DNA of 64,000 bases from Maribacter arenosus (GTDB taxonomy: Bacteria > Bacteroidota > Bacteroidia > Flavobacteriales > Flavobacteriaceae), in assembly GCF_014610845.1 (NCBI RefSeq), contig NZ_JABTCG010000002.1, positions 248,001-312,000 on the forward strand, read 5' to 3'. The notes beneath the pieces were generated by a model. It saw only the letters and a program-made list of their open reading frames with translations, had not been told where the DNA came from and ran no database searches. Below, piece by piece: positions 1 to 64,000 of this stretch; the first letter of the stretch is position 1, and each line of letters starts with the position of its first letter. The position numbers and the translations under genes were made by a program.

Positions 1-2006
1 AGCTTCTCATCATAGCCCTTTTCCCGGCAGTTATCGATGAACTTGTCCTTTACCTTCTGAAACTCCTCGCGCGAACGGAATTTGCCGCTCATGCCCCTAC
101 GCAACACATCGGCTTCCCCCAGATCCAACCCTGCGAAACAGTTGGCCACTTTGATTACATCTTCCTGATAGACCATGACACCATAGGTCTCGGGCATAAT
201 ATCCAACATCACCGGATGCGCCTTTTCCTCAGCCCGCCCAGGATTACGATGCCGCAGGATATATTCCCGCATCATACCGCTTTTGGATACCCCCGGGCGT
301 ATGATCGAGCTTGCCGCCACCAACCCCAAATAATTGTCTACCTGCAATTTTTTAAGCAGCATACGCATAGCCGGCGATTCCACATAAAAACACCCCATGC
401 ATTGGGCGGACTTTATCATATTATTGATATTGGGATCATTCTTAAAGGCTTTGATATCATGAATATCGAACTTCGGGATTTCCTCGGGACGGCTGTCCTC
501 CAAAATCTCCAAGGTCTCCTTTATTTTTGCCAAGCCACGCTGTCCTAAAATATCGAACTTATAGAGCCCCACATCCTCGGCAATGACCATATCGAACATG
601 ACCGTGGCAAATCCCTTGGGCGGTAAATGGGTGGCCGAAAACCAATGTACCGGTTTTTCACTGATCAAAATACCACTGGCGTGGATACTCAAATAATTGG
701 GCATGCCCTTGATCAACTCGCCATACTTCAAGACCAAGCGCGAAACCTCATCCAACTTTGAGGGTTGGTACCGCCCTTCGGCCAATAGATCAATCTCGCT
801 CTTGGGCAGTCCGAACACCTTACCCAGCTCACGTACCACCCCGCGATGCTTAAACGTTACATAGGTGCCCAAAAGCACGGCATTCTGGAACGTATCAAAA
901 ATATACTGGGTCATTTCCTCACGGTCGCGCCATGAAAAATCGATATCGAAGTCGGGCGGATTCACCCGATACAGGTTGATAAAACGCTCAAAATACAAAT
1001 CGAGCTCTATGGGATCTACATCGGTGATCCGCAACAGATAGGCTACGATACTATTGGCGCCACTACCACGGCCTACATAGAAAAAGCCCTTCTTTTGGGC
1101 ATGGGAAACAATATCCCAATTGATCAGGAAGTAGGAGACAAAACCCATTCTTTTGATCAGGGTCAACTCTTTGTGCAACCGGTTTAAAATCGTTTCGTTT
1201 ACTTCAGGATAGCGGTACGGCAAGCCCTTTTGGCATAAGTGCCCTAGCAGTTCCTCATCTTTTTCCTTGGTCTGTAAATAGGTCTTTTGGTTCTGGGGTT
1301 CGCGCCCCTCCGAAAAATCGAAATGTATGCTGCAGGAGTTCATCAACTTTTCTGTATTCTCTAAAATAAAAGGGTATTCTGAAAAGGCCGCTGCCAAATT
1401 CTCGATGGGGAACATTTTTTCGTCATCAGAGGCCACCTCCGTTTGGGGAAGCTTGCTCAACAATACATTATTATCAATGGCACGTAAGAGCCGATGGGCA
1501 TTATAATCGCGTTTGTTCCTAAAGGTAACGGGTTGTAAGACCACCAATTTGGGCTTTAACTCCACCAACCTGGAAAAAGGCAATCGCCGCAAATCGGCAA
1601 TCGAAATACCGATGTATTCATCATCGGAAAAGGTGATTTGGTCATTGAGCAATACTTTCTCAAAAGGGTAAATGATATAGGCATTTTCAAAATGTGGGGC
1701 GATGGCGGGCAGCTTTTCCCCTTGATGCAGGTGCCAGGACAAAAAAGCATTCAATTCTTGATAGCCATCATTGTTTTTGGCAAGCCCCACAAAACAGGGC
1801 TCGACCCCGTTCCTAAAATCGATACCGAGAATAGGACGTATGTTGAATTGCTTGGCCTTGCGTACAAAATTGAGTCCGGCCGAGGTATTGTTGATATCGG
1901 TCAGGGCCAATTGGGTCACATGGTTCGCTTGGGCCAATTGCAAGAGTTCGAGTTCGGAAAAGGTTCCGAAGCGTAGGCTATAATATGTATGGCAGTTTAA
2001 GTACAT
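1..2006 (-). CDS. dnaE: DNA polymerase III alpha subunit, DnaE2/ImuC-like (3' part outside window)
   Basis: Catalytic subunit of a C-family DNA polymerase. The frame is open from an ATG at 2006 down to the left window edge, giving 668 codons; the C-terminal part is missing. The N-terminus (YLNCHTYYSLRFGTFSEL) is the start of a PHP domain, and the palm motif PPDFDIDF puts the catalytic Asp pair near residues 354 and 356. GRGSGANS, a conserved polymerase-core motif, is also readable. It lies downstream of dinB on the same strand, the arrangement of Bacteroidota mutagenic-repair cassettes, so an error-prone translesion role (ImuC-like) is inferred rather than the main replicative role. Only a full-length comparison could exclude the replicative DnaE. 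Confidence 0.88.
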   Translation of the reverse strand, partial: MYLNCHTYYSLRFGTFSELELLQLAQANHVTQLALTDINNTSAGLNFVRKAKQFNIRPILGIDFRNGVEPCFVGLAKNNDGYQELNAFLSWHLHQGEKLPAIAPHFENAYIIYPFEKVLLNDQITFSDDEYIGISIADLRRLPFSRLVELKPKLVVLQPVTFRNKRDYNAHRLLRAIDNNVLLSKLPQTEVASDDEKMFPIENLAAAFSEYPFILENTEKLMNSCSIHFDFSEGREPQNQKTYLQTKEKDEELLGHLCQKGLPYRYPEVNETILNRLHKELTLIKRMGFVSYFLINWDIVSHAQKKGFFYVGRGSGANSIVAYLLRITDVDPIELDLYFERFINLYRVNPPDFDIDFSWRDREEMTQYIFDTFQNAVLLGTYVTFKHRGVVRELGKVFGLPKSEIDLLAEGRYQPSKLDEVSRLVLKYGELIKGMPNYLSIHASGILISEKPVHWFSATHLPPKGFATVMFDMVIAEDVGLYKFDILGQRGLAKIKETLEILEDSRPEEIPKFDIHDIKAFKNDPNINNMIKSAQCMGCFYVESPAMRMLLKKLQVDNYLGLVAASSIIRPGVSKSGMMREYILRHRNPGRAEEKAHPVMLDIMPETYGVMVYQEDVIKVANCFAGLDLGEADVLRRGMSGKFRSREEFQKVKDKFIDNCREKGYDEK

Positions 2007-2017
2007 GGTATAAGTAC

Positions 2018-2042
2018 CAAATTCCAAATGACAAACTCCAAA
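2018..2042 (+). repeat. Left arm of 25-bp inverted repeat around four-helix-bundle gene
   Basis: Begins CAAATTCCAAATGACAAA. Its reverse complement recurs at 2465-2489 with 24 of 25 positions matching. The two arms enclose the small gene at 2095-2460. Further AAATTCC copies extend rightwards to about 2061, so this end is also a short tandem array. Confidence 0.85.
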
Positions 2043-2094
2043 TTCCAAATTCCAAATTCCAAGTACTAAGCCGTATTTGTATAGCGTTTAAAGC

Positions 2095-2460
2095 TTAATT
2101 TTTTGAAATTGACCTTTTATTAATTATGGATGACAAAATTCTTCTTAACTCATCGGCCTCCGCAATTAGTTCTTCAATCTTTAGCTGATGATCAACATTT
2201 AAATCTTTTAAAAGTTTAAGCCAATATTGTGCTTCTTTAGCTTCCTTTCTCGCAATCTTGGCCCTCATCAAAAAGTCTTTATCACCAAGCTTTTCATTAG
2301 CCTCAATATAATTTGCACCTACTGATCCAGAAGCTCTTATAAGTTGCTTTCCATCTTCAATATTACTTAAGGTCTTAGGCAATGTTCTTACAAAAAATCG
2401 ACATTCCCTTGCAAACAAATATGTCCTATCCTCTAAATTGTAAACCGTATTTTTCTTCAT
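2095..2460 (-). CDS. Four-helix-bundle protein (23S rRNA intervening-sequence family)
   Basis: 121 residues, almost all helical and charged, with the family core IRASGSVGANYIEANEK and a following ARKEAKEAQYWLKLL segment. This family was first named from proteins encoded in intervening sequences of 23S rRNA, but in Bacteroidota most copies are scattered between ordinary genes. Its biochemical function is not established; an RNA- or protein-binding helper role is only a guess. It splits dinB from dnaE and is enclosed by a 25-bp inverted repeat (2018-2042 and 2465-2489), which suggests arrival as a discrete unit. The start was chosen because MKKNTVYNLEDRTY is the typical family N-terminus. Confidence 0.85.
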   Translation of the reverse strand: MKKNTVYNLEDRTYLFARECRFFVRTLPKTLSNIEDGKQLIRASGSVGANYIEANEKLGDKDFLMRAKIARKEAKEAQYWLKLLKDLNVDHQLKIEELIAEADELRRILSSIINKRSISKN

Positions 2461-2464
2461 AATC

Positions 2465-2489
2465 TTTGGAATTTGTCATTTGGAATTTG
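2465..2489 (-). repeat. Right arm of 25-bp inverted repeat around four-helix-bundle gene
   Basis: On the minus strand this reads CAAATTCCAAATGACAAATT and onward, matching the left arm at 2018-2042 at 24 of 25 positions. It lies 4 bases upstream of the small gene's ATG and 4 bases beyond the stop of dinB. Confidence 0.85.
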
Positions 2490-2493
2490 ATAT

Positions 2494-3708
2494 TTATTGT
2501 TTCCGGTGCGCAAGCACAATCGGCGGTTGCCCGTTGAACGGGTTGTGCATTCTACCAATGGTCCTAGCACCCATAGCCGAGGCTCGGACCACGCTTTTAT
2601 CCCCGTAGCGTTCGCGAATATGATCCATGGCCGCATAGAGGTTCAACGCCTCCTCGGTATCATCAAAAAGGTTGATTTGGTAATTGCCACTTACCAAATG
2701 GCTAAAGCGTATGCCTACCAAGCGTACCAACAACCTTCTATTGTATAATGCCTTGAACAGTTCCATGACCTTGGGAATAAGGATATGGTCGGCGCTCGTA
2801 TACGGAATACGCATTTGCTTGGTATAAGTATTAAAATCGGAGTAGCGGATCTTTACCGCGATGCAGGCCGTCAGTTTTTCGCCCCTACGCAATTGAAAGG
2901 CCAGATTCTCGGTCATCGCTAAAAGAATGCCCCGGAGTTTTACCACGTCTATGGTATCCTTATCAAAAGTACGTTCGTTCGAAATCGATTTTCGCTCACA
3001 AAAAGGGATTACGGGTGTGTGGTCTACCCCATTCGAACGTTTCCATATCACCACCCCGTTCTTGCCCAATACACGTTGCATCAAATCCATCGGCATTTCT
3101 TGAACGGTTTTTACTTTTCGCAATCCCAGATTGCGGAGGGTCTGATAGGTCTTATCACCCACCATAGGTATTTTTTTAATGGACAAGGGAGCCAGAAAAA
3201 GTTTCTCGTACCCAAAATCGACTTTTAGCTGATTGTTGGGTTTGGCCTCATTGGTGGCTACTTTGGAGACCACTTTATTTACCGAAAGTCCAAAAGAAAT
3301 GGGTAAGCCCGTTTCTTTAGTGATTCTTTGTCGAAGTTCGGAAGCGTATTGGTAGCAGCCAAAAAAACGATCCATGCCAGTAAGGTCGGCGTAGAACTCA
3401 TCAATACTCGATTTTTCGAACAGGGGTACCTGTTCCTTGATAATCTCGGTGACCATATCGGAATGCTTGCTGTAAGTACCTGCATTGCCCCTGATAACCA
3501 CAGCCTCCGGACATAGTTCCCGCGCCATTTTCATGGGCATGCCAGAATGTACCCCGAAACCACGGGTCTCATAACTACAGGCCGCCACCACGCCCCTATC
3601 GCTTGTGCCGCCTACCAACAAAGGTTTGTGCTGCAGCTCAGTGTTGATAAGACGCTCTACGGATACAAAAAAAGTATCGAGGTCTAAATGTAAAATGGTT
3701 TTGTTCAT
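2494..3708 (-). CDS. dinB: DNA polymerase IV (Y-family translesion polymerase)
   Basis: 404 residues. Bypasses DNA lesions at stalled forks with low fidelity. The catalytic carboxylates are intact: LDLDTFF gives Asp9, and SSIDEFYADLTG gives Asp103 and Glu104, so this is an active DinB and not an inactive ImuB-type homologue. A helix-hairpin-helix thumb (IKKIPMVGDKTYQTLRNLG) and a little-finger region follow. dnaE lies downstream on the same strand, separated by an inserted four-helix-bundle gene. Four tandem stem-loops lie directly upstream and the first one touches the start codon, suggesting control of translation or repressor binding. No lexA or imuA-type gene is seen nearby. Confidence 0.95.
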   Translation of the reverse strand: MNKTILHLDLDTFFVSVERLINTELQHKPLLVGGTSDRGVVAACSYETRGFGVHSGMPMKMARELCPEAVVIRGNAGTYSKHSDMVTEIIKEQVPLFEKSSIDEFYADLTGMDRFFGCYQYASELRQRITKETGLPISFGLSVNKVVSKVATNEAKPNNQLKVDFGYEKLFLAPLSIKKIPMVGDKTYQTLRNLGLRKVKTVQEMPMDLMQRVLGKNGVVIWKRSNGVDHTPVIPFCERKSISNERTFDKDTIDVVKLRGILLAMTENLAFQLRRGEKLTACIAVKIRYSDFNTYTKQMRIPYTSADHILIPKVMELFKALYNRRLLVRLVGIRFSHLVSGNYQINLFDDTEEALNLYAAMDHIRERYGDKSVVRASAMGARTIGRMHNPFNGQPPIVLAHRKQ

Positions 3709-3836
3709 AGCTATCCTTTTCGGATAGCTGATGGTTCTTATTTGCTATCCCAAAAAGGGGACAGCTCATTGTTTTATTTGCTATCCCAAAAAGGGGACAG
3801 CTCATTGTTTTATTTGCTACCCTAAAAAGGGATAGC
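3709..3836 (-). promoter_or_regulatory. Four tandem hairpins in the dinB leader
   Basis: Stem-loops at 3709-3729, 3744-3765, 3780-3801 and 3816-3836, repeating about every 36 bases. Each has arms of the type GCTATCCC/GGGATAGC around a 5-base loop. The second and third units are identical including the linker CTCATTGTTTTATTT. The hairpin at 3709-3729 (arms AGCTATCC and GGATAGCT) ends at the base next to the dinB ATG (3706-3708). Either an RNA structure that masks initiation or four protein-binding palindromes would fit. Confidence 0.7.
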
Positions 3837-3843
3837 TAATATA

Positions 3844-3875
3844 TGGAATATTTCCAATTATATGGATTATTTCCA
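3844..3875. promoter_or_regulatory. Paired palindromes TGGAATATTTCCA / TGGATTATTTCCA
   Basis: Two 13-bp near-identical palindromes at 3844-3856 and 3863-3875, 19 bases apart, just upstream of the dinB hairpin array and downstream of the 56-residue membrane peptide gene. The spacing and symmetry resemble an operator for a dimeric repressor, possibly governing dinB. The regulator is unknown. Confidence 0.45.
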
Positions 3876-3897
3876 ATATATTTTCGTCTTTTTTGCC

Positions 3898-4068
3898 CTA
3901 ATCAAAAGCAAAGCCAGTAGATACCCTGAAAATAAAAGCATACAGAGCCACAACAAATAGAACGAAACTGAACCAGGCAAAGGCCTTGAAATAGTTCCTT
4001 AGAATCAAGTTTCCGATATTCCTGAATCCTTCCAAATAAATTTCTTTAAAAAGTAAAATTATCTTCAT
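3898..4068 (-). CDS. Small membrane peptide, copy 1 (56 aa, DUF6747-like)
   Basis: 56 residues from the ATG at 4068 to the TAG at 3898-3900. The first 30 residues are amphipathic and basic (KEIYLEGFRNIGNLILRNY), followed by one hydrophobic segment at about residues 33-50, ending STGFAFD. A second copy at 4264-4434 has the same length and about 60 percent identity, with identical C-terminal GFAFD. I believe this is the family called DUF6747 in flavobacteria, but the name is from memory. Function unknown; a single-pass inner-membrane peptide is inferred. Confidence 0.75.
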   Translation of the reverse strand: MKIILLFKEIYLEGFRNIGNLILRNYFKAFAWFSFVLFVVALYAFIFRVSTGFAFD

Positions 4069-4263
4069 AAGTTATCCATTTAAAAATTAGTTAAATACAA
4101 AGGTTATATAAAGCTGGAGACTTTGTCAGGTTATTGGCTTAAGCAAGTATAAATAGAGATGAAATACCCAGTATTTGCGGTACAACCGATTAATTTACAC
4201 TCGGACGGGCCAAAAATAATTCCCAAGCCCATATGATGAACAAAACCGATTGCAAAAGAATCG

Positions 4264-4434
4264 TTAATCAAAAGCAAAGCCAGTGAGTATCCTGAAAATC
4301 AATGCATACAGCCCAAGAATGATCAACATAAAACTGAACCACGAAAAGATTCTTAAATAGTGCTTTAGGATAAGATGTCCCAAATTTCGAAATGCTTCCA
4401 AATAAATCTCCTTAATAAGTAGTGCTGTTTTCAT
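4264..4434 (-). CDS. Small membrane peptide, copy 2 (56 aa, DUF6747-like)
   Basis: 56 residues (ATG at 4434, TAA at 4264-4266). Reads MKTALLIKEIYLEAFRNLGH at the N-terminus, then a hydrophobic segment at about residues 33-50, and ends LTGFAFD. It is a paralogue of the gene at 3898-4068, same strand, same length, 195 bases apart: a tandem duplication. Differences between the copies are mostly conservative, which suggests both are under selection. Function unknown. Confidence 0.75.
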   Translation of the reverse strand: MKTALLIKEIYLEAFRNLGHLILKHYLRIFSWFSFMLIILGLYALIFRILTGFAFD

Positions 4435-4560
4435 AATCCTAATATTTAGCGTTATTAGCTATTGGATTACAAAGCCCATTCCGTGAATGCGAAAACATGT
4501 ATTTATTAGTCCTATTGACCCAAAAAACAGATAAATGACCGGTTTTAAGTGAAAAAACGT

Positions 4561-5508
4561 TTAAAATGGAAGTTTTTTTAAATCAACGTTGCCACCGGAA
4601 ATAATGATTCCCACTTTTTTGTTCTTGAACTTATCTTTTTCATTCAATACGGCCGCGAAGGCTACGGCGCTTGATGGTTCTATGATAATCTTCATACGCT
4701 CCCAGATCAAGCGCATGGCTTCGACAATCTCTTCCTCGGTAACACGAATAATACTGTTCACATACTTACGTATCAATGGAAAATTCTTATCGCCCAAGTT
4801 TGTTTTGAGTCCGTCTGCAATGGTATCCGTTGTTTTGTTCAACTCGATCTTTCCACTTTGAAGCGAGCGATAGGCATCATCAACAGCGAACGGTTCACTA
4901 CCAATGACCTTACATTTATTCCCAAAATAATGTGCTGCCAACGCCGTACCGGCAATGAGCCCACCTCCGCCGACAGGAACTACTATAAAATCAAGATCAG
5001 GATGTTCTTCCAATAGTTCCATGCAAGCGGTGCCTTGGCCGATAATGACATTGACACTATTCGATGGGTGGATAAAAGTCGTCCCCATTTCCGCTTCGAT
5101 CTTTAAGGCGGCCGCCTTTCTCGCTTCCAATGTGGGTTCACATTCAATGATTTTCCCTCCATATTCCAAAACCGCATCTTTCTTTACCCGTGGGGCAGAG
5201 GTTGGCATCACAATGAATGCCTTAACCCCGAGGCTTTTTGCCGCCAAGGTAAGGGCCTGGGCAAAATTACCAGAGGAATGGGTAACGACCCCTTTACTTC
5301 TTTGCCCTTCTGAAAGTTGCAAAATCGCATTGGTGGCTCCCCTCATTTTATAGGCGCCCATTCTTTGAAAGTTCTCACACTTAAAAAAGAGTTCCGCACC
5401 CGCCATTTTATCTATTAAACGAGACGTGAGAACAGGCGTTCTATGAATATATGGGGCTATTCTATTATGGCATTGAACCAGATCTTCTTTTTGCATTTCA
5501 ATGTTCAT
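4561..5508 (-). CDS. Threonine/serine dehydratase, PLP-dependent
   Basis: 315 residues, fold type II PLP enzyme. Lys54 in AYKMRGA is the Schiff-base lysine, VGGGGLIAG is the phosphate-binding loop, and SGGNVD lies at the C-terminus. The length and absence of a C-terminal regulatory ACT domain fit the catabolic or biosynthetic short forms: threonine ammonia-lyase, serine dehydratase/racemase, or hydroxyaspartate dehydratase. Products would be 2-oxobutanoate or pyruvate plus ammonia. It stands alone, convergent with nothing close, so substrate cannot be fixed from context. Confidence 0.9.
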   Translation of the reverse strand: MNIEMQKEDLVQCHNRIAPYIHRTPVLTSRLIDKMAGAELFFKCENFQRMGAYKMRGATNAILQLSEGQRSKGVVTHSSGNFAQALTLAAKSLGVKAFIVMPTSAPRVKKDAVLEYGGKIIECEPTLEARKAAALKIEAEMGTTFIHPSNSVNVIIGQGTACMELLEEHPDLDFIVVPVGGGGLIAGTALAAHYFGNKCKVIGSEPFAVDDAYRSLQSGKIELNKTTDTIADGLKTNLGDKNFPLIRKYVNSIIRVTEEEIVEAMRLIWERMKIIIEPSSAVAFAAVLNEKDKFKNKKVGIIISGGNVDLKKLPF

Positions 5509-5688
5509 TTTACCGGTATCCTTAATTAAAATACCTTGCTTAAATCTACAAAGAAATAGTTTACACTAGTATATCATGTAACAATTGAACGGACAACCAA
5601 ATATTTACGTCGAATTTTCGTTACTATAGGGATTGGCATAAACTTTGATTCATAAAACTTGCCAATCGTATAGTATTGGTATTTTGTT

Positions 5689-6639
5689 ATGCGAACAATT
5701 TTTATACTTAGTGTTTTTATGCTGTTTCATTGGATGCAGGGGCATGCCAATAGCTATGATTTTTCATTGACCCATAATGACTTTATCGATTCCTTTAATT
5801 CTCTCAATGCATCAGAGGGTCTAAAAAACTTAGGGGGGGGAGGAGAACTTGGCAGCTTGAAATCTTCAATCAACATCACCTCTCCAAATAGTCATTCGAT
5901 TTGGACCATACCTGGACCGGCAGAACTGGAATGGACCACCCAAAATATCGGCACGGCGAAATCGATACGCTTTTTCCTTGCCAAGGATGATATGGTGGTG
6001 CAGGAATTGGGTACGTTTAAAAATACAGGAATGGCCAAGGATATCGTTTTAGCCAAGAACATCGGCTCTGGGGATAATTATCAGGTAGTAGGCATTGAGA
6101 TGTTCCCGGATGATAGATTCCATATCGCAAAATTTTCTACCCCATATTTTTCTATCCGAAATAAGGAATCGGATGCCAGAAAGGAACGGGCTAGACTTGC
6201 AAATACCACACAGACCCCTGCGGTACAAAAAAAAGTTGAAGCATCCCAACCTGTTGAAGCAGCACTGCCTGTTGCAGCACCAAAAAGGATGGAATTCGAT
6301 GGTCGGAATATTACCTATGTTAAGGAATTGGCTTTTACCAAAGAAAAAATTAAAATACACATTTGGGACCATGGTAGGCAAGATGGTGATATTGTCTCCA
6401 TTTATCTTAACGGCTTTACAGTGGTTTCAAAACACTTGCTGACCTATCATAAAAAATCCATCGAAATTACATTGGATCCCAAAAAGAAAAACGACCTGTT
6501 CGTATATGCCCATAACCTAGGAAAATATGCGCCGAATACTGTTTCCGTTGAAATCACCGATGGAACGACCTTGGAAAACATCATCCTGAATTCAGACCTT
6601 AAAAGTTGTGAGGCCGTTTTAATCAGTGTGAATAAATAA
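5689..6639 (+). CDS. Secreted protein with Kre9/KNH-like domain
   Basis: 316 residues with a signal peptide (about 1-20, ending GHAN). Residues about 58-155 resemble the Kre9/KNH-type Ser-Thr-rich surface domain (ITSPNSHSIWTIPGPAELEW, then a run through GDNYQVVGIEMFPD). An Ala/Pro/Gln/Lys linker at about 170-200 joins it to a C-terminal beta-rich domain (HIWDHGRQDGDIVSIYLNG, then NTVSVEITDG). Both domains are familiar from Bacteroidota secreted proteins, but no enzyme motif is visible. A cell-surface or periplasmic binding role is inferred. It is monocistronic, facing the oxidoreductase gene convergently. Confidence 0.7.
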   Translation: MRTIFILSVFMLFHWMQGHANSYDFSLTHNDFIDSFNSLNASEGLKNLGGGGELGSLKSSINITSPNSHSIWTIPGPAELEWTTQNIGTAKSIRFFLAKDDMVVQELGTFKNTGMAKDIVLAKNIGSGDNYQVVGIEMFPDDRFHIAKFSTPYFSIRNKESDARKERARLANTTQTPAVQKKVEASQPVEAALPVAAPKRMEFDGRNITYVKELAFTKEKIKIHIWDHGRQDGDIVSIYLNGFTVVSKHLLTYHKKSIEITLDPKKKNDLFVYAHNLGKYAPNTVSVEITDGTTLENIILNSDLKSCEAVLISVNK

Positions 6640-6648
6640 TTTTTTCAA

Positions 6649-7755
6649 TTACAAGCTAACTTTCCCACCCGTTTTGGCGGCCATGTAAATCGCATCCATG
6701 ATTTTAAGATCCTTCAATCCCTCTTCCCCATCAACGGGAACCAAGGGTTGAATACCCTCAAAAATAAGTTGGGCCATTCCATCCATTTGTAAGGTTTGAT
6801 GGGTAATATGCGGTTGGTTCAGTTCCCCATTATGGGTTCTCCCTTTGATAGGCCCATAACCTATGGAAGGCTGCATTTCTACCCAACCATCATCCCCCGT
6901 CATAAAGAAACGATCTAAATGCCTCATGGCGTAGGTTGATAGACATGATGCCACTGCCCCACTGGGAAAGCCCATTTGAAAGGTTATGGTTTCATCAATA
7001 CCTGCCTTGAACTTCACGGGATCTGTTTTTGTTTCCTGGGCAGTGACCCAAATAGGTTCCTCCCCCAGCATATACCGGGCCCCATTTACGGCATAGATGC
7101 CAATATCTATCATGGCCCCACCTCCCGATAATTCCTTGTTTAAACGCCATTGGTCAGGATTCCCTATAACAAAGCCCGTTTGTCCTTGAAAAAACCTGGG
7201 CTGCCCAAATTCCCCAGTCTTTCGCATTCGTATGACCTCTACGGTTTTAGGTTCAAAATGCATACGGTAACCCACTAACAATTTTACATTCGCGGCTTTG
7301 CAAGCCATTACCATGCGTTCCCCTTCCTCAGCATTGATGGCCATAGGTTTTTCACAAATCACATGCTTACCGGCCTTTGCGACACGAATAGCCTGCTCGC
7401 AATGGAGTCCGTTTGGTGTAATGATATATACCGCATCGATATCAGGATTATGCTTAATGGCATCAAAATCTTCATAATTGTAGCAATTTTTTTCGGGAAT
7501 GTTATATTCAGCCTGCCATTTCGTGATTTTTGAAGGGGTACCGCTGATCACGCCGACCAATTGGGCCCGTTTGCAATCCTGCATCGCATTGGCTACCCGG
7601 GTACCATAATTGCCCAACCCCATTATGGCCACTCTAAGTATGCGGCCCTCATATGGTGTGTCGCAAGCGGCAAAAACACTTGCAGGGCTATATAAAATAG
7701 GCAGGCTTACTGCCGAAATCGATAATTTTTCAAGAAAATCCCTTCGTGAACCCAT
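6649..7755 (-). CDS. Gfo/Idh/MocA-family oxidoreductase, Tat-exported
   Basis: 368 residues from the ATG at 7755. The start is chosen there because it gives a clean twin-arginine signal (MGSRRDFLEKLSISAVSLP), while a longer frame from 7827 would bury it. The Rossmann fold is shown by RVAIMGLGNYGTRVA, and CEKPMAINAEEG is the family's EKP motif. Members oxidise or reduce sugars with a tightly bound NAD(P), often in the periplasm, like glucose-fructose oxidoreductase. Substrate unknown. Convergent with the upstream-lying secreted protein gene and separated by about 190 bases from the outer-membrane barrel gene. Confidence 0.88.
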   Translation of the reverse strand: MGSRRDFLEKLSISAVSLPILYSPASVFAACDTPYEGRILRVAIMGLGNYGTRVANAMQDCKRAQLVGVISGTPSKITKWQAEYNIPEKNCYNYEDFDAIKHNPDIDAVYIITPNGLHCEQAIRVAKAGKHVICEKPMAINAEEGERMVMACKAANVKLLVGYRMHFEPKTVEVIRMRKTGEFGQPRFFQGQTGFVIGNPDQWRLNKELSGGGAMIDIGIYAVNGARYMLGEEPIWVTAQETKTDPVKFKAGIDETITFQMGFPSGAVASCLSTYAMRHLDRFFMTGDDGWVEMQPSIGYGPIKGRTHNGELNQPHITHQTLQMDGMAQLIFEGIQPLVPVDGEEGLKDLKIMDAIYMAAKTGGKVSL

Positions 7756-7945
7756 AGTATTTTGATTTGTATTAAAAATACGCTTAAATACCAAAAACAC
7801 ATTATAACTAAAAAAAAAAGACTTCAATATGCATTGAAGCCTATAGTTTTATCAGAGGAAATCCTGTAATGCCCAAACTTTCATCAAGCACCAACTTTAC
7901 TTTTTGAAATTCAGTTCATTGCATGCTTCTATTCCCGATGCAATT

Positions 7946-10324
7946 TTAGAACCTTCTACGCTGACCTGAGTATTGCATAGCTTCTCCCTTCCCAAAGCCA
8001 TAGCTAAAGCCCAAGGCAATAAAACGACCGCGTTGGCGACGACTGTAGACCTCGAAATCGTTCTGGACAATTTCATCTTCATTGATTCTTGAAGCGAACA
8101 GGTCCCGTACACTTAAGTTCAATACCGCCTTACCCTTTAGGATATTCTTTCGTAACCCAAGATCCATAAAAAGATTATCGCTACGAACCCCTTGCACCGT
8201 TCTCACTCTCGAGTTATAATTGCCCGTGGTCTCCAATTCAAAATCAGCTGGGAGCTTTAGTTTTGCCATAACTTTAGATGACCATTGATCTCCATCAAAA
8301 TCAAAGACGGTACTTTCAAAAATACCTTCCCGCTTAAACTCGCTATAATTGAAATCCGCATTAAGTGTCATCCATTTAAAGGGGGCGTACTTGGCGTTGA
8401 ATTCAATACCTGTAACCTTGTTCTCTCCAATATTCTCAGGTCTCACTGTGTTCACATTGTTCGCAAAAAAAGAGACCCGTTCAATGACATCGGTCGTATA
8501 GCGATAATAGGCCCCGAAATTTATGGATGCCTTACCTAAAATATAGATACTGGTAATCTCATACGAATCGGTAAACTCTGGTTGTAAATCGGGATTTCCC
8601 TGTCGGATACTAAAATTGTTTCGGATATTGAAAAATGGGTTAAGGTCCCACATTCTTGGTCTATAGACACGCTTTGAATAGCCTGCCTGCACCGAAATTT
8701 TGTCCGTGAATTTATAAGAGGAATGAACACTAGGAAAAAGGTTGGTATAGTTCTGTTCGTTGGCCTGGTCAGTGTTCTCCAATAAGGTATTCAAATTGGT
8801 TTGTTCTAATCGCAGGCCAGCTTTAATGCCCCATTTTGAACCCTCATAGGAGCCGGTACCATATACGCCCAATACATTTTGGTCGAAATCGAAAATATTG
8901 GTCAAACCAGGGTCCACAACGAAACTTCCATTTTCAAAATCACTGACCTCGTAGTCGTTCTTCACATCATTTAATACATATTGCGCACCTGTCTCTATCT
9001 TCCATTTTTCAGAAAATGGCCTGGTGTAATCCAATTTAAAGGTAAACACTGATTCCTTAAAATCTGTTCGGGTTTTTTGTTCGGCATCGTTATCAGTACC
9101 ACTAAGCGTTGTATTGATAAAGTCCGATGATTGATCCTTCCCGAAAAAATTTCCTAAAGAGCTAAATACCAGGGTATGGTCCTCATCCCCGTTAAAATCC
9201 TTTTTATACTGCAACTCAAATTGAAGTTTAGGATTCTCGGCTTCAGTTACCTCTGTACGTTGCCACTCAGAGACAACGTTATCGGAGGCATCCAAGGAAG
9301 TGAAACTGGTTGTTGAGGGTTGATCTTCCAACTCCATTGCAAAATTCCCGGAAAGTGTCAAAACGTTGTTTTCATCAATGTAGTAATCGGTACCCAACAC
9401 AAAATTGTAGTACGTCTCGTTTCTATACTCCGTACCGGTCGAGAGTACAGTAGTATTGTTCACCAAATCCACATTTCGATTTATCCTATCATCCGGTAGT
9501 TCCCGAATACCATAGCCCAATTGACTGAATAGGTTGAATTTTTCACTTCTTCGGTTAAGACTTATACCAATACTATGCGAATCTGGCGCTCCCGTATTCA
9601 CCGATACTGAACCATTTAAACCTTTTCTTTGGTCTTTTTTAATGACAATGTTTATTATGCCCGATGTACCCTCGGCATCGTATTTTGCAGAGGGATTTGT
9701 GATTACCTCAATCCTATCGATCATATCCGCCGTAATAGTTCCCAAGGTATTACCCTCTTCGCTAGCGATAACCGATGGTTTACCATTAATCAAAATTTGG
9801 ACGCCTCGGCTGCCCCGGAGGCTTATTTGCCCTTCGATATCCACATTGACCGAGGGAACATTGTTCAATACATCCAAGGCACTTGCGCCAGTAGTGCTCA
9901 AATCCTTACCCACGTTAAATACCCGTTTATCCAACTTAAATTCGGTTCGGGATATTTCTCCACGAACCACTACTTCTTGTAATTTCTCGGCATCTTCCGA
10001 CAATGTAATGGTTCCCAACGTTATTGTTTCACCCTTGGTCACAGGTTGACCAAAAGTCTTAGTCTCGAAACCGATAAAACTAACCTCAATATAGAAATTG
10101 GAGGCTTTCGTCTCCAGCTCAAAACTACCATCTTCCAATGTAGTGGTACCACTCAAAGGTTTTTGGGTTTCAGAATCGGCTACCAAAACCGTTGCGAACT
10201 CTATAGGTCGTTCATTGACATCAACCACTTTACCGGTAATCAGGGTGGTGGTCTGGGCAACGATACCCGTAATATTCAAGATTTGAAATCCAAATAAAAG
10301 AGAATAGAGTATGTAGCGTTTCAT
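7946..10324 (-). CDS. TonB-dependent receptor-like outer-membrane barrel protein
   Basis: 792 residues. Signal peptide (about 1-23, ending GIVAQ), a carboxypeptidase-regulatory-like beta-sandwich at about 28-115 (ITGKVVDVNERPIEFATVLV), a plug-like domain (LDVLNNVPSVNVDIEGQISLRG), then a long outer-membrane barrel of the OMP_b-brl_3 type. Barrels of this type import or handle ligands at the outer membrane, but no SusD partner is adjacent, so the ligand is unknown. It is divergent from a LytS/LytTR pair, and this arrangement is common in flavobacteria, so the two-component system probably controls it. Confidence 0.88.
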   Translation of the reverse strand: MKRYILYSLLFGFQILNITGIVAQTTTLITGKVVDVNERPIEFATVLVADSETQKPLSGTTTLEDGSFELETKASNFYIEVSFIGFETKTFGQPVTKGETITLGTITLSEDAEKLQEVVVRGEISRTEFKLDKRVFNVGKDLSTTGASALDVLNNVPSVNVDIEGQISLRGSRGVQILINGKPSVIASEEGNTLGTITADMIDRIEVITNPSAKYDAEGTSGIINIVIKKDQRKGLNGSVSVNTGAPDSHSIGISLNRRSEKFNLFSQLGYGIRELPDDRINRNVDLVNNTTVLSTGTEYRNETYYNFVLGTDYYIDENNVLTLSGNFAMELEDQPSTTSFTSLDASDNVVSEWQRTEVTEAENPKLQFELQYKKDFNGDEDHTLVFSSLGNFFGKDQSSDFINTTLSGTDNDAEQKTRTDFKESVFTFKLDYTRPFSEKWKIETGAQYVLNDVKNDYEVSDFENGSFVVDPGLTNIFDFDQNVLGVYGTGSYEGSKWGIKAGLRLEQTNLNTLLENTDQANEQNYTNLFPSVHSSYKFTDKISVQAGYSKRVYRPRMWDLNPFFNIRNNFSIRQGNPDLQPEFTDSYEITSIYILGKASINFGAYYRYTTDVIERVSFFANNVNTVRPENIGENKVTGIEFNAKYAPFKWMTLNADFNYSEFKREGIFESTVFDFDGDQWSSKVMAKLKLPADFELETTGNYNSRVRTVQGVRSDNLFMDLGLRKNILKGKAVLNLSVRDLFASRINEDEIVQNDFEVYSRRQRGRFIALGFSYGFGKGEAMQYSGQRRRF

Positions 10325-10391
10325 AGGTCTTCATTTTTTAATTGATAGGTTAAAAGTTATATTTTTATAGGTAATAGTCAACCTATATTCC

Positions 10392-10422
10392 GTGAACGAC
10401 AGCAGTTTTACAGTGAACGACA
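10392..10422. promoter_or_regulatory. Direct repeat GTGAACGACA x2, candidate LytTR operator
   Basis: GTGAACGACA occurs at 10392-10401 and 10413-10422, exactly 21 bases apart, between the divergent barrel gene and the LytS/LytTR operon. On the other strand the core reads CGTTCA. LytTR regulators are known to bind two 9-bp direct repeats about two helical turns apart with a GTT core, so this is a good candidate binding site, though the flanks match the consensus only partly. Confidence 0.5.
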
Positions 10423-10511
10423 CAAGACTTGAGCAATGACGTTGACCCTATCAAATCTGTCGATGGCGGTTTTTGGAAGTATTACTTAACTACAATCCTT
10501 ATTTTTAAGGT

Positions 10512-11540
10512 ATGGCAACCTTACCGCACAAATTAAACGCTACTTCCAAGGAAATCATTTTTCAATTCTTATTGCATGTCTTACTGTTTTTGTTCTTTAC
10601 CTTCGACCGGGAAGAACCCCATATAGAACAGTTTAAAATATTTGCCTTTATCAATTATGCCTTGGGCGCTTTTGTTATCAATTATGGTTTATTACCTCGC
10701 TTCTTCTATAAAAAACACTATATAAGTTTCATTATTTCGGCCATCGTAGTCGTCACCGCCATAATGTTGATCGAAGAAATGGTCCTCGAAAAAATATACT
10801 ATCCAGATACCAAGGGGTCTCGATTTCAAGGAGTGATTTACGGCCTTATGGATGTAATGCCCATCATTACCATTTTAGCAGGTTTCAAATTTGCCTGGGA
10901 TGCTTCAAAAAAACAATTGGAAGTCGAAGAATTGCGTTCTTCCATTCAAGAAAGTGAATTGCAATTCCTTAAATCGCAGATCAATCCCCATTTTTTGTTC
11001 AACAACCTGAACAATCTTTATTCTTATGCTATTGCCCAATCACCAAAAACGCCATCGATCATTCTGGAGCTTTCCTCGGTACTTCGTTATATGTTATATG
11101 ACTGCAAAGAAAAATTCGTATCGCTTCCCAAAGAAATCGAACACCTTGAAAATTTTACAAAGTTGAACGAACTCCAAATAGAAGAACGGGGTAAGGTTAG
11201 TTTTAAAACCAAAAATATTACCGCTGAATACCAAATCGCACCTTTAATCCTGACCGTTTTTATCGAAAATGCCTTTAAGCACAGTACAGCAAGCCAGTCG
11301 GATAATATTTTTATCGATATCACCATCAAGGTAAACGACAATGGCATGATGGAATTCGAATGTAAAAATTCGTTTAGGTCAAAGGGAAACACCGAAAGTC
11401 TAGCGAAAGGTATAGGTCTTCAGAACGTTAAAAAAAGATTACAGCTCTTATACCCCAACTCACATACATTAACAATAGACGATAATGAGGGACTATTTTC
11501 GGTAGCATTGAAAATTCAGTTAAAAACAGCCAAGGCATGA
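10512..11540 (+). CDS. LytS-type sensor histidine kinase
   Basis: 342 residues. Four hydrophobic segments (about 16-31, 44-62, 70-87 and 108-128) form an inner-membrane sensor, followed by a short coiled coil and a His_kinase-type dimerisation helix with phosphoacceptor His160 in KSQINPHFLFNNLNNLYS. The ATP-binding part has IENAFKHS (N box) and GIGLQNVKKRL. No extracytoplasmic sensor domain is present, so the signal probably acts at or in the membrane. It overlaps the response-regulator gene by four bases (ATGA), indicating translational coupling. Confidence 0.93.
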   Translation: MATLPHKLNATSKEIIFQFLLHVLLFLFFTFDREEPHIEQFKIFAFINYALGAFVINYGLLPRFFYKKHYISFIISAIVVVTAIMLIEEMVLEKIYYPDTKGSRFQGVIYGLMDVMPIITILAGFKFAWDASKKQLEVEELRSSIQESELQFLKSQINPHFLFNNLNNLYSYAIAQSPKTPSIILELSSVLRYMLYDCKEKFVSLPKEIEHLENFTKLNELQIEERGKVSFKTKNITAEYQIAPLILTVFIENAFKHSTASQSDNIFIDITIKVNDNGMMEFECKNSFRSKGNTESLAKGIGLQNVKKRLQLLYPNSHTLTIDDNEGLFSVALKIQLKTAKA

Positions 11541-12244
11541 TACGTTGTATTATTATCGAAGATCAACCACCGGCACAACGGGTACTTAAAAAGTATATTG
11601 CCGATATGGGGAATATGGATCTTAAAGGCACTTTTGCCGATGCATTACAGGCCATGGCTTTTTTAAAGACCGAATCTATTGATCTTATTTTCTTGGATAT
11701 TCATCTACCAAAAATCTCCGGTATTGATTTTTTAAAAAATACGAGTCTAAACCCCAAAGTTATTCTTACGACCGCATTTTCTGACTATGCCTTGGAAAGT
11801 TATGAATACGACGTAATCGATTATCTTTTAAAACCTTTTTCCTTTGAACGTTTTGTACAGGCCGTTTCAAAAGTACCCCCACCAAAATCGGAGCAACTAC
11901 AGATCAAAAATTCGATAACAAGGGAAACATCCCCTGAAATTATCTTTATCAAATCGGGTTATGAACATATCAAAATCGATGTTTCCGATATTATTTTCAT
12001 ACATTCCGATGCTGATTATACCGAAGTATATACCGGATTATACAAACACTTATCTCAAGAACCACTTCGGTTCTGGGAAGGTTTTCTAGATCCTAATCGA
12101 TTTATCAGGATTCATAAATCCTATATTATTAATACCCTAAAAATTGAAAAAATTATCGGTAATCGAGTTTACTTGGACAAAAAGACGGCCTTACCCATAG
12201 GAAGGGCCTACAAAGAACATTTTATGAAACACGTATTAAAATAA
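11537..12244 (+). CDS. LytTR-family response regulator
   Basis: 235 residues. Receiver domain at 1-120 with the acidic pair Glu8/Asp9, phosphoacceptor Asp54 ([10 protein letters not shown]) and the conserved Lys in YLLKPF; LytTR DNA-binding domain at about 140-235 ([18 protein letters not shown]). Coupled to the kinase by a four-base overlap and followed 13 bases later by a dienelactone hydrolase gene. The likely target is the divergent barrel gene and its own operon through the 21-bp-spaced direct repeat at 10392-10422. Confidence 0.95.
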
Positions 12245-12257
12245 AAATCGGACGATT

Positions 12258-13142
12258 ATGAAAGAATTAAAAAAAGAAGACATTAAACAAGAGGTGTTCG
12301 ACCTATATGACGATTACGCCCATAATAGGGTAAGCAGAAGGCTGTTTTTGGATAAACTATCGACCTATGCCGTTGGTGGGTTAACCCTACCTTCCCTACT
12401 TAGCTTTATCTCTCCCGACTATGTAAAAAAAAAGCAGATAAAACAGGATGACCCACGTTTAGTATCAGAGTATATACATTACGATTCGCCCAAAGGCGGA
12501 GGTTCTATAAAAGGATTGCTTTCCAAGCCTGCCGATGCCACCGGTAAACTTCCCGGAATCGTTGTGGTACATGAAAATCGTGGATTGAATCCACATATTG
12601 AGGACGTTGGTCGACGTGCCGCTTTGGCGGGATTCGTCTCCTTGGCCCCCGATGCCCTTACGCCCTTAGGTGGCTATCCCGGCAACGACGACGATGGCCG
12701 TGAACTTCAGCGCAAACGCGACAGGAATGAAATGCTGGAAGATTTCATCGCTGCCTTCGACCATTTAAAATCACATCCTGACTGCAATGGTCATGTAGGT
12801 GTTGTCGGTTTTTGTTTTGGAGGTTGGATTTCCAATATGATGGCCGTTAAAGTTTCCGATCTAGGGGCCGCAGTCCCATTTTATGGAGGCCAACCCACTG
12901 AAGATATCGACAAGATAAATGCGCCCCTGTTGCTTCATTTCGGGGAACTGGACAAGCGCGTGAACGAGGGGTGGCCTGCGTATGAGGCTGCCTTAAAGAA
13001 ACATGGAAAACAATACCAGGCCTATATCTATGAAAAGGCGAACCACGGTTTTCATAACGATACTACCCCTAGGTACGACAGGGAGGCGGCAGAATTGGCC
13101 TGGGAAAGGACAATTGCTTTTTTTAAGAAGGAGCTTCAATAA
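12258..13142 (+). CDS. Dienelactone hydrolase-family protein, Tat-type N-terminus
   Basis: 294 residues, alpha/beta hydrolase. The triad of the family is visible: nucleophile Cys186 in GFCFGG, Asp232 in GELDKRV and His263 in ANHGFHND, plus the conserved Glu106 in VHENRG. An unusual N-terminal part of about 25 charged residues precedes a twin-arginine-like segment ([16 protein letters not shown]), as in YghX-like relatives, so export or membrane anchoring is likely. Third gene of the LytS/LytTR operon, 13 bases after the regulator. Substrate unknown; cyclic ester or lactone hydrolysis is inferred from the family. Confidence 0.88.
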
Positions 13143-13213
13143 TAGGGTCCACATCAAAAATAACAGCACAATAGTTATTACCTGAAAATGATGTTTCCCA
13201 TGAGGTCTTTAAC

Positions 13214-13246
13214 AAAAAAACCAAGACTTTCGTCTTGGTTTTTTTT
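13214..13246. terminator. Bidirectional rho-independent terminator
   Basis: Stem CCAAGAC (13221-13227) with GTCTTGG (13232-13238), loop TTTC, flanked by seven A on the left and eight T on the right. It ends the dienelactone hydrolase operon on the plus strand and the tRNA-Leu transcript on the minus strand. Confidence 0.9.
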
Positions 13247-13247
13247 G

Positions 13248-13329
13248 TACTCGAGGTGGGAATCGAACCCACACTCCCGAAAGAACTGGATTTTGAATCC
13301 AGCGCGTCTACCAGTTCCGCCACTCGAGC
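13248..13329 (-). tRNA. tRNA-Leu (anticodon CAA)
   Basis: Reads GCTCGAGTGGCGGAACTGGT at the 5' end on the minus strand. Acceptor stem GCTCGAG pairs with CTCGAGT (one G-U pair), anticodon stem CTGGA/TCCAG encloses TTCAAAA, giving anticodon CAA, and the T arm contains GTTCGATTC. A long variable arm makes it a class II tRNA; 82 bases, CCA not encoded. Its 5' portion is repeated at 13637-13659. Confidence 0.96.
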
Positions 13330-13347
13330 AAAATTCAATAAATATAC

Positions 13348-13593
13348 CTATTCTTCATTTCTTAGCTCTCTGAGTTTTTCTTTTCCAATACCAGATTTCC
13401 AATACTTTTCCCTTTTGCGAGCTTCAATTCTATTTTCACACTCTTCCTTATAGATCAATTTATAAGGAGCATATGGTCTGGTAGTTCTTTCTCTACGATT
13501 ATTATGTCTTTTCAATCGTTCACTTACATTGACGGACATCCTGACATAAATGTAATTGAAATCTAAACTAGAAATAGCATAAACCCAAACCAT
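13348..13593 (-). CDS. Small GIY-YIG domain protein, possibly inactive
   Basis: 81 residues: a minimal GIY-YIG endonuclease domain (MVWVYAISSLDFNYIYVRMS, later YAPYKLIYKEEC and REKYWKSGIGKEKLREL). The second signature is normally YVG; here it reads YVR (Gly replaced by Arg), so catalysis may be lost. These small proteins are common as dispersed genes in flavobacteria and their function is unproven. It sits between intact tRNA-Leu and a duplicated 5' fragment of the same tRNA, as if it entered with that duplication. All on the minus strand. Confidence 0.8.
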   Translation of the reverse strand: MVWVYAISSLDFNYIYVRMSVNVSERLKRHNNRRERTTRPYAPYKLIYKEECENRIEARKREKYWKSGIGKEKLRELRNEE

Positions 13594-13611
13594 TATTACA
13601 ATATTTCAACT

Positions 13612-13659
13612 AGCGCGCCTGCCTGTCGGCAGACAGGTCTACCAGTTCCGCCACTCGAG
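13612..13659 (-). pseudogene. Partial tRNA-Leu copy interrupted by a palindrome
   Basis: Bases 13637-13659 repeat 23 bases of the intact tRNA-Leu (13306-13328) without mismatch, and AGCGCG at 13612-13617 matches the next tRNA bases (13301-13306). Between them sits the imperfect palindrome CCTGCCTGTCGGCAGACAGG (13618-13637). Together this is the acceptor 5' strand and D arm of tRNA-Leu with a hairpin inserted. It cannot form a tRNA. Confidence 0.8.
13618..13637. repeat. Dispersed imperfect palindrome, copy 1
   Basis: CCTGCCTGTCGGCAGACAGG can fold with CCTG/CAGG and CTG/CAG stems around TCGG. Its reverse complement matches 30911-30930 at 18 of 20 positions, so this is a dispersed repeat family in this genome. 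Confidence 0.7.
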
Positions 13660-13750
13660 GATGTAAAATAGGACTGCAAAACTATAAAATATTTTCATTT
13701 CAGGAACTAAAAATAACAAGATTTATCCTTTAGCAACCCAAATAAATTTC

Positions 13751-13758
13751 TAAATTTG
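13751..13758 (+). promoter_or_regulatory. Candidate -7 promoter box for prs
   Basis: TAAATTTG fits the Bacteroidota -7 consensus TAnnTTTG and lies 52 bases before the chosen prs start. A clear -33 TTG was not found at the usual distance. Confidence 0.4.
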
Positions 13759-13810
13759 CACCTCCTTTGTCCAAATGGAGTTTAATAATTTGATAAACAA
13801 TACATTAAAC

Positions 13811-14752
13811 ATGCCTTATCAAGTACCTGAACCGAAGATTTTTGCCTGTACCCAGAGTACCGAACTTGCGAAAAAAATCGCAAAATCCTATGGTACCCAA
13901 TTGGGCAAAGTGCATTTTTCAAGATATAGTGATGGGGAATTTCAACCCTCCTTCGAAGAGTCGGTTCGAGGAGCACGTATTTTTATTATTGGTTCAACCA
14001 ATCCGAGCTCTGAAAATCTTATGGAAATGTTATTAATGCTAGATGCGGCCAAGCGTGCCTCAGCTCGCCATATAACTGCAGTAATGCCTTATTTCGGATG
14101 GGCACGACAAGACAGAAAAGATAAGCCAAGGGTTCCCATCGCAGCTAAATTGATCGCCAAAATGCTGGAAGCGGCAGGAGCAACACGAATTATCACTATG
14201 GACCTGCATGCAGACCAAATTCAAGGGTTTTTTGAAAAACCCGTTGATCATTTATTCGCCTCGACCCTGTTCTTGCCTTACTTGAAAAAATTAAACCTTC
14301 CTGATTTGACCATTGCCTCACCTGATATGGGAGGTTCAAAAAGGGCCTATGCCTATTCAAAGGCTTTAAGTTGCGATGTTGTCATCTGCTATAAGCAAAG
14401 GGCAAAAGCCAATATTATTTCACATATGGAACTTATCGGTGACGTACAAGGGAAGAACGTTGTTTTGGTAGATGATATGGTAGATACCGCCGGTACTTTG
14501 GCCAAAGCAGCCGATTTGATGGTGGAAAGAGGTGCCATCAGTGTTAGGGCGATAACTACCCACGGACTTTTATCGGGCAATGCTTATGAGAAAATAGAAA
14601 AATCCCAATTGAAAGAATTGATCATAACCGATTCAATTCCAATTGAGATCAAGAGCAAAAAGGTCAAAGTACTAAGTTGTGCCGATTTGTTTGCCGATGT
14701 CATGCATAGGGTACACCACAATACATCGATAAGTTCAAAATTCTTGATGTAA
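13811..14752 (+). CDS. prs: Ribose-phosphate pyrophosphokinase
   Basis: 313 residues from the ATG at 13811 (MPYQVPEPKIFACTQS), which matches the usual N-terminus in this phylum; a frame from 13775 would add 12 unlikely residues. Makes PRPP from ribose 5-phosphate and ATP for nucleotide, histidine and tryptophan synthesis. Visible motifs: YFGWARQDRKDKPR (ATP-binding flexible region), MDLHADQIQGFF, and the PRPP-binding loop VVLVDDMVDTAGT. Only 34 bases separate it from rplY on the same strand, so the two are probably cotranscribed, as in many flavobacteria. Confidence 0.97.
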   Translation: MPYQVPEPKIFACTQSTELAKKIAKSYGTQLGKVHFSRYSDGEFQPSFEESVRGARIFIIGSTNPSSENLMEMLLMLDAAKRASARHITAVMPYFGWARQDRKDKPRVPIAAKLIAKMLEAAGATRIITMDLHADQIQGFFEKPVDHLFASTLFLPYLKKLNLPDLTIASPDMGGSKRAYAYSKALSCDVVICYKQRAKANIISHMELIGDVQGKNVVLVDDMVDTAGTLAKAADLMVERGAISVRAITTHGLLSGNAYEKIEKSQLKELIITDSIPIEIKSKKVKVLSCADLFADVMHRVHHNTSISSKFLM

Positions 14753-14786
14753 ACAATAGAATATATTATTAATCTTAAATATAACA

Positions 14787-15452
14787 ATGAAGTCAATTAC
14801 AATTAAAGGATCAGAAAGAGAAAGCGTGGGCAAAAAGGCAACGAAGGCCCTACGTAATGCTGGAAAGGTTCCTTGCGTAGTCTACGGAGGGGAGAAACCA
14901 TTACACTTTTCAGCGGATGAATTAGTATTCAAAAACTTGGTTTACACTCCAAACGCGCACACTGTTGTGATTGATTTGGAAAATGGGGACAAAATTGATG
15001 CTGTTATGCAAGACATTCAGTTTCATCCTGTAACGGATAGAATCATACATATAGATTTCTATCAACTTTTCAAAGACAAAGAAGTGACCATGGAAATACC
15101 AGTTCGCCTGGAAGGAAACTCACCTGGGGTTAGAAATGGTGGTCGTTTGTTGTTCAGAAAAAGAACACTTACTATCAAGGCCTTACCGGATCACCTCCCC
15201 GATTTCTTTAATGTGGACATTTCCAAATTAAAAATCGGTGATAATATTAATGTTGAATCATTGTTAAATGATGATTTTACGATATTACATCCTGAGAGCA
15301 CAGTAGTCGTACAGGTTAAAACTGCCCGTGCAGCTATTGTTGTCGAAGAAGAAGAAGCAGAAGGAGAAGAAGGCGTTGAAGGCGCAGAAGCAGAAGGTGC
15401 TGAAGGAGCAGAAGCCCCGGCTGAAGAAGCTGCTGCGGAAAGTAAAGAATAA
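14787..15452 (+). CDS. rplY: 50S ribosomal protein L25/general stress protein Ctc
   Basis: 221 residues. N-terminal 5S rRNA-binding L25 domain (about 1-95, starting [20 protein letters not shown]), a TL5/Ctc-type C-terminal beta domain (about 96-180), and a very acidic Glu/Ala tail (about 185-221) typical of the phylum. Binds 5S rRNA at the central protuberance of the large subunit. It lies between prs and pth on the same strand and is followed by a strong terminator. Confidence 0.96.
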
Positions 15453-15470
15453 ACGGGATTTACCCTTACG

Positions 15471-15510
15471 ACAAAAGCATCCTGAAAATTTTAGGATGCT
15501 TTTGTATTTT
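15471..15510 (+). terminator. Terminator after rplY
   Basis: Perfect 13-bp stem, ACAAAAGCATCCT (15471-15483) with its complement at 15493-15505, 9-base loop, then a T-rich stretch. It ends the prs-rplY transcript, 26 bases before the pth start. Confidence 0.88.
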
Positions 15511-15530
15511 TATAGAATACACCGTTTATT

Positions 15531-16160
15531 ATGTTACACTTCTTAAAGGCCTTTTTTGGTAACACAAAACTATTTTTGAAAGAAAAAGATCTTATGAAAA
15601 AGTACTTAATTGTAGGCCTCGGAAATATCGGTAGTGAATATGCCGAAACCAGACACAACATCGGATTCAAGATTCTAGATCAATTGGCAAAGGAAAAAGA
15701 ATTCACCTTCGAAACGGCGAAACTAGGTGATTTGGGTACCTTTCGTATAAAAGGTCGAAGTGTGCTTTGTCTTAAACCTTCAACCTATATGAACAGAAGC
15801 GGAAAAGCCCTAAAGTATTGGATGGAGAAGGAGAATATACCATTTGAAAATGTGTTGGTGGTAACCGATGACCTCAACCTACAATTTGGCACTTTACGTC
15901 TGAAAGCCAAAGGAAGCGATGGGGGCCATAACGGACTCAAGGATATTCAGGAAATCCTGAACACAATTACCTATAACCGATTTCGTTTTGGCGTAGGGGC
16001 CGACTTTAGTAAAGGAAGGCAGATAGATTATGTTTTGGGGGAGTGGAACGAAGAGGAAAAAACAGCCTTGCCAGAACGATTGGAAAGATCCGCGCAACTC
16101 ATATATTCCTTTATTCTTTCCGGAATCAAGATAACCATGAACCAGTTCAATAACTCGTAA
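15531..16160 (+). CDS. pth: Peptidyl-tRNA hydrolase
   Basis: 209 residues. Recycles peptidyl-tRNA released from stalled ribosomes. Catalytic His42 in ETRHNIGFK, the conserved Asn in PSTYMNRSG and TDDLNLQFG are present. Two starts are possible: the ATG at 15531 adds a basic 21-residue N-terminus ([13 protein letters not shown]) of a kind seen in other flavobacteria, while the ATG at 15594 gives 188 residues, close to the E. coli length. I keep the longer form without strong preference. Follows rplY after a terminator, and converges with the lipoprotein gene with only 1 base between stops. Confidence 0.95.
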
Positions 16161-16161
16161 A

Positions 16162-16842
16162 CTAAAGGGCCTTAAAGGTAAAAACACCGGAATTGGAACT
16201 ATTGCCTTCCGCATCTTTTGTAATCACCCTCCAGTAATAGGTCGTATTAGAGCTGACGCCTACCACTTGACTCCTTTTAGTTGATGTCGTAAAAGCAATT
16301 AAGTCCAAAGGCGGATTCTCGGTAGAAAAATACAACTCAAATCCGATGATATCATTGTCAACGTCGGCCGCAGACCACTCCAGAGTAACCTCATTGTTTA
16401 TATCCTTAAAAAGTGAAGCTCCATTCTGGGGGTTGACCAACTGGGCCGGAAAAGGAGCATGGGTAGTAAGGTAACCTGCATTATAGAAATGCCAAGTGCT
16501 ACTAGTGGCCACATCCGAAACTTTGGTGTTTTTTGACCGTACCAACCAGGAAAAGGGTTCGCCTTTGGCAATGGGCAATTTGGCTGAAATGGCATTGGTG
16601 TTCATCGTTTGGGTAATACCGGTATTCAAATTAGTGACCCTAAGTTCATAACTCTCCGTATGGTCTGAGGCCATCCACTTAAACTCAATTTCACTTGTCG
16701 TCTCGCTCAAATCCCGCCCTGTGGTGCATTCGGAGTCTTTATTTGGGAAAACCAAGGTGGCTGCGACAGGGGGTTTGGGGTCACTCTTTTTACTGCATCC
16801 AATCAAAAGAACACCAAATAACAATACTAAGATGATCCTCAT
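16162..16842 (-). CDS. Lipoprotein with fibronectin III-like domains
   Basis: 226 residues. Lipobox LLIGC with Cys16 as the lipidated residue, followed by SKKSD. Two beta-sandwich repeats of fibronectin III type (about 30-120 and 125-226) are suggested by FKWMASDHTESYELRV and LEWSAADVDNDIIGFELYF, the latter ending in TYYWRVITKDAEGNSS. It overlaps the metallopeptidase gene by four bases (ATGA) and is therefore cotranscribed and translationally coupled, suggesting a surface partner or anchor for the secreted protease. No enzyme motif seen. Confidence 0.8.
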   Translation of the reverse strand: MRIILVLLFGVLLIGCSKKSDPKPPVAATLVFPNKDSECTTGRDLSETTSEIEFKWMASDHTESYELRVTNLNTGITQTMNTNAISAKLPIAKGEPFSWLVRSKNTKVSDVATSSTWHFYNAGYLTTHAPFPAQLVNPQNGASLFKDINNEVTLEWSAADVDNDIIGFELYFSTENPPLDLIAFTTSTKRSQVVGVSSNTTYYWRVITKDAEGNSSNSGVFTFKAL

Positions 16843-19800
16843 TGTTTTATGATTTTAGTTGTTCCTTTCATATGCTCACTCTCAAACTTAATAATATATA
16901 AGCCGGAAGACAAAATGGACAGATCTAAGGGTAATTCCATCCCATAGACTTCAAATGTTTCGTTTAGCACCAATCTACCCTCGGTGGTAAAAATCCCTAC
17001 CCTTACTTTTTCTACATTCGTATTAAAATAAACAGTGACTGTAGAAACGAACGGATTTGGATAAATAATGGGTTCTTCACCTAAAAATATGGATTCTTCA
17101 TATACCCCTTGACAAGGTAGGTTGGTATATACCTTAAGGGTATTATTGCCTTTATTCAAGTCAAGGGAAATTTCAGATGCCGTGGTCTGAATGACTTCCC
17201 CGTTCAATTCAATGAAATATGCATCCGAACCTTGTAGACTCACAATCGTCATCTCATCATTATAGGAAGTTTTGGAGCTTACGAACAGGGCCTCTGGTTG
17301 GGTAATGACCACTTCAAAACAATATTCCTCATAATCCACTTGCCCATCTGTCCCACCAATACAAATGTTGTAGGTACCCGCCATTAAATTGCTTAAAGTA
17401 TAGGTATTGGTAAAATCATCATTGATGTTTACCCCATTACCTCCTATGGTTATTTCATAATTTAGCGTTTCCAACGTTGAAATATTGATAGCCCCATCAT
17501 TACTATCGCGGCACGCTTCACTCTGTAAGGAAACGTTAAAATTATCATTTGCAAATCGATATACGGGACATCCGGAAATATCTACCTCGGTACCTATAGG
17601 GGTTCCAAGACATAGATCATCGCCATCATCGAAAACACCATCTTGATCTTCATCGGGTCGAAATGCCCCTTCTATACAGACCTCCATCGTAAAAGCCTTT
17701 AATGACCCTCCGTCCGAAGCTGCATTATCATTGATTTCTAAGGTCCACTCCCCAAAAAGGGATTCTCCATTAAAAGAACTTAAAGAACCTATTGGCTTTA
17801 TTGTTCCACTGATAGCGGGATCCCCATTACAAATAAAATTCTGGGCGTCATCATCGAATGTTGCATTAATATTTTGCAAATCCCCACACGAACTTGATAA
17901 TAATACCACTGTGGTCCCGGCCGGTGAAATCAGTTTAACTACCAAATCGGCCAAATAGGTGTGATCTAATTCTATATGTACATTGATATCTGCCAAAGGG
18001 ATGTCATCATAAAAAGCGATTTTTGAAGAAATTGTTGGCGTATCAATCGGTGATATCTCAATAGGTAGGTCAAGCGCATCATTGCTATCACAGTTATACT
18101 CAATCGTAGTGAAGTCAAATGGTTGCGAAGGTTCACCCTCACCACAGCCATTTATGGGCTTGACCCTCCAAAAGTAGCTCGTTTCATAATTTAAATTCAA
18201 CGGTGAATAGGTATTGGTGGAAACGGTATTGACCTCAATAATATCATTAAACAATGAATCTGTCGCAATTTCGACCTCGTACGAAGTGTAGGAAGCCGTA
18301 TCCTCCCATTCCAAAAATGTCTTTGCCGAAATATCTACCGCGCCATCTGCCGGAGCAAGGAGTATTGCATCGGGAAACACATCATCGTACACCCTTAAAT
18401 CCAATACGATATTTTTTGTAATACTGGCTGAAGTGGCTTCAATCTCTATGGCATACAAGGCTTCCGGCACACTACCCGTGTTTGAAAAAGTAACAGTAAC
18501 GGTCGTATCATTGACTGCTGTTACCGGAGAAAAAGCGATATCCAGCCCTAAGGGTGGATTTGGAACGCTAAAAGTTACCTCCTCATTGAATCCCAAATAC
18601 GTTTCATAATCAAAGGTGGTGATCAAATCATTGGGTTGACATACCTCATATTCGAGATTCGTAAAGTTCAAAACGATTTGTGCCTCTTCTATGGTAAAAT
18701 TGACGGCGTTTACAGTAAAAAAAATGTTATCCCTGGCTTTTATCATAATCCGTGCCGTCGTTGTTGGCGTCCCGGGCAGCACCACCTTATGTTTACCATC
18801 ATTAGGCACATTCTCCGCCAAAGAAATAGGAAAGGTTAATCCCCCATCGATAGACAATAGTATGTCAACCGCCTGCACGTTTACTGGGGCCTTATCGGTA
18901 TCTGCAACATTCCAAATAATATTTTGGACCGTGCCTGCCGTATACGTTTGAGTTGATGCCTGTGAAACCATTTTAAAAGGGCCTGCATTACTTACTACGG
19001 AAACCTTCATCAAGTCGAATACAACCTGACCACCACCTAGAGCATTATCCCTAACCGTTAATGCGAAATTCATTTCCCGTTCTATATCTGACAATGTCTC
19101 CCAAGAAGAATCCACAGTAGGGTTCGATTCCGTTAAGTTGCCCGTTAACACACTGGATAACTTGGGGAAATAGCGGGTTGAATCGGTTGAAGGCTTTTGC
19201 GACCTAAAGTTGGCCCCACTTGGATTTGTAGGACCAAATGTAGCTTGGGTGACTATACCATCATCTATTTGCTCCCAGGCATAGGTTAAAACATCGTCCA
19301 TATCGGCATCGGATGCATTTCCCGATAGGGCAAAAGCTGTGGATTTTGGAATGACAAAATCCCCGATGGGAACGATTACGGGTGGGGAATTGGTCAGATT
19401 TACAATTTCAGCGCAATCCACTGTGGTTAAATACTCGGATATTTGAAATATACTATAATAATGAAAATAATCATCGCCATTCATCGCGACGTTATTCACC
19501 CCGGTAATACCCGCATAGCCCATGATGGTGGTTCCACTTCCTGGTTCCGCCTGAACTTGGGTGCCTTCAGATTCAAAAGACCACGTGTGGTTTGCTCCAA
19601 ATTGATGCCCCATTTCGTGGGCCACATAATCCAAATCATAGGTATCACCTTCCGGAACTACCTTGGAAGAATAGGCACTGCCCTTTTTATTGTCTGCGCA
19701 TACCGCTCCAATAAAACCAGCATTTCCTCCATTTTTGTCGCTACTGTCAACCCTATGGAACAAATGGCCTATATCATAGTTTGTGGCTCCTATACTATCC

Positions 19801-20618
19801 GTGATAACGCCCTGCACTTCCGAATTCAGATCGGTATTGTAGGGGTCTGACACACCATCCGTATAAACAATCTTATCATTATCGGGAACGATTTCCAAGG
19901 TAACCCCTAGATCCGATTCGAAGACTTGGTTGACCCGGGTTACCGTGGCATTGATAGCCGCTAAGGCATCGGCGATCGTACCGCCATGAAAAGTGGTGTA
20001 TTCCCCTGTGGCGGAAACGGCCAATCTGAATTTTCGTAACTGCTTATCATCTACCTGTTTGGAGGTCAAAGAAGTCATTCCTTGGGCAATGACGCTTTCG
20101 GTTTCACAAATAAAAGCTTTGTCGATGTTGTTATCCCCATCACGGGCATAGATGATATAACTATCATCGTCTGTTTTTTGCAAGTACGTATTGCCTTTTT
20201 TATTGCCATGGACAATCATCGCCTGTATTCCCTTATGGGAAACACTAAAACGGATCTTATCATCTTTGTTTTTCAAACCGTATCCGGAATACGATTTTAT
20301 ATCGGGATATTTGTCGGCCAGTTTTTGTGAAAAAACGGGGGTCTCAATTACCCTAAAATCGATATACTCTCCTTTATCATTAGGAAAACGTACGGTAATC
20401 GGGGATTTGTCGCTTATTTGCCCTTGACTGATTTCATTCTTGAATGTAGCCTCATCAAAGGAATAAACCCTTCCTTTTTGAACCTCGAATCGATTTGATA
20501 TTGACGCGTTAAGGTCTATCCGTCCAGATTCCTGCTTCCAATAGTTACGTTGCGCATATCCGTAAAAGGAAAGAAATAATATGGATATTGAAAAAACTAG
20601 ACGTAATTTTGAAACCAT
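16839..20618 (-). CDS. Type IX-secreted M12-like metallopeptidase
   Basis: 1259 residues. Signal peptide (about 1-22, ending GYAQ), a prodomain, and a reprolysin-like zinc protease domain with HEMGHQFGANH: zinc ligands His334, His338, His344, catalytic Glu335. C-terminal to it are beta-sandwich modules (about 650-850), a fibronectin III-like module (YETSYFWRVKPINGCGEGEP), a proprotein-convertase P-like domain (about 865-985, DIPLADINVHIELDHTYLAD), an acidic calcium-type repeat (DEDQDGVFDDGDD), and a type A sorting domain starting IYPNPFVSTVTVYF. It is predicted to be exported by Sec, then T9SS, to the cell surface or medium. Coupled to a downstream lipoprotein; divergent from ribF. Confidence 0.92.
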   Translation of the reverse strand: MVSKLRLVFSISILFLSFYGYAQRNYWKQESGRIDLNASISNRFEVQKGRVYSFDEATFKNEISQGQISDKSPITVRFPNDKGEYIDFRVIETPVFSQKLADKYPDIKSYSGYGLKNKDDKIRFSVSHKGIQAMIVHGNKKGNTYLQKTDDDSYIIYARDGDNNIDKAFICETESVIAQGMTSLTSKQVDDKQLRKFRLAVSATGEYTTFHGGTIADALAAINATVTRVNQVFESDLGVTLEIVPDNDKIVYTDGVSDPYNTDLNSEVQGVITDSIGATNYDIGHLFHRVDSSDKNGGNAGFIGAVCADNKKGSAYSSKVVPEGDTYDLDYVAHEMGHQFGANHTWSFESEGTQVQAEPGSGTTIMGYAGITGVNNVAMNGDDYFHYYSIFQISEYLTTVDCAEIVNLTNSPPVIVPIGDFVIPKSTAFALSGNASDADMDDVLTYAWEQIDDGIVTQATFGPTNPSGANFRSQKPSTDSTRYFPKLSSVLTGNLTESNPTVDSSWETLSDIEREMNFALTVRDNALGGGQVVFDLMKVSVVSNAGPFKMVSQASTQTYTAGTVQNIIWNVADTDKAPVNVQAVDILLSIDGGLTFPISLAENVPNDGKHKVVLPGTPTTTARIMIKARDNIFFTVNAVNFTIEEAQIVLNFTNLEYEVCQPNDLITTFDYETYLGFNEEVTFSVPNPPLGLDIAFSPVTAVNDTTVTVTFSNTGSVPEALYAIEIEATSASITKNIVLDLRVYDDVFPDAILLAPADGAVDISAKTFLEWEDTASYTSYEVEIATDSLFNDIIEVNTVSTNTYSPLNLNYETSYFWRVKPINGCGEGEPSQPFDFTTIEYNCDSNDALDLPIEISPIDTPTISSKIAFYDDIPLADINVHIELDHTYLADLVVKLISPAGTTVVLLSSSCGDLQNINATFDDDAQNFICNGDPAISGTIKPIGSLSSFNGESLFGEWTLEINDNAASDGGSLKAFTMEVCIEGAFRPDEDQDGVFDDGDDLCLGTPIGTEVDISGCPVYRFANDNFNVSLQSEACRDSNDGAINISTLETLNYEITIGGNGVNINDDFTNTYTLSNLMAGTYNICIGGTDGQVDYEEYCFEVVITQPEALFVSSKTSYNDEMTIVSLQGSDAYFIELNGEVIQTTASEISLDLNKGNNTLKVYTNLPCQGVYEESIFLGEEPIIYPNPFVSTVTVYFNTNVEKVRVGIFTTEGRLVLNETFEVYGMELPLDLSILSSGLYIIKFESEHMKGTTKIIKQ

Positions 20619-20670
20619 TCAGGGTTTTTTATATCAAATCAAATATAAGTCTTTTTATTTTTTATTCTAC

Positions 20671-21597
20671 GTGATAACTGTCCAAAGCATCGATAAATAT
20701 GACAAAGAACACCCCACGGCTATTACGATAGGTACTTTTGATGGGGTTCATATCGGGCATAGAAAAATCCTTGGAAAACTTATTGAAAATGCCAAGTCCC
20801 AGAATTTAAAATCGACCGTACTCACTTTCTTTCCCCATCCAAGAATGGTATTGCAAAAAGACGCCGAGATCAAATTATTGAACACCATTGATGAAAAAAA
20901 GATGATTTTGGAGGATCTTGGACTTGATTTCCTCATTATACATCCTTTTACCAAAGCGTTTTCCCGTTTATCGGCTACGGGGTTCGTCCGTGATATTTTG
21001 GTGAATTCGTTACGGGCCAAAAAAATAATCATCGGTTATGACCATCGATTTGGCAGAAACAGGGATGCCAATATCAATGATCTGATTGCTTTTGGTAGTG
21101 TTTTCGATTTCGAAGTAGTCGAAATTCCGGCGCAAGAAGTCGATGAAGTATCGGTAAGTTCCACCAAGATCCGCAAAGCCTTGCAAGAGGGTAATGTTGA
21201 AATTGCCAACACCTATCTGGGCTACCCTTATATGTTGACAGGTGAAGTAAAGAAAGGCAAAGGTTTGGGGCGTACGATCGGTTTTGCCACGGCGAACCTA
21301 TTTATAAAGGAAACCTACAAATTAGTACCTAAAAACGGCGTTTATATAGTGCAGGCCAAGATAGAAGGCGAAAAGGTATTCGGTATGATGAATATTGGTT
21401 ATAACCCTACTGTTTCCGGTACTGCAAAGAGTATTGAAATCCACTTTTTTGATTTTAAGAGTGATCTATACGACCAAAGATTACAGGTCGATATATTGGC
21501 GCGAATTCGCGATGAGCATAAATTCGAATCGATTACGGCATTGAAAAATCAATTGGAAAAAGATAAGGAGACATCGCTCTCGATACTCAACAAATAA
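20671..21597 (+). CDS. ribF: Bifunctional riboflavin kinase/FAD synthetase
   Basis: 308 residues from the GTG at 20671. This start is preferred because the upstream in-frame ATG at 20581 would add 30 residues lying inside the divergent protease gene. N-terminal FAD synthetase (FMN adenylyltransferase) nucleotide-binding motif GTFDGVHIGHRKI and SSTKIRKAL; C-terminal riboflavin kinase with GRTIGFATANL and NIGYNPTV. Converts riboflavin to FMN and FAD. Overlaps the next gene by one base (TAATG). No FMN riboswitch is visible in the 52-base upstream gap. Confidence 0.95.
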   Translation: MITVQSIDKYDKEHPTAITIGTFDGVHIGHRKILGKLIENAKSQNLKSTVLTFFPHPRMVLQKDAEIKLLNTIDEKKMILEDLGLDFLIIHPFTKAFSRLSATGFVRDILVNSLRAKKIIIGYDHRFGRNRDANINDLIAFGSVFDFEVVEIPAQEVDEVSVSSTKIRKALQEGNVEIANTYLGYPYMLTGEVKKGKGLGRTIGFATANLFIKETYKLVPKNGVYIVQAKIEGEKVFGMMNIGYNPTVSGTAKSIEIHFFDFKSDLYDQRLQVDILARIRDEHKFESITALKNQLEKDKETSLSILNK

Positions 21598-22934
21598 TGT
21601 TAAATCGTTTGCTTCTTACTAAAGTTGACAACTCCCCTTTACTTGTTTTCAGGGTATTCTTCGGGATTTTGATCGCCTTGGAAAGTTTCGGGGCCATTGC
21701 CACAGGGTGGGTCAGGGAAACCTTGATAATCCCAAAATTCACGTTTACCTTTATTGGTTTTGAATGGCTGCAACCCTTACCCGGAAATGGTATGTACTAC
21801 TATTTTATACTAATGGGTGTCTTGGGCATCTTGATAGCCATTGGCTATAAATACCGATTTAGTATCATTAGCTTCACCATTTTATGGCTTGCGGTATATC
21901 TAATGCAAAAGTCCTCGTACAACAACCATTATTATCTTTTGGCCCTCATTTCATTCTTGATGTGTTTTTTTCCGGCCAACGCTGGCTTGTCGATTGATGC
22001 ACGACAAAATCCATCGCTTCGATCCAATACTATGTTTTCTTATGTAAAATGGATTGTCATAGCCCAGTTGTTTTTGGTTTATACTTTTGCTTCAATAGCG
22101 AAATTGTATGGCGATTGGCTCGATTTCAGTACCATCGAGATCTTAATGCAACAAAAAAAAGACATACCCGTCATAGGACCGATCTTGCAACAACTTTGGA
22201 CGCATAAGACCATTGGCATAATAGGCATTCTATTCGATGCATTGATCATACCTGCCCTACTTTGGAAACCATCACGCAAAATCGCCTTCATATTCAGCAT
22301 TATCTTTCACCTTTCTAATTCGTTGATTTTTCAAATTGGTATTTTCCCGTACCTGGCCTTGGCATTCACCGTTTTCTTTTTTGACCCAAAATCGATCCGT
22401 AATATTTTCTTTAAAGATAAAAAGGTTTATAGCGATAATAGGATTGTCATTCCGTCGTATAGAAAATGGTTGCTGCTGGGTTGTACCCTCTATTTTTTGA
22501 TACAGCTATTCCTGCCCCTCCGACACCATTTGATCAAGGATGATGTGCTTTGGACCGAGGAAGGCCATCGACTAAGTTGGCGTATGATGTTACGAAGTCG
22601 CCAGGGACAAATAAAGTTCAAGGTTCTAAACAAAGATAATGGTGGGGCCTATATGGTGAGTTTGAAAGACCATTTGACCGAAAAACAACAAAGAAAAATT
22701 GCCGCTTACCCAGATTTTATTTGGCAATTTTCCCAATATCTGAAGAAGCAACATGAAATCAAAGGTGAAAATATTTCTGTGTATGCCTTGAATTCAAAGG
22801 TAAGCATCAACGGGAAACCCTATAAACCATTTATTGATCCAAAAGTGGATCTTGCCAATGAGGATTGGGACCATTTTGGACATCATGAGTGGATCTTGCC
22901 TTCGAACTATGGCCAAAAGGAAAGGCCAAAATAG
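21597..22934 (+). CDS. HTTM-domain membrane protein (vitamin K-dependent carboxylase-like)
   Basis: 445 residues. Several hydrophobic segments through about residue 310 make up an HTTM (horizontally transferred transmembrane) domain (SYNNHYYLLALISFLMCFFP, FHLSNSLIFQIGIFPYLAL), followed by a soluble C-terminal region. Family relatives include vitamin K-dependent gamma-carboxylase, but the bacterial role is not established. Starts on the last base of the ribF stop codon, so it is translated with ribF. Inner-membrane location is clear; function is not. Confidence 0.85.
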   Translation: MLNRLLLTKVDNSPLLVFRVFFGILIALESFGAIATGWVRETLIIPKFTFTFIGFEWLQPLPGNGMYYYFILMGVLGILIAIGYKYRFSIISFTILWLAVYLMQKSSYNNHYYLLALISFLMCFFPANAGLSIDARQNPSLRSNTMFSYVKWIVIAQLFLVYTFASIAKLYGDWLDFSTIEILMQQKKDIPVIGPILQQLWTHKTIGIIGILFDALIIPALLWKPSRKIAFIFSIIFHLSNSLIFQIGIFPYLALAFTVFFFDPKSIRNIFFKDKKVYSDNRIVIPSYRKWLLLGCTLYFLIQLFLPLRHHLIKDDVLWTEEGHRLSWRMMLRSRQGQIKFKVLNKDNGGAYMVSLKDHLTEKQQRKIAAYPDFIWQFSQYLKKQHEIKGENISVYALNSKVSINGKPYKPFIDPKVDLANEDWDHFGHHEWILPSNYGQKERPK

Positions 22935-22995
22935 TTAAACCCCTAATTGATACATTGATCAATTAACCTTAAATTTGGCGCTTAATAAAAATCCC

Positions 22996-24267
22996 ATGCT
23001 ACAGTTACAGGTCGTAAGAGAAGAAAAGGATAACATCATCGCCGCCTTGCAAAAGCGTAATTTAGATGCTGCTCCCTTATTGGAAAAAGTAGTGCTATTG
23101 GACGAAAAGCGACGTACCCTACAAACCCGGTTAGACAATACCTTGGCAGAATCGAATAAACTATCCAAAGAGATCGGTATGTTGTTCAAAAGTGGAAAAG
23201 CCCAAGAAGCGAATGTATTAAAGGAAAAAACCGGAGGGTTAAAAGAAGAATCCAAAAGCTTGGGAGACGAACTCAGTGCAGTTGCTGGGGAACTTCAGGA
23301 CTTGCTTTATCAAATACCGAATATCCCCAATGCATTGGTCCCAGCGGGTACCTCCGAGGAAGATAATGAAGAGGTTTTTAGGGAAGGTGACATTCCTACA
23401 TTAGATACCAATGCCCTACCCCATTGGGAACTCGCCAAAAAATACGACATCATCGATTTTGAACTTGGTGTGAAGATCACGGGCGCAGGTTTTCCCGTAT
23501 ACAAAGGCAAGGGTGCCAAGTTACAACGTGCATTAATCGCCTATTTCTTGGATAAAAATACAGCAGCCGGTTATACTGAAATGCAAGTACCCCTGCTAGT
23601 AAATGAGGCTTCTGGATATGGTACTGGACAATTACCGGACAAAGAAGGGCAAATGTACCATATAGGTGCAGATGACCTATACCTGATACCGACGGCAGAG
23701 GTGCCGGTGACCAATATCTTTCGCGATGTTATCCTGAACGAAAACGAATTTCCCATTCAGTATACGGGCTATACCCCTTGCTTTAGAAGGGAAGCCGGGA
23801 GCTATGGAGCACATGTACGCGGGTTGAACCGTTTACATCAATTTGATAAGGTGGAAATCGTACGGGTTGAGCATCCCGCCAATTCATACAAAGCCTTGGA
23901 TGGAATGGTAGAACATGTAAAAAGTATTTTAAGGGAGCTGCAATTGCCCTACCGAATTTTACGGCTCTGTGGGGGCGATCTGGGTTTTACGGCGGCCCTA
24001 ACCTATGATTTTGAAGTTTTCTCAACCGCCCAAGACCGTTGGCTGGAAATCAGTTCGGTTTCCAATTTTGAAGCCTTTCAGGCCAATCGATTGAAGCTTA
24101 GGTACAGGGACGAAAACGGGAAGACCCAATTGGCACATACCCTGAATGGTAGTTCCTTGGCCTTGCCACGGGTTTTGGCCGGCATCTTGGAAAACTGCCA
24201 AACCCCTAAGGGTATAAAGATTCCCGATGTATTGGTCCCTTACTGCGGTTTTAATATCATAAGTTAG
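22996..24267 (+). CDS. serS: Serine--tRNA ligase
   Basis: 423 residues from the ATG at 22996 (MLQLQVVREEKDNI); a frame from a TTG at 22975 adds only seven residues and does not look like the family start. Residues about 1-105 form the long antiparallel coiled coil that binds the tRNA-Ser variable arm. Class II motif 2 is CFRREAGSYG and motif 3 is NGSSLALPRVLAGILEN. Charges tRNA-Ser. Stands 61 bases after the HTTM gene and may share its transcript or use a local AT-rich promoter. Confidence 0.97.
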   Translation: MLQLQVVREEKDNIIAALQKRNLDAAPLLEKVVLLDEKRRTLQTRLDNTLAESNKLSKEIGMLFKSGKAQEANVLKEKTGGLKEESKSLGDELSAVAGELQDLLYQIPNIPNALVPAGTSEEDNEEVFREGDIPTLDTNALPHWELAKKYDIIDFELGVKITGAGFPVYKGKGAKLQRALIAYFLDKNTAAGYTEMQVPLLVNEASGYGTGQLPDKEGQMYHIGADDLYLIPTAEVPVTNIFRDVILNENEFPIQYTGYTPCFRREAGSYGAHVRGLNRLHQFDKVEIVRVEHPANSYKALDGMVEHVKSILRELQLPYRILRLCGGDLGFTAALTYDFEVFSTAQDRWLEISSVSNFEAFQANRLKLRYRDENGKTQLAHTLNGSSLALPRVLAGILENCQTPKGIKIPDVLVPYCGFNIIS

Positions 24268-24311
24268 ATAGGTTTTTTGTAAACCTTAACATCGGCTTAT
24301 TGCATTCTACG

Positions 24312-24319
24312 TATCTTTG
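24312..24319 (+). promoter_or_regulatory. Candidate -7 promoter box for the TPR gene
   Basis: TATCTTTG matches TAnnTTTG and lies 14 bases before the TTG start codon at 24334. No matching -33 TTG was found. Confidence 0.4.
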
Positions 24320-24333
24320 GAAAAATTGTTCTT

Positions 24334-26118
24334 TTGAGGGTATTCTTGATTTTCTTTGTTTTATGCTACTCCCATATAGTTTCGGCCCAGGATGATTTTT
24401 TGGCCAAACAGTATTTCAATGATGGTGATTTTGACAAAGCCGTGGTTTTCTATGAAAAGTTGGTGGATAAAAATCCAAGGCGGACCGATTATTCCGAAGG
24501 GTTGATCGCTTGTTACCAGCAGTTGGAACGCTATAAGGATGCCGAAGAATTCTTACTTGAAAAAATCAAACAAGGGAATACCTACCCCATATTGCTCATT
24601 GAATTGGGGTATAACCATGCGCTACAAAATGCACCTGAAAAAGCTTCGGAATACTACGAACAAGCATTAATGCGTATTGGTGACAATCCTAACCTCGGTT
24701 ATAGCATAGCCCTTCGGTTTCAAAAATATTCACTTTTGGATTATGCCTTAAAAGCATACTCAAAGGCAATGGAATTAAACCCAAAGCTGGACTATAATTA
24801 CCAAATGGCCCGTATTTACGGTGAACAAGGCGATATAGATAAGATGTACAACTCCTATTTAAATCTCCTTATCAATGGTAAAACCTCAAAATCGAATGTA
24901 CTTCGAAGCCTCGATGATTTTGTTTCCTCCGATCCAGAAAACGAAAACAACATCAAACTGAAAAAAATACTCCTAAAACATGCACAACAAGATCCTGATT
25001 TGCTTTGGAACGATCTTTTAAGTTGGTTGTTCGTACAACAAAAGGAATACAATAGTGCCTTTAGACAAGAGAAGGCCATTTTCAAACGTATGGAAGGTGG
25101 GACTATTCAACGCCTGGTCAACCTAGGGGAATTAGCATTGAACGATAACGAAAATGAAATTGCCAAGTCTATTTTCGAATATATTTCCGAGAAATCCTTG
25201 GATGAGGTAACTCGGCTTAACGCCCAATTGAATTTAATCGACATCCAATTACTGGACGAAAATAAAAAAACAGTGTCCGAAATAGATGCCCTGTTTAAAT
25301 CCTTGATTGAAACCCATGGCTATAAAAGCCAAACATTACAACTTCAAATTGCCTATGCCAATTTCTTGACATTCAAAATGGACAGGCCCGAACCCGCCAT
25401 CGAAATTCTTAAGAGATGTTTAGACCTACCTTTAAATGCACGTGGAAAAGCCTATGTAAAATTGGCTTTGGGCGATATTCTTGTTTTCGATAAAAAGTTC
25501 AATCAAGCACTTATCTATTTTTCCCAAGTACAAAAAAGTCTGAAAAATGACGTACTTGGTCAAAATGCCAGGTTCAAAGTGGCACAAACGAGCTTTTATA
25601 AAGGCGATTTTGATTGGGCACTTACCCAGTTAAAAGTGCTTCGCAGCTCTACTTCACAATTAATCGCCAATGATGCAATGCAACTGAGCTTGCTCATCGC
25701 AGACAATTCTTTGGAGGATTCCACACAAACTGCCCTTAAAAAATATGCCAGGGCCGACCTGCTTGCCTATCAAAAAAAGACGCAGGATGCGATTGATGTC
25801 CTTGATGACATTCTTCAAAACCATAAAGGAGAAAAGATAGAGGATGAAGCACTCCTAAAACAAGGGGAGCTACTAACTCTGATAAAGGATTATGAAGCAG
25901 CAATATTCAATTACCAAAAAATAACGGAATTCTATGCCAATGATATTTTAGCGGATGATGCCTATTTCGCTCTAGGGGAATTGTATAGAAATGTACTGAA
26001 CGAACCCCAAAAAGCAAAGGAGCAATACGAAAAAATCATTTACAATTACCAAGACAGTTACTATTTCCCCCAGGCACGTAAAAATTTTAGAATGCTCCGT
26101 GGTGATAGTATCAATTAG
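24334..26118 (+). CDS. Exported tetratricopeptide-repeat protein
   Basis: 594 residues. The start is a TTG at 24334, chosen because it gives a complete signal peptide (MRVFLIFFVLCYSHIVSAQ) and no ATG lies upstream in frame. The rest is helical TPR repeats, for example FDKAVVFYEKLVDKNP, PEKASEYYEQALMRIGDNP and a last set at YEAAIFNYQKITEFYAND. Probably a periplasmic scaffold protein. It could belong to outer-membrane assembly or gliding machinery but nothing in the neighbourhood fixes this. Function not assigned. Confidence 0.85.
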   Translation: MRVFLIFFVLCYSHIVSAQDDFLAKQYFNDGDFDKAVVFYEKLVDKNPRRTDYSEGLIACYQQLERYKDAEEFLLEKIKQGNTYPILLIELGYNHALQNAPEKASEYYEQALMRIGDNPNLGYSIALRFQKYSLLDYALKAYSKAMELNPKLDYNYQMARIYGEQGDIDKMYNSYLNLLINGKTSKSNVLRSLDDFVSSDPENENNIKLKKILLKHAQQDPDLLWNDLLSWLFVQQKEYNSAFRQEKAIFKRMEGGTIQRLVNLGELALNDNENEIAKSIFEYISEKSLDEVTRLNAQLNLIDIQLLDENKKTVSEIDALFKSLIETHGYKSQTLQLQIAYANFLTFKMDRPEPAIEILKRCLDLPLNARGKAYVKLALGDILVFDKKFNQALIYFSQVQKSLKNDVLGQNARFKVAQTSFYKGDFDWALTQLKVLRSSTSQLIANDAMQLSLLIADNSLEDSTQTALKKYARADLLAYQKKTQDAIDVLDDILQNHKGEKIEDEALLKQGELLTLIKDYEAAIFNYQKITEFYANDILADDAYFALGELYRNVLNEPQKAKEQYEKIIYNYQDSYYFPQARKNFRMLRGDSIN

Positions 26119-26223
26119 TACCTACCCTAAACCATAATCATTGAAAAATACGCAGATGGGTTTCGATAAAAGTATAAAACAAGAATTTAACTCCTCCTCT
26201 TTGGGGAGATAAGCGAGGGACCA

Positions 26224-26535
26224 ATGTACATATATAACGTTACAACGAATATAGATGAATCAGTGCATGACGAATGGCTTACATGGATGAAGGAAGTCCA
26301 TATTCCCGATATATTGGCTACCGGTAAATTTCTTTCTGCCAAAATTTGCAAGGTAATGTTGGAAGAGGAATTGGGAGGCATCACTTATGCGGTACAGTTC
26401 ACCACAATCGATAAAGAAACCCTTCAATCGTATTATGACGACCATGCATCTGCATTAAGAGAGGAAGCCCATAAATTGTTTTCCAATAAATTTGTTTCGT
26501 TCCGAACAGAATTGAAAGTGGTAAGCGAGCATTAA
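26224..26535 (+). CDS. DUF4286-family protein
   Basis: 103 residues, cytoplasmic, no signal peptide. Starts [19 protein letters not shown] and has the pattern of the DUF4286 family of ferredoxin-like small proteins common in Bacteroidota. Function unknown. It lies 4 bases upstream of rsmA and is almost certainly cotranscribed with it, so a link to ribosome assembly is possible but unproven. Confidence 0.8.
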
Positions 26536-26539
26536 AATT

Positions 26540-27409
26540 ATGGGGGAAAGGAAGAAAAAGCACTCTAAATCATTCGGAAAGAAAAGGAATTATCAGAATG
26601 ACAAAGGACCGGTTAAGGCGAAAAAATATTTGGGCCAACATTTTTTAAAAGATGAGGCCGTAGCCAAACAAATTTCGGATACCCTCACCTTCGAAGGATA
26701 TCACAATGTTCTGGAAATAGGTCCAGGTACCGGCGTTTTGACAAAATATCTTTTACAAAATGAAATTGACTTGGTTGCGATGGACTTGGATTCGGAATCC
26801 ATCACTTACCTAAACCAGAATTTTTCATTGGAACATCCTGAAATTCTAGGGAACAATAATAGCTTTAAAGTTATTGAGGCCGATTTTCTTAAATTTGACC
26901 TAACTACCCTTTTTGGTTCCGAGCCCTTCGCGATTATCGGCAACTTTCCGTATAACATTTCGACCCAAATCGTTTTTAGGATGTTGGAGTACCGTCATCG
27001 GATTCCTGAATTTTCGGGAATGTTCCAGAAAGAGGTCGCTGAGCGAATCTGTGCCCAGGAAGGCAACAAAACCTATGGAATCCTTTCTGTACTCACGCAA
27101 GCTTATTATAGTGCTGAATATCTCTTTACGGTAAAACCGGAAGTTTTTGACCCACCTCCAAAAGTACAATCCGGCGTGCTACGGCTAAAAAGAAAAGAAA
27201 ACTTTACACTCGACTGCGATGAAAAGTTATTCCATAGAGTAGTGAAGACCGCTTTTAACCAGCGAAGAAAAACGCTCAGAAATAGTTTAAAACTCTTTGA
27301 CCTTTCCGATATTCTCAAAGAAGATACTATCTTTGACCAACGCCCCGAGCAATTGGCCGTAGCCGATTTTATTGGGTTGACAAAGAAAATAGGGAATGAC
27401 ACCGTTTAA
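26540..27409 (+). CDS. rsmA: 16S rRNA (adenine1518/1519-N6)-dimethyltransferase
   Basis: 289 residues (KsgA). Dimethylates two adenines near the 3' end of 16S rRNA late in small-subunit assembly. Motifs: [15 protein letters not shown]-binding [15 protein letters not shown], and catalytic [10 protein letters not shown] (Phe instead of the usual Leu in NLPY). The basic N-terminal 25 residues ([18 protein letters not shown]) are longer than in E. coli KsgA, but no later in-frame start precedes the core. It overlaps mgtE by 14 bases. Confidence 0.95.
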
Positions 27410-28748
27410 ACTCACTGAGGAGCTTTTAGAAAAGATCGGACAACTGATCGAGGGCCAAGAGAATTCCAAATTGGAAAAGCTCTTGGAAGAGGTGCATTAT
27501 GCCGATGTTGCCGAAATCATCAATGAGCTAAACGAGGACCATGCCACTTATCTTATCAAACTTCTTGATAGTGACAAAACCTCCGATGTGCTCACCGAAA
27601 TTGATGAGGATATCCGTGAAGTAATACTAAGGAACCTCTCCGCCAAGGAAATTGCCGAAGAGCTCGATGAACTGGATACCGATGATGCGGCAGATATTGT
27701 TGGGGAACTTCCGAAAGAAATCATTCAAGAGGTAATCTCCGAAATCGAGGATAGGGAACACGCCAAGGATATCGTTGAACTTTTACGTTATGATGAGAAT
27801 TCGGCGGGTGGACTCATGGCCAAGGAATTGGTTAAGGTACGTGAAAGCTGGAATGTACTTACATGCGTTAAGGAAATGCGCGCCCAGGCCGAAAATGTGA
27901 CTAGGGTCCATTCTATATATGTGGTGGATGACGACGATAAATTAAAAGGGCGATTATCCCTTAAAGATTTATTGACCACCTCAACAAAAAGCCATATCAG
28001 TGATATTTATATTCCAAAGGTAGATTCGGTCAACGTAAACGAGAAGCCGGAGGAAGTGGCTAAAATCATGTCTAAATATGATCTGGAGGCAATTCCCGTA
28101 GTCGATGAAATGGGTCGATTGGTAGGTCGAATCACGATTGACGACATCGTGGATGTCATCCGTGAAGAAGCCGAGAAAGATTACCAACTCGCCGCTGGTA
28201 TCTCCCAGGATGTTGAGGCCGATGACAGCATATGGGATCTTACCCGGGCTCGTCTACCCTGGTTGTTTTTAGGCCTTGTCGGAGGTGTTGGGGCAGCTGC
28301 AATCATGGGTGGTTTTGAGGATATGATCAGTAAGCATGCGATCCTGTTTTTCTTCACCCCACTTATTGCCGCCATGGCAGGTAATGTAGGTGTACAATCG
28401 AGTGCAATAATCGTTCAAGGGCTTGCCAATGACGATTTAAAAGGAGGCGTAGGCAACCGTTTGATAAAGGAAATGCTTTTGGCCGCATTGAACGGTGTAA
28501 TTTTAGCAGCAGTCCTGCTGTTGTTCACTTGGGCCTATAAAGGTGATTTTTTAACGGCTTTGGCGATTTCAATATCCCTGATCGTAGTGATTGTAGTGGC
28601 CGGACTCATAGGCACATTTATACCGCTATTTTTGGATAAAAGAGGCATTGACCCAGCCATTGCCACTGGACCTTTTATTACCACGAGTAACGATATTTTT
28701 GGTATCTTGATTTACTTCTCCATTGCCAAAATAGTCTTGGGGATTTGA
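27396..28748 (+). CDS. mgtE: Magnesium transporter MgtE
   Basis: 450 residues. N-terminal superhelical domain (about 1-130, many acidic residues), tandem CBS domains (about 135-255, ending [15 protein letters not shown]) and a five-helix membrane channel part (about 275-450) with [19 protein letters not shown]. The acidic cytoplasmic part senses magnesium and gates the pore in characterised MgtE proteins. Start overlaps the end of rsmA by 14 bases in another frame, so the two are coupled. Confidence 0.96.
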
Positions 28749-28803
28749 TTGGTATTCCACTATTTAGTGGCGCTTAAACTGAATTGTATTTAGACTCATT
28801 GGA

Positions 28804-29169
28804 ATGAAGGCCATCAACCTTAAAGAAAAATATGCCGAATTCAAGTCCCACTGGCACCCACATCAGATTGCCGTGGTAGACGGTATGCAAGTACTCCTGG
28901 CCAAGGTCAAAGGGGAGTTTGTTTGGCATTCCCATGAAAATGAGGACGAACTTTTTCAAGTGCTCAAGGGTACGCTATACATGCAGTTCAGGGATAAGAC
29001 CGTCTTGGTCAAGGAAGGTGAAATCATTGTGGTCCCTAAAGGTGTGGAACATAATCCGATGACTAAAAACGGGGAAGAAGTCCAAGTGCTGCTCTTTGAA
29101 AAATGCTCCACTGCACATACAGGGAAAGTACAGCATGAAATGACTAAAAACCAGTACCCCAAAATATGA
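28804..29169 (+). CDS. Cupin-domain protein
   Basis: 121 residues, single cupin barrel with metal-ligand residues in WHSHENEDELFQVLKGTLYM (motif 1) and VPKGVEHNPMT (motif 2). Cytoplasmic. Family members bind a divalent metal and act as dioxygenases, isomerases or sensors; which one is not clear. Its stop overlaps the following esterase gene by four bases, and a hydroxyacid dehydrogenase gene follows, forming a tight three-gene set. Confidence 0.85.
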   Translation: MKAINLKEKYAEFKSHWHPHQIAVVDGMQVLLAKVKGEFVWHSHENEDELFQVLKGTLYMQFRDKTVLVKEGEIIVVPKGVEHNPMTKNGEEVQVLLFEKCSTAHTGKVQHEMTKNQYPKI

Positions 29170-29909
29170 GTAAGATAGGACTGATCATACTTTTTTTTGG
29201 CTTAGCGGGTTATTCCTTTCATTTGAATGCCCAAAAAGCGCTAAAAAAATCCGAAATTTCTTTTTCGAAAATATCGAACAAGGCGGGTGTTCGAAACATT
29301 TCGTTAATGAATGATTACGGAAAACGATGGAAGATGCGGGTTGAATTCCCCGAAAACCCAAGTGAAAAGAAATCCCTTATTATTGCTTTGCATTGGGCAG
29401 GTGGCGGGGATACCTACAAAGAGTTCCATGATTGCCTGGTACTCCCAGGTCTTCAAGACGTTAACGCCATAATAGTATCACCAGAAGGCGAAAATCAACT
29501 TTGGAATACCGGGAACAATATCGATAAAATACTGGCAATAGTTACCAATTCGCAAAAGTACTGGAACGTTGATCCAGAGAAAATAGCAATCATGGGCTAC
29601 AGTAACGGGGGTAACGGAAGTTGGTTCTTTGCCGAAAACTATCCCAAATTGTTCTCAGCTGCGATCCCCATGGCAAGTTCTTATGCGATAAACAAGAAAA
29701 TAGATTTGCCCCTTTATGTCATTCACGGGGCAAAGGATGAACTCTTCGTAGTAAGCAAGACCAAACAATGGGTAGAAAAGTCGAAAAGCGAAGGGAGTGA
29801 TATCACTTTTATAATCAACGAACAACTTTCGCACTTTCAGGGATGTGCATATAGTAATGATCTTAAAAATGCCGGGGAATGGCTACAGAAAATATGGAAG
29901 AAAAAATGA
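29166..29909 (+). CDS. Exported alpha/beta-hydrolase (esterase-like)
   Basis: 247 residues. Signal peptide (about 1-22, ending LNAQ). Alpha/beta-hydrolase motifs: ALHWAGGG (oxyanion region), nucleophile Ser146 in GYSNGG, acid in HGAKDELF and His in LSHFQG. Resembles secreted carboxylesterase or feruloyl esterase-like enzymes; substrate unknown. Overlaps the cupin gene upstream and the dehydrogenase gene downstream, each by four bases (ATGA). Confidence 0.85.
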   Translation: MSKIGLIILFFGLAGYSFHLNAQKALKKSEISFSKISNKAGVRNISLMNDYGKRWKMRVEFPENPSEKKSLIIALHWAGGGDTYKEFHDCLVLPGLQDVNAIIVSPEGENQLWNTGNNIDKILAIVTNSQKYWNVDPEKIAIMGYSNGGNGSWFFAENYPKLFSAAIPMASSYAINKKIDLPLYVIHGAKDELFVVSKTKQWVEKSKSEGSDITFIINEQLSHFQGCAYSNDLKNAGEWLQKIWKKK

Positions 29910-30844
29910 AAATACTTCACCTAGATACCAACCACCCCTTGCTTATCGAGCAATTTTCACAATTGGGGTTCAAGAACCATGAAGATTATACCTCCTCCAA
30001 AAAAGAAATTGAAAAGAAAATACATTCCTATGATGGCATTATTATCCGTAGTAGGTTTACGATAGACAGTATATTCCTAGAAAAGGCCACTAAGCTTAAA
30101 TTTATTGGGCGCGTAGGGGCAGGTCTGGAAAATATCGATATCGATTATGCCAAAATGAAAGGGGTGTTCCTGGCCGCAGCACCAGAAGGCAATAGAAATG
30201 CCGTTGGAGAGCATACTTTGGGAATGGTACTTTCACTCTTTAATAAACTCAATAAGGCAGACCATGAAGTCAGGAATGGCAAATGGGATCGAGAGGGTAA
30301 CCGTGGCATTGAACTCGATGGCAAAACCGTGGGAATTATCGGTTATGGTAATATGGGAAAGGCTTTCGCTAAAAAATTGAAGGGATTTGATGTTGAAACC
30401 ATCTGTTATGATATCATAGGTGGTGTTGGTGATGAAAACGCCCGCCAAGTAGGTATTATGGAATTGCATCAAAAAACCGACATCCTTAGTCTGCATGTAC
30501 CTCAGACCTCTGAAACACTTGGGATGATCAATGATGGGTTTATCAATGCCTTTCAAAAACCTTTTTGGTTTATGAATACCGCTAGGGGCAAATGTGTGAT
30601 TACAAAGGATTTGGTCAAGAATTTAAAATCGGGCAAAATATTCGGAGCAGGATTGGATGTCCTGGAGTATGAAAAATCATCTTTTGAGAATATGTTCGAT
30701 GACCAAAACCTTCCCGAAGCCTTCCAGTATCTTATTAAAGCCCCTAACGTGCTATTCACCCCACATGTGGCAGGATGGACCGTGGAAAGCAAAGAAAAGC
30801 TTGCCCAAACCATTGTCGATAAGATTAAAAAAAGATTTTGCTAA
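29906..30844 (+). CDS. D-2-hydroxyacid dehydrogenase (NAD-dependent)
   Basis: 312 residues from the ATG at 29906, which overlaps the previous stop as ATGA; a frame from 29879 would add nine residues inside the esterase gene. NAD-binding GIIGYGNMGKAFA, catalytic Arg in MNTARGK and His in TPHVAGWT. The length fits the short phosphoglycerate dehydrogenase/hydroxypyruvate reductase-like forms without an ACT domain. Exact substrate not determinable; a serine-pathway role is possible. Confidence 0.88.
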   Translation: MKILHLDTNHPLLIEQFSQLGFKNHEDYTSSKKEIEKKIHSYDGIIIRSRFTIDSIFLEKATKLKFIGRVGAGLENIDIDYAKMKGVFLAAAPEGNRNAVGEHTLGMVLSLFNKLNKADHEVRNGKWDREGNRGIELDGKTVGIIGYGNMGKAFAKKLKGFDVETICYDIIGGVGDENARQVGIMELHQKTDILSLHVPQTSETLGMINDGFINAFQKPFWFMNTARGKCVITKDLVKNLKSGKIFGAGLDVLEYEKSSFENMFDDQNLPEAFQYLIKAPNVLFTPHVAGWTVESKEKLAQTIVDKIKKRFC

Positions 30845-30910
30845 CTTTAGGTTTGTGAAATGGGCAATATTAGATTTCTATATAGCTATAAAGTCTAATC
30901 GCGAATTACT

Positions 30911-30930
30911 CCTGTCTACCGACAGGCAAG
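30911..30930. repeat. Dispersed imperfect palindrome, copy 2
   Basis: CCTGTCTACCGACAGGCAAG contains a 6-bp stem CCTGTC/GACAGG around TACC. It matches the reverse complement of the palindrome at 13618-13637 at 18 of 20 positions. It lies in the 118-base gap after the dehydrogenase gene. Confidence 0.65.
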
Positions 30931-30962
30931 CCTGACCCATATAAAACAATAAAATCATTCAG

Positions 30963-31373
30963 GTGAAAAAAACAATCCTCGTTTTTGGCTTATTGATTTT
31001 TGCCCTTTTACTCCTTTTTCAGCTAAGTAAGTATTCGCTGGTATCCGGAAATATGGATGTAGAAATTATCATAGCCGTTGTCGCCGTGGTATTTTTTATT
31101 GTTGGAATTTATATCAATAAAAAAAGTCTTAATTCTGAACCTTTTCCAGAAAGTGAAATAAACTTTCAAAAGATAGAAGCTCTCGAATTAAGTTCCAGGG
31201 AATATGAGGTATTAACTGAAATCGCCAAGGGATTATCAAACAAGGAAATAGGTGATAAATTATTCCTATCGGAAAGTACCATCAAAACACATGTATCTAA
31301 TCTTTTGGTTAAATTAAACGCTAAACGAAGAACACAAGCAATTCAAATTGCAAAAGAGATGCATATCATCTAA
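30963..31373 (+). CDS. Membrane-anchored LuxR-type regulator
   Basis: 136 residues from a GTG. Two hydrophobic segments (about 4-21 and 33-51) precede a LuxR-type helix-turn-helix (about 73-135: LSSREYEVLTEIAKGLSNKE, then STIKTHVSNLLVKLNAKRR). A DNA-binding domain tethered to the membrane by two helices, with no sensor domain, is a recurring Bacteroidota architecture. The following DUF4199 membrane-protein gene on the same strand is a frequent neighbour, suggesting it is the regulated or sensing partner. Confidence 0.85.
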   Translation: MKKTILVFGLLIFALLLLFQLSKYSLVSGNMDVEIIIAVVAVVFFIVGIYINKKSLNSEPFPESEINFQKIEALELSSREYEVLTEIAKGLSNKEIGDKLFLSESTIKTHVSNLLVKLNAKRRTQAIQIAKEMHII

Positions 31374-31478
31374 AAAAATGGTGTAAATACCAAATTATTA
31401 ACAATTTAGTACTTTAGTATGAACTCCAAAACCTTCCCCCTAGTTAGCTTTGGTTACTAATTCTTAAAACTCGTAATC

Positions 31479-31940
31479 ATGAAAAACACGATAATCAAGT
31501 TTGGAACCTATGGCCTCATATTGGCTTTGGTTTTCTTTCTAGGCGGACTCTATCTTGGGCAAGATATGGATTTTTCAACCCAAGAAGTTTTTGGGTATAT
31601 TACTATGATTGCCTCATTGGTTTTTGTGTTCTTTGGAATAAAACATTTTAGGGATAAAGAAAATAATGGAAAACTAACTTTTAGGGAAGCCGTGCTCATT
31701 GGCTTGCTGATATCCGCATTCACTGCATTCGGTATTGCCATTGCAGATTTTATTTACACTACTGTCATAAACCCTGACTTTTTTGAGGAATATACCGAGG
31801 TAATGAGAGCCCAGGGGTATAAAGGCGAAATTCCAGATTATGGTAGCGGATTTATGGCTTTGATTATGTTCTTAACTGTAATGATCATTGGTTTGGTCAT
31901 TTCATTAGTTTCGGCTTTAATACTTCAACGTAAAAACTAG
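31479..31940 (+). CDS. DUF4199-family membrane protein
   Basis: 153 residues with four predicted membrane helices (about 8-25, 35-52, 69-90, 124-148) and the family pattern FREAVLIGLLISAFTAFGIA after KHFRDKENNGKLT. Function unknown. Located 105 bases after the LuxR-type gene and 5 bases before the DUF1801 gene, so probably in one transcript with the latter. Confidence 0.8.
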   Translation: MKNTIIKFGTYGLILALVFFLGGLYLGQDMDFSTQEVFGYITMIASLVFVFFGIKHFRDKENNGKLTFREAVLIGLLISAFTAFGIAIADFIYTTVINPDFFEEYTEVMRAQGYKGEIPDYGSGFMALIMFLTVMIIGLVISLVSALILQRKN

Positions 31941-31945
31941 ATATT

Positions 31946-32404
31946 ATGCAATACAAGGCAAATTCCCCTGAAGAATATATAGAACAGCTTCCTTCTGAGA
32001 GACAAGAAGTTATCAAAAAACTTAGAAAGATAATCAAAGAAAACCTTCCTGAAGGTTTCGAGGAACAAATGACCTATGGCATGTTGGGTTATGTAGTGCC
32101 ACACAGCATATATCCTGACGGATACCATTGCACTCCTGAACTTCCTTTACCTTTTATGAGTTTGGCTTCTCAAAAGAACTTTGTTGCCTTGTACCATTCC
32201 GGTATTTATGCAAGTGAGGAAATGTATGATTGGTTCGTTGGCGAATATCCCAAGTATGTAAAAACAAAGTTGGATATGGGCAAGAGTTGTGTCCGGTTCA
32301 AAAAGATGGAAACCATACCTTATGGCCTCATCGGCGAACTTTGCACTAAAATGAGTGTGGCCGATTGGATAACCCTATATGAGAAAAACATAAAAAAAAC
32401 TTGA
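31946..32404 (+). CDS. DUF1801-domain protein
   Basis: 152 residues, soluble. Starts MQYKANSPEEYIEQLPSERQ and contains the family core EQMTYGMLGYVVPHSIYPDG and SCVRFKKMETIPYGLIGEL. This YdhG-like fold is widespread; its biochemical role is not established. Sits 5 bases after the DUF4199 gene and just before a VOC-family gene, forming a small stress-type cluster with no clear pathway. Confidence 0.82.
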   Translation: MQYKANSPEEYIEQLPSERQEVIKKLRKIIKENLPEGFEEQMTYGMLGYVVPHSIYPDGYHCTPELPLPFMSLASQKNFVALYHSGIYASEEMYDWFVGEYPKYVKTKLDMGKSCVRFKKMETIPYGLIGELCTKMSVADWITLYEKNIKKT

Positions 32405-32409
32405 CCATT

Positions 32410-32799
32410 ATGGACAAAAGAGTGACAGGTTTGGGGGGTTTTTTCTTTAAGACCAAAAATCCCGATAAAATTAAAGCATGGTATAAAAATCATTTGGGGC
32501 TTAACACCGATCAATACGGATGTACCTTTTGGTGGAAAGACGAAAAGGGCAATAAGTGTTCTACCCAATGGAGCCCGATGAATGAGGACACCAAATATTT
32601 TGAACCCAGTAAAAAACAGTTCATGATGAATTTCAGGGTCGATAATTTGGTGGAATTATTGAAAACCTTAAAAGCGGAAGGAGTTACTGTTGTAGGTGAA
32701 ATCGAAGAATATGAATACGGTAAATTCGGATGGATCCTAGATCCGGAAGGGAATAAATTGGAACTCTGGGAACCCATCGATAAGGCATTCCTCCCCTAG
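32410..32799 (+). CDS. VOC-family protein (glyoxalase-like)
   Basis: 129 residues from the ATG at 32410; a TTG at 32401 is also in frame but less likely. Vicinal-oxygen-chelate fold with two beta-alpha-beta-beta-beta halves: GGFFFKTKNPDKIKAWYKNH and the C-terminal FGWILDPEGNKLELWEP, where Glu is the usual metal ligand. Probably a metal-dependent isomerase or dioxygenase, or a binding protein; substrate unknown. Follows the DUF1801 gene directly. Confidence 0.85.
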   Translation: MDKRVTGLGGFFFKTKNPDKIKAWYKNHLGLNTDQYGCTFWWKDEKGNKCSTQWSPMNEDTKYFEPSKKQFMMNFRVDNLVELLKTLKAEGVTVVGEIEEYEYGKFGWILDPEGNKLELWEPIDKAFLP

Positions 32800-32941
32800 G
32801 AGTTACAAACGATTTTCAATCATACAAAATGCTACTTTAAAAGTCATCGGTTTCCTAATCAGGAATGTTAAAGCATATTTCCTTTGTGTATAAATATTTG
32901 TTACATTTAACCTAAGTATTAACCACCAAAAACAATCAAAA

Positions 32942-33427
32942 ATGTCAAAAGAAAATAAGGATTTAGGGGATAAGGCGGAAGATGCCATGGGCAAAGCCAA
33001 GAAAAAAGCCAAAGATCTAGGCGAAAAAGCAAGCGAAAAATTCGATGACGCCAAAGAGTCAACCAAGGAATTTGCTGAAGATGCAAAGGAAAAGGCAAGT
33101 GATTTCGCCGAAGATGCCAAGGATACGGCGAAGGAGTTCACCGAAAGTGCCAAAGAGGCATTTGGCGGTGCTGGGGGTGAAAACAAAAAGTTACTAGCTG
33201 GTATATTAGCCATTGTCTTAGGTTGGCTGGGGGTGCATAAATTTATATTGGGTTATACCAAAGAAGGTGTTATCATGGCCGTGATAGGCGTAGTTGGTTG
33301 GTTCTTATGTGGGATTCCCACTGCCGTAGTATCATTGGTAGGCTTGGTTGAGGGTATATTATATTTGACCAAATCCGATGAGGAGTTTTACAATACATAC
33401 CAGGTTGGTAAAAAACCTTGGTTCTAA
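32942..33427 (+). CDS. TM2-domain protein with LEA-like N-terminal repeats
   Basis: 161 residues. Residues about 1-78 are a highly charged Lys/Glu/Asp/Ala run of roughly 11-residue periodicity (KAKDLGEKASEKFDDAKEST, FAEDAKEKASDFAEDAKDT), as in LEA-like or apolipoprotein-like amphipathic helices. Residues about 80-155 are a TM2 domain with two membrane helices (LLAGILAIVLGWLGVHKFILG, VIGVVGWFLCGIPTAVV). A membrane-attached amphipathic helix that could coat or protect membranes under stress is inferred. Followed by a clear terminator. Confidence 0.82.
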   Translation: MSKENKDLGDKAEDAMGKAKKKAKDLGEKASEKFDDAKESTKEFAEDAKEKASDFAEDAKDTAKEFTESAKEAFGGAGGENKKLLAGILAIVLGWLGVHKFILGYTKEGVIMAVIGVVGWFLCGIPTAVVSLVGLVEGILYLTKSDEEFYNTYQVGKKPWF

Positions 33428-33434
33428 ATAACAG

Positions 33435-33465
33435 AAGCCAGATTAATAGGGTCTGGCTTTTTTTA
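33435..33465 (+). terminator. Terminator after the TM2 gene
   Basis: AAGCCAGA (33435-33442) pairs with TCTGGCTT (33452-33459), 9-base loop, followed by a T run to 33464. Confidence 0.85.
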
Positions 33466-33482
33466 ATCGATTTATTATCGTA

Positions 33483-33494
33483 ATATTGCAATAT
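33483..33494. promoter_or_regulatory. Perfect 12-bp palindrome before arsR, likely ArsR operator
   Basis: ATATTGCAATAT, 11 bases before the arsR start codon, in an AT-rich promoter region. ArsR-family repressors bind AT-rich palindromes overlapping their own promoters and leave DNA when As(III) or another thiophilic ligand binds, so autoregulation is expected here. Confidence 0.6.
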
Positions 33495-33505
33495 ATAAAT
33501 ACATT

Positions 33506-33829
33506 ATGGGAATCACCAAAACACAGATCTTTAACAAAAAACAGAATAAACTGGCAACGATATTCAAGGTACTCGCCCATCCGGCAAGGATAGCGATACT
33601 TCAGTATATCAGTAATCAAAAAGCATGTATCTGCAATGATATTGTTGCCGAAATAGGCTTGGCACAACCGACGATTTCGCAACACTTGAAGGAACTGAAA
33701 AGTATTGACCTGATCAAAGGGGACATCAGCGGTAAAAGAATATGTTACTGTATCAACCTAAAGAAATGGAAGGAAATACAAACTGAATCGAATGCCTTCT
33801 TTGATAAAACCAAATTTAATTGTTGTTAA
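33506..33829 (+). CDS. arsR: ArsR-family metalloregulator
   Basis: 107 residues, winged helix-turn-helix repressor (KVLAHPARIAILQYISNQ, GLAQPTISQHLKELKSID). Candidate thiol ligands are Cys41 and Cys43 (ACICND, in place of the classical ELCVCDL), Cys80 and Cys82, and a C-terminal Cys106-Cys107 pair. First gene of a five-gene arsenic-type operon, with a palindrome over its own promoter (33483-33494). The ligand is inferred to be As(III) from the arsC gene downstream. Confidence 0.92.
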   Translation: MGITKTQIFNKKQNKLATIFKVLAHPARIAILQYISNQKACICNDIVAEIGLAQPTISQHLKELKSIDLIKGDISGKRICYCINLKKWKEIQTESNAFFDKTKFNCC

Positions 33830-33841
33830 AAACCCATCATT

Positions 33842-34330
33842 ATGCTAACGAATGAATTCTTATCGCTATTGGAACAAAATCAAAATAAAAGCCTCCTTTT
33901 TGAATACAAAGACGGTTATTATGTCGGCACCAATTACCATATTACAGAAGTTAAGAACATTACGATTGATTCCGTTGATTGCGGTGCTCATACCGACTTT
34001 TGGAAAGAGACCGTTATTCAACTTTTGGAAAGTCCGACAGAGAAAGACAAAAGGGAATTCATGACCGCTTTCAAGGCCATGGGGATTCTAAATAAAGTAG
34101 ATCTCATTAAGCCTATGCGAAAAGAAGCCGAAGTAAAATTCGAATATGGTAATCCCAGTTTCCATACGGCACAACTCTTTGTGAACGATTTTCTACTTGA
34201 TGAAAACAAGTTAATCATGAAATTAGGTGTCCAAACAACCGATTGCAAGGCAAAGGAATCTTGCGGAGTGTCCGTCGAGGCTAATAGTCAAGTAGAAGCA
34301 TGTTATTCACCCGGAAATGGATGTTGCTAG
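33842..34330 (+). CDS. DUF6428-family protein with C-terminal Cys-Cys
   Basis: 162 residues, soluble. N-terminal domain is the one found beside arsR genes in Bacteroidota (LFEYKDGYYVGTNYHITEVK, DCGAHTDFWKETVIQL), which I recognise as DUF6428. Cysteines cluster at the end: Cys135, Cys141, Cys154, Cys161 and Cys162, ending GNGCC. A thiol-rich tail of this kind could bind As(III) and deliver it to a partner. It follows arsR by 12 bases in one transcript. Function unproven; the arsenic link is by context. Confidence 0.8.
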   Translation: MLTNEFLSLLEQNQNKSLLFEYKDGYYVGTNYHITEVKNITIDSVDCGAHTDFWKETVIQLLESPTEKDKREFMTAFKAMGILNKVDLIKPMRKEAEVKFEYGNPSFHTAQLFVNDFLLDENKLIMKLGVQTTDCKAKESCGVSVEANSQVEACYSPGNGCC

Positions 34331-34349
34331 CCCATTTAATTACCCTATT

Positions 34350-34922
34350 ATGGAAATCATCTTTTATCTTGCTACTGCCTGTCTAATTTTCTTTATGATC
34401 TTGGCTGCCTATGACGGGTTCTATTTACACATATTCAAATACGGACTATTTAATCATAAAGAGAGTATTTTCGAGCATAAGACCCATACGATACGGGCTA
34501 TATTGTTTCCGTTCATTATTTGGTCCCTATTCATCAATGAATCGAATTCTGACCTATTCCTATTCGGAATCTCCCTAGTAGTATTCGATTTGGTAATACT
34601 AGGAATCGATGCATATTCTGAAAAGGAAAGTCGCAATTTTATGGGAGGCCTCCCAAAATGGGAATACATCATTCATCTCTTTTCAAATGCGTTCCATTTC
34701 TCTGCCATTGTTCTTGTTCTTGCACTAAAAATCGAAATAACCGGCAGCAGTTTAACGTTTGTCAGCGAAATTGTCGCTTCTTCGGCCCAAGGGTTGTTTG
34801 CTTTTGTCAGTATCAATGTAATTCCCGGTGCTATAATATTGGCCATATTGCATTTTATATTACTGTTGGATACACCCCGAGCCAGGTGGAACAACCTTCG
34901 TGCTAAGATAACCTGCTGTTAA
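34350..34922 (+). CDS. Uncharacterised arsenic-operon membrane protein
   Basis: 190 residues from the ATG at 34350 (MEIIFYLATACLIFFMILA); an in-frame ATG at 34317 would overlap the previous gene. Five hydrophobic segments (about 3-22, 50-65, 69-90, 107-127 and 158-180) with His- and charge-rich loops between the first two. It ends KITCC. I do not recognise the family. It is not similar to ArsB or ACR3 by length or motifs. Since the operon has no other membrane protein, it is the only candidate for moving arsenic or an arsenic compound across the membrane, but this is inference. Confidence 0.7.
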   Translation: MEIIFYLATACLIFFMILAAYDGFYLHIFKYGLFNHKESIFEHKTHTIRAILFPFIIWSLFINESNSDLFLFGISLVVFDLVILGIDAYSEKESRNFMGGLPKWEYIIHLFSNAFHFSAIVLVLALKIEITGSSLTFVSEIVASSAQGLFAFVSINVIPGAIILAILHFILLLDTPRARWNNLRAKITCC

Positions 34923-34924
34923 AA

Positions 34925-35431
34925 ATGAGTAATACATTACATATTATGACCAGGCCAATGATATCGGAAGATTGGGAAGCCGTTGCCTCTATCTATGCCG
35001 AAGGTATAGCTACAGGTTTAGCAACTTTTGAAAAGCAGGTTCCTACCTTTGAGGTCTGGGACAAGGCCCATCTTAAATGGTGTAGAATTGTTGCGGTCGA
35101 TAAGAACATCATTTTGGGTTGGGCGGCTTTATCCCCTGTTTCCGGTAGATGTGTTTATGGGGGCGTAGCTGAAGTAAGTGTTTATGTTGGCCAAGCGTAT
35201 AACCGCAAAGGTGTGGGAAAAGTACTCATGAAAGAATTAATATCACAAAGTGAAAAAAATGGGTTTTGGACCTTGCAATCTGGTGTTTTTCCTGAAAATG
35301 TGGGTAGTATTGCCTTGCATAAAAAGGTTGGTTTTCGTTATATTGGTACTCGGGAACGAGTGGGCCAACTAGATGGTATTTGGAAGGATAATCTCCTATT
35401 TGAACGTAGAAGCAAAATAGTTGGGATATAA
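34925..35431 (+). CDS. arsN1: GNAT N-acetyltransferase, phosphinothricin/ArsN1-like
   Basis: 168 residues. Resembles phosphinothricin acetyltransferases: TRPMISEDWEAVASIYAEGI near the start, acetyl-CoA loop AYNRKGVGKVLM, and a C-terminal GFRYIGTRERVGQLDGIWKD. Within arsenic operons such enzymes are known as ArsN1, which acetylates the arsenic antibiotic arsinothricin. That role is inferred from family and context; other amine substrates are possible. Placed between the membrane protein gene (2 bases gap) and arsC. Confidence 0.8.
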   Translation: MSNTLHIMTRPMISEDWEAVASIYAEGIATGLATFEKQVPTFEVWDKAHLKWCRIVAVDKNIILGWAALSPVSGRCVYGGVAEVSVYVGQAYNRKGVGKVLMKELISQSEKNGFWTLQSGVFPENVGSIALHKKVGFRYIGTRERVGQLDGIWKDNLLFERRSKIVGI

Positions 35432-35486
35432 CACTTATAAGGAATGACGGTATTCTACCATAAGGAACAAGAGAAGCTATCAATAC

Positions 35487-35909
35487 ATGAAGAACATTTT
35501 GGTATTGTGTACAGGCAATTCCTGTAGAAGTCAAATGGCACATGGCTATTTGGAAAAATTACAAAATGGGCTGGCCAACATCTATAGTGCCGGAATAGAA
35601 ACCCATGGATTAAACCCTAATGCAGTGGCTATAATGGCTGAAGATGGTATTGATATTTCAAAGCACGGCTCAAACCACGTTAATGAATATATCGATGTGG
35701 ATTTTGATTTTATTATCACGGTCTGTGATCATGCCGATGAAAACTGTCCCTACATTCCCTCGAAAAATGCCAAAAGATTCCATCATAATTTTCTTGATCC
35801 TTCAAAGTTTGAAGGTACAGCCGAAGAAAAGCATGATGTTTTCTTAAAGGTAAGGAACGATATCAAGGAATATTGTCAAAAATTCATATTGCGCGAATTG
35901 CACGACTAA
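35487..35909 (+). CDS. arsC: Arsenate reductase, thioredoxin-coupled (ArsC)
   Basis: 140 residues of the low-molecular-weight phosphatase fold. The P-loop Cys8-x4-Cys13-Arg14 (LCTGNSCRS) and the redox pair Cys80 and Cys87 (VCDHADENCP) match the spacing of S. aureus ArsC, in which Cys10, Cys82 and Cys89 relay electrons from thioredoxin. The acid loop is FLDPSKFEG. Reduces arsenate to arsenite. Last gene of the operon; its stop overlaps the stop of the convergent acyltransferase gene. An arsenite exporter would be expected next but is absent. Confidence 0.93.
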   Translation: MKNILVLCTGNSCRSQMAHGYLEKLQNGLANIYSAGIETHGLNPNAVAIMAEDGIDISKHGSNHVNEYIDVDFDFIITVCDHADENCPYIPSKNAKRFHHNFLDPSKFEGTAEEKHDVFLKVRNDIKEYCQKFILRELHD

Positions 35910-37723
35910 TCATCACCATTTTGAAGATTCTCAGCAAATTTTCTTTCCAATTCGGCCTGAAACTCTTCCATGACAGGTTTTACGGTACTTTCGGGTAAGT
36001 CTGCGATCCGTATATACATCAATCCATCTACCGAATTATTAAAAAGTGGATCTACATTAAAAGCCACAACTTTAGCATTCTGCTTAATGTATTTTTTAAT
36101 CAGCACGGGCAATCGCAGGTTTCCGGGCTCTACCTCATTGATCATACGGTCAAATTTGTTGAGATCAGCTTCAGTTTCATCGAAAATAAAATCTTTATCC
36201 GCATCCTTTAACTTCACCTTGAATTCCTTTTTCGGACTAATATATTGTGCCACATAGGGATCCCAATAATTACTTTTCATAAACTCGATCATCAAGGACT
36301 TGGAAAAATTCGAGAATTGATTGCTAATGCTCACCCCTCCGATCAGGTATTTATGTTCCGGATGCCTTAAGGTGGTGTGAACAATCCCTTTCCACAATAA
36401 AAATAAGGGCATAGGTTTTTGTTGGTATTTTTTTATGATATAGGCCCTACCCATTTCAATGGATTGCCTCATCATCCCAAACAATTCTGGCTCAAACCGA
36501 AATAAGTCTTGCAGATAAAACCCATCGATCCCATATTTTTTAAATATTTCGGATCCCATTCCCATACGGTATGCCCCAACAATTTCCTTATCATTATCAT
36601 CCCAAAGAAACAAGTGGTGGTAGTACTCATCAAACTCATCCAAATCTATGGAGTTGTTGGTGCCCTCCCCGATGGCCCTGAAAGTAACTTCGCGTTGCCT
36701 ACCGATCTCCTTAAGGATAAAAGGCATGTCCTTAGCCTTGGCCAAAAAGACCTCGTAATTTTTACTTTGTAATAATCTGCACTCTTTCTCCCGAAGTTTT
36801 TCAATCTCGCCTTGAATTACTTCCGTTCTAACGGCCGTGGCGATTTTTTTAGGTGCTTTAGGTATCTTTAAGGAAGTCGGTAACTGATCGATCAACCGTT
36901 CTTTTTCGTAGGCATTGGAAAGTATATAGGTCTTTTTACGCAATAATTCGGTAAATTCTTCCAAGGTCTCTTGTTCATTTTGCATTTCCACGGATATCGG
37001 TTGCCCGATCCTAACCTTGATGGGGCGGTTTCTTTGGGAGTAGACCTCCGATGGTAATTTAGCCGTCCTGAATACATCACTTATTTTGGACAATCGATAA
37101 AAAAAAGTACTGTTCCGTGCATGAAAATAAATGGGAACCACAGGCACCTTTGCCCTGCGTATGAGTTTAAGGGCGGCTTCTTCCCAAGGTCTGTCAACTA
37201 TTAATCGCCCGTCTTTATACGTAGAGACCTCCCCTGCAGGAAAAATACCCAAGGGATGACCTTCGTCCAAATGCGACATGGCACTCTTGAACCCCGAAAT
37301 ACTACTTTTTGCATCCTTATGGTTTTCGAAAGGATTGACCGGCAGTATATAAGGGGACAGGGGTTCTATTCTATTGAGCAGGAAGTTTGCGATAATCTTA
37401 AAATCGGACCTGTGGGTAACCAACAACTTTAACAATAAAACCCCGTCAATACCGCCTAAAGGGTGATTGGATATGGTGATGTAGGCACCCTCTTTGGGCA
37501 ATCTTTTAAAATCCTCCTCCGGCACCTCAAAATCAATTTGATAATGTTTTAAAATGGCATCCAAAAATTCCATCCCCTCGAGATGTCTATGCTTGGTATA
37601 AAATTCATTGATGCCTGAAATGCGGGTGATCTTCATGAGTATCCAACCCATAAAGGTGCCCAAAAAACCGTATTTATGTAGATTGATTGCCTTGGCTACC
37701 TCTTTAGCGGTCACTAAACCCAT
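35906..37723 (-). CDS. olsF: Bifunctional acyltransferase, OlsF-like (aminolipid synthesis)
   Basis: 605 residues. N-terminal half is a PlsC-type O-acyltransferase (NHPLGGID with His87 and Asp93, GIFPAGEVSTYKDGR, VPVVPIYFHARN) and the C-terminal half (about 300-605) is a GNAT/hemolysin-like N-acyltransferase (FRAIGEGTNN, GAYRMGMGSEIFKKYGIDGF). This fusion matches OlsF, which makes ornithine or other amino-acid lipids in flavobacteria. The acyltransferase motif is HX5D instead of the usual HX4D. Membrane-associated. Convergent with arsC. Confidence 0.85.
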   Translation of the reverse strand: MGLVTAKEVAKAINLHKYGFLGTFMGWILMKITRISGINEFYTKHRHLEGMEFLDAILKHYQIDFEVPEEDFKRLPKEGAYITISNHPLGGIDGVLLLKLLVTHRSDFKIIANFLLNRIEPLSPYILPVNPFENHKDAKSSISGFKSAMSHLDEGHPLGIFPAGEVSTYKDGRLIVDRPWEEAALKLIRRAKVPVVPIYFHARNSTFFYRLSKISDVFRTAKLPSEVYSQRNRPIKVRIGQPISVEMQNEQETLEEFTELLRKKTYILSNAYEKERLIDQLPTSLKIPKAPKKIATAVRTEVIQGEIEKLREKECRLLQSKNYEVFLAKAKDMPFILKEIGRQREVTFRAIGEGTNNSIDLDEFDEYYHHLFLWDDNDKEIVGAYRMGMGSEIFKKYGIDGFYLQDLFRFEPELFGMMRQSIEMGRAYIIKKYQQKPMPLFLLWKGIVHTTLRHPEHKYLIGGVSISNQFSNFSKSLMIEFMKSNYWDPYVAQYISPKKEFKVKLKDADKDFIFDETEADLNKFDRMINEVEPGNLRLPVLIKKYIKQNAKVVAFNVDPLFNNSVDGLMYIRIADLPESTVKPVMEEFQAELERKFAENLQNGDD

Positions 37724-37808
37724 GCTCTATTTCATTTAGGAAGCATAAATATAGTAAAATCCCTATTGGAAGCCTTATTTTAACAGTCTTGAACAACTCA
37801 TAAAATCA

Positions 37809-39059
37809 CTACTTAACGACCAATTGTACGGTTTCATTGGCCCGTTGCTCCAATAATATTTCCTTCCCTTTTTGTAAAGAAGTAATCGCGTCGTTATTGA
37901 AATGCCGGATGGTATAAAGTGACACACCTTCATAACAATCCACATTGAACCTACTTTTCAAAAGATTCAATAAATCTTGCAACCGCCCAAATTTGTTATC
38001 CACACAAACCGAAAAACTTATGGCCGAGTTTTGTATTAGATCCACTTTCATCTTATGGTCATGTAGCATTTTAAACAGTTCGCTAATACTATTTTCTACG
38101 ATAAATGAAAAATCCAAGGATGAAAGCCGCATCAGAACTTGGTCCTTTTTCATAATATAACAAGGAACCTGGGGCTCCAAGGTTGTGCCTTTCCCAACGG
38201 TTGTACCTGCTCCCTCAGGATTTATAAACGATTTTACCATTAATGGAATTTCTTTTCTTTGTAGGGGTTGTAAGGTTTTGGGATGGATTACCGAAGCTCC
38301 ATAAAAGGCTAGTTCAATAGCCTCTCTATACGATATTTTATTCAACAGCTGGGCTTCGTTGAAATAACGGGGATCCGCATTCAAGACCCCTGGTACATCT
38401 TTCCAAATGGTTACCGAATTGGCATTGAGACAATAGGCGAAAATAGCGGCTGTATAATCCGATCCTTCACGTCCCAAAGTAGTGGTAAAGTTGTTATCGT
38501 CGCTTCCCAAAAAACCTTGGGAAATATAAAACTTGCTTTTATCCACGCCTTGGGATATACGTTCCTGTGTTTTCTCCCAATTGACGATGGCATCCCGATA
38601 ATTGTTATCGGTCTTGATAAAGTCGCGCACATCGAGCCAAGAATTCTTAATTCCTTCTTTATTCAAATAGGCACTTAAAATTGTGGTAGATACCAATTCG
38701 CCGTAACCTACTACTTGATCATATACAAAATTATAGTTCGGTGATTTATTCCACACCAAGAACCCTTGTACTTCATCGAACAGTACTTTTACCTTTTCAA
38801 AGACCGGATGTTTATTGGTTTGGAACAAATCCAACAAAATAGTATTATGATACTCAATAACTTCTTGAACGGCAGAGCTCAGCGCATTTTTATCCTCAAA
38901 ATAAGAATTAACCACTTTCTCCATAGCATTGGTGGTCTTACCCATGGCCGAAACTACCAACAACGTATTCTCATGACCTACCTGCTTTAAAACCTTTACA
39001 AGGTTCTGTACTCCGTCGGCATCCTTCACCGATGCCCCGCCAAATTTGAATATTCTCAT
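37809..39059 (-). CDS. lysC: Aspartate kinase
   Basis: 416 residues. N-terminal kinase signature FKFGGASVKDADG and TLGREGSDYTAA; the C-terminal region (about 310-416) has the ACT-type regulatory part (SLDFSFIVENSISELFKMLH). Makes aspartyl phosphate, first step for lysine, methionine, threonine and diaminopimelate. No homoserine dehydrogenase domain is fused. Overlaps a GNAT gene upstream by four bases. Confidence 0.92.
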   Translation of the reverse strand: MRIFKFGGASVKDADGVQNLVKVLKQVGHENTLLVVSAMGKTTNAMEKVVNSYFEDKNALSSAVQEVIEYHNTILLDLFQTNKHPVFEKVKVLFDEVQGFLVWNKSPNYNFVYDQVVGYGELVSTTILSAYLNKEGIKNSWLDVRDFIKTDNNYRDAIVNWEKTQERISQGVDKSKFYISQGFLGSDDNNFTTTLGREGSDYTAAIFAYCLNANSVTIWKDVPGVLNADPRYFNEAQLLNKISYREAIELAFYGASVIHPKTLQPLQRKEIPLMVKSFINPEGAGTTVGKGTTLEPQVPCYIMKKDQVLMRLSSLDFSFIVENSISELFKMLHDHKMKVDLIQNSAISFSVCVDNKFGRLQDLLNLLKSRFNVDCYEGVSLYTIRHFNNDAITSLQKGKEILLEQRANETVQLVVK

Positions 39060-39535
39060 ATCTTATTTATATAATTCTGAATTCCTTTTTCATCCAATTG
39101 CACTACATCCCAATCCCGCAGTACCTTTGCCCCTTTTTTTTCATAAAATGCTATGGCCTGTTCATTCCAATCCAACACTTCCCAATTTATACGCTTAACC
39201 CCAATTTTCGCCCCATAGGCAACAACCGCATCCAATAGGGCCGTACCCAAGCCACTACCCCGCATTGCTTCGGAAACCACCAAATCCTCTAAATGGATGA
39301 TTGGGCCTTTCCAAGTGGAATATCGATTGTAAACCAAGGCCATACCAACAATCTCGCCACTTGATTCCGCAACAAAACAATGGAACATTACATTTTCCCC
39401 ATAACCATCGCGTACCAAATCTTCGACGGTGACCTCAACAGCATCGGCCTCTTTTTCAAAACGTGCCAACTCCTTGATAAGATCAAGGACATAAGGCATG
39501 TCTTCCACTACGGCATCTCGAATCGTATAGTCCAT
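39056..39535 (-). CDS. GNAT-family N-acetyltransferase
   Basis: 159 residues, single GNAT domain. Acetyl-CoA loop is SEAMRGSGLGTALLD and the C-terminal half has NWEVLDWNEQAIAFYEKKGA. Looks like the diamine/spermidine or thialysine acetyltransferase subgroup from the IRDAVVEDMPYVLDLIKELA start, but the substrate is uncertain. It is translated first in a coupled pair with lysC (four-base overlap), which might mean an amino-acid related substrate such as a lysine-like amine. Confidence 0.88.
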   Translation of the reverse strand: MDYTIRDAVVEDMPYVLDLIKELARFEKEADAVEVTVEDLVRDGYGENVMFHCFVAESSGEIVGMALVYNRYSTWKGPIIHLEDLVVSEAMRGSGLGTALLDAVVAYGAKIGVKRINWEVLDWNEQAIAFYEKKGAKVLRDWDVVQLDEKGIQNYINKI

Positions 39536-39646
39536 TATTGTTACAAATAAAACACAAAGTTATAAATTTACATTATCAAATTATTTCGAAACCGTTATAG
39601 TTTCACAAATTACCCGATATTTGTAATTAAATCACACAATTCAACC

Positions 39647-40657
39647 ATGGTAGGTAAAAAACATAAAACATTAGGAGAGTTCATAATTGAAAATCAATCT
39701 TCATTTCAATATTCTTCTGGGGAACTTTCAAAACTGATCAATGCAATTCGCCTTGCGGCAAAAGTAGTAAACCACGAAGTGAATAAAGCAGGTCTGATCG
39801 ATATTCTTGGTGCAGCTGGTGACACCAATATCCAGGGAGAGGATCAACAGAAGTTGGATGTCCTCGCGAATGACAGATTTATACAAACCTTGAAAAATCG
39901 CGAGATTGTCTGTGGAATTGCCTCGGAAGAAGAAGACGATTTCATCAGTATCAATAGCAATGATGAACAACATCAAAACAAATATGTCGTATTGATCGAT
40001 CCTCTGGATGGCTCATCCAATATCGATGTCAATGTTTCCGTAGGAACAATATTTTCAATCTACAGAAGGATAACACCTGTAGGCACCCCTGTACAGCTTG
40101 AAGATTTTCTACAACCGGGCAAGAACCAGGTCGCTGCGGGATATATTGTTTATGGAACTTCCACTATGCTGGTTTATACCACAGGGGACGGTGTAAACGG
40201 ATTTACCTTAAACCCGGCCATCGGTACCTTTTACCTATCGCATCCCGACATGAGATTTCCTGATACCGGTAAGATTTATTCGGTGAACGAAGGAAACTAT
40301 ATCCATTTTCTTCAAGGTGTGAAAGACTATATAAAGTATTGTCAAATGGAGGAAGGCGATAGACCCTATACCTCCCGATATATAGGTTCTTTAGTATCCG
40401 ATTTTCATAGGAACATGATCAAAGGAGGTATTTATATGTATCCAAAGAGCAGCATAACGGAAAACGGAAAATTGCGGCTGTTGTACGAGTGTAATCCCAT
40501 GGCATTTATTGCGGAACAGGCCAATGGCATGGCCATTGGTGGCCGATCTCGAATTCTCGATATTCAACCGACAGAACTGCACCAACGTGTACCTTTCTTT
40601 TGTGGAAGTAGAAAAATGGTAGAAAAGCTACAGGAATTCCTCGACAAATATAAATAA
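39647..40657 (+). CDS. fbp: Fructose-1,6-bisphosphatase, class 1
   Basis: 336 residues. Gluconeogenic phosphatase. Motifs: IASEEEDDF, the metal site [20 protein letters not shown], and [20 protein letters not shown] near the substrate pocket, with [11 protein letters not shown] at the end. The length matches the family. Monocistronic, divergent from the GNAT-lysC pair. Confidence 0.97.
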
Positions 40658-40701
40658 GTGGTTTACGCCTGTATTGAATTTTCGGCTTAAAAATGACTTG
40701 C

Positions 40702-41124
40702 CTAATGCTTTATTAGGTACATATAGTCTTCGAAATCTATTTTTCCCGAAAAAATCGCAATTGATTTTCCTATGATTTTGTCCGCCTTATCACTGGGAAA
40801 ACCTAAACCAATAGCATATTTCTTCAACAAAACCATTTCATCATCGTCAACCTCATTGTCGGCAAAAATAATCTTGAAAAGATCGTACAATCGTTCCATT
40901 CTTTTTTCAAAACTATTTTGGGGATCAATCGGGTACTTATTCGATTTTTTCATGACCTCTTTAAATTCTGCTTCAGAGATGTCCAATTTGTTGGCAAATT
41001 TCTCCAAAAGCCTCATTTCTTGGGCATTCACCTCTCCATCCACAGCCGCTAAAGAAGCTATTGCGGCAAAATGGGCCAAATTTCTTCGTTTTTCACTATG
41101 GTTGTATAAATCTAAAATAGGCAT
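40702..41124 (-). CDS. TerB-like protein
   Basis: 140 residues, all-helical, with the two acidic TerB-type metal-binding loops AAVDGEVNAQE and FADNEVDDDE. No signal peptide, so cytoplasmic. TerB-like domains bind divalent metals and act in stress-related complexes; nothing else of a tellurite cluster is near. Monocistronic and divergent from the helicase gene. Confidence 0.85.
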   Translation of the reverse strand: MPILDLYNHSEKRRNLAHFAAIASLAAVDGEVNAQEMRLLEKFANKLDISEAEFKEVMKKSNKYPIDPQNSFEKRMERLYDLFKIIFADNEVDDDEMVLLKKYAIGLGFPSDKADKIIGKSIAIFSGKIDFEDYMYLIKH

Positions 41125-41229
41125 GTTACTTCTTTTTATTTCAACAAATATAAATTTTTAAAAGTGATATTTTAGTCTGTAAATGATTATTTTCTCACAA
41201 ACAATCAGCGTTAAAATCAGGATGATTCC

Positions 41230-43695
41230 ATGAAAAAGGAGCCTAATTATATCATTGCCGAAGACTGGTTTGCCCAACAAAATTGGAAGCCTTTTGCGTT
41301 TCAAAAGCAAACTTGGAAAGCATTTCTGCAAGGGAAACATGGGCTTCTCAATGCCCCAACCGGGAGTGGAAAAACCTACGCGCTTTGGTTCCCCATTGTC
41401 TTGGATTACATCAACCACCATCCTGATTACAAGACGACCCATAAAAGGGGATTAAAGGCGATATGGATAACCCCATTGCGTGCTTTATCGCATGAAATAA
41501 AACAATCGGCAGAACGCGTGGCCCATGATTTGGGTACGGGTCTAACCGTAGGAATTCGCTCCGGTGATACGAGTACCAATGAAAGGGCAAAGCAGAAAAG
41601 GAATATGCCCGATCTACTGATTACGACTCCCGAAAGTCTTCACTTGCTATTGGCCACTAAGGGGTATGCAAATACTTTTAAGCATTGTTCGGCTATCGTT
41701 GTTGATGAATGGCACGAACTTCTGGGGTCAAAAAGAGGTGTGCAGACCGAACTTGGACTGTCCAGACTCAAATCGATTTCGGAAAACTTGAGGATTTGGG
41801 GTATTTCGGCTACTATTGGCAATTTAGAACAGGCTAGACAGGTATTATTGGGACCTGACTCATCGGCCTTGAAAAACTCCGTACTGATCAAAGCCAATCT
41901 TCCTAAGAAGATAACCGTCAAAAGCATCATTCCCAGCACCATGGAAACGTTTCCTTGGCGTGGGCATTTGGGACTTCGTTTGTTACCAGAGGTCATTCCC
42001 ATTATCAATAAAAGTAGAACTACATTATTGTTCACCAATACCCGTAGCCAGTGCGAAATTTGGTTTCAAAAAATCCTTGAAAAGCATCCTGAATATGCCG
42101 GGGAAATCGCTATGCACCATGGTAGCATCAATAAGGAAACCCGACAATGGGTAGAACAGGCCATTCGCAACGAAAGCCTAAAAGCAGTCGTCTGCACGTC
42201 GAGTTTGGATCTTGGGGTCGATTTCGCCCCTGTTGAAACCGTCGTCCAAATTGGAGGAACCAAGGGTATTGCACGTTTCTTGCAACGGGCAGGTCGTAGT
42301 GGCCACAGACCTGGGGAAGAAAGCGTAATTTACTTTTTGCCCACCCATGCCCTGGAACTGGTTGAGGCCTCTGCGTTGCAACAGGCCGTTAAAAAAAACG
42401 CCGTCGAAGATCGCATTCCATATCTCAACAGTTTTGATGTATTGCTACAGTATCTCACCACTTTGGCGGTTTCCGATGGATTTTATTCCGAGACCATCTA
42501 TAAAGAGGTTCGTAATACGTTTTGTTTCCAAGGAATTTCCGAAGAACAGTGGCAATGGCTATTGAATTTTTTGGTCTTGGGCAGTCAAAGTCTGCAGTCG
42601 TACGATGAGTATAAAAAAGTGGAGGTAGAAGAAGATGGTTTATTCAAGGTGCACAACCGTGGTATTGCCATGCGCCATCGTTTTCAGATCGGAACCATTG
42701 TAGGCGATGCAAACCTTACTGTGCGTTATCAAAAGGGTGGCTATATTGGTACTATAGAGGAGTATTTTATATCCAAATTGAAAGCCGGGGATGTTTTCAC
42801 TTTTGCTGGTCGAAACCTGGAATTCATCCGCATAAAACAAATGCAGGTACATGTCAGGAATTCGAATAAAAAATCGACCAAGGTTCCGGCATGGATGGGC
42901 GGTAGAATGACGTTCTCCGCGCAAATGTCAGAATTATTGCGGAACGAACTGTATTCTGCCTCCCTCCCCTTTTCAGATCAGTCCATAGAAATTAGATCTT
43001 TAAAGACCATATTCGACAAACAGCGGGTGGATAGTATTGTTCCCAAGCCCGATGAATTTTTGATAGAAACCTTCGAGAGCCATGATGGGCACCACCATAT
43101 CTTTTATCCTTTTGAAGGTCGGGCCGTGCATGAAGCCATGGGAAGTCTCTTGAGTTACCGTATTAGTCTATTATCGCCTATAACCTTCTCATTGGCCTTC
43201 AATGATTACGGTTTTGAATTGCTGTCTGACCAAAAATTGGATATACAAGAGATAATCGATAATAACCTGTTTACCACGGACTTTCTTTTCGATGATCTGC
43301 AAAAAAGTTTGAACTCGACCGAAATGGCAAAGCGGAAATTTCGCGATATTGCGGTCATCAGTGGCCTAATATTCACAGGTTATCCTGAAAAAGGAATTAA
43401 AATGAAGCATTTACAAAGCAGCTCACAATTATTGTTCGATGTATTCAAAGAGTATGAATCGGATAATCTTCTGTATCAACAGGCCTATACCGAAACCTTT
43501 GAGCACCAATTGGAAGAAGGACGCTTACGATTGGCCTTAGGGCGGATTGACGAACAAAAATTTATATGGAAACACTGTGGACAACCGACCCCGTTTTCAT
43601 TCCCTTTGATTACGGACAGACTACGGGAAAAATTATCAAGCGAAAAATTGGCCGACCGTATAAAACGAATGATCGCTAAACTCCAGAATAAATAA
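41230..43695 (+). CDS. Ligase-associated DEXH-box helicase (Lhr-type)
   Basis: 821 residues. Superfamily 2 helicase: Walker A NAPTGSGKT (41-49), DEWH box at 159-162, helicase C domain with SLDLGVDFAP and RAGRSGHRPGE, then the Lhr winged-helix and C-terminal part. Known in the literature as part of a ligase-associated DNA-damage module with a metallo-beta-lactamase exonuclease, an ATP-dependent ligase and PdeM. Only the pdeM gene follows here (3 bases after the stop); ligase and exonuclease are not in the window. Confidence 0.93.
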   Translation: MKKEPNYIIAEDWFAQQNWKPFAFQKQTWKAFLQGKHGLLNAPTGSGKTYALWFPIVLDYINHHPDYKTTHKRGLKAIWITPLRALSHEIKQSAERVAHDLGTGLTVGIRSGDTSTNERAKQKRNMPDLLITTPESLHLLLATKGYANTFKHCSAIVVDEWHELLGSKRGVQTELGLSRLKSISENLRIWGISATIGNLEQARQVLLGPDSSALKNSVLIKANLPKKITVKSIIPSTMETFPWRGHLGLRLLPEVIPIINKSRTTLLFTNTRSQCEIWFQKILEKHPEYAGEIAMHHGSINKETRQWVEQAIRNESLKAVVCTSSLDLGVDFAPVETVVQIGGTKGIARFLQRAGRSGHRPGEESVIYFLPTHALELVEASALQQAVKKNAVEDRIPYLNSFDVLLQYLTTLAVSDGFYSETIYKEVRNTFCFQGISEEQWQWLLNFLVLGSQSLQSYDEYKKVEVEEDGLFKVHNRGIAMRHRFQIGTIVGDANLTVRYQKGGYIGTIEEYFISKLKAGDVFTFAGRNLEFIRIKQMQVHVRNSNKKSTKVPAWMGGRMTFSAQMSELLRNELYSASLPFSDQSIEIRSLKTIFDKQRVDSIVPKPDEFLIETFESHDGHHHIFYPFEGRAVHEAMGSLLSYRISLLSPITFSLAFNDYGFELLSDQKLDIQEIIDNNLFTTDFLFDDLQKSLNSTEMAKRKFRDIAVISGLIFTGYPEKGIKMKHLQSSSQLLFDVFKEYESDNLLYQQAYTETFEHQLEEGRLRLALGRIDEQKFIWKHCGQPTPFSFPLITDRLREKLSSEKLADRIKRMIAKLQNK

Positions 43696-43698
43696 TTG

Positions 43699-44331
43699 AT
43701 GACCCAAGGAATCCAAATACAAGGTCAAAACTTCATATTGCACCCGTCTGGATCCATGTTCTGGCAAGAAAGATCTGCCTTATTGATCAGTGATGTGCAT
43801 TTGGGTAAAGTAAGCCACTTCAGAAAATACGGGGCTGCGATTCCCCGGGATGCCATTCAAGCTAATTTTGAATTGTTGGACGAAGTCGTAGATTTTTTCA
43901 ACCCTGTTTGTATTTATTTTTTAGGGGACCTATTCCATTCCCATTTGAATACGGAATGGAAGTATTTTGAGGCTTGGGTATCCAAAGTACAGATCGAAAT
44001 GATCCTTATCAATGGCAACCATGATATCATACCACCTCTTAAATACGAAACCCTAAACGTTCAAGTGGTAGAAGAGCTTATCCTTGAAACATTCTTGTTT
44101 ACACACCATCCTGAGAAACGAAATGGACTTTACAACTTTTGCGGACATATACATCCGGCCATAAAAATCAGGGGAAGTGGCAAACAATCCCTTCGGTTCC
44201 CGTGTTTTTTTAAAAAACAAAATCAAATGATACTTCCTGCTTTTGGGGAGTTTACTGGATCCCATACCCTAAAACCTAAAAAACAGGACGAAGTCTTTGC
44301 CCTGGCCGAAGGGTTGGTCATAAAAATATAA
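43699..44331 (+). CDS. pdeM: Ligase-associated endonuclease PdeM
   Basis: 210 residues from the ATG at 43699. Calcineurin-type metallophosphoesterase with metal motifs SDVHLGK, LGDLFHS, NGNHD and CGHIHP. PdeM acts with the helicase upstream, to which it is linked with 3 bases between stop and start. The protein has no C-terminal extension. DNA is the likely substrate. Confidence 0.92.
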   Translation: MTQGIQIQGQNFILHPSGSMFWQERSALLISDVHLGKVSHFRKYGAAIPRDAIQANFELLDEVVDFFNPVCIYFLGDLFHSHLNTEWKYFEAWVSKVQIEMILINGNHDIIPPLKYETLNVQVVEELILETFLFTHHPEKRNGLYNFCGHIHPAIKIRGSGKQSLRFPCFFKKQNQMILPAFGEFTGSHTLKPKKQDEVFALAEGLVIKI

Positions 44332-44339
44332 ACCATGCC

Positions 44340-44370
44340 TTGGGCAGCGAGTGACTTCAACTTATATTTG
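44340..44370 (+). promoter_or_regulatory. Promoter for mfd (TTG-N20-TATATTTG)
   Basis: TTG at 44340-44342, 20 bases, then TATATTTG at 44363-44370. This fits the Bacteroidota -33/-7 promoter with its 19-21 base spacer. The mfd start codon lies 15 bases downstream of the -7 box, giving a very short leader. Confidence 0.65.
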
Positions 44371-44385
44371 CACAAAATTTAACGG

Positions 44386-47300
44386 TTGACCCACAATACA
44401 ATCCAACAACTGTTTGCACAGTCTCCACAAACACGGAAACTGCAAGCAGCTATTGCCAATACCCAACTTCCCGGCTCCGATTCAAGTAACAAAATTGCAT
44501 TAAAAGGTCTGACAGGATCTGCCCTTTCCTTTGTAATTTCAAGCGTTTTCAAACATTCCGAACGGCCATTCCTTCTGGTTTTCAATGATAAGGAAGAAGC
44601 AGCTTATTACCTGAATGATCTAGAGATGCTTATTGGTGAGAAAGATGTGTTGTTCTATCCAGGTAGTTACCGCAGACCCTATCAGATTGAGGAGACCGAT
44701 AATGCCAATGTGCTACTTAGGGCAGAGGTACTGAACCGAATCAATTCAAGAAAAAAACCAGCCGTCATTGTTACTTATCCCGATGCCCTGTTTGAAAAAG
44801 TGGTCACCAGGAAAGAACTCGAGAAGAACACCCTGAAAGTTAAAATAGAGGATTCATTTTCATTGGATTTTCTCAACGAGGTGCTTTTTGAATACCGATT
44901 CAAACGGGTCGATTTTGTTACAGAACCCGGTGAATTCTCGGTACGCGGGGGCATTGTTGATGTCTTTTCCTTCTCCCATGATTTACCTTATCGCATTGAA
45001 TTTTTCGGGGATGAAGTAGATAGTATTCGAACTTTCGACGTAGAAACACAATTGTCTACCGAAAAGGTGAATAGAATCACCATAATTCCCAATGTGGAGA
45101 ATAAGTTTTTGAATGAATCCCGTGAGAGTTTCTTAAAATACATCTCGCCAAATACCTTACTATTCACGAAAAATCTTGAATTACTATATGATCGGTTGGA
45201 TTCGTTCTTTAGTAAAGCGCAAGAATCGTTCGCCAAATTGTCAAAGGATATAAAACATGCCCAACCCGAGGAACTGTTCGTGAATTCACAACTGCTAAAA
45301 TCGCAATTGAAGCACTATGGCTTGGTAGAAATGGGAGGATCTGGCAAAGCCTCCAATTCCGAACCTATTGAAGAGTTGATTTTTAATACCAAGCCTCAAC
45401 CCTCTTTCAACAAAAAGTTCGATTTATTGATCGATAACCTCAATCAAAATAGCCAAAAAGGGTATACGAATTATATCTACTGCGCTTCAGAACAACAGGC
45501 CAAGCGGTTTCATGACATCTTTGAGGAGGTAGACCATGATATACAATATTCTACGGTTATTTTTCCCATCTTTCAAGGTTTTATCGACGATGATTTGCAA
45601 TTGGCATGCTATACAGACCATCAGATTTTTGAACGTTACCATAAATTCCATCTGAAAAACGGCTATGCCAAAAAACTGGCAATTACCCTCAAAGAACTCA
45701 ATAAATTGGAAGTAGGGGATTATGTGACCCATATTGATCATGGTATAGGAAAGTTCGGCGGACTCCAAAAAATAGACGTAGAGGGCAAGAAGCAGGAAGC
45801 GATAAAACTCATGTATGGGGATCGCGACATTTTATATGTCAGTATACATTCACTTCATAAAATATCAAAATTCAATGGCAAGGATGGTGCAGTACCCAAA
45901 ATCTATAAATTGGGTTCTGCTGCTTGGAAAAAATTAAAGCAAAAGACCAAATCACGTGTCAAGAAAATTGCCTTCGACCTGATTGAGGTATATGCCAAAC
46001 GAAGGTTGCAAAAAGGATTTCAATACCATCCGGACAGCTATCTACAATTAGAGCTTGAGGCATCCTTTATTTATGAGGACACGCCAGACCAAAGCAAGGC
46101 AACCGAGGATATTAAAAAAGACATGGAGAGTGAACGACCTATGGACCGCCTGGTTTGCGGGGATGTCGGTTTTGGAAAGACCGAGGTGGCCATTCGGGCA
46201 GCGTTCAAGGCAGTCGACAATGGCAAACAAGTAGCCGTACTGGTGCCAACGACAATTTTGGCCTTTCAGCATCATAGGACCTTTAACGAACGACTAAAAG
46301 AAATGCCCATTACGGTCGATTACCTCAATAGGTTTAGAACGGCCAAAGAGAAACGTGAAACCCTTGAAAATTTGGAGAATGGTAAGGTGGATATCATTAT
46401 AGGCACCCATCAACTTGTAAATAAAAATGTAAAGTTCAAGGACCTAGGCCTATTGATCGTTGATGAAGAACAGAAGTTCGGGGTATCTGTCAAAGATAAA
46501 CTGAAGTCGATAAAAGAAAATGTGGATGTACTTACCTTGACGGCAACTCCCATTCCACGAACGCTACAGTTCAGTTTAATGGCAGCCCGCGATCTTTCGG
46601 TCATAAACACCCCACCGCCAAATCGTTATCCCATTGAAAGCCATGTCATCCGATTCGGTGAAGAGACCATTCGCGATGCCATAAACTATGAAATACAACG
46701 TGGCGGACAGGTTTTCTTTATACACAATCGCATTGAAAACATCAAAGAAGTGGCAGGCATGGTGCAACGGTTGGTGCCCGATGCCAAGATTGGTATTGGC
46801 CATGGCCAAATGGAAGGCAAGAAGTTGGAAACCTTGATGCTCGCTTTTATGAACGGGGAATTTGACGTATTGATATCAACTACCATTGTTGAAAGTGGGT
46901 TGGATGTTCCCAATGCGAATACCATATTCATCAATAACGCCAATAATTTTGGACTCAGCGATCTGCACCAGATGCGGGGCCGCGTGGGGCGCAGCAATAA
47001 AAAAGCCTTCTGCTATTTTATTACCCCTCCCTTTGACGTCATGACCACCGAAGCCCGTAAAAGAATCCAGGCACTGGAGCAATTCACCGAACTTGGCAGT
47101 GGCTTCAACATTGCAATGAAAGACTTGGAAATTCGCGGTGCAGGTGATTTATTAGGTGGGGAACAAAGCGGTTTCATCAATGAAATAGGTTTTGATGCCT
47201 ATCAAAAAATACTGGCCGAGGCCATAGAGGAACTCAAGGAAAATGAATTTAAGGAATTGTACGATGAGGTTGAAGGGCATCATGAACCTATTTATGTGAA

Positions 47301-47787
47301 AGACACCCAGATCGATGCGGATTTTGAATTGCTGATCCCCGATGATTACATCAACAATATTACGGAAAGATTGAATCTGTACACTGAACTTAACTCCATC
47401 AAAGATGAGGGGGCACTACTGAAATTCGAATCGGAACTGGTCGATCGCTTTGGGGAACTGCCCATCCAGGTAGTTGACCTACTCAATTCTGTTCGTGTAA
47501 AATGGATTGCCAATAGTATCGGCCTTGAAAAAGTGGTGATGAAAAAAGGCAAGTTAATCGGTTATTTTATTGCTGATCAGCATTCCGCATTTTATCAAAG
47601 TACAATATTCACCCAAGTGCTACAATTTGTACAGACCCATTCGGGCCTTTGCAAAATAAAGGAAAAGCAAACCCGAAACGGTCTGCGGTTATTGTTGACC
47701 TTCGATAGAATCACCTCTGTAGAAAAAGCATTGAGCGCTTTGGCTCCATTTAAAAATAAGATTACAAAGGAAATAGCATCAACCTAG
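44386..47787 (+). CDS. mfd: Transcription-repair coupling factor
   Basis: 1133 residues from a TTG. Displaces RNA polymerase stalled at lesions and recruits UvrA. UvrB-like N-terminal part (about 1-330), RNA-polymerase interaction domain (GDYVTHIDHGIGKFGG), then a RecG-type helicase with Walker A GDVGFGKT (592-599) and DEEQ (693-696), TRG motif region QMRGRVGRSNKKAFCYF, and a C-terminal autoinhibitory domain. The TTG start is used because no ATG lies suitably between it and the preceding stop. A consensus promoter lies just upstream. Confidence 0.96.
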   Translation: MTHNTIQQLFAQSPQTRKLQAAIANTQLPGSDSSNKIALKGLTGSALSFVISSVFKHSERPFLLVFNDKEEAAYYLNDLEMLIGEKDVLFYPGSYRRPYQIEETDNANVLLRAEVLNRINSRKKPAVIVTYPDALFEKVVTRKELEKNTLKVKIEDSFSLDFLNEVLFEYRFKRVDFVTEPGEFSVRGGIVDVFSFSHDLPYRIEFFGDEVDSIRTFDVETQLSTEKVNRITIIPNVENKFLNESRESFLKYISPNTLLFTKNLELLYDRLDSFFSKAQESFAKLSKDIKHAQPEELFVNSQLLKSQLKHYGLVEMGGSGKASNSEPIEELIFNTKPQPSFNKKFDLLIDNLNQNSQKGYTNYIYCASEQQAKRFHDIFEEVDHDIQYSTVIFPIFQGFIDDDLQLACYTDHQIFERYHKFHLKNGYAKKLAITLKELNKLEVGDYVTHIDHGIGKFGGLQKIDVEGKKQEAIKLMYGDRDILYVSIHSLHKISKFNGKDGAVPKIYKLGSAAWKKLKQKTKSRVKKIAFDLIEVYAKRRLQKGFQYHPDSYLQLELEASFIYEDTPDQSKATEDIKKDMESERPMDRLVCGDVGFGKTEVAIRAAFKAVDNGKQVAVLVPTTILAFQHHRTFNERLKEMPITVDYLNRFRTAKEKRETLENLENGKVDIIIGTHQLVNKNVKFKDLGLLIVDEEQKFGVSVKDKLKSIKENVDVLTLTATPIPRTLQFSLMAARDLSVINTPPPNRYPIESHVIRFGEETIRDAINYEIQRGGQVFFIHNRIENIKEVAGMVQRLVPDAKIGIGHGQMEGKKLETLMLAFMNGEFDVLISTTIVESGLDVPNANTIFINNANNFGLSDLHQMRGRVGRSNKKAFCYFITPPFDVMTTEARKRIQALEQFTELGSGFNIAMKDLEIRGAGDLLGGEQSGFINEIGFDAYQKILAEAIEELKENEFKELYDEVEGHHEPIYVKDTQIDADFELLIPDDYINNITERLNLYTELNSIKDEGALLKFESELVDRFGELPIQVVDLLNSVRVKWIANSIGLEKVVMKKGKLIGYFIADQHSAFYQSTIFTQVLQFVQTHSGLCKIKEKQTRNGLRLLLTFDRITSVEKALSALAPFKNKITKEIAST

Positions 47788-47856
47788 TTCTTTTGAACAC
47801 CTCCAATGAACACATTATTTTGTATCTTCCACCCTTTCTAACCCACAATTAGAATT

Positions 47857-48210
47857 ATGAATACTCCAACTTCGGGCTTTACTTTAGCCGAAAAACTAGC
47901 CATTGTACATGCCGTTGATTCTGTCATAATAGCGGATGGCACTGTACATAATGGTGAACTTACCGCCTTGGGCCAATTGATGCGCAGTATTGAGTTTGAT
48001 AGTAATTTTATTCTACAGGCACGCAATATAACCCAGGAGCAAGCAAAATTGATACTGCGTGATATGACGTATGGGAAAAAGAAAATTTTGGCAACCATTT
48101 TGGATGAAATCGCCATTTCTGACGGCTTTGTGCATGAAAAAGAAACGGCTTTAATCACCGACATCTATACATTTATCGGTTTTGAACAAAAACTAAAGTC
48201 GGCCAAATAG
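47857..48210 (+). CDS. TerB-like small protein
   Basis: 117 residues, all-helical with two acidic loops (IIADGTVHNGEL and AISDGFVHEKE), an arrangement like TerB. No signal peptide. Cytoplasmic; possibly metal-binding. It stands alone downstream of mfd by 69 bases. Only weakly related to the TerB-like protein at 40702-41124. Function unknown. Confidence 0.72.
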   Translation: MNTPTSGFTLAEKLAIVHAVDSVIIADGTVHNGELTALGQLMRSIEFDSNFILQARNITQEQAKLILRDMTYGKKKILATILDEIAISDGFVHEKETALITDIYTFIGFEQKLKSAK

Positions 48211-48374
48211 CATGCTAAACCAACCGTTTTTGTTTTTCAAACCTTCTCATTCCATTCAAGAAGGGTATCCTTGAATACCATTATTTTTCTTGAAGTATAG
48301 AGGATAAACCACTAAAAATGACATTAGGGATTTACCTAAAATATCTATCTTTCAAGCGTGTTAAAAGCTTTAAT

Positions 48375-50294
48375 ATGTCAAGATTTATACTTGCGATTAT
48401 AATTGCCCTAACCGTTGAAATAACCCTTGCCCAAAACAATGATTCCCTATATGTTCGCCAACATTATGACCTAAAGGAATACCGCATACCCATGCGGGAT
48501 GGTGCCGAACTCTTTACGGTGGTTTACACCCCAAAGGATACTTCCAAAAAAGCACCAATCCTATTGAACCGCACCTGTTATAATGCTTCAAATTATACCG
48601 ATTATGGGCTAAGTGGGTATCCTTCCAAATACCTATTGCAAGATGGATATATCCTTGTTTTCCAAGATGTCCGCGGAAGGTACATGTCCGATGACACCTT
48701 TGATAATATGAGGCCCAATATCCCGGGGAATGACCGAAAAAACAAAATCGACATAGACGAAAGTTCGGATACCTGGGATACTATTGATTGGATGATCAAG
48801 AATATCAAAGGCAACAATGGCAAGGTGGGTATGTATGGTATTTCGTACCCTGGTTTTTATGCGGCGGCGGCATTACCCGATGCGCATCCAGCGCTTAAGG
48901 CATCTTCTCCCCAAGCACCTATAGCCGATTTTTTCTTTGATGACTTCCATCATCAAGGTGCATTTTTGCAAAGCTATACCGCTGCATTTGCGGTTTTTGG
49001 ATATCAAAAGGAGAGCTTGACCAGACAGTCTTGGTTTATGGATGAATTAAAAAGGTTTTATAACGCTCCCGCTTCGGATGGATATGATTTTCATTTACGC
49101 ATGGGACCTTTAAAGAACATTACCGAAAAGTATCACTTTGACAACTTCTTTTGGCAGCAAATCGTAGATCATCCCAATTACGATGAGTTCTGGCAGAAAA
49201 GGAGCATAATTCCGCATTTAAAGAATGTAAGCCATGCTGTGATGACCGTCGGTGGTTGGTTTGATGCTGAAGATCTGTATGGGCCTTTATCCATTTACAA
49301 AACCATTGAGGCAACAAGCCCAAAGGCTAAGAATACCATTGTTATGGGGCCATGGGACCATGGAGGTTGGGCGAGGGAAAATGGCAAGACCACCCACAAT
49401 CATATTTATTTTGGGGATAGTATTTCCACGTTTTATCAAAGGGAAATCGAACGTAACTTCTTTTCACACTATTTAAAAGACGAGGTGACCGCCCCACTTC
49501 CCGAGGCTTATATGTTTGATACGGGTATAAAAAAATGGAAAGCTTTCGATGCATGGCCTCCCACGGAAATAGAACCCATGGCCCTATATTTTGGAGAGAA
49601 TGGACAACTGTCCATCAATGAACCCACGGATGAAAATACTGCTTTCGAATATATGAGCGACCCAAAAAAACCGGTCCCTTACACCTCACAAACAGAAGGA
49701 CTTACCTTTACCCCAAGAAGATTCATGTCAGATGACCAAAGGCATGCTTCACGACGTCCTGATGTGCTTACTTTCGAATCTGAAATACTTTCGAATGAAA
49801 GGGTACTTGCCGGGGAGATTCTCGCAAAACTCAAGGTCTCGATGAGCGGTACCGATGCCGATTTTATCGTTAAGCTAATCGATGTGTATCCCGATGACCA
49901 TCAGAATTATGAACATAATCCTAAAAACATCATCATGGGCGGCTATCAACAATTGGTACGGTCGGAAGTTTTTAGGGGTAGATTCCGCAACAGTTTTGCT
50001 AAGCCGGAGCCCTTTGTACCTGGGGAAATAAGCGATGTGGATTTTCGCTTACAGGATGTGCTGCATACCTTTAAAAAGGGGCATCGCATCATGATCCAGA
50101 TCCATAGTACCTGGTTCCCCTATATTGACCGTAATCCCCAAAAATACGTAGACAATATTTTCAAGGCCGAGGAGGCGGATTTTATAAAGTCAACCATAAA
50201 AATCCATGGTTCCTCCACTATATTGATAGGGAATCCATTGGAATGTTGCCAGCCGCCTATGTTGCCACTGCAGGGGCAAATCATCAAAAATTGA
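48375..50294 (+). CDS. Exported CocE/NonD-family hydrolase
   Basis: 639 residues from the ATG at 48375, chosen because it gives a signal peptide (MSRFILAIIIALTVEITLAQ); an upstream start at 48318 would put 19 residues before it. Alpha/beta-hydrolase with nucleophile Ser157 in GMYGISYPGF, a helical cap, and a C-terminal jelly-roll (X-Pro dipeptidyl peptidase-like beta domain). Members cleave acyl bonds of amino-acid or glutaryl esters, peptides with penultimate Pro, or cocaine. Substrate unknown. Confidence 0.9.
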   Translation: MSRFILAIIIALTVEITLAQNNDSLYVRQHYDLKEYRIPMRDGAELFTVVYTPKDTSKKAPILLNRTCYNASNYTDYGLSGYPSKYLLQDGYILVFQDVRGRYMSDDTFDNMRPNIPGNDRKNKIDIDESSDTWDTIDWMIKNIKGNNGKVGMYGISYPGFYAAAALPDAHPALKASSPQAPIADFFFDDFHHQGAFLQSYTAAFAVFGYQKESLTRQSWFMDELKRFYNAPASDGYDFHLRMGPLKNITEKYHFDNFFWQQIVDHPNYDEFWQKRSIIPHLKNVSHAVMTVGGWFDAEDLYGPLSIYKTIEATSPKAKNTIVMGPWDHGGWARENGKTTHNHIYFGDSISTFYQREIERNFFSHYLKDEVTAPLPEAYMFDTGIKKWKAFDAWPPTEIEPMALYFGENGQLSINEPTDENTAFEYMSDPKKPVPYTSQTEGLTFTPRRFMSDDQRHASRRPDVLTFESEILSNERVLAGEILAKLKVSMSGTDADFIVKLIDVYPDDHQNYEHNPKNIIMGGYQQLVRSEVFRGRFRNSFAKPEPFVPGEISDVDFRLQDVLHTFKKGHRIMIQIHSTWFPYIDRNPQKYVDNIFKAEEADFIKSTIKIHGSSTILIGNPLECCQPPMLPLQGQIIKN

Positions 50295-50369
50295 ATTTTC
50301 TGTCCGCCCTAATCCCAGTAAATACCCCCAAATTCGTAATTTGGACCGATATTTGATTTTATCCGAAAT

Positions 50370-51692
50370 ATGAAGAAACTACTATGTGTAATTACCTTTT
50401 TGGTCAGCATACAAATAACGGCGCAACGCACAATTTCCGGTACCTTTTCACCCGCTAGGGATTATAAATGGTTGATAGCGTACCAGCTTAGACCGGGAAC
50501 ACAAAGCTATATCGCCGAAACCGCGGTAAAAAATGGGTTGTTCAATTTAAAGATGCCGGAAAAGGCACTGCCTGGGAACTATAGATTGGTGTATGCCCTA
50601 CCTCAAGAAAAGTTTTATTTCGATGTCATCTATAATGGAAAAGAAGATATAACACTTGCCTTTGACGCCACTAGTGGGGTTTCATTCTTTAACTCGAAGG
50701 AAAATATACTTTTCAATACGTACATTGAGGAAATTACTGGCCTTGAACAGCAAATGGCGGATTATTATACGAGCGGGAATACCGATAAAGCAACTTTTAA
50801 GACCCTGACCGAACAAATGCAACAAGTTCAGGATTCCTATGAAAATCGATCGGTGGGTACCCTCGCAAATAACTTCATAATGAGCAATAAGCCCTACATT
50901 CCAAAAGAAATACAGTCGGTCGATGAATACGTAAATGGCCGAAAAACACATTATTTCGATGCGATGGAATTTGAAAATCCTATTTTACAGGCTTCGGGAT
51001 TTTTAACGGAAAAATTGCTCAACTATGTCTTTACCGCACTTCCGTTACAGGCCATGACCGATAAAGAAACACAGGAGGCCATAAATGTGAATGTTGATGT
51101 GATCAATGAAAAATTATCCAATGTAGGTGACACTTATAAAGCGCATCTTTTTTATAGCTTGTGGACACAAGCAGCGACAAGTGGCTACAATTTAACCTCT
51201 GATTATATCTACACCAGCTATCTCAAAAAACTAGCGACGACAACGGACAACAAAAATATTGTCGACGATATAGATATACACAATAGATTGCGATTGGGCG
51301 CGGTTGCGCCTAATATAAAATGGGAAAAAGACCAATCTACCTATGCGCTAAAGGAGATGGAAGGGGCCGATAATTATATCCTCGCATTTTGGAGCAGTAC
51401 CTGTGGGCATTGTTTAAAGGAATTACCCGCCCTACAAGAAAAACTAAAAAATTATACTACCGTTAAAGTTATCGCGGTTGGTTTGGAGGAAGACACCAAG
51501 AATTGGCAAAAAGAATCAGCCAAACTACCTGATTTAGAGCATGCCATTGCTTTGGGCAAATGGGAAAGTGACTATGCCAAAACATACAACATACTAAAAA
51601 CACCCACCTATTTTGTTTTGGATAAGGATAAGCGCATAATTGCCAAACCTGATAATGACAAGGAGGTCATTGAATTTTTGGAAAGGGATTAG
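50370..51692 (+). CDS. Exported thioredoxin-like protein, TlpA type
   Basis: 440 residues. Signal peptide (about 1-18, ending ITAQ), an N-terminal beta domain of about 100 residues (ISGTFSPARDYKWLIAYQL, resembling the DUF4369 module), a helical middle, and a C-terminal thioredoxin fold with redox-active Cys345-Gly-His-Cys348 (WSSTCGHCLKELP). Periplasmic disulfide reductase or thiol-redox function is inferred, as in TlpA-like proteins of the phylum. Convergent with the regulatory-like protein gene at 51697. Confidence 0.88.
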   Translation: MKKLLCVITFLVSIQITAQRTISGTFSPARDYKWLIAYQLRPGTQSYIAETAVKNGLFNLKMPEKALPGNYRLVYALPQEKFYFDVIYNGKEDITLAFDATSGVSFFNSKENILFNTYIEEITGLEQQMADYYTSGNTDKATFKTLTEQMQQVQDSYENRSVGTLANNFIMSNKPYIPKEIQSVDEYVNGRKTHYFDAMEFENPILQASGFLTEKLLNYVFTALPLQAMTDKETQEAINVNVDVINEKLSNVGDTYKAHLFYSLWTQAATSGYNLTSDYIYTSYLKKLATTTDNKNIVDDIDIHNRLRLGAVAPNIKWEKDQSTYALKEMEGADNYILAFWSSTCGHCLKELPALQEKLKNYTTVKVIAVGLEEDTKNWQKESAKLPDLEHAIALGKWESDYAKTYNILKTPTYFVLDKDKRIIAKPDNDKEVIEFLERD

Positions 51693-51696
51693 TGCC

Positions 51697-52356
51697 CTAA
51701 AGCGTTTTAAGGTCTTTTATGGTCTTAAAGGCAATATCTACCTGGTCATCATTTACGATAATCGTAAACTCGTTAGTGGTTGAAATGACTTCGTACAGAA
51801 TAATACCTTCCCAGGCCAATCGTTGAAAAATAAAATAATAGATTCCAGGAACAGAGACATTCTCAGCAGGAAGTTTTACGGTTATTGAAGATAGGTTGTT
51901 CGCCTTTTGGGTGCATCGTTCCGCTTTGAACAAACTTTCAACGGTACTATCCATGATATTGCTAATAACAATATTCATTTCGTTTACCCCTCTAGAAGAG
52001 GTATAAAAAACATCTTGATTGGAATGTATCTCCTCTAAAAGTTTTGCCTGTTGGGTAAGAATGGTATCAGATGCCAAAAATGTATAATCGGTTAAGGAGG
52101 AGCGTACTGTAATTTCCCCAATATTCTTTAAAACCTTGATAATTTTATGGGTGGCCCTAAACTCTAGATCGTCGGATAAACGTTTCAAGGCCATTACTAT
52201 GGCCCCATTACGAATATCTTTCCCCAACTGCTCCTCAATCTCAGGTTTAACTATTCTAGAAAGTGAAGTGAGGTTAATAATACCTTGTGCCAGCGCACTT
52301 TGAAGAAAGGGTTTCTTCTTGATATATTGTTCAACAACCGACGATATTGTTTTCAT
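51697..52356 (-). CDS. Uncharacterised protein with ACT-like C-terminal half
   Basis: 219 residues, soluble. N-terminal helical part (VEQYIKKKPFLQSALAQGII, then NLTSLSRIVKPEIEEQLGKD) looks like a helix-turn-helix fold; the C-terminal half has two ACT-like repeats (TVRSSLTDYTFLASDT and VSVPGIYYFIFQRLAWEGII, ending EVISTTNEFTIIVNDDQVD). ACT domains sense amino acids, so a regulator is inferred. Conserved in flavobacteria, but no function is known. A yraN gene lies 66 bases upstream on the same strand. Confidence 0.7.
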   Translation of the reverse strand: MKTISSVVEQYIKKKPFLQSALAQGIINLTSLSRIVKPEIEEQLGKDIRNGAIVMALKRLSDDLEFRATHKIIKVLKNIGEITVRSSLTDYTFLASDTILTQQAKLLEEIHSNQDVFYTSSRGVNEMNIVISNIMDSTVESLFKAERCTQKANNLSSITVKLPAENVSVPGIYYFIFQRLAWEGIILYEVISTTNEFTIIVNDDQVDIAFKTIKDLKTL

Positions 52357-52421
52357 GATGGAATAATTATTGGCAAATATAACATATTGTTATAAATAAA
52401 ACAAATTGTGCAAAATTAAAT

Positions 52422-52781
52422 CTAGAAATGGTAAAACGCACCCTCCAAATGTTCAATTTTAAAAACTTTTTTATTCTTAAGGATCGTGATGACATCAAAT
52501 CGGACCTCAACATCCAAATCCCGTTCCGTTACAAAATGATCAGCTCCCATGACCAAAAGGCCTATTTTCTTCTTGGTAATGGTCTCCGCAATATTCTCAA
52601 CAAAATCGGTACTTCTTGATCGCACTTCGATGATGGCCAAGGTATCTTCAATCTGGGCGATGATATCAATCTCGGCTTTAAGATACCTGTAATTCCTATA
52701 CTTGACCGTATATCCCTTTCCAATTAAAAAATCGACCGCAATTTGTTCGCCTTCCTTACCAAATTCATTATGTCCACCCAT
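52422..52781 (-). CDS. YraN-family (UPF0102) endonuclease-like protein
   Basis: 119 residues. The Holliday-junction-resolvase-like fold is visible: GKEGEQIAVDFLIGKGY (E), AEIDIIAQ (D) and LAIIEVRSRS, where Lys of the usual EVK motif is replaced by Arg as in many Bacteroidota members. Function unproven; DNA cleavage or binding is inferred. Upstream of the ACT-like gene on the same strand. Confidence 0.88.
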   Translation of the reverse strand: MGGHNEFGKEGEQIAVDFLIGKGYTVKYRNYRYLKAEIDIIAQIEDTLAIIEVRSRSTDFVENIAETITKKKIGLLVMGADHFVTERDLDVEVRFDVITILKNKKVFKIEHLEGAFYHF

Positions 52782-52976
52782 TTCTTTTACTTAATTCTTA
52801 TCAAAATGATTGCATTTCATCGAAAAAATATGACTTTCATCGTATATTTCAAACATATCACCGTTATTTGGAATGCATAACAACGAAAATACTTGGATTT
52901 ACATAATATCCAATTGGTTTAGCCGTTAAGAATCTGCCCCCTACGCACATGAACGTTCTTAAAGCCTAAAATTACT

Positions 52977-54470
52977 ATGGAATACTTCGTTAATTGTAAT
53001 ACCTCTACATTAGCGCCGTACACTACGCCTCTGGATAGGACTAGAGTAGCGCACTTGTACCGAAGATTGGGGTTTAGCGCCTCAGTGGAGACTATTAATC
53101 AAGCTGTCGGACTTTCAGCTGGTGCCTTGGTAGATACCTTGGTCAACCAAGCTATTAATATGGCCCCTACCCCGGCACCGACATGGGCCGATTGGAATAA
53201 CAGCAATTATCCCGCGGACGACGATGCAGCCGGGCAACTTCGACGTGCACAACAGGCCGAATGGAGTCTTACCTATGCGAACGGAATGTTGAACAATAAT
53301 CTAAGGGAAAGACTCAGTTTTTTCTGGAGCAATCATTTCGTTACTGAAATCGATGTTTATAACTGTAATTCTTTTCTCTATTATTATATCAATTGCTTAC
53401 AGCGAAATGCCATCGGCAATTTCAAAACCTTTGTGAGTGAAATTGGATTGACCAGTGCCATGCTTTATTATTTGGATGGGGTTTATAACAATGGGAACAA
53501 TCCTAATGAGAATTACGCAAGGGAGTTATACGAACTTTTTACACTTGGTGATGGAAACGGGTATACCGAAATGGATATCATTGAAACCGCAAAAGCGCTT
53601 ACAGGGTATGTTGAGCGGGGCGAATTAGGGTGTGAAGCCGTTACTTTCGATCCAACCCGTTTTGACACCGGCAGTAAGACCATTTTTGGTCAAACGGGCA
53701 ATTGGGGCTATGATGATGTCATTGATATCCTGTTTCAGCAACGACCCAATGAAATAGCGGAATTCATCTGTAGAAAACTTTACGAATTTTTCGTTCATCC
53801 CGACTCACGGGATGATGCCAATAATGCACAGGTGGTCATTGACGGTATGGCTAGTACTTTCGTTTCCAACAATTTTGAATTGGCCCCTGTCCTATCACAA
53901 TTATTTAAAAGCCAACACTTTTTTGATGACGAGGCCATAGGCGTGATTATTAAAAGTCCATTTGATATGTACTTTAATTTTCTAAATGAATCTGGATTCG
54001 CTTATAATGACACTAATGTATCCGAACTGATCAATTACAGTGGGCTGCTCAGTCAACGCTTGTTCGACCCTTTCGATGTTGCAGGTTGGCAACGAGACCG
54101 TTCTTGGATCAATACGAATTTTATCATTGGTCGTTGGTTGACCATAGAATCAATACTTGAGAATTTCTATCAAGCCGATAATGAACAATTCAGGGCTTTC
54201 GGAATGGCCATAGTAGGTAATATTGGAATGACCAGTAATAATCCTGATGCGATTGCAAGACCGATCATCGATTTTGTGCTCTCAAAAGGGTTACTCACCG
54301 AACCGGACTATGAAAAGGCATTCGCGATTTTCAGAAGTGATGTCGATGAAACCTATTATGAAGGTGGCACTACCCCCACTTGGACCTTAGCCATGTGGCC
54401 ACAAGCCGCATTTCAAGTGTATTTGTTACTTCAATATTTGGCAAGAGAACCTGAATTTCAACTTAAATAA
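52977..54470 (+). CDS. DUF1800-family protein
   Basis: 497 residues. No signal peptide is evident at the start chosen (MEYFVNCNTSTLAPYTTPLD). Typical DUF1800 pattern: LYRRLGFSAS, RERLSFFWSNHFVTEID, NYARELYELFTLGDGNGYTE and PFDVAGWQRDRSWIN. Always paired with a DUF1501 protein, here 10 bases downstream. The pair is widespread in Bacteroidota and Planctomycetes; role not established, probably surface or extracellular. The absence of a signal is unusual for a partner of an exported protein. Confidence 0.88.
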   Translation: MEYFVNCNTSTLAPYTTPLDRTRVAHLYRRLGFSASVETINQAVGLSAGALVDTLVNQAINMAPTPAPTWADWNNSNYPADDDAAGQLRRAQQAEWSLTYANGMLNNNLRERLSFFWSNHFVTEIDVYNCNSFLYYYINCLQRNAIGNFKTFVSEIGLTSAMLYYLDGVYNNGNNPNENYARELYELFTLGDGNGYTEMDIIETAKALTGYVERGELGCEAVTFDPTRFDTGSKTIFGQTGNWGYDDVIDILFQQRPNEIAEFICRKLYEFFVHPDSRDDANNAQVVIDGMASTFVSNNFELAPVLSQLFKSQHFFDDEAIGVIIKSPFDMYFNFLNESGFAYNDTNVSELINYSGLLSQRLFDPFDVAGWQRDRSWINTNFIIGRWLTIESILENFYQADNEQFRAFGMAIVGNIGMTSNNPDAIARPIIDFVLSKGLLTEPDYEKAFAIFRSDVDETYYEGGTTPTWTLAMWPQAAFQVYLLLQYLAREPEFQLK

Positions 54471-54480
54471 ACCTACGACT

Positions 54481-56181
54481 ATGTGCGATACTCACGATAC
54501 TACCCCATATAAAGGCCTTCAACATGATGGCCACGATCAAGAACATAAAGCTTGGAGCCGAAGATCATTTCTTCAGGCCATGGGCATTGCTGGCACAGGA
54601 TCCATGATGTTGGGTGCCAATATGCTGACAGCATCTGCCCCTTCCCCATTGACCGCAGCAATAGCAGCTGCGGAAACCGACAATATTCTAATACTTATAC
54701 GGCTCTCTGGCGGTAATGACGGACTCAGTACCGTAATTCCCATAGACCAGTATGATTCCTATGCCAATGCCAGGCCCAATATCTATATTCCTGAAAGTAA
54801 GATATTAAAACTTACCGATGAATATGGAGTGCCTTCTTACATGAAGTCGCTTGAGCCCATGTGGGGCGATGGCCAATTTAAGGCGGTGCATGGGGTAGGC
54901 TATCAAAATCAAAGCCTTTCACACTTTACCGGATCTGATATTTTTGCCAATACCGATTTGACCTCAAATGGTTTTCAGGGCTTAAATACAGGATGGATGG
55001 GACGATATTTCGAAAACATTTACCCAGATTACCTGATCAACCCACCGGCAGCACCTGCGGCCATACAGATTGGCCAATTCGGCAATTTGGTATTCCAAGG
55101 GGAAGAGACCAACTATGCCTTTGTAACCTCTAATATTGACCAACTGGAGGAAATCGCGGAATCGGGATTACAATATAGTTTGGATGATACTTTGTTTGGT
55201 AATTGTATGTATGGCGATCAGTTAAAATTCCTTAGGGGGGTGGCCAACACCACCTATGAATATTCAGGGCTCATACATGAAGCTTATGAAAGAGGCCAGA
55301 ACCAAGTAGAATATCAGGATAATGGATTTGCCCGTCAATTGGCTCTTTTAGCACGATTGATCAAGGGTAATTTAGGCACAAAGGTTTATATGATATCCAT
55401 GGGTGGTTTCGATACCCACGGTAACCAACCTTTGGCCCACGAACGATTAATGACCAATCTTTCGGTGGCTATAGACAACTTTTATGATGACATCGCTTTT
55501 ACACAGCAAGATGATAAAGTATTGAGTATGACCTTTTCGGAATTCGGAAGACGAATATTTGAAAATGGTTCAAACGGTACCGACCATGGTAAGGCCGCTC
55601 CTACCCTTTTCTTTGGTTCCGGACTGAATGGAAGTGCTTTCGTTGGGGACCACCCGACCTTGGATAACCCAGACGGTCGTGGTAATTTGGAATTCACGAT
55701 GGACTTTAGGGATCTTTATGCCACTGTTCTGGCCGAATGGTTATGTGTGGATATTCCTTTGGTAGAACAACATTTACTTGACCACCCTTATGCACCGGTA
55801 AACTTAGGATTCAATTGTAGTGGGGTTGATTTCCCTGATATTGTATACAGCGATGGTGAACCTACGTTACCAACAACAGAACCTACCCCCGAAACTCCTT
55901 TCGACCCGGAGTTATTGGATGCAATCGTACACAAACCGTTTTATCCTACGGACAGTACACCACATATTTACTTGGAAATGCCTTTTAGTGCCCATGTAGA
56001 TATACAGTTGTACAATATTCTAGGACAAAACGTGGGAACCGTATTTAATGAGATGATGTTTGAAGGTTCTACCGAGATAAATATCCGTGAACGAATGCCA
56101 AGTCATTTATCCACAGGGAAATATATTTATCGAATAAATGTTCAGAACCAGAAAATGAGCAAATCAGTAATGGTTGCTTAA
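54481..56181 (+). CDS. DUF1501-family protein, Tat signal and T9SS sorting domain
   Basis: 566 residues. N-terminal twin-arginine signal (SRRSFLQAMGIAGTGSMMLG), a sulfatase/phosphatase-like DUF1501 domain (about 65-440; LIRLSGGNDGLSTVIP, GFDTHGNQPLAHE, DHGKAAPTLFFG) and a C-terminal type A sorting domain (about 485-566; HIYLEMPFSAHVDIQLYNIL, ending GKYIYRINVQNQ). Combining Tat and T9SS signals suggests a folded, perhaps cofactor-bearing protein handed to type IX secretion. Coupled to DUF1800. Confidence 0.88.
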   Translation: MCDTHDTTPYKGLQHDGHDQEHKAWSRRSFLQAMGIAGTGSMMLGANMLTASAPSPLTAAIAAAETDNILILIRLSGGNDGLSTVIPIDQYDSYANARPNIYIPESKILKLTDEYGVPSYMKSLEPMWGDGQFKAVHGVGYQNQSLSHFTGSDIFANTDLTSNGFQGLNTGWMGRYFENIYPDYLINPPAAPAAIQIGQFGNLVFQGEETNYAFVTSNIDQLEEIAESGLQYSLDDTLFGNCMYGDQLKFLRGVANTTYEYSGLIHEAYERGQNQVEYQDNGFARQLALLARLIKGNLGTKVYMISMGGFDTHGNQPLAHERLMTNLSVAIDNFYDDIAFTQQDDKVLSMTFSEFGRRIFENGSNGTDHGKAAPTLFFGSGLNGSAFVGDHPTLDNPDGRGNLEFTMDFRDLYATVLAEWLCVDIPLVEQHLLDHPYAPVNLGFNCSGVDFPDIVYSDGEPTLPTTEPTPETPFDPELLDAIVHKPFYPTDSTPHIYLEMPFSAHVDIQLYNILGQNVGTVFNEMMFEGSTEINIRERMPSHLSTGKYIYRINVQNQKMSKSVMVA

Positions 56182-56201
56182 CAACCCCCACTTTCTGGAA
56201 T

Positions 56202-56248
56202 AGCCTCCGATACCATCAGCAATGATGGTTCGGGGGCTTTCCTTTTTT
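56202..56248 (+). terminator. Terminator after the DUF1501 gene
   Basis: Arms 56202-56217 (AGCCTCCGATACCATC) and 56224-56238 pair with one bulged base, six-base loop, then a T-rich run to 56248. Confidence 0.82.
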
Positions 56249-56280
56249 ATCTAAACCTAGGCTGCACCGAGCAAAATCAG

Positions 56281-56288
56281 TATTTTTG
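56281..56288 (+). promoter_or_regulatory. Candidate -7 promoter box for metG
   Basis: TATTTTTG fits TAnnTTTG and lies 20 bases before the metG ATG. No -33 TTG seen at the expected distance. Confidence 0.35.
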
Positions 56289-56308
56289 AGGCTTAATTTT
56301 GAAAGTAA

Positions 56309-58405
56309 ATGGCAGCAAAACCGAAAAGCCCAGCGAGATATACAATTACAGCCGCACTTCCTTACACCAATGGCCCTATCCATATTGGGCATTTGGCCGG
56401 TGTGTATGTCCCTGCTGACATCTATGCAAGATACCAAAGACTGCAAGGTAAAGATGTGGCCTTTGTTTGTGGGAGCGATGAACATGGGGTGGCCATTTCA
56501 ATGAAAGCGAAAAAAGAAGGGGTCACACCAAAGGAAGTCATAGATAAATACCATGCCATCATCAAAAAATCCTTTGACGATTTTGGAATTTCCTTTGACA
56601 ATTACTCCAGAACTTCGGCCGAAGTCCACCATAAGACGGCCTCTGAATTTTTTGTAAAGCTTTACGAACAAGGCGATTTTATAGAGGAGACCACAGCACA
56701 ATTATACGACGAGGAAGCCAAGCAATTTTTGGCCGATCGTTTTGTCGTGGGTATTTGCCCCAAATGTGGCCATGAAGAGGCCTATGGCGACCAATGCGAG
56801 AATTGCGGGTCCACCTTGAACGCTACCGATTTGATTAACCCGAAATCGACCATATCAGGGGCCGTCCCTACATTAAAGGAAACCAAACATTGGTTTTTAC
56901 CCCTGGATAGATATGAGGATTTTCTTAAGGAATGGATTCTTGTTGGACATAAAAACGACTGGAAACCGAATGTATACGGCCAATGTAAATCCTGGATAGA
57001 TGACGGATTAAAACCCAGGGCGGTTACCCGGGACTTGGATTGGGGTATCCCGGTACCCGTAAAAGGTGGCGAGGGTAAAGTTTTGTATGTTTGGTTCGAT
57101 GCCCCTATCGGTTATATTTCCTCTACCAAAGAATGGGCGGCACGTGAAGGCAAGGATTGGGAGCCATACTGGAAGAATCAAGACACCAAACTTTTGCATT
57201 TTATTGGTAAGGACAATATTGTGTTCCATTGTATCATTTTCCCTAGTATTTTAAAGGCACATGGAGAATATATATTACCGGACAATGTGCCTGCCAACGA
57301 GTTTTTGAACTTGGAGGGTAACAAACTCTCCACCTCCAAGAATTGGGCGGTTTGGTTGCACGAGTATTTGGAAGAATTTCCTGAAATGCAGGATGTTCTG
57401 CGATACACCTTAACGGCAAACGCCCCAGAGACCAAGGATAACGACTTTACCTGGAAAGATTTTCAGGCTCGGAACAACAATGAATTGGTGGCAATTTTCG
57501 GGAACTTTATCAATCGGGTTGTAGTATTGACCGATAAATATTATGGTGGTCAAGTCCCTGCCCCGGGTATCCTTTCGAAGGTTGATAAAGAAACCTTGGA
57601 AATGTTGAAAAAATACCCAAAGATTATCTCGAGTTCTATAGATAGGTATCGGTTCAGGGAAGCCAGTCAAGAACTTATGAATTTGGCACGTTTGGGCAAT
57701 AAATATTTGGCCGATGAAGAACCATGGAAAGTCATAAAGGAAGATGAACAACGCGTACAAACAATACTGTTCGTAGCCCTTCAAATCGCAACCGGATTGG
57801 CTGTTCTAAGTGAACCCTTTTTGCCGTTTACTTCAAAGAAATTAAAACATATTCTGAATGTCAGTTCGAGTGATTCGACTTTGGAGAATCGTATCGAGAA
57901 CGGATGGGAAGATGTTGCCACCAAAGAATCCTTACTGCCAGCCGGCCACCAAATAGGTGAAGCCGGATTACTGTTCAGAAAAGTAGAAGACCAGGAAATA
58001 CAGGCCCAGTTGGATAAACTGGAAGCTACTAAAAAATCAAATGAGCAAATGAACAAGGAGGTTGAACCACAAAAAGATACGATTACATTCGACGATTTCT
58101 CAAAACTGGATATGCGTGTCGGTACCATTGTAGCGGCGGAAAAAATGGCAAAGGCCAAAAAATTATTGGTCTTGAAAGTAGATACCGGCCTAGATACCCG
58201 GACTATCGTATCGGGTATTGCCGAAAGTTTTACCCCTGAAGAAGTAGTAGGCAAAAAAGTCACCGTATTGATGAATCTTGCCCCTCGTGCTTTACGTGGG
58301 GTAGAAAGTGAAGGAATGATCTTAATGACTGAAAACACTGAAGGTAAATTGGTCTTTGTCAACCCCGATGAAGACGGGGTTGGGAATGGGTTGACGATTA
58401 ATTAA
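56309..58405 (+). CDS. metG: Methionine--tRNA ligase
   Basis: 698 residues. HIGH signature at 25-28 ([10 protein letters not shown]), zinc knuckle Cys150, Cys153, Cys163, Cys166 ([18 protein letters not shown]), KLSTS at 339-343 in place of KMSKS, and a C-terminal tRNA-binding OB domain (about 590-698; [20 protein letters not shown]). Charges initiator and elongator tRNA-Met. Full length, monocistronic. A small GIY-YIG element begins about 60 bases after its stop. Confidence 0.97.
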
Positions 58406-58467
58406 TACTAGAGTAACACCGAGAGTAATCGAGACCATTCATAGAAGGTTGCTATTTGATATTCGTG

Positions 58468-58494
58468 ATGTCCGGTCGAGCGCAGTCGAGACCT
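58468..58494 (+). repeat. Left arm of perfect 27-bp inverted repeat
   Basis: Core GGTCGAGCGCAGTCGAGACC. The full 27 bases are the exact reverse complement of 58839-58865. It lies 21 bases upstream of the GIY-YIG ATG. The sequence also contains two TCGA motifs. Confidence 0.92.
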
Positions 58495-58515
58495 GGATTA
58501 AAGCAGTAAATTATA

Positions 58516-58839
58516 ATGAAATTCTACTATGTTTATATATTATTATGCTCGGATGGAATAACGTATACCGGAATTACAAATGATATTGAGAGAAGATTCG
58601 ACGAGCACCAACAGGGTCTAAACAAATCTTGTTTCACCCATAAAAGAAGACCTGTCGAGTTAATTTTCCATCAAGAATTCAATGATGTAGTGCAAGCCAT
58701 TTATTTTGAAAAGAAAATCAAAAAATGGAGTGGTAAAAAGAAAATTGCCCTGGCCAAAGGCAAATATGACCTATTACAAATTTTGGCAGAGTGTAGAAAT
58801 GTTTCACACTCTGATTTTAAACCTACTGACAAAGATTAA
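58516..58839 (+). CDS. GIY-YIG nuclease-domain protein
   Basis: 107 residues. Complete GIY-YIG catalytic set: YVYILLCSDGITYTGITND, with Arg and His in IERRFDEHQQG and Glu in IYFEKKIKKWS. UvrC-type small nuclease-like fold without a DNA-binding extension, except for a basic C-terminal stretch (KKKIALAKG). Role unknown; other small members are suggested to act on DNA ends. Enclosed by a perfect 27-bp inverted repeat, whose right arm begins on the last base of its stop codon. Confidence 0.88.
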   Translation: MKFYYVYILLCSDGITYTGITNDIERRFDEHQQGLNKSCFTHKRRPVELIFHQEFNDVVQAIYFEKKIKKWSGKKKIALAKGKYDLLQILAECRNVSHSDFKPTDKD

Positions 58840-58865
58840 GGTCTCGACTGCGCTCGACCGGACAT
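58839..58865 (-). repeat. Right arm of perfect 27-bp inverted repeat
   Basis: Core GGTCTCGACTGCGCTCGACC; exact reverse complement of 58468-58494, no extension beyond 27 bases at either side. Starts on the last base of the GIY-YIG stop codon and ends 23 bases before the tex start. Confidence 0.92.
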
Positions 58866-58888
58866 TAAATCCAATAACAAAAAGATAA

Positions 58889-61012
58889 ATGCAACTCATC
58901 CCCTACATTGCCAAACACACCCAACTGCCTGAAAAAGGGATAAGCAATACCGTGGCACTTCTTAATGAAGACTGCACGGTCCCTTTTATTTCACGTTATC
59001 GTAAAGAACGGACTGGGAATTTGGATGAGGTGCAAATCGGTGCCATAGTCACTTTTAAATCGCAATTCGAGGCACTTGAAAAACGCAAGGCGACTATTAT
59101 CAAAACTTTGGAGGAACAAGAAGTACTCTCCAAAGAACTAGGTGAAAAAATAAATCAAGCCGAGGACTTAATTACGCTTGAAGACCTCTACCTTCCGTTT
59201 AAAAAGAGTAAAAAGACCAAAGCCGAAACGGCCCGTAAAAATGGATTGGAACCCTTGGCAAAGATTATCATGGCGCAACGCAGTGATGGGTTGGAAAAAA
59301 TTGCATTAAGGTTTTTAAACGATGCCGTTCAAAATGAGGATCAGGCCCTGGAGGGTGCCCGGCATATTATTGCGGAATGGATTAATGAACGTACTGATAT
59401 CCGTAATCAATTGCGGTTTCAACTGGATAGATTTGCCCAGATAACCACTAAGGTCATCCCCACCAAAAAAGAAGAAGAAAAAGCCCAAAAGTTCAGGGAT
59501 TATTTTGATTGGAGCGAATCACTGGGTCGGTGTCCATCACATCGTCTCTTGGCCATTCTTAGAGCCGAAAACGAGGGTTTCATTCGGGTAAAAATAGAAA
59601 TTGACAATGACCGTGCTTTAAAAAAAATAGAAGAACGAATACTTAAAAGCAACAATGCATGCACTATCCAATTAAAGGAGGCCATTCAAGATGCATATAA
59701 ACGCCTCTTATTCCCATCCCTATCCAATGAAACCCTGAAAAAAGCCAAAGAAAAAGCCGATGATTCGGCTATTGAGGTGTTTTCAAAAAACCTGAAACAA
59801 TTGTTATTAGGGGCTCCCTTAGGTGAAAAACGAATATTGGCCATCGATCCAGGTTTTAGAACGGGTTGTAAAGTAGTTTGCCTAAGTGAACAGGGCGATT
59901 TGGAACATAATGAGACCATTTACCCCCATGCGCCCCAAAACGATAGTAAAGGGGCTATCAAAAAAATAAGTTCTTTGACCGATGCCTATAAAATAGATGC
60001 TATTGCCATCGGTAATGGTACGGCATCCAGGGAAACGGAGCAATTGATAAAGCGTATTCATTTTAGAAATCCTATTGAGGTTTTTGTAGTGAACGAAGCT
60101 GGAGCTTCTATCTATTCCGCCTCAAAAATCGCCCGTGATGAATTTCCGAATTACGATGTTACCGTTAGAGGAGCGGTTTCCATTGGGCGACGATTAGCCG
60201 ACCCCTTGGCGGAATTGGTTAAAATTGACCCGAAATCGATCGGCGTAGGCCAGTATCAGCACGATGTTGACCAGAATAAGCTTAAGATTTCGTTAGATTC
60301 CGTTGTGGAAAGTTGCGTGAATTCGGTGGGTGTCAACATCAATACGGCAAGCGTACCCTTATTAAGCTACGTATCGGGTATTGGGCCCAAATTAGCTGAA
60401 AATATTGTTGCCTACAGAAACGAAAAGGGTGCCTTTGAAAGTAGGGAGGCCATAAAAAATGTGCCCCGCTTGGGCAGCAAGGCTTTTGAACAGGGCGCAG
60501 CCTTTCTCAGGATTAAAAATGCAAAAAACCTCTTGGATGATTCCGCAGTACACCCTGAAAGTTATAGTGTCGTTGAATCCATGGCCAAGGATATGGGTAA
60601 AAGCGTTTCGGACTTGATCGGAAATAAATCCCTCTTACAAGGCATTGAACTACAGCGATATTGCACTTCCAACATCGGACTATTTACCTTAAAGGATATT
60701 GTACAGGAACTGGAAAAACCCGGCTTGGATAGGCGAGAAAAAGCCAAGGTGTTCACCTTTAATCAAAATATCAGATCTATCAATGATCTACAGCCAGGCC
60801 AATTACTTCCGGGAATCGTGAATAACATCACCAATTTTGGTTGTTTTGTAGACATCGGTATCAAGGAAAGCGGCCTTATTCATGTTTCCAACCTGGCAGA
60901 TGCATTTGTTAAGGATGTAAATGAACATGTAAGTCTCCACCAGCAAGTTATTGTAAAAGTTCTAGATATAGACATCCCAAGAAAGCGAATTCAACTAAAA
61001 CTGCATAAGTAA
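58889..61012 (+). CDS. tex: Tex-family RNA-binding transcription accessory protein
   Basis: 707 residues. N-terminal helical part, YqgF-like RNase H fold domain (about 320-445; ILAIDPGFRTGCKVVCLSEQ), helix-hairpin-helix repeats (about 480-555; LLSYVSGIGPKLAENIVAY), and an S1 RNA-binding domain at the end (about 633-705; GIVNNITNFGCFVDIGIKES). Tex is implicated in transcription and RNA turnover. It follows the GIY-YIG element by 23 bases. Confidence 0.95.
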   Translation: MQLIPYIAKHTQLPEKGISNTVALLNEDCTVPFISRYRKERTGNLDEVQIGAIVTFKSQFEALEKRKATIIKTLEEQEVLSKELGEKINQAEDLITLEDLYLPFKKSKKTKAETARKNGLEPLAKIIMAQRSDGLEKIALRFLNDAVQNEDQALEGARHIIAEWINERTDIRNQLRFQLDRFAQITTKVIPTKKEEEKAQKFRDYFDWSESLGRCPSHRLLAILRAENEGFIRVKIEIDNDRALKKIEERILKSNNACTIQLKEAIQDAYKRLLFPSLSNETLKKAKEKADDSAIEVFSKNLKQLLLGAPLGEKRILAIDPGFRTGCKVVCLSEQGDLEHNETIYPHAPQNDSKGAIKKISSLTDAYKIDAIAIGNGTASRETEQLIKRIHFRNPIEVFVVNEAGASIYSASKIARDEFPNYDVTVRGAVSIGRRLADPLAELVKIDPKSIGVGQYQHDVDQNKLKISLDSVVESCVNSVGVNINTASVPLLSYVSGIGPKLAENIVAYRNEKGAFESREAIKNVPRLGSKAFEQGAAFLRIKNAKNLLDDSAVHPESYSVVESMAKDMGKSVSDLIGNKSLLQGIELQRYCTSNIGLFTLKDIVQELEKPGLDRREKAKVFTFNQNIRSINDLQPGQLLPGIVNNITNFGCFVDIGIKESGLIHVSNLADAFVKDVNEHVSLHQQVIVKVLDIDIPRKRIQLKLHK

Positions 61013-61087
61013 AGTTCCTCAATTAACTTGATATATATCATCCAAAGAGGTTATTTTTCTTTGTAATTTTATACAAATTGAAAAATT

Positions 61088-61606
61088 ATGTTATCTGAAA
61101 AATTAGAAAAAGCCCTCAACAAACAAATACAGATTGAGGCAGAGTCATCACAAGTATATCTATCAATGGCCTCTTGGGCCGAAGTTAAGGGATTGGAAGG
61201 CATCGCCACGTTTATGTACGACCAATCGGATGAAGAACGTATGCATATGCTAAAATTGATCAAGTACGTGAATGAACGTGGAGGGCATGCCAAAGTGTCG
61301 ACCTTGAAAGCACCAAAACTGGATTTTGGCACGTTCCAAAAAATGTTCAAGGAGCTATTGGAACATGAGATTTTTGTATCGAACAGTATCAATGACCTAG
61401 TGCATATCACTTTACAGGAAAAGGACTATGCTACCCATAACTTTTTACAATGGTACGTAGCCGAACAGATAGAGGAAGAAGCCCTGGCTAGGACGATTTT
61501 GGATAAAATAAACCTTATCGGTAACGATAAAGGTGGACTTTATCTTTTTGATCGCGATGTGCAACAGATTACGGCCAATAGTGCCGCAGCACCTCCGGGT
61601 GTATAA
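61088..61606 (+). CDS. ftnA: Non-heme ferritin
   Basis: 172 residues, four-helix bundle. Ferroxidase ligands in EAESSQVYLSMASWAE, DQSDEERMHMLKL, and QWYVAEQIEEEALARTILDK. Stores iron as a mineral in a 24-mer. Monocistronic. The TTTCTTTGTAATTTTATAC stretch 20 bases or so upstream is AT-rich but is not a clean -7 box. The C-terminus (SAAAPPGV) is short and neutral. Confidence 0.95.
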   Translation: MLSEKLEKALNKQIQIEAESSQVYLSMASWAEVKGLEGIATFMYDQSDEERMHMLKLIKYVNERGGHAKVSTLKAPKLDFGTFQKMFKELLEHEIFVSNSINDLVHITLQEKDYATHNFLQWYVAEQIEEEALARTILDKINLIGNDKGGLYLFDRDVQQITANSAAAPPGV

Positions 61607-61725
61607 TTAATGGGTATTAGCGTGGAGATTTTTAGGGGATTACTTTATAAAAAGCAGTTAAATTAATACCTTTCTATCTGTACATATTCATTTTGTGCAT
61701 TTTTGGCAACCCTGAAAGCAAGCTT

Positions 61726-63015
61726 ATGAAGCCAATTGTTCTTTTTATTGCGGTACTTTTTCACGCTTTGACCATTGCCCAAACCACATCGGTACAATTC
61801 TCCCCTCCGCTTACCGAAGCAACACCTGAAAGTGTCGGCTTGTCTTCGGAACGCTTGGCGCGAATAGATGACATGCTGCAATTTAATGTCGACAATGGCA
61901 ATCTCCCAGGTATCGTTGCCCTTATTGCCCGGAATGGAAAAATCGTTTTTCATAATGCTTATGGTATGGCTGACAACACCTCGGGTAAAGCAATGGAAAC
62001 CGATGCCATTTTTAGGATTGCCTCCCAGACCAAGGCCATTACCTCCACTGCCGTGATGATTCTTTGGGAAGAGGGAAAATTTAAATTGGACGATCCCATT
62101 TCCAAGTTTATTCCCGAGTTCGGGGATGCTCAGATATTGGATACTTTCAATGAAACTGACTCGACCTATACCACCAAACCGGCCGAAGATCAAATAACCA
62201 TTCGCGATTTGATTACCCATACTTCCGGTTTAGGTTATGGTGTGATCGATAGTGATGAACGATTTAAAAAAATCTATGCCAAAGCCGGTATAACCGACCT
62301 CTTCACGACCAAGGATATCAGTATTGGGGAAAGTGTAAAAAAATTGGCCAAACTACCACTGCACCATAACCCTGGAGCCCAATATACCTACAGTGAAGGG
62401 CTGGATGTGCTAGGTTATTTTATCGAAATTGTTTCAGGAATGTCCTTTGATGAATTTCTGAAATCCCGTATTTTCGAACCGTTGGGCATGGAGGATACCT
62501 GGTTCTACCTTCCTAAAAACAAACAAGACCGTTTGGTTTCCGTTCAACAAAAAGTCGATGGAAAATGGAAAAAGTATCCGATTACCTTTTATGATACCGA
62601 TTATCCCAAGAAAGGGGCGAAACGCTTTTTCTCAGGAGGTGCCGGACTTTCAAGTACTGCCAAGGACTATACCACTTTTTTACAGATGTATTTGAACAAA
62701 GGCGAACTAAATGGTATACGTATTTTAAGCCGTACTACTGTACAAAGTATTATGGGTAACCAAATCGGTGATATTTGGGGCGATGGACCCAAACATTATG
62801 GTTTGGCTTTTGGAGTGGTAACCGAGAATGGACAAGATGCCGGTGGAATTGGCAGTGCGGGAACATTTGATTGGGGCGGATATTTTAATACCCAATATTT
62901 TGCTGATCCCAAGGAACAGGTAATTGGTGTTTTGATGAAACAAACCCAAGGATCCGTGCAGGATGATACAGGCTGGAAGTTTCGGCAAATGGTGGGGGCA
63001 GCCGTGGATGATTGA
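61726..63015 (+). CDS. Exported class C beta-lactamase-type serine hydrolase
   Basis: 429 residues from the ATG at 61726, which starts a signal peptide (MKPIVLFIAVLFHALTIAQ); an ATG at 61693 would add eleven residues. SxxK motif Ser100-Lys103 (IASQTK), then YTYSEGLD, in the position of the Tyr-x-Asn motif, and a late GSAGTFDWGG in place of KTG. Likely a periplasmic or secreted esterase or peptidase of the EstB/penicillin-binding group; beta-lactamase activity not implied. Convergent with ssb. Confidence 0.9.
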   Translation: MKPIVLFIAVLFHALTIAQTTSVQFSPPLTEATPESVGLSSERLARIDDMLQFNVDNGNLPGIVALIARNGKIVFHNAYGMADNTSGKAMETDAIFRIASQTKAITSTAVMILWEEGKFKLDDPISKFIPEFGDAQILDTFNETDSTYTTKPAEDQITIRDLITHTSGLGYGVIDSDERFKKIYAKAGITDLFTTKDISIGESVKKLAKLPLHHNPGAQYTYSEGLDVLGYFIEIVSGMSFDEFLKSRIFEPLGMEDTWFYLPKNKQDRLVSVQQKVDGKWKKYPITFYDTDYPKKGAKRFFSGGAGLSSTAKDYTTFLQMYLNKGELNGIRILSRTTVQSIMGNQIGDIWGDGPKHYGLAFGVVTENGQDAGGIGSAGTFDWGGYFNTQYFADPKEQVIGVLMKQTQGSVQDDTGWKFRQMVGAAVDD

Positions 63016-63054
63016 TTCCTATCATGAGAACAAGTAATCATGGTGAATAAAATA

Positions 63055-63095
63055 AAGCGATCTCACTAGGGTATTTTCCCAAGATGAGATCGCTT
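63055..63095. terminator. Hairpin terminator between serine hydrolase gene and ssb
   Basis: 11-bp perfect stem AAGCGATCTCA (63055-63065) with its complement at 63085-63095, with a smaller GGG/CCC hairpin in the loop. The minus-strand side ends in a TTTATTTTATT tail, so it mainly serves ssb. Confidence 0.75.
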
Positions 63096-63131
63096 CATTT
63101 CTGAACTGAAGGTTAAGGACGATTTAACCTA

Positions 63132-63464
63132 TTACTTCCCTAACATTAGCAGTTCATTGCATCTTATTTCAGTAATATATCTTTTTTCACCTTCCTTGTT
63201 TTCATAAGAACGGTGTGTCAATTTACCTTCAACGGCTACCTCGTTTCCTTTGGTTAAATAGTTCTCGACGATCTCTGCAGTTTTTCCCCAGGCGACCACA
63301 TTGTGCCATTGGGTGTCGGTGACCTTTTCGCCTTTGGCATTCTTATAGGTTTCATTGGTTGCAATAGAGAATTTGGCTAATTTGTTGCCACCATCCAAGT
63401 TTACGATTTCAGGGTCGTTACCCAAGTTTCCAATCAACTGTACTTTGTTTCTAAGTGCGTTCAT
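63132..63464 (-). CDS. ssb: Single-stranded DNA-binding protein, tailless
   Basis: 110 residues, an OB fold only: NKVQLIGNLGNDPEIVNLDG, DTQWHNVVAWGKTAEIVENY, LTHRSYENKEGEKRYITEIR. It ends NELLMLGK with no linker and no acidic DDDIPF-type tip, so it would bind ssDNA but not recruit SSB partners through the tail. Many flavobacteria carry such a short form as well as a full-length one. Regulated upstream sites (63524-63601) are described separately. Confidence 0.92.
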   Translation of the reverse strand: MNALRNKVQLIGNLGNDPEIVNLDGGNKLAKFSIATNETYKNAKGEKVTDTQWHNVVAWGKTAEIVENYLTKGNEVAVEGKLTHRSYENKEGEKRYITEIRCNELLMLGK

Positions 63465-63523
63465 AATTTCTAATTTTAAGTGTTAAACAGTTAATACTAC
63501 CGAACCTCCTTGATTCGACAGCA

Positions 63524-63531
63524 CAAACCTA
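63524..63531 (-). promoter_or_regulatory. -7 promoter box for ssb
   Basis: On the minus strand it reads TAGGTTTG, matching TAnnTTTG, about 60 bases before the ssb ATG. The position of the -33 element is occupied by the first of the phased repeats instead of TTG, as in activator-dependent promoters. Confidence 0.55.
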
Positions 63532-63550
63532 ACACCCCGAAAAACTTTTA

Positions 63551-63601
63551 TTCGGTTGTAAAATAATTACTTTCGTTTGTAAACGGTTGTATTCGTTTGT
63601 A
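63551..63601 (-). promoter_or_regulatory. Four phased repeats TACAAMCGAA upstream of ssb
   Basis: On the minus strand: TACAACCGAA (63551-63560), TACAAACGAA (63572-63581), TACAACCGTT (63582-63591) and TACAAACGAA (63592-63601). CG cores are spaced 21, 10 and 10 bases, so all lie on one helical face. The first overlaps the -33 region of the ssb promoter. This looks like a site for cooperative binding of a regulator, which is unknown. Confidence 0.55.
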
Positions 63602-64000
63602 TACTTTTTTAAGATTGATAATCAATAACTTACTTAATCCATTGCTACATGTGAACTTTGTTTTTTTAATCATTTTACGTACGACAGTACGCATTTGTTC
63701 TTAAGTCAGACATCCCAACGACAGAAATAAATTCGACATTGTTGCAAATCCTAATCGGATATAAATTATAGACACTAATTAATAATTGGTAGTAAAAATT
63801 CAAGAATTACAACTCCAAGCAGACCTATCCTAGGCGATTGAAATAATAGATATTGATATATCATTATTGAGTTTTCCGAAGAAATAACGATTCTGCATAG
63901 CACGGAATTTTACCGAATCGCAAGCCATAACCCGTCGCATACTCTACTATATGAACAGGATCAATCTAACTATGATACGATATGATCTTTTTCATATACA
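63602..64000. other. Non-coding AT-rich end of window
   Basis: No open frame with family-like content, tRNA or clear promoter is seen here on either strand. It holds one small hairpin, CGTAC(GACA)GTACG near 63680, and scattered AT-rich palindromes. A gene could begin beyond the right edge. Confidence 0.6.

Follow-up and report, generated by a model that had tools for sequence, protein, structure and literature searches.

Vicinal cysteine tails shared by unrelated proteins of an arsenic resistance operon in Maribacter arenosus and its relatives

This study focused on an arsenic resistance (ars) operon of Maribacter arenosus in which three consecutive genes specify unrelated proteins that all terminate in two vicinal cysteines (CC): the repressor ArsR (ending KFNCC), a DUF6428 protein (GNGCC), and an uncharacterised membrane protein, here called MEM (KITCC). 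An earlier note on this DNA had drawn attention to the three endings, and they were confirmed. CC ends are found chiefly in arsenic genes, and the pattern extends beyond the three proteins to ArsM, the maker of methylarsenite. The tails probably bind arsenic, and they may also pass it from protein to protein. The window is the whole stretch of DNA that was analysed, 64,000 nucleotides in length (contig NZ_JABTCG010000002.1, positions 248,001 to 312,000), and Table 1 gives the positions of the operon within it, along with a second ars operon from the same genome.

Table 1. Features of the ars operon in the window, numbered from the first letter of the window, and location of the second ars operon.
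Feature	Position	Strand	Remarks
ArsR operator	33473..33499	+	19/27 bases agree with the published ArArsR footprint (PMC11868830, available text)
ArsR	33506..33829	+	107 aa; tail codons 33821-33826
DUF6428 protein	33842..34330	+	162 aa; tail codons 34322-34327
MEM (uncharacterised 5-helix membrane protein)	34350..34922	+	190 aa; tail codons 34914-34919
GNAT acetyltransferase, ArsN1a-like	34925..35431	+	no CC end
ArsC, LMWP fold	35487..35909	+	Cys 8, 80, 87; no CC end
Second ars operon (other contig)	L221 (G000:C18:449000-463000), 6411-9372		arsR, arsM, ArsC-like gene, acr3

The window operon belongs to the Bacteroidota type of ars operon, with the gene order arsR, DUF6428, MEM, ArsN1a-like GNAT and LMWP-type arsC on the forward strand, while the first gene downstream of arsC is carried on the opposite strand. 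ArsR matched Pfam HTH_5 (41.6 bits) and NCBIfam HTH_metalloreg (70 bits). The GNAT protein scored 132.3 bits against the ArsN1a model (NCBIfam NF040503), which is under the 170-bit cut-off, and so it is termed ArsN1a-like only; the top NCBIfam match of ArsC, to arsC_pI258_fam, was also under its cut-off (143.5 bits, cut-off 174.3). The three ArsC cysteines presumably match the triad of arsC_pI258-type ArsC. The start of MEM is most likely the ATG at 34350, because this Met was invariant across the 11 MEM sequences compared, and because a start at 34317 was rejected, its codon falling within the DUF6428 gene. Between arsR and the TM2-domain gene that precedes it, an inverted repeat with a run of T after it (33430-33466) is terminator-like by eye, and a terminator scan did not list the region.

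The earlier note held that such a row of endings was unlikely to arise by chance, and the counts agree. CC ends were found on 3/56 of the window gene calls of at least 100 aa, and these were the three neighbours ArsR, DUF6428 and MEM; genes were called as the longest non-overlapping ORFs, which makes all such totals approximate. As background, 4/938 other genes at loci L050-L129 were CC-ended, three of the four matching ArsM, and across loci L001-L225 the figure was 2/1392 distinct proteins once ArsR, DUF6428, MEM and ArsM were excluded. One of these two (L194) is a doubtful ORF of 119 aa, and the other (L118) resembles a mercury-transport protein by eye. At the rate of 4/938, and treating genes as independent, the probability that three named neighbours would all be CC-ended is about 8e-8, and that of at least three CC ends among 56 genes is 0.002. 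The corresponding nucleotide pattern, TGYTGYTAR, showed no enrichment in the genome (180 sites versus 351 for the reversed pattern), and when the first 30 of these were checked, just one (L194) was at the end of an ORF of at least 100 aa.

The tails were also conserved among orthologues. In the pooled loci, CC ends were present in 120/130 ArsR, 132/135 DUF6428 and 69/81 MEM proteins, these being raw counts with identical ends removed, ArsR-type taken as 120 bits or more, and each relative counted individually whatever its kinship; this leaves 10/130 ArsR and 12/81 MEM without an exact CC end. DUF6428 matches were found in 117/149 genomes of Flavobacteriaceae. A family sample of 90 DUF6428 loci, including that of the window, was examined, and DUF6428 was CC-ended in 89 of them. 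An ArsR-type gene lay near DUF6428 in 83 of the 90, its product being CC-ended in 76, with CC no more than six residues from the end in one, and without the tail in six where DUF6428 retained its own. No CC end occurred on the GNAT (0/38) or ArsC (0/71) proteins of the family-sample loci. All three genes were present at 45 loci (within L050-L129), 40 of which had all three tails, and at least one tail was missing from L051, L116, L121, L124 and L126. Tails are lost singly, and there is therefore no tight co-variation. Gene order varies between loci, and the tails persist. In ArsR, the tail codons were TGT-TGT (46), TGT-TGC (27), TGC-TGC (19) and TGC-TGT (28); both TGT and TGC occur at both positions, so it is the protein sequence that is kept, not the bases. 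The residues preceding the ArsR CC vary, the frequency of the commonest residue being 0.27-0.63 at positions -12 to -3.

The DUF6428 protein of the window matched PF20001 over the entire model (positions 1-155 of 155, 149.4 bits versus a cut-off of 28.7, E 9e-44), and its cysteines are at 47, 135, 141, 154, 161 and 162. In the family sample, 88/90 DUF6428 tails had the spacing Cx5CC or CCx5CC, with the full CCx5CC in 51/90. The window protein has its upstream Cys at -9 instead of -8 (Cx6CC), the sole case among the 89 that are CC-ended. In the predicted structure the core is folded and the tail (146-162, pLDDT below 50) disordered, and a structure comparison found no confident relative of solved structure for either DUF6428 or MEM. 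In its CCx5CC spacing DUF6428 is like the ArsD of E. coli R773, whose C-terminal vicinal pairs are given as Cys112-113 and Cys119-120 in the available text of the source (PMC4562236). However, it is unlike ArsD, an arsenic metallochaperone and repressor, in other respects: the ArsD domain PF06953 had no match in the window protein (which matched only PF20001) or anywhere in the genome, and the N-terminal Cys12-Cys13-Cys18 site is absent, the first Cys being residue 47.

Plasmid-borne DUF6428 was found in 81 records, including Deinococcus, Thermus, Roseomonas and rhizobia. Nine of these were examined, one from Bacteroidota and the rest from Alphaproteobacteria and Deinococcota. In all nine (9/9) arsR adjoins DUF6428, and most of the loci also carry arsN1/arsN2, arsC, arsK, arsH, an arsenite exporter or an aquaporin. 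The DUF6428 cysteine tail lies near the end of the protein in 8/9, several with extra residues, and in the Thermus protein 14 residues come after one CC. The four Deinococcus records and Thermus have an ArsR without a CC end, as do the three alphaproteobacterial records (two with an internal CC), and the Bacteroidota record is the only one of the nine with an exact ArsR CC end. Even so, the four Deinococcus DUF6428 proteins retain the cysteine tail. From these sequences, the DUF6428 tail looks wider in distribution than the ArsR tail. A plasmid of Deinococcus aetherius (L341 3524-4534) specifies an ArsN2-DUF6428 fusion in which the tail cysteines are retained.

The window ArsR, with cysteines at 41, 43, 80, 82, 106 and 107, has the layout of ArArsR from Arsenicibacter rosenii, in which the six cysteines are at 41, 43, 80, 82, 107 and 108 (PMC11868830). 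In an alignment of 44 ArsR sequences, C41, C82 and C106 were invariant, and C80 and C107 were present in at least 90%. According to the available text of the ArArsR study by Zhang and others, the As(III) site is C41-C80-C82, which sets ArArsR apart as the fourth ArsR type by As(III) site, and the tail cysteines were tried solely as candidates for sensing and found dispensable: the single mutants C107S and C108S, in E. coli without DUF6428, retained the response to both As(III) and MAs(III) (PMC11868830). The ArsR tail would therefore be kept for a role other than sensing, at least as far as the E. coli reporter without DUF6428 is concerned. The likeness between the two repressors includes a common operator core, but the ArArsR operon is arsRMC, with no mention of DUF6428 or MEM in the available text (PMC11868830), while the window operon has both. 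A C-terminal pair is also found in AfArsR, a type 2 ArsR (Cys95-Cys96, with Cys102); there the pair belongs to the sensing site, whereas in ArArsR, the orthologue of the window ArsR, it does not (PMC11868830, available text).

In the second ars operon, ArsR ends ENCC and ArsM ends SNNGCC, and the ArsC-like protein and Acr3 have no CC end. There are six HTH_5 matches in the genome, and only the ArsRs of the two ars operons have the CC end. The wider occurrence of the ArsM tail was assessed in the best 70 of 88 matches over the curated cut-off from 198 phylum genomes. Among these best 70, 27 were CC-ended, 7 had CC no more than six residues from the end, and the last eight residues of the other 36 lacked CC. 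By rank, the tail was present in 25/30 of the top matches and 9/40 of the next, with 31 of the 36 tail-less proteins among the lower 40, and it is therefore confined to part of the ArsM family. In the same best 70 of 88, a tail was more often found on an ArsM next to a tailed-type ArsR (28/47 versus 6/23), and 24/70 had the Cx5CC or CCx5CC spacing. Many DUF6428 and ArsM tails are alike, consisting of Cys, any residue, Pro-Gly-Ser-Gly and Cys-Cys.

MEM of the window had no Pfam or NCBIfam match, and its cysteines are at 11, 189 and 190. In the AlphaFold2 model (mean pLDDT 92.6) the protein has five helices in the membrane, and a further, C-terminal helix (174-186) leads up to the CC. The mean number of K+R residues was 3.9 in the C-tail versus 0.3 in loop 2 and 0.5 in loop 4, and the tail is therefore predicted to lie on the cytosolic side. 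Conservation across 79 sequences reached at least 90% at sixteen D/E/H/K/R/N residues, including His 27, 43, 46, 109, 116 and 168, Asp 22, 80 and 87, and Glu 42, 91 and 105. Judged from helix position, most of the conserved polar residues face the tail side, which suggests a putative metal site there. MEM was found in 12/397 genomes of Flavobacteriaceae, one match being weak and partial. The 80 named MEM loci were classed by context. Where ArsR or DUF6428 lay no more than 1 kb away, 33/34 MEM proteins were CC-ended, the remaining one ending CCLPA. With an adjacent Crp-type regulator and ars genes within 6 kb, the CC end was present in 13/17, and one more had CC plus four residues; where the regulator adjoined MEM but no ars gene turned up within 6 kb (some contigs being shorter than this), 16/20 had the CC end. 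This end was present in 2/5 with an ars gene only, plus one with CC and eight or fewer residues, and in 4/4 with neither regulator nor ars gene. The CC is kept where ars genes were not found, and so the tail on MEM is not restricted to ars operons. The Crp-type regulator lies directly upstream of many MEM genes (e.g., L077 7349-7921). In 36/39 of the cases adjoining MEM it carries a conserved CxC, often as SCFC, and it may be a thiol-based sensor.

The explanation to which we incline, by a small degree, is that the tails are capture arms for trivalent arsenic, most likely exchanging arsenite made by ArsC between a carrier and an enzyme or membrane protein. ArsR, DUF6428, ArsM and MEM, while unrelated, would each present a C-terminal arm closing in a vicinal dithiol, and these arms would bind trivalent arsenicals. 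One or two extra cysteines, five residues upstream, make a three-thiol As(III) site possible in DUF6428 and ArsM, and such three- or four-thiol arms could hold inorganic As(III) unaided; the two-thiol arms of ArsR and MEM would leave one As(III) ligand free for exchange with a partner, or would fit mono-organic As(III). Arsenite produced by ArsC would be caught by the arms, after which carrier and enzyme, or carrier and membrane protein, would exchange it. As the genome has no ArsD match, the soluble carrier is most plausibly DUF6428, which could serve as carrier or buffer in place of ArsD because Cx5CC or CCx5CC would suffice for a three-thiol As(III) site. Binding and hand-off, the direction of transfer and what MEM does are what we infer from the sequences. 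A comparable arrangement is seen in MerP-MerT-MerA, where a C-terminal Cys pair (558-559) takes a thiophilic metal from a membrane protein, but there the metal is mercury rather than arsenic and the pair sits on the enzyme MerA (PMC5715351, available text). A more ambitious proposal, which we offer tentatively, is of a hand-off system in which repressor, carrier, methyltransferase and membrane protein evolved the same dithiol arm, and arsenite and methylarsenite would move from the carrier to enzyme or membrane while never free; DUF6428 would be an ArsD-like carrier, and MEM, whose conserved histidines and carboxylates lie towards the cytosolic face, would be a new membrane enzyme that acts on trivalent arsenic or a transporter of it.

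The arms might instead buffer without any hand-off, each soaking up As(III) locally, so that free As(III) is lowered and partners are unneeded. This is rather unlikely in our estimation, although the tails do occur singly and in varying company, the DUF6428 tail is predicted to be disordered, and the ArsR tail is dispensable for sensing in ArArsR (PMC11868830). The two-thiol tails of ArsR and MEM would make a poor sink for inorganic As(III). Repressors are usually of low copy, and a sink on such a protein makes little sense. Alternatively, the two-thiol tails could serve mono-organic As(III), such as methylarsenite or reduced arsinothricin, rather than inorganic arsenite. MAs(III) needs two thiols, but ArArsR C107S and C108S still answer to it (PMC11868830, available text). 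The window operon does carry a GNAT like ArsN1a, and the tail is present on ArsM, but the GNAT falls under the ArsN1a cut-off and the operon has ArsC without ArsM, and we regard a purely mono-organic role as unlikely.

A redox function, in which the tails would work by dithiol/disulfide exchange and either restore reduced ArsC or ArsM or be reduced by thioredoxin themselves, would suit the fact that LMWP-type ArsC, the type in the window, requires thiol recycling; it is quite improbable, as a repressor and a membrane protein, for which no redox step is known, are among the proteins with tails, and no tail occurs on ArsC itself (0/71). That the CC ends are a relic or an accident, common by descent or drift and without present function, is barely credible: some losses have occurred (10/130 ArsR and 12/81 MEM are not exactly CC), but the background is 2/1392, TGT and TGC are both used at both positions, and the preceding residues vary while the two Cys persist.

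The earlier note had proposed a thiol relay running from sensor through carrier to membrane protein, and this idea is only partly supported. Its foundations hold: the proteins are unrelated, the setting is one of arsenic resistance, and the tails are conserved among orthologues, so that one ground for refutation named in the note, a lack of such conservation, does not apply. The chain as stated is not supported. In the orthologue ArArsR the tail is not the sensing site, as the single mutants C107S and C108S still respond (PMC11868830, available text). As a general chain it fails because MEM, present in 12/397 genomes versus 117/149 for DUF6428, is too rare to be a required end. A relay among all three tails is at odds with the four Deinococcus records, in which the DUF6428 tail stands beside tail-less ArsRs, and membership of MEM in an ars relay with the 16/20 CC ends at Crp-type loci where no ars gene was found within 6 kb.

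The earlier note also knew of no description of shared tails. A search of the open-access literature found no paper mentioning DUF6428, and no title or opening of an abstract that deals with a common tail on ars proteins, but the tail cysteines of ArsR had already been described and mutated (PMC11868830, available text). The parts have precedents in ArsD, MerA and AfArsR, and the new point is the sharing of the tail across unrelated proteins. It gives a candidate function for DUF6428, widespread in the family genomes sampled, and offers a reason for the conserved ArsR tail, which the published ArArsR mutants leave unexplained. If true, unrelated proteins of one pathway would here have clearly converged on a handle for metal hand-off, and the CC tail could be used as a sequence tag for unknown arsenic proteins such as MEM.

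The 13-base operator core shared with ArArsR, ATCGTAATATTGC, occurs exactly at 33477-33489, upstream of the window arsR, and in 107/111 of the upstream regions examined for related arsR genes (ArsR score at least 140 bits, with some genomes possibly twice among the 111). A scan of the M. arenosus genome found one other exact copy before a gene, that of the second ars operon. Across the phylum the core was present in 65/198 genomes, the reversed control occurring at 4 places in all 198, and a core this near to specific could be used to map the ArsR regulon across the phylum.
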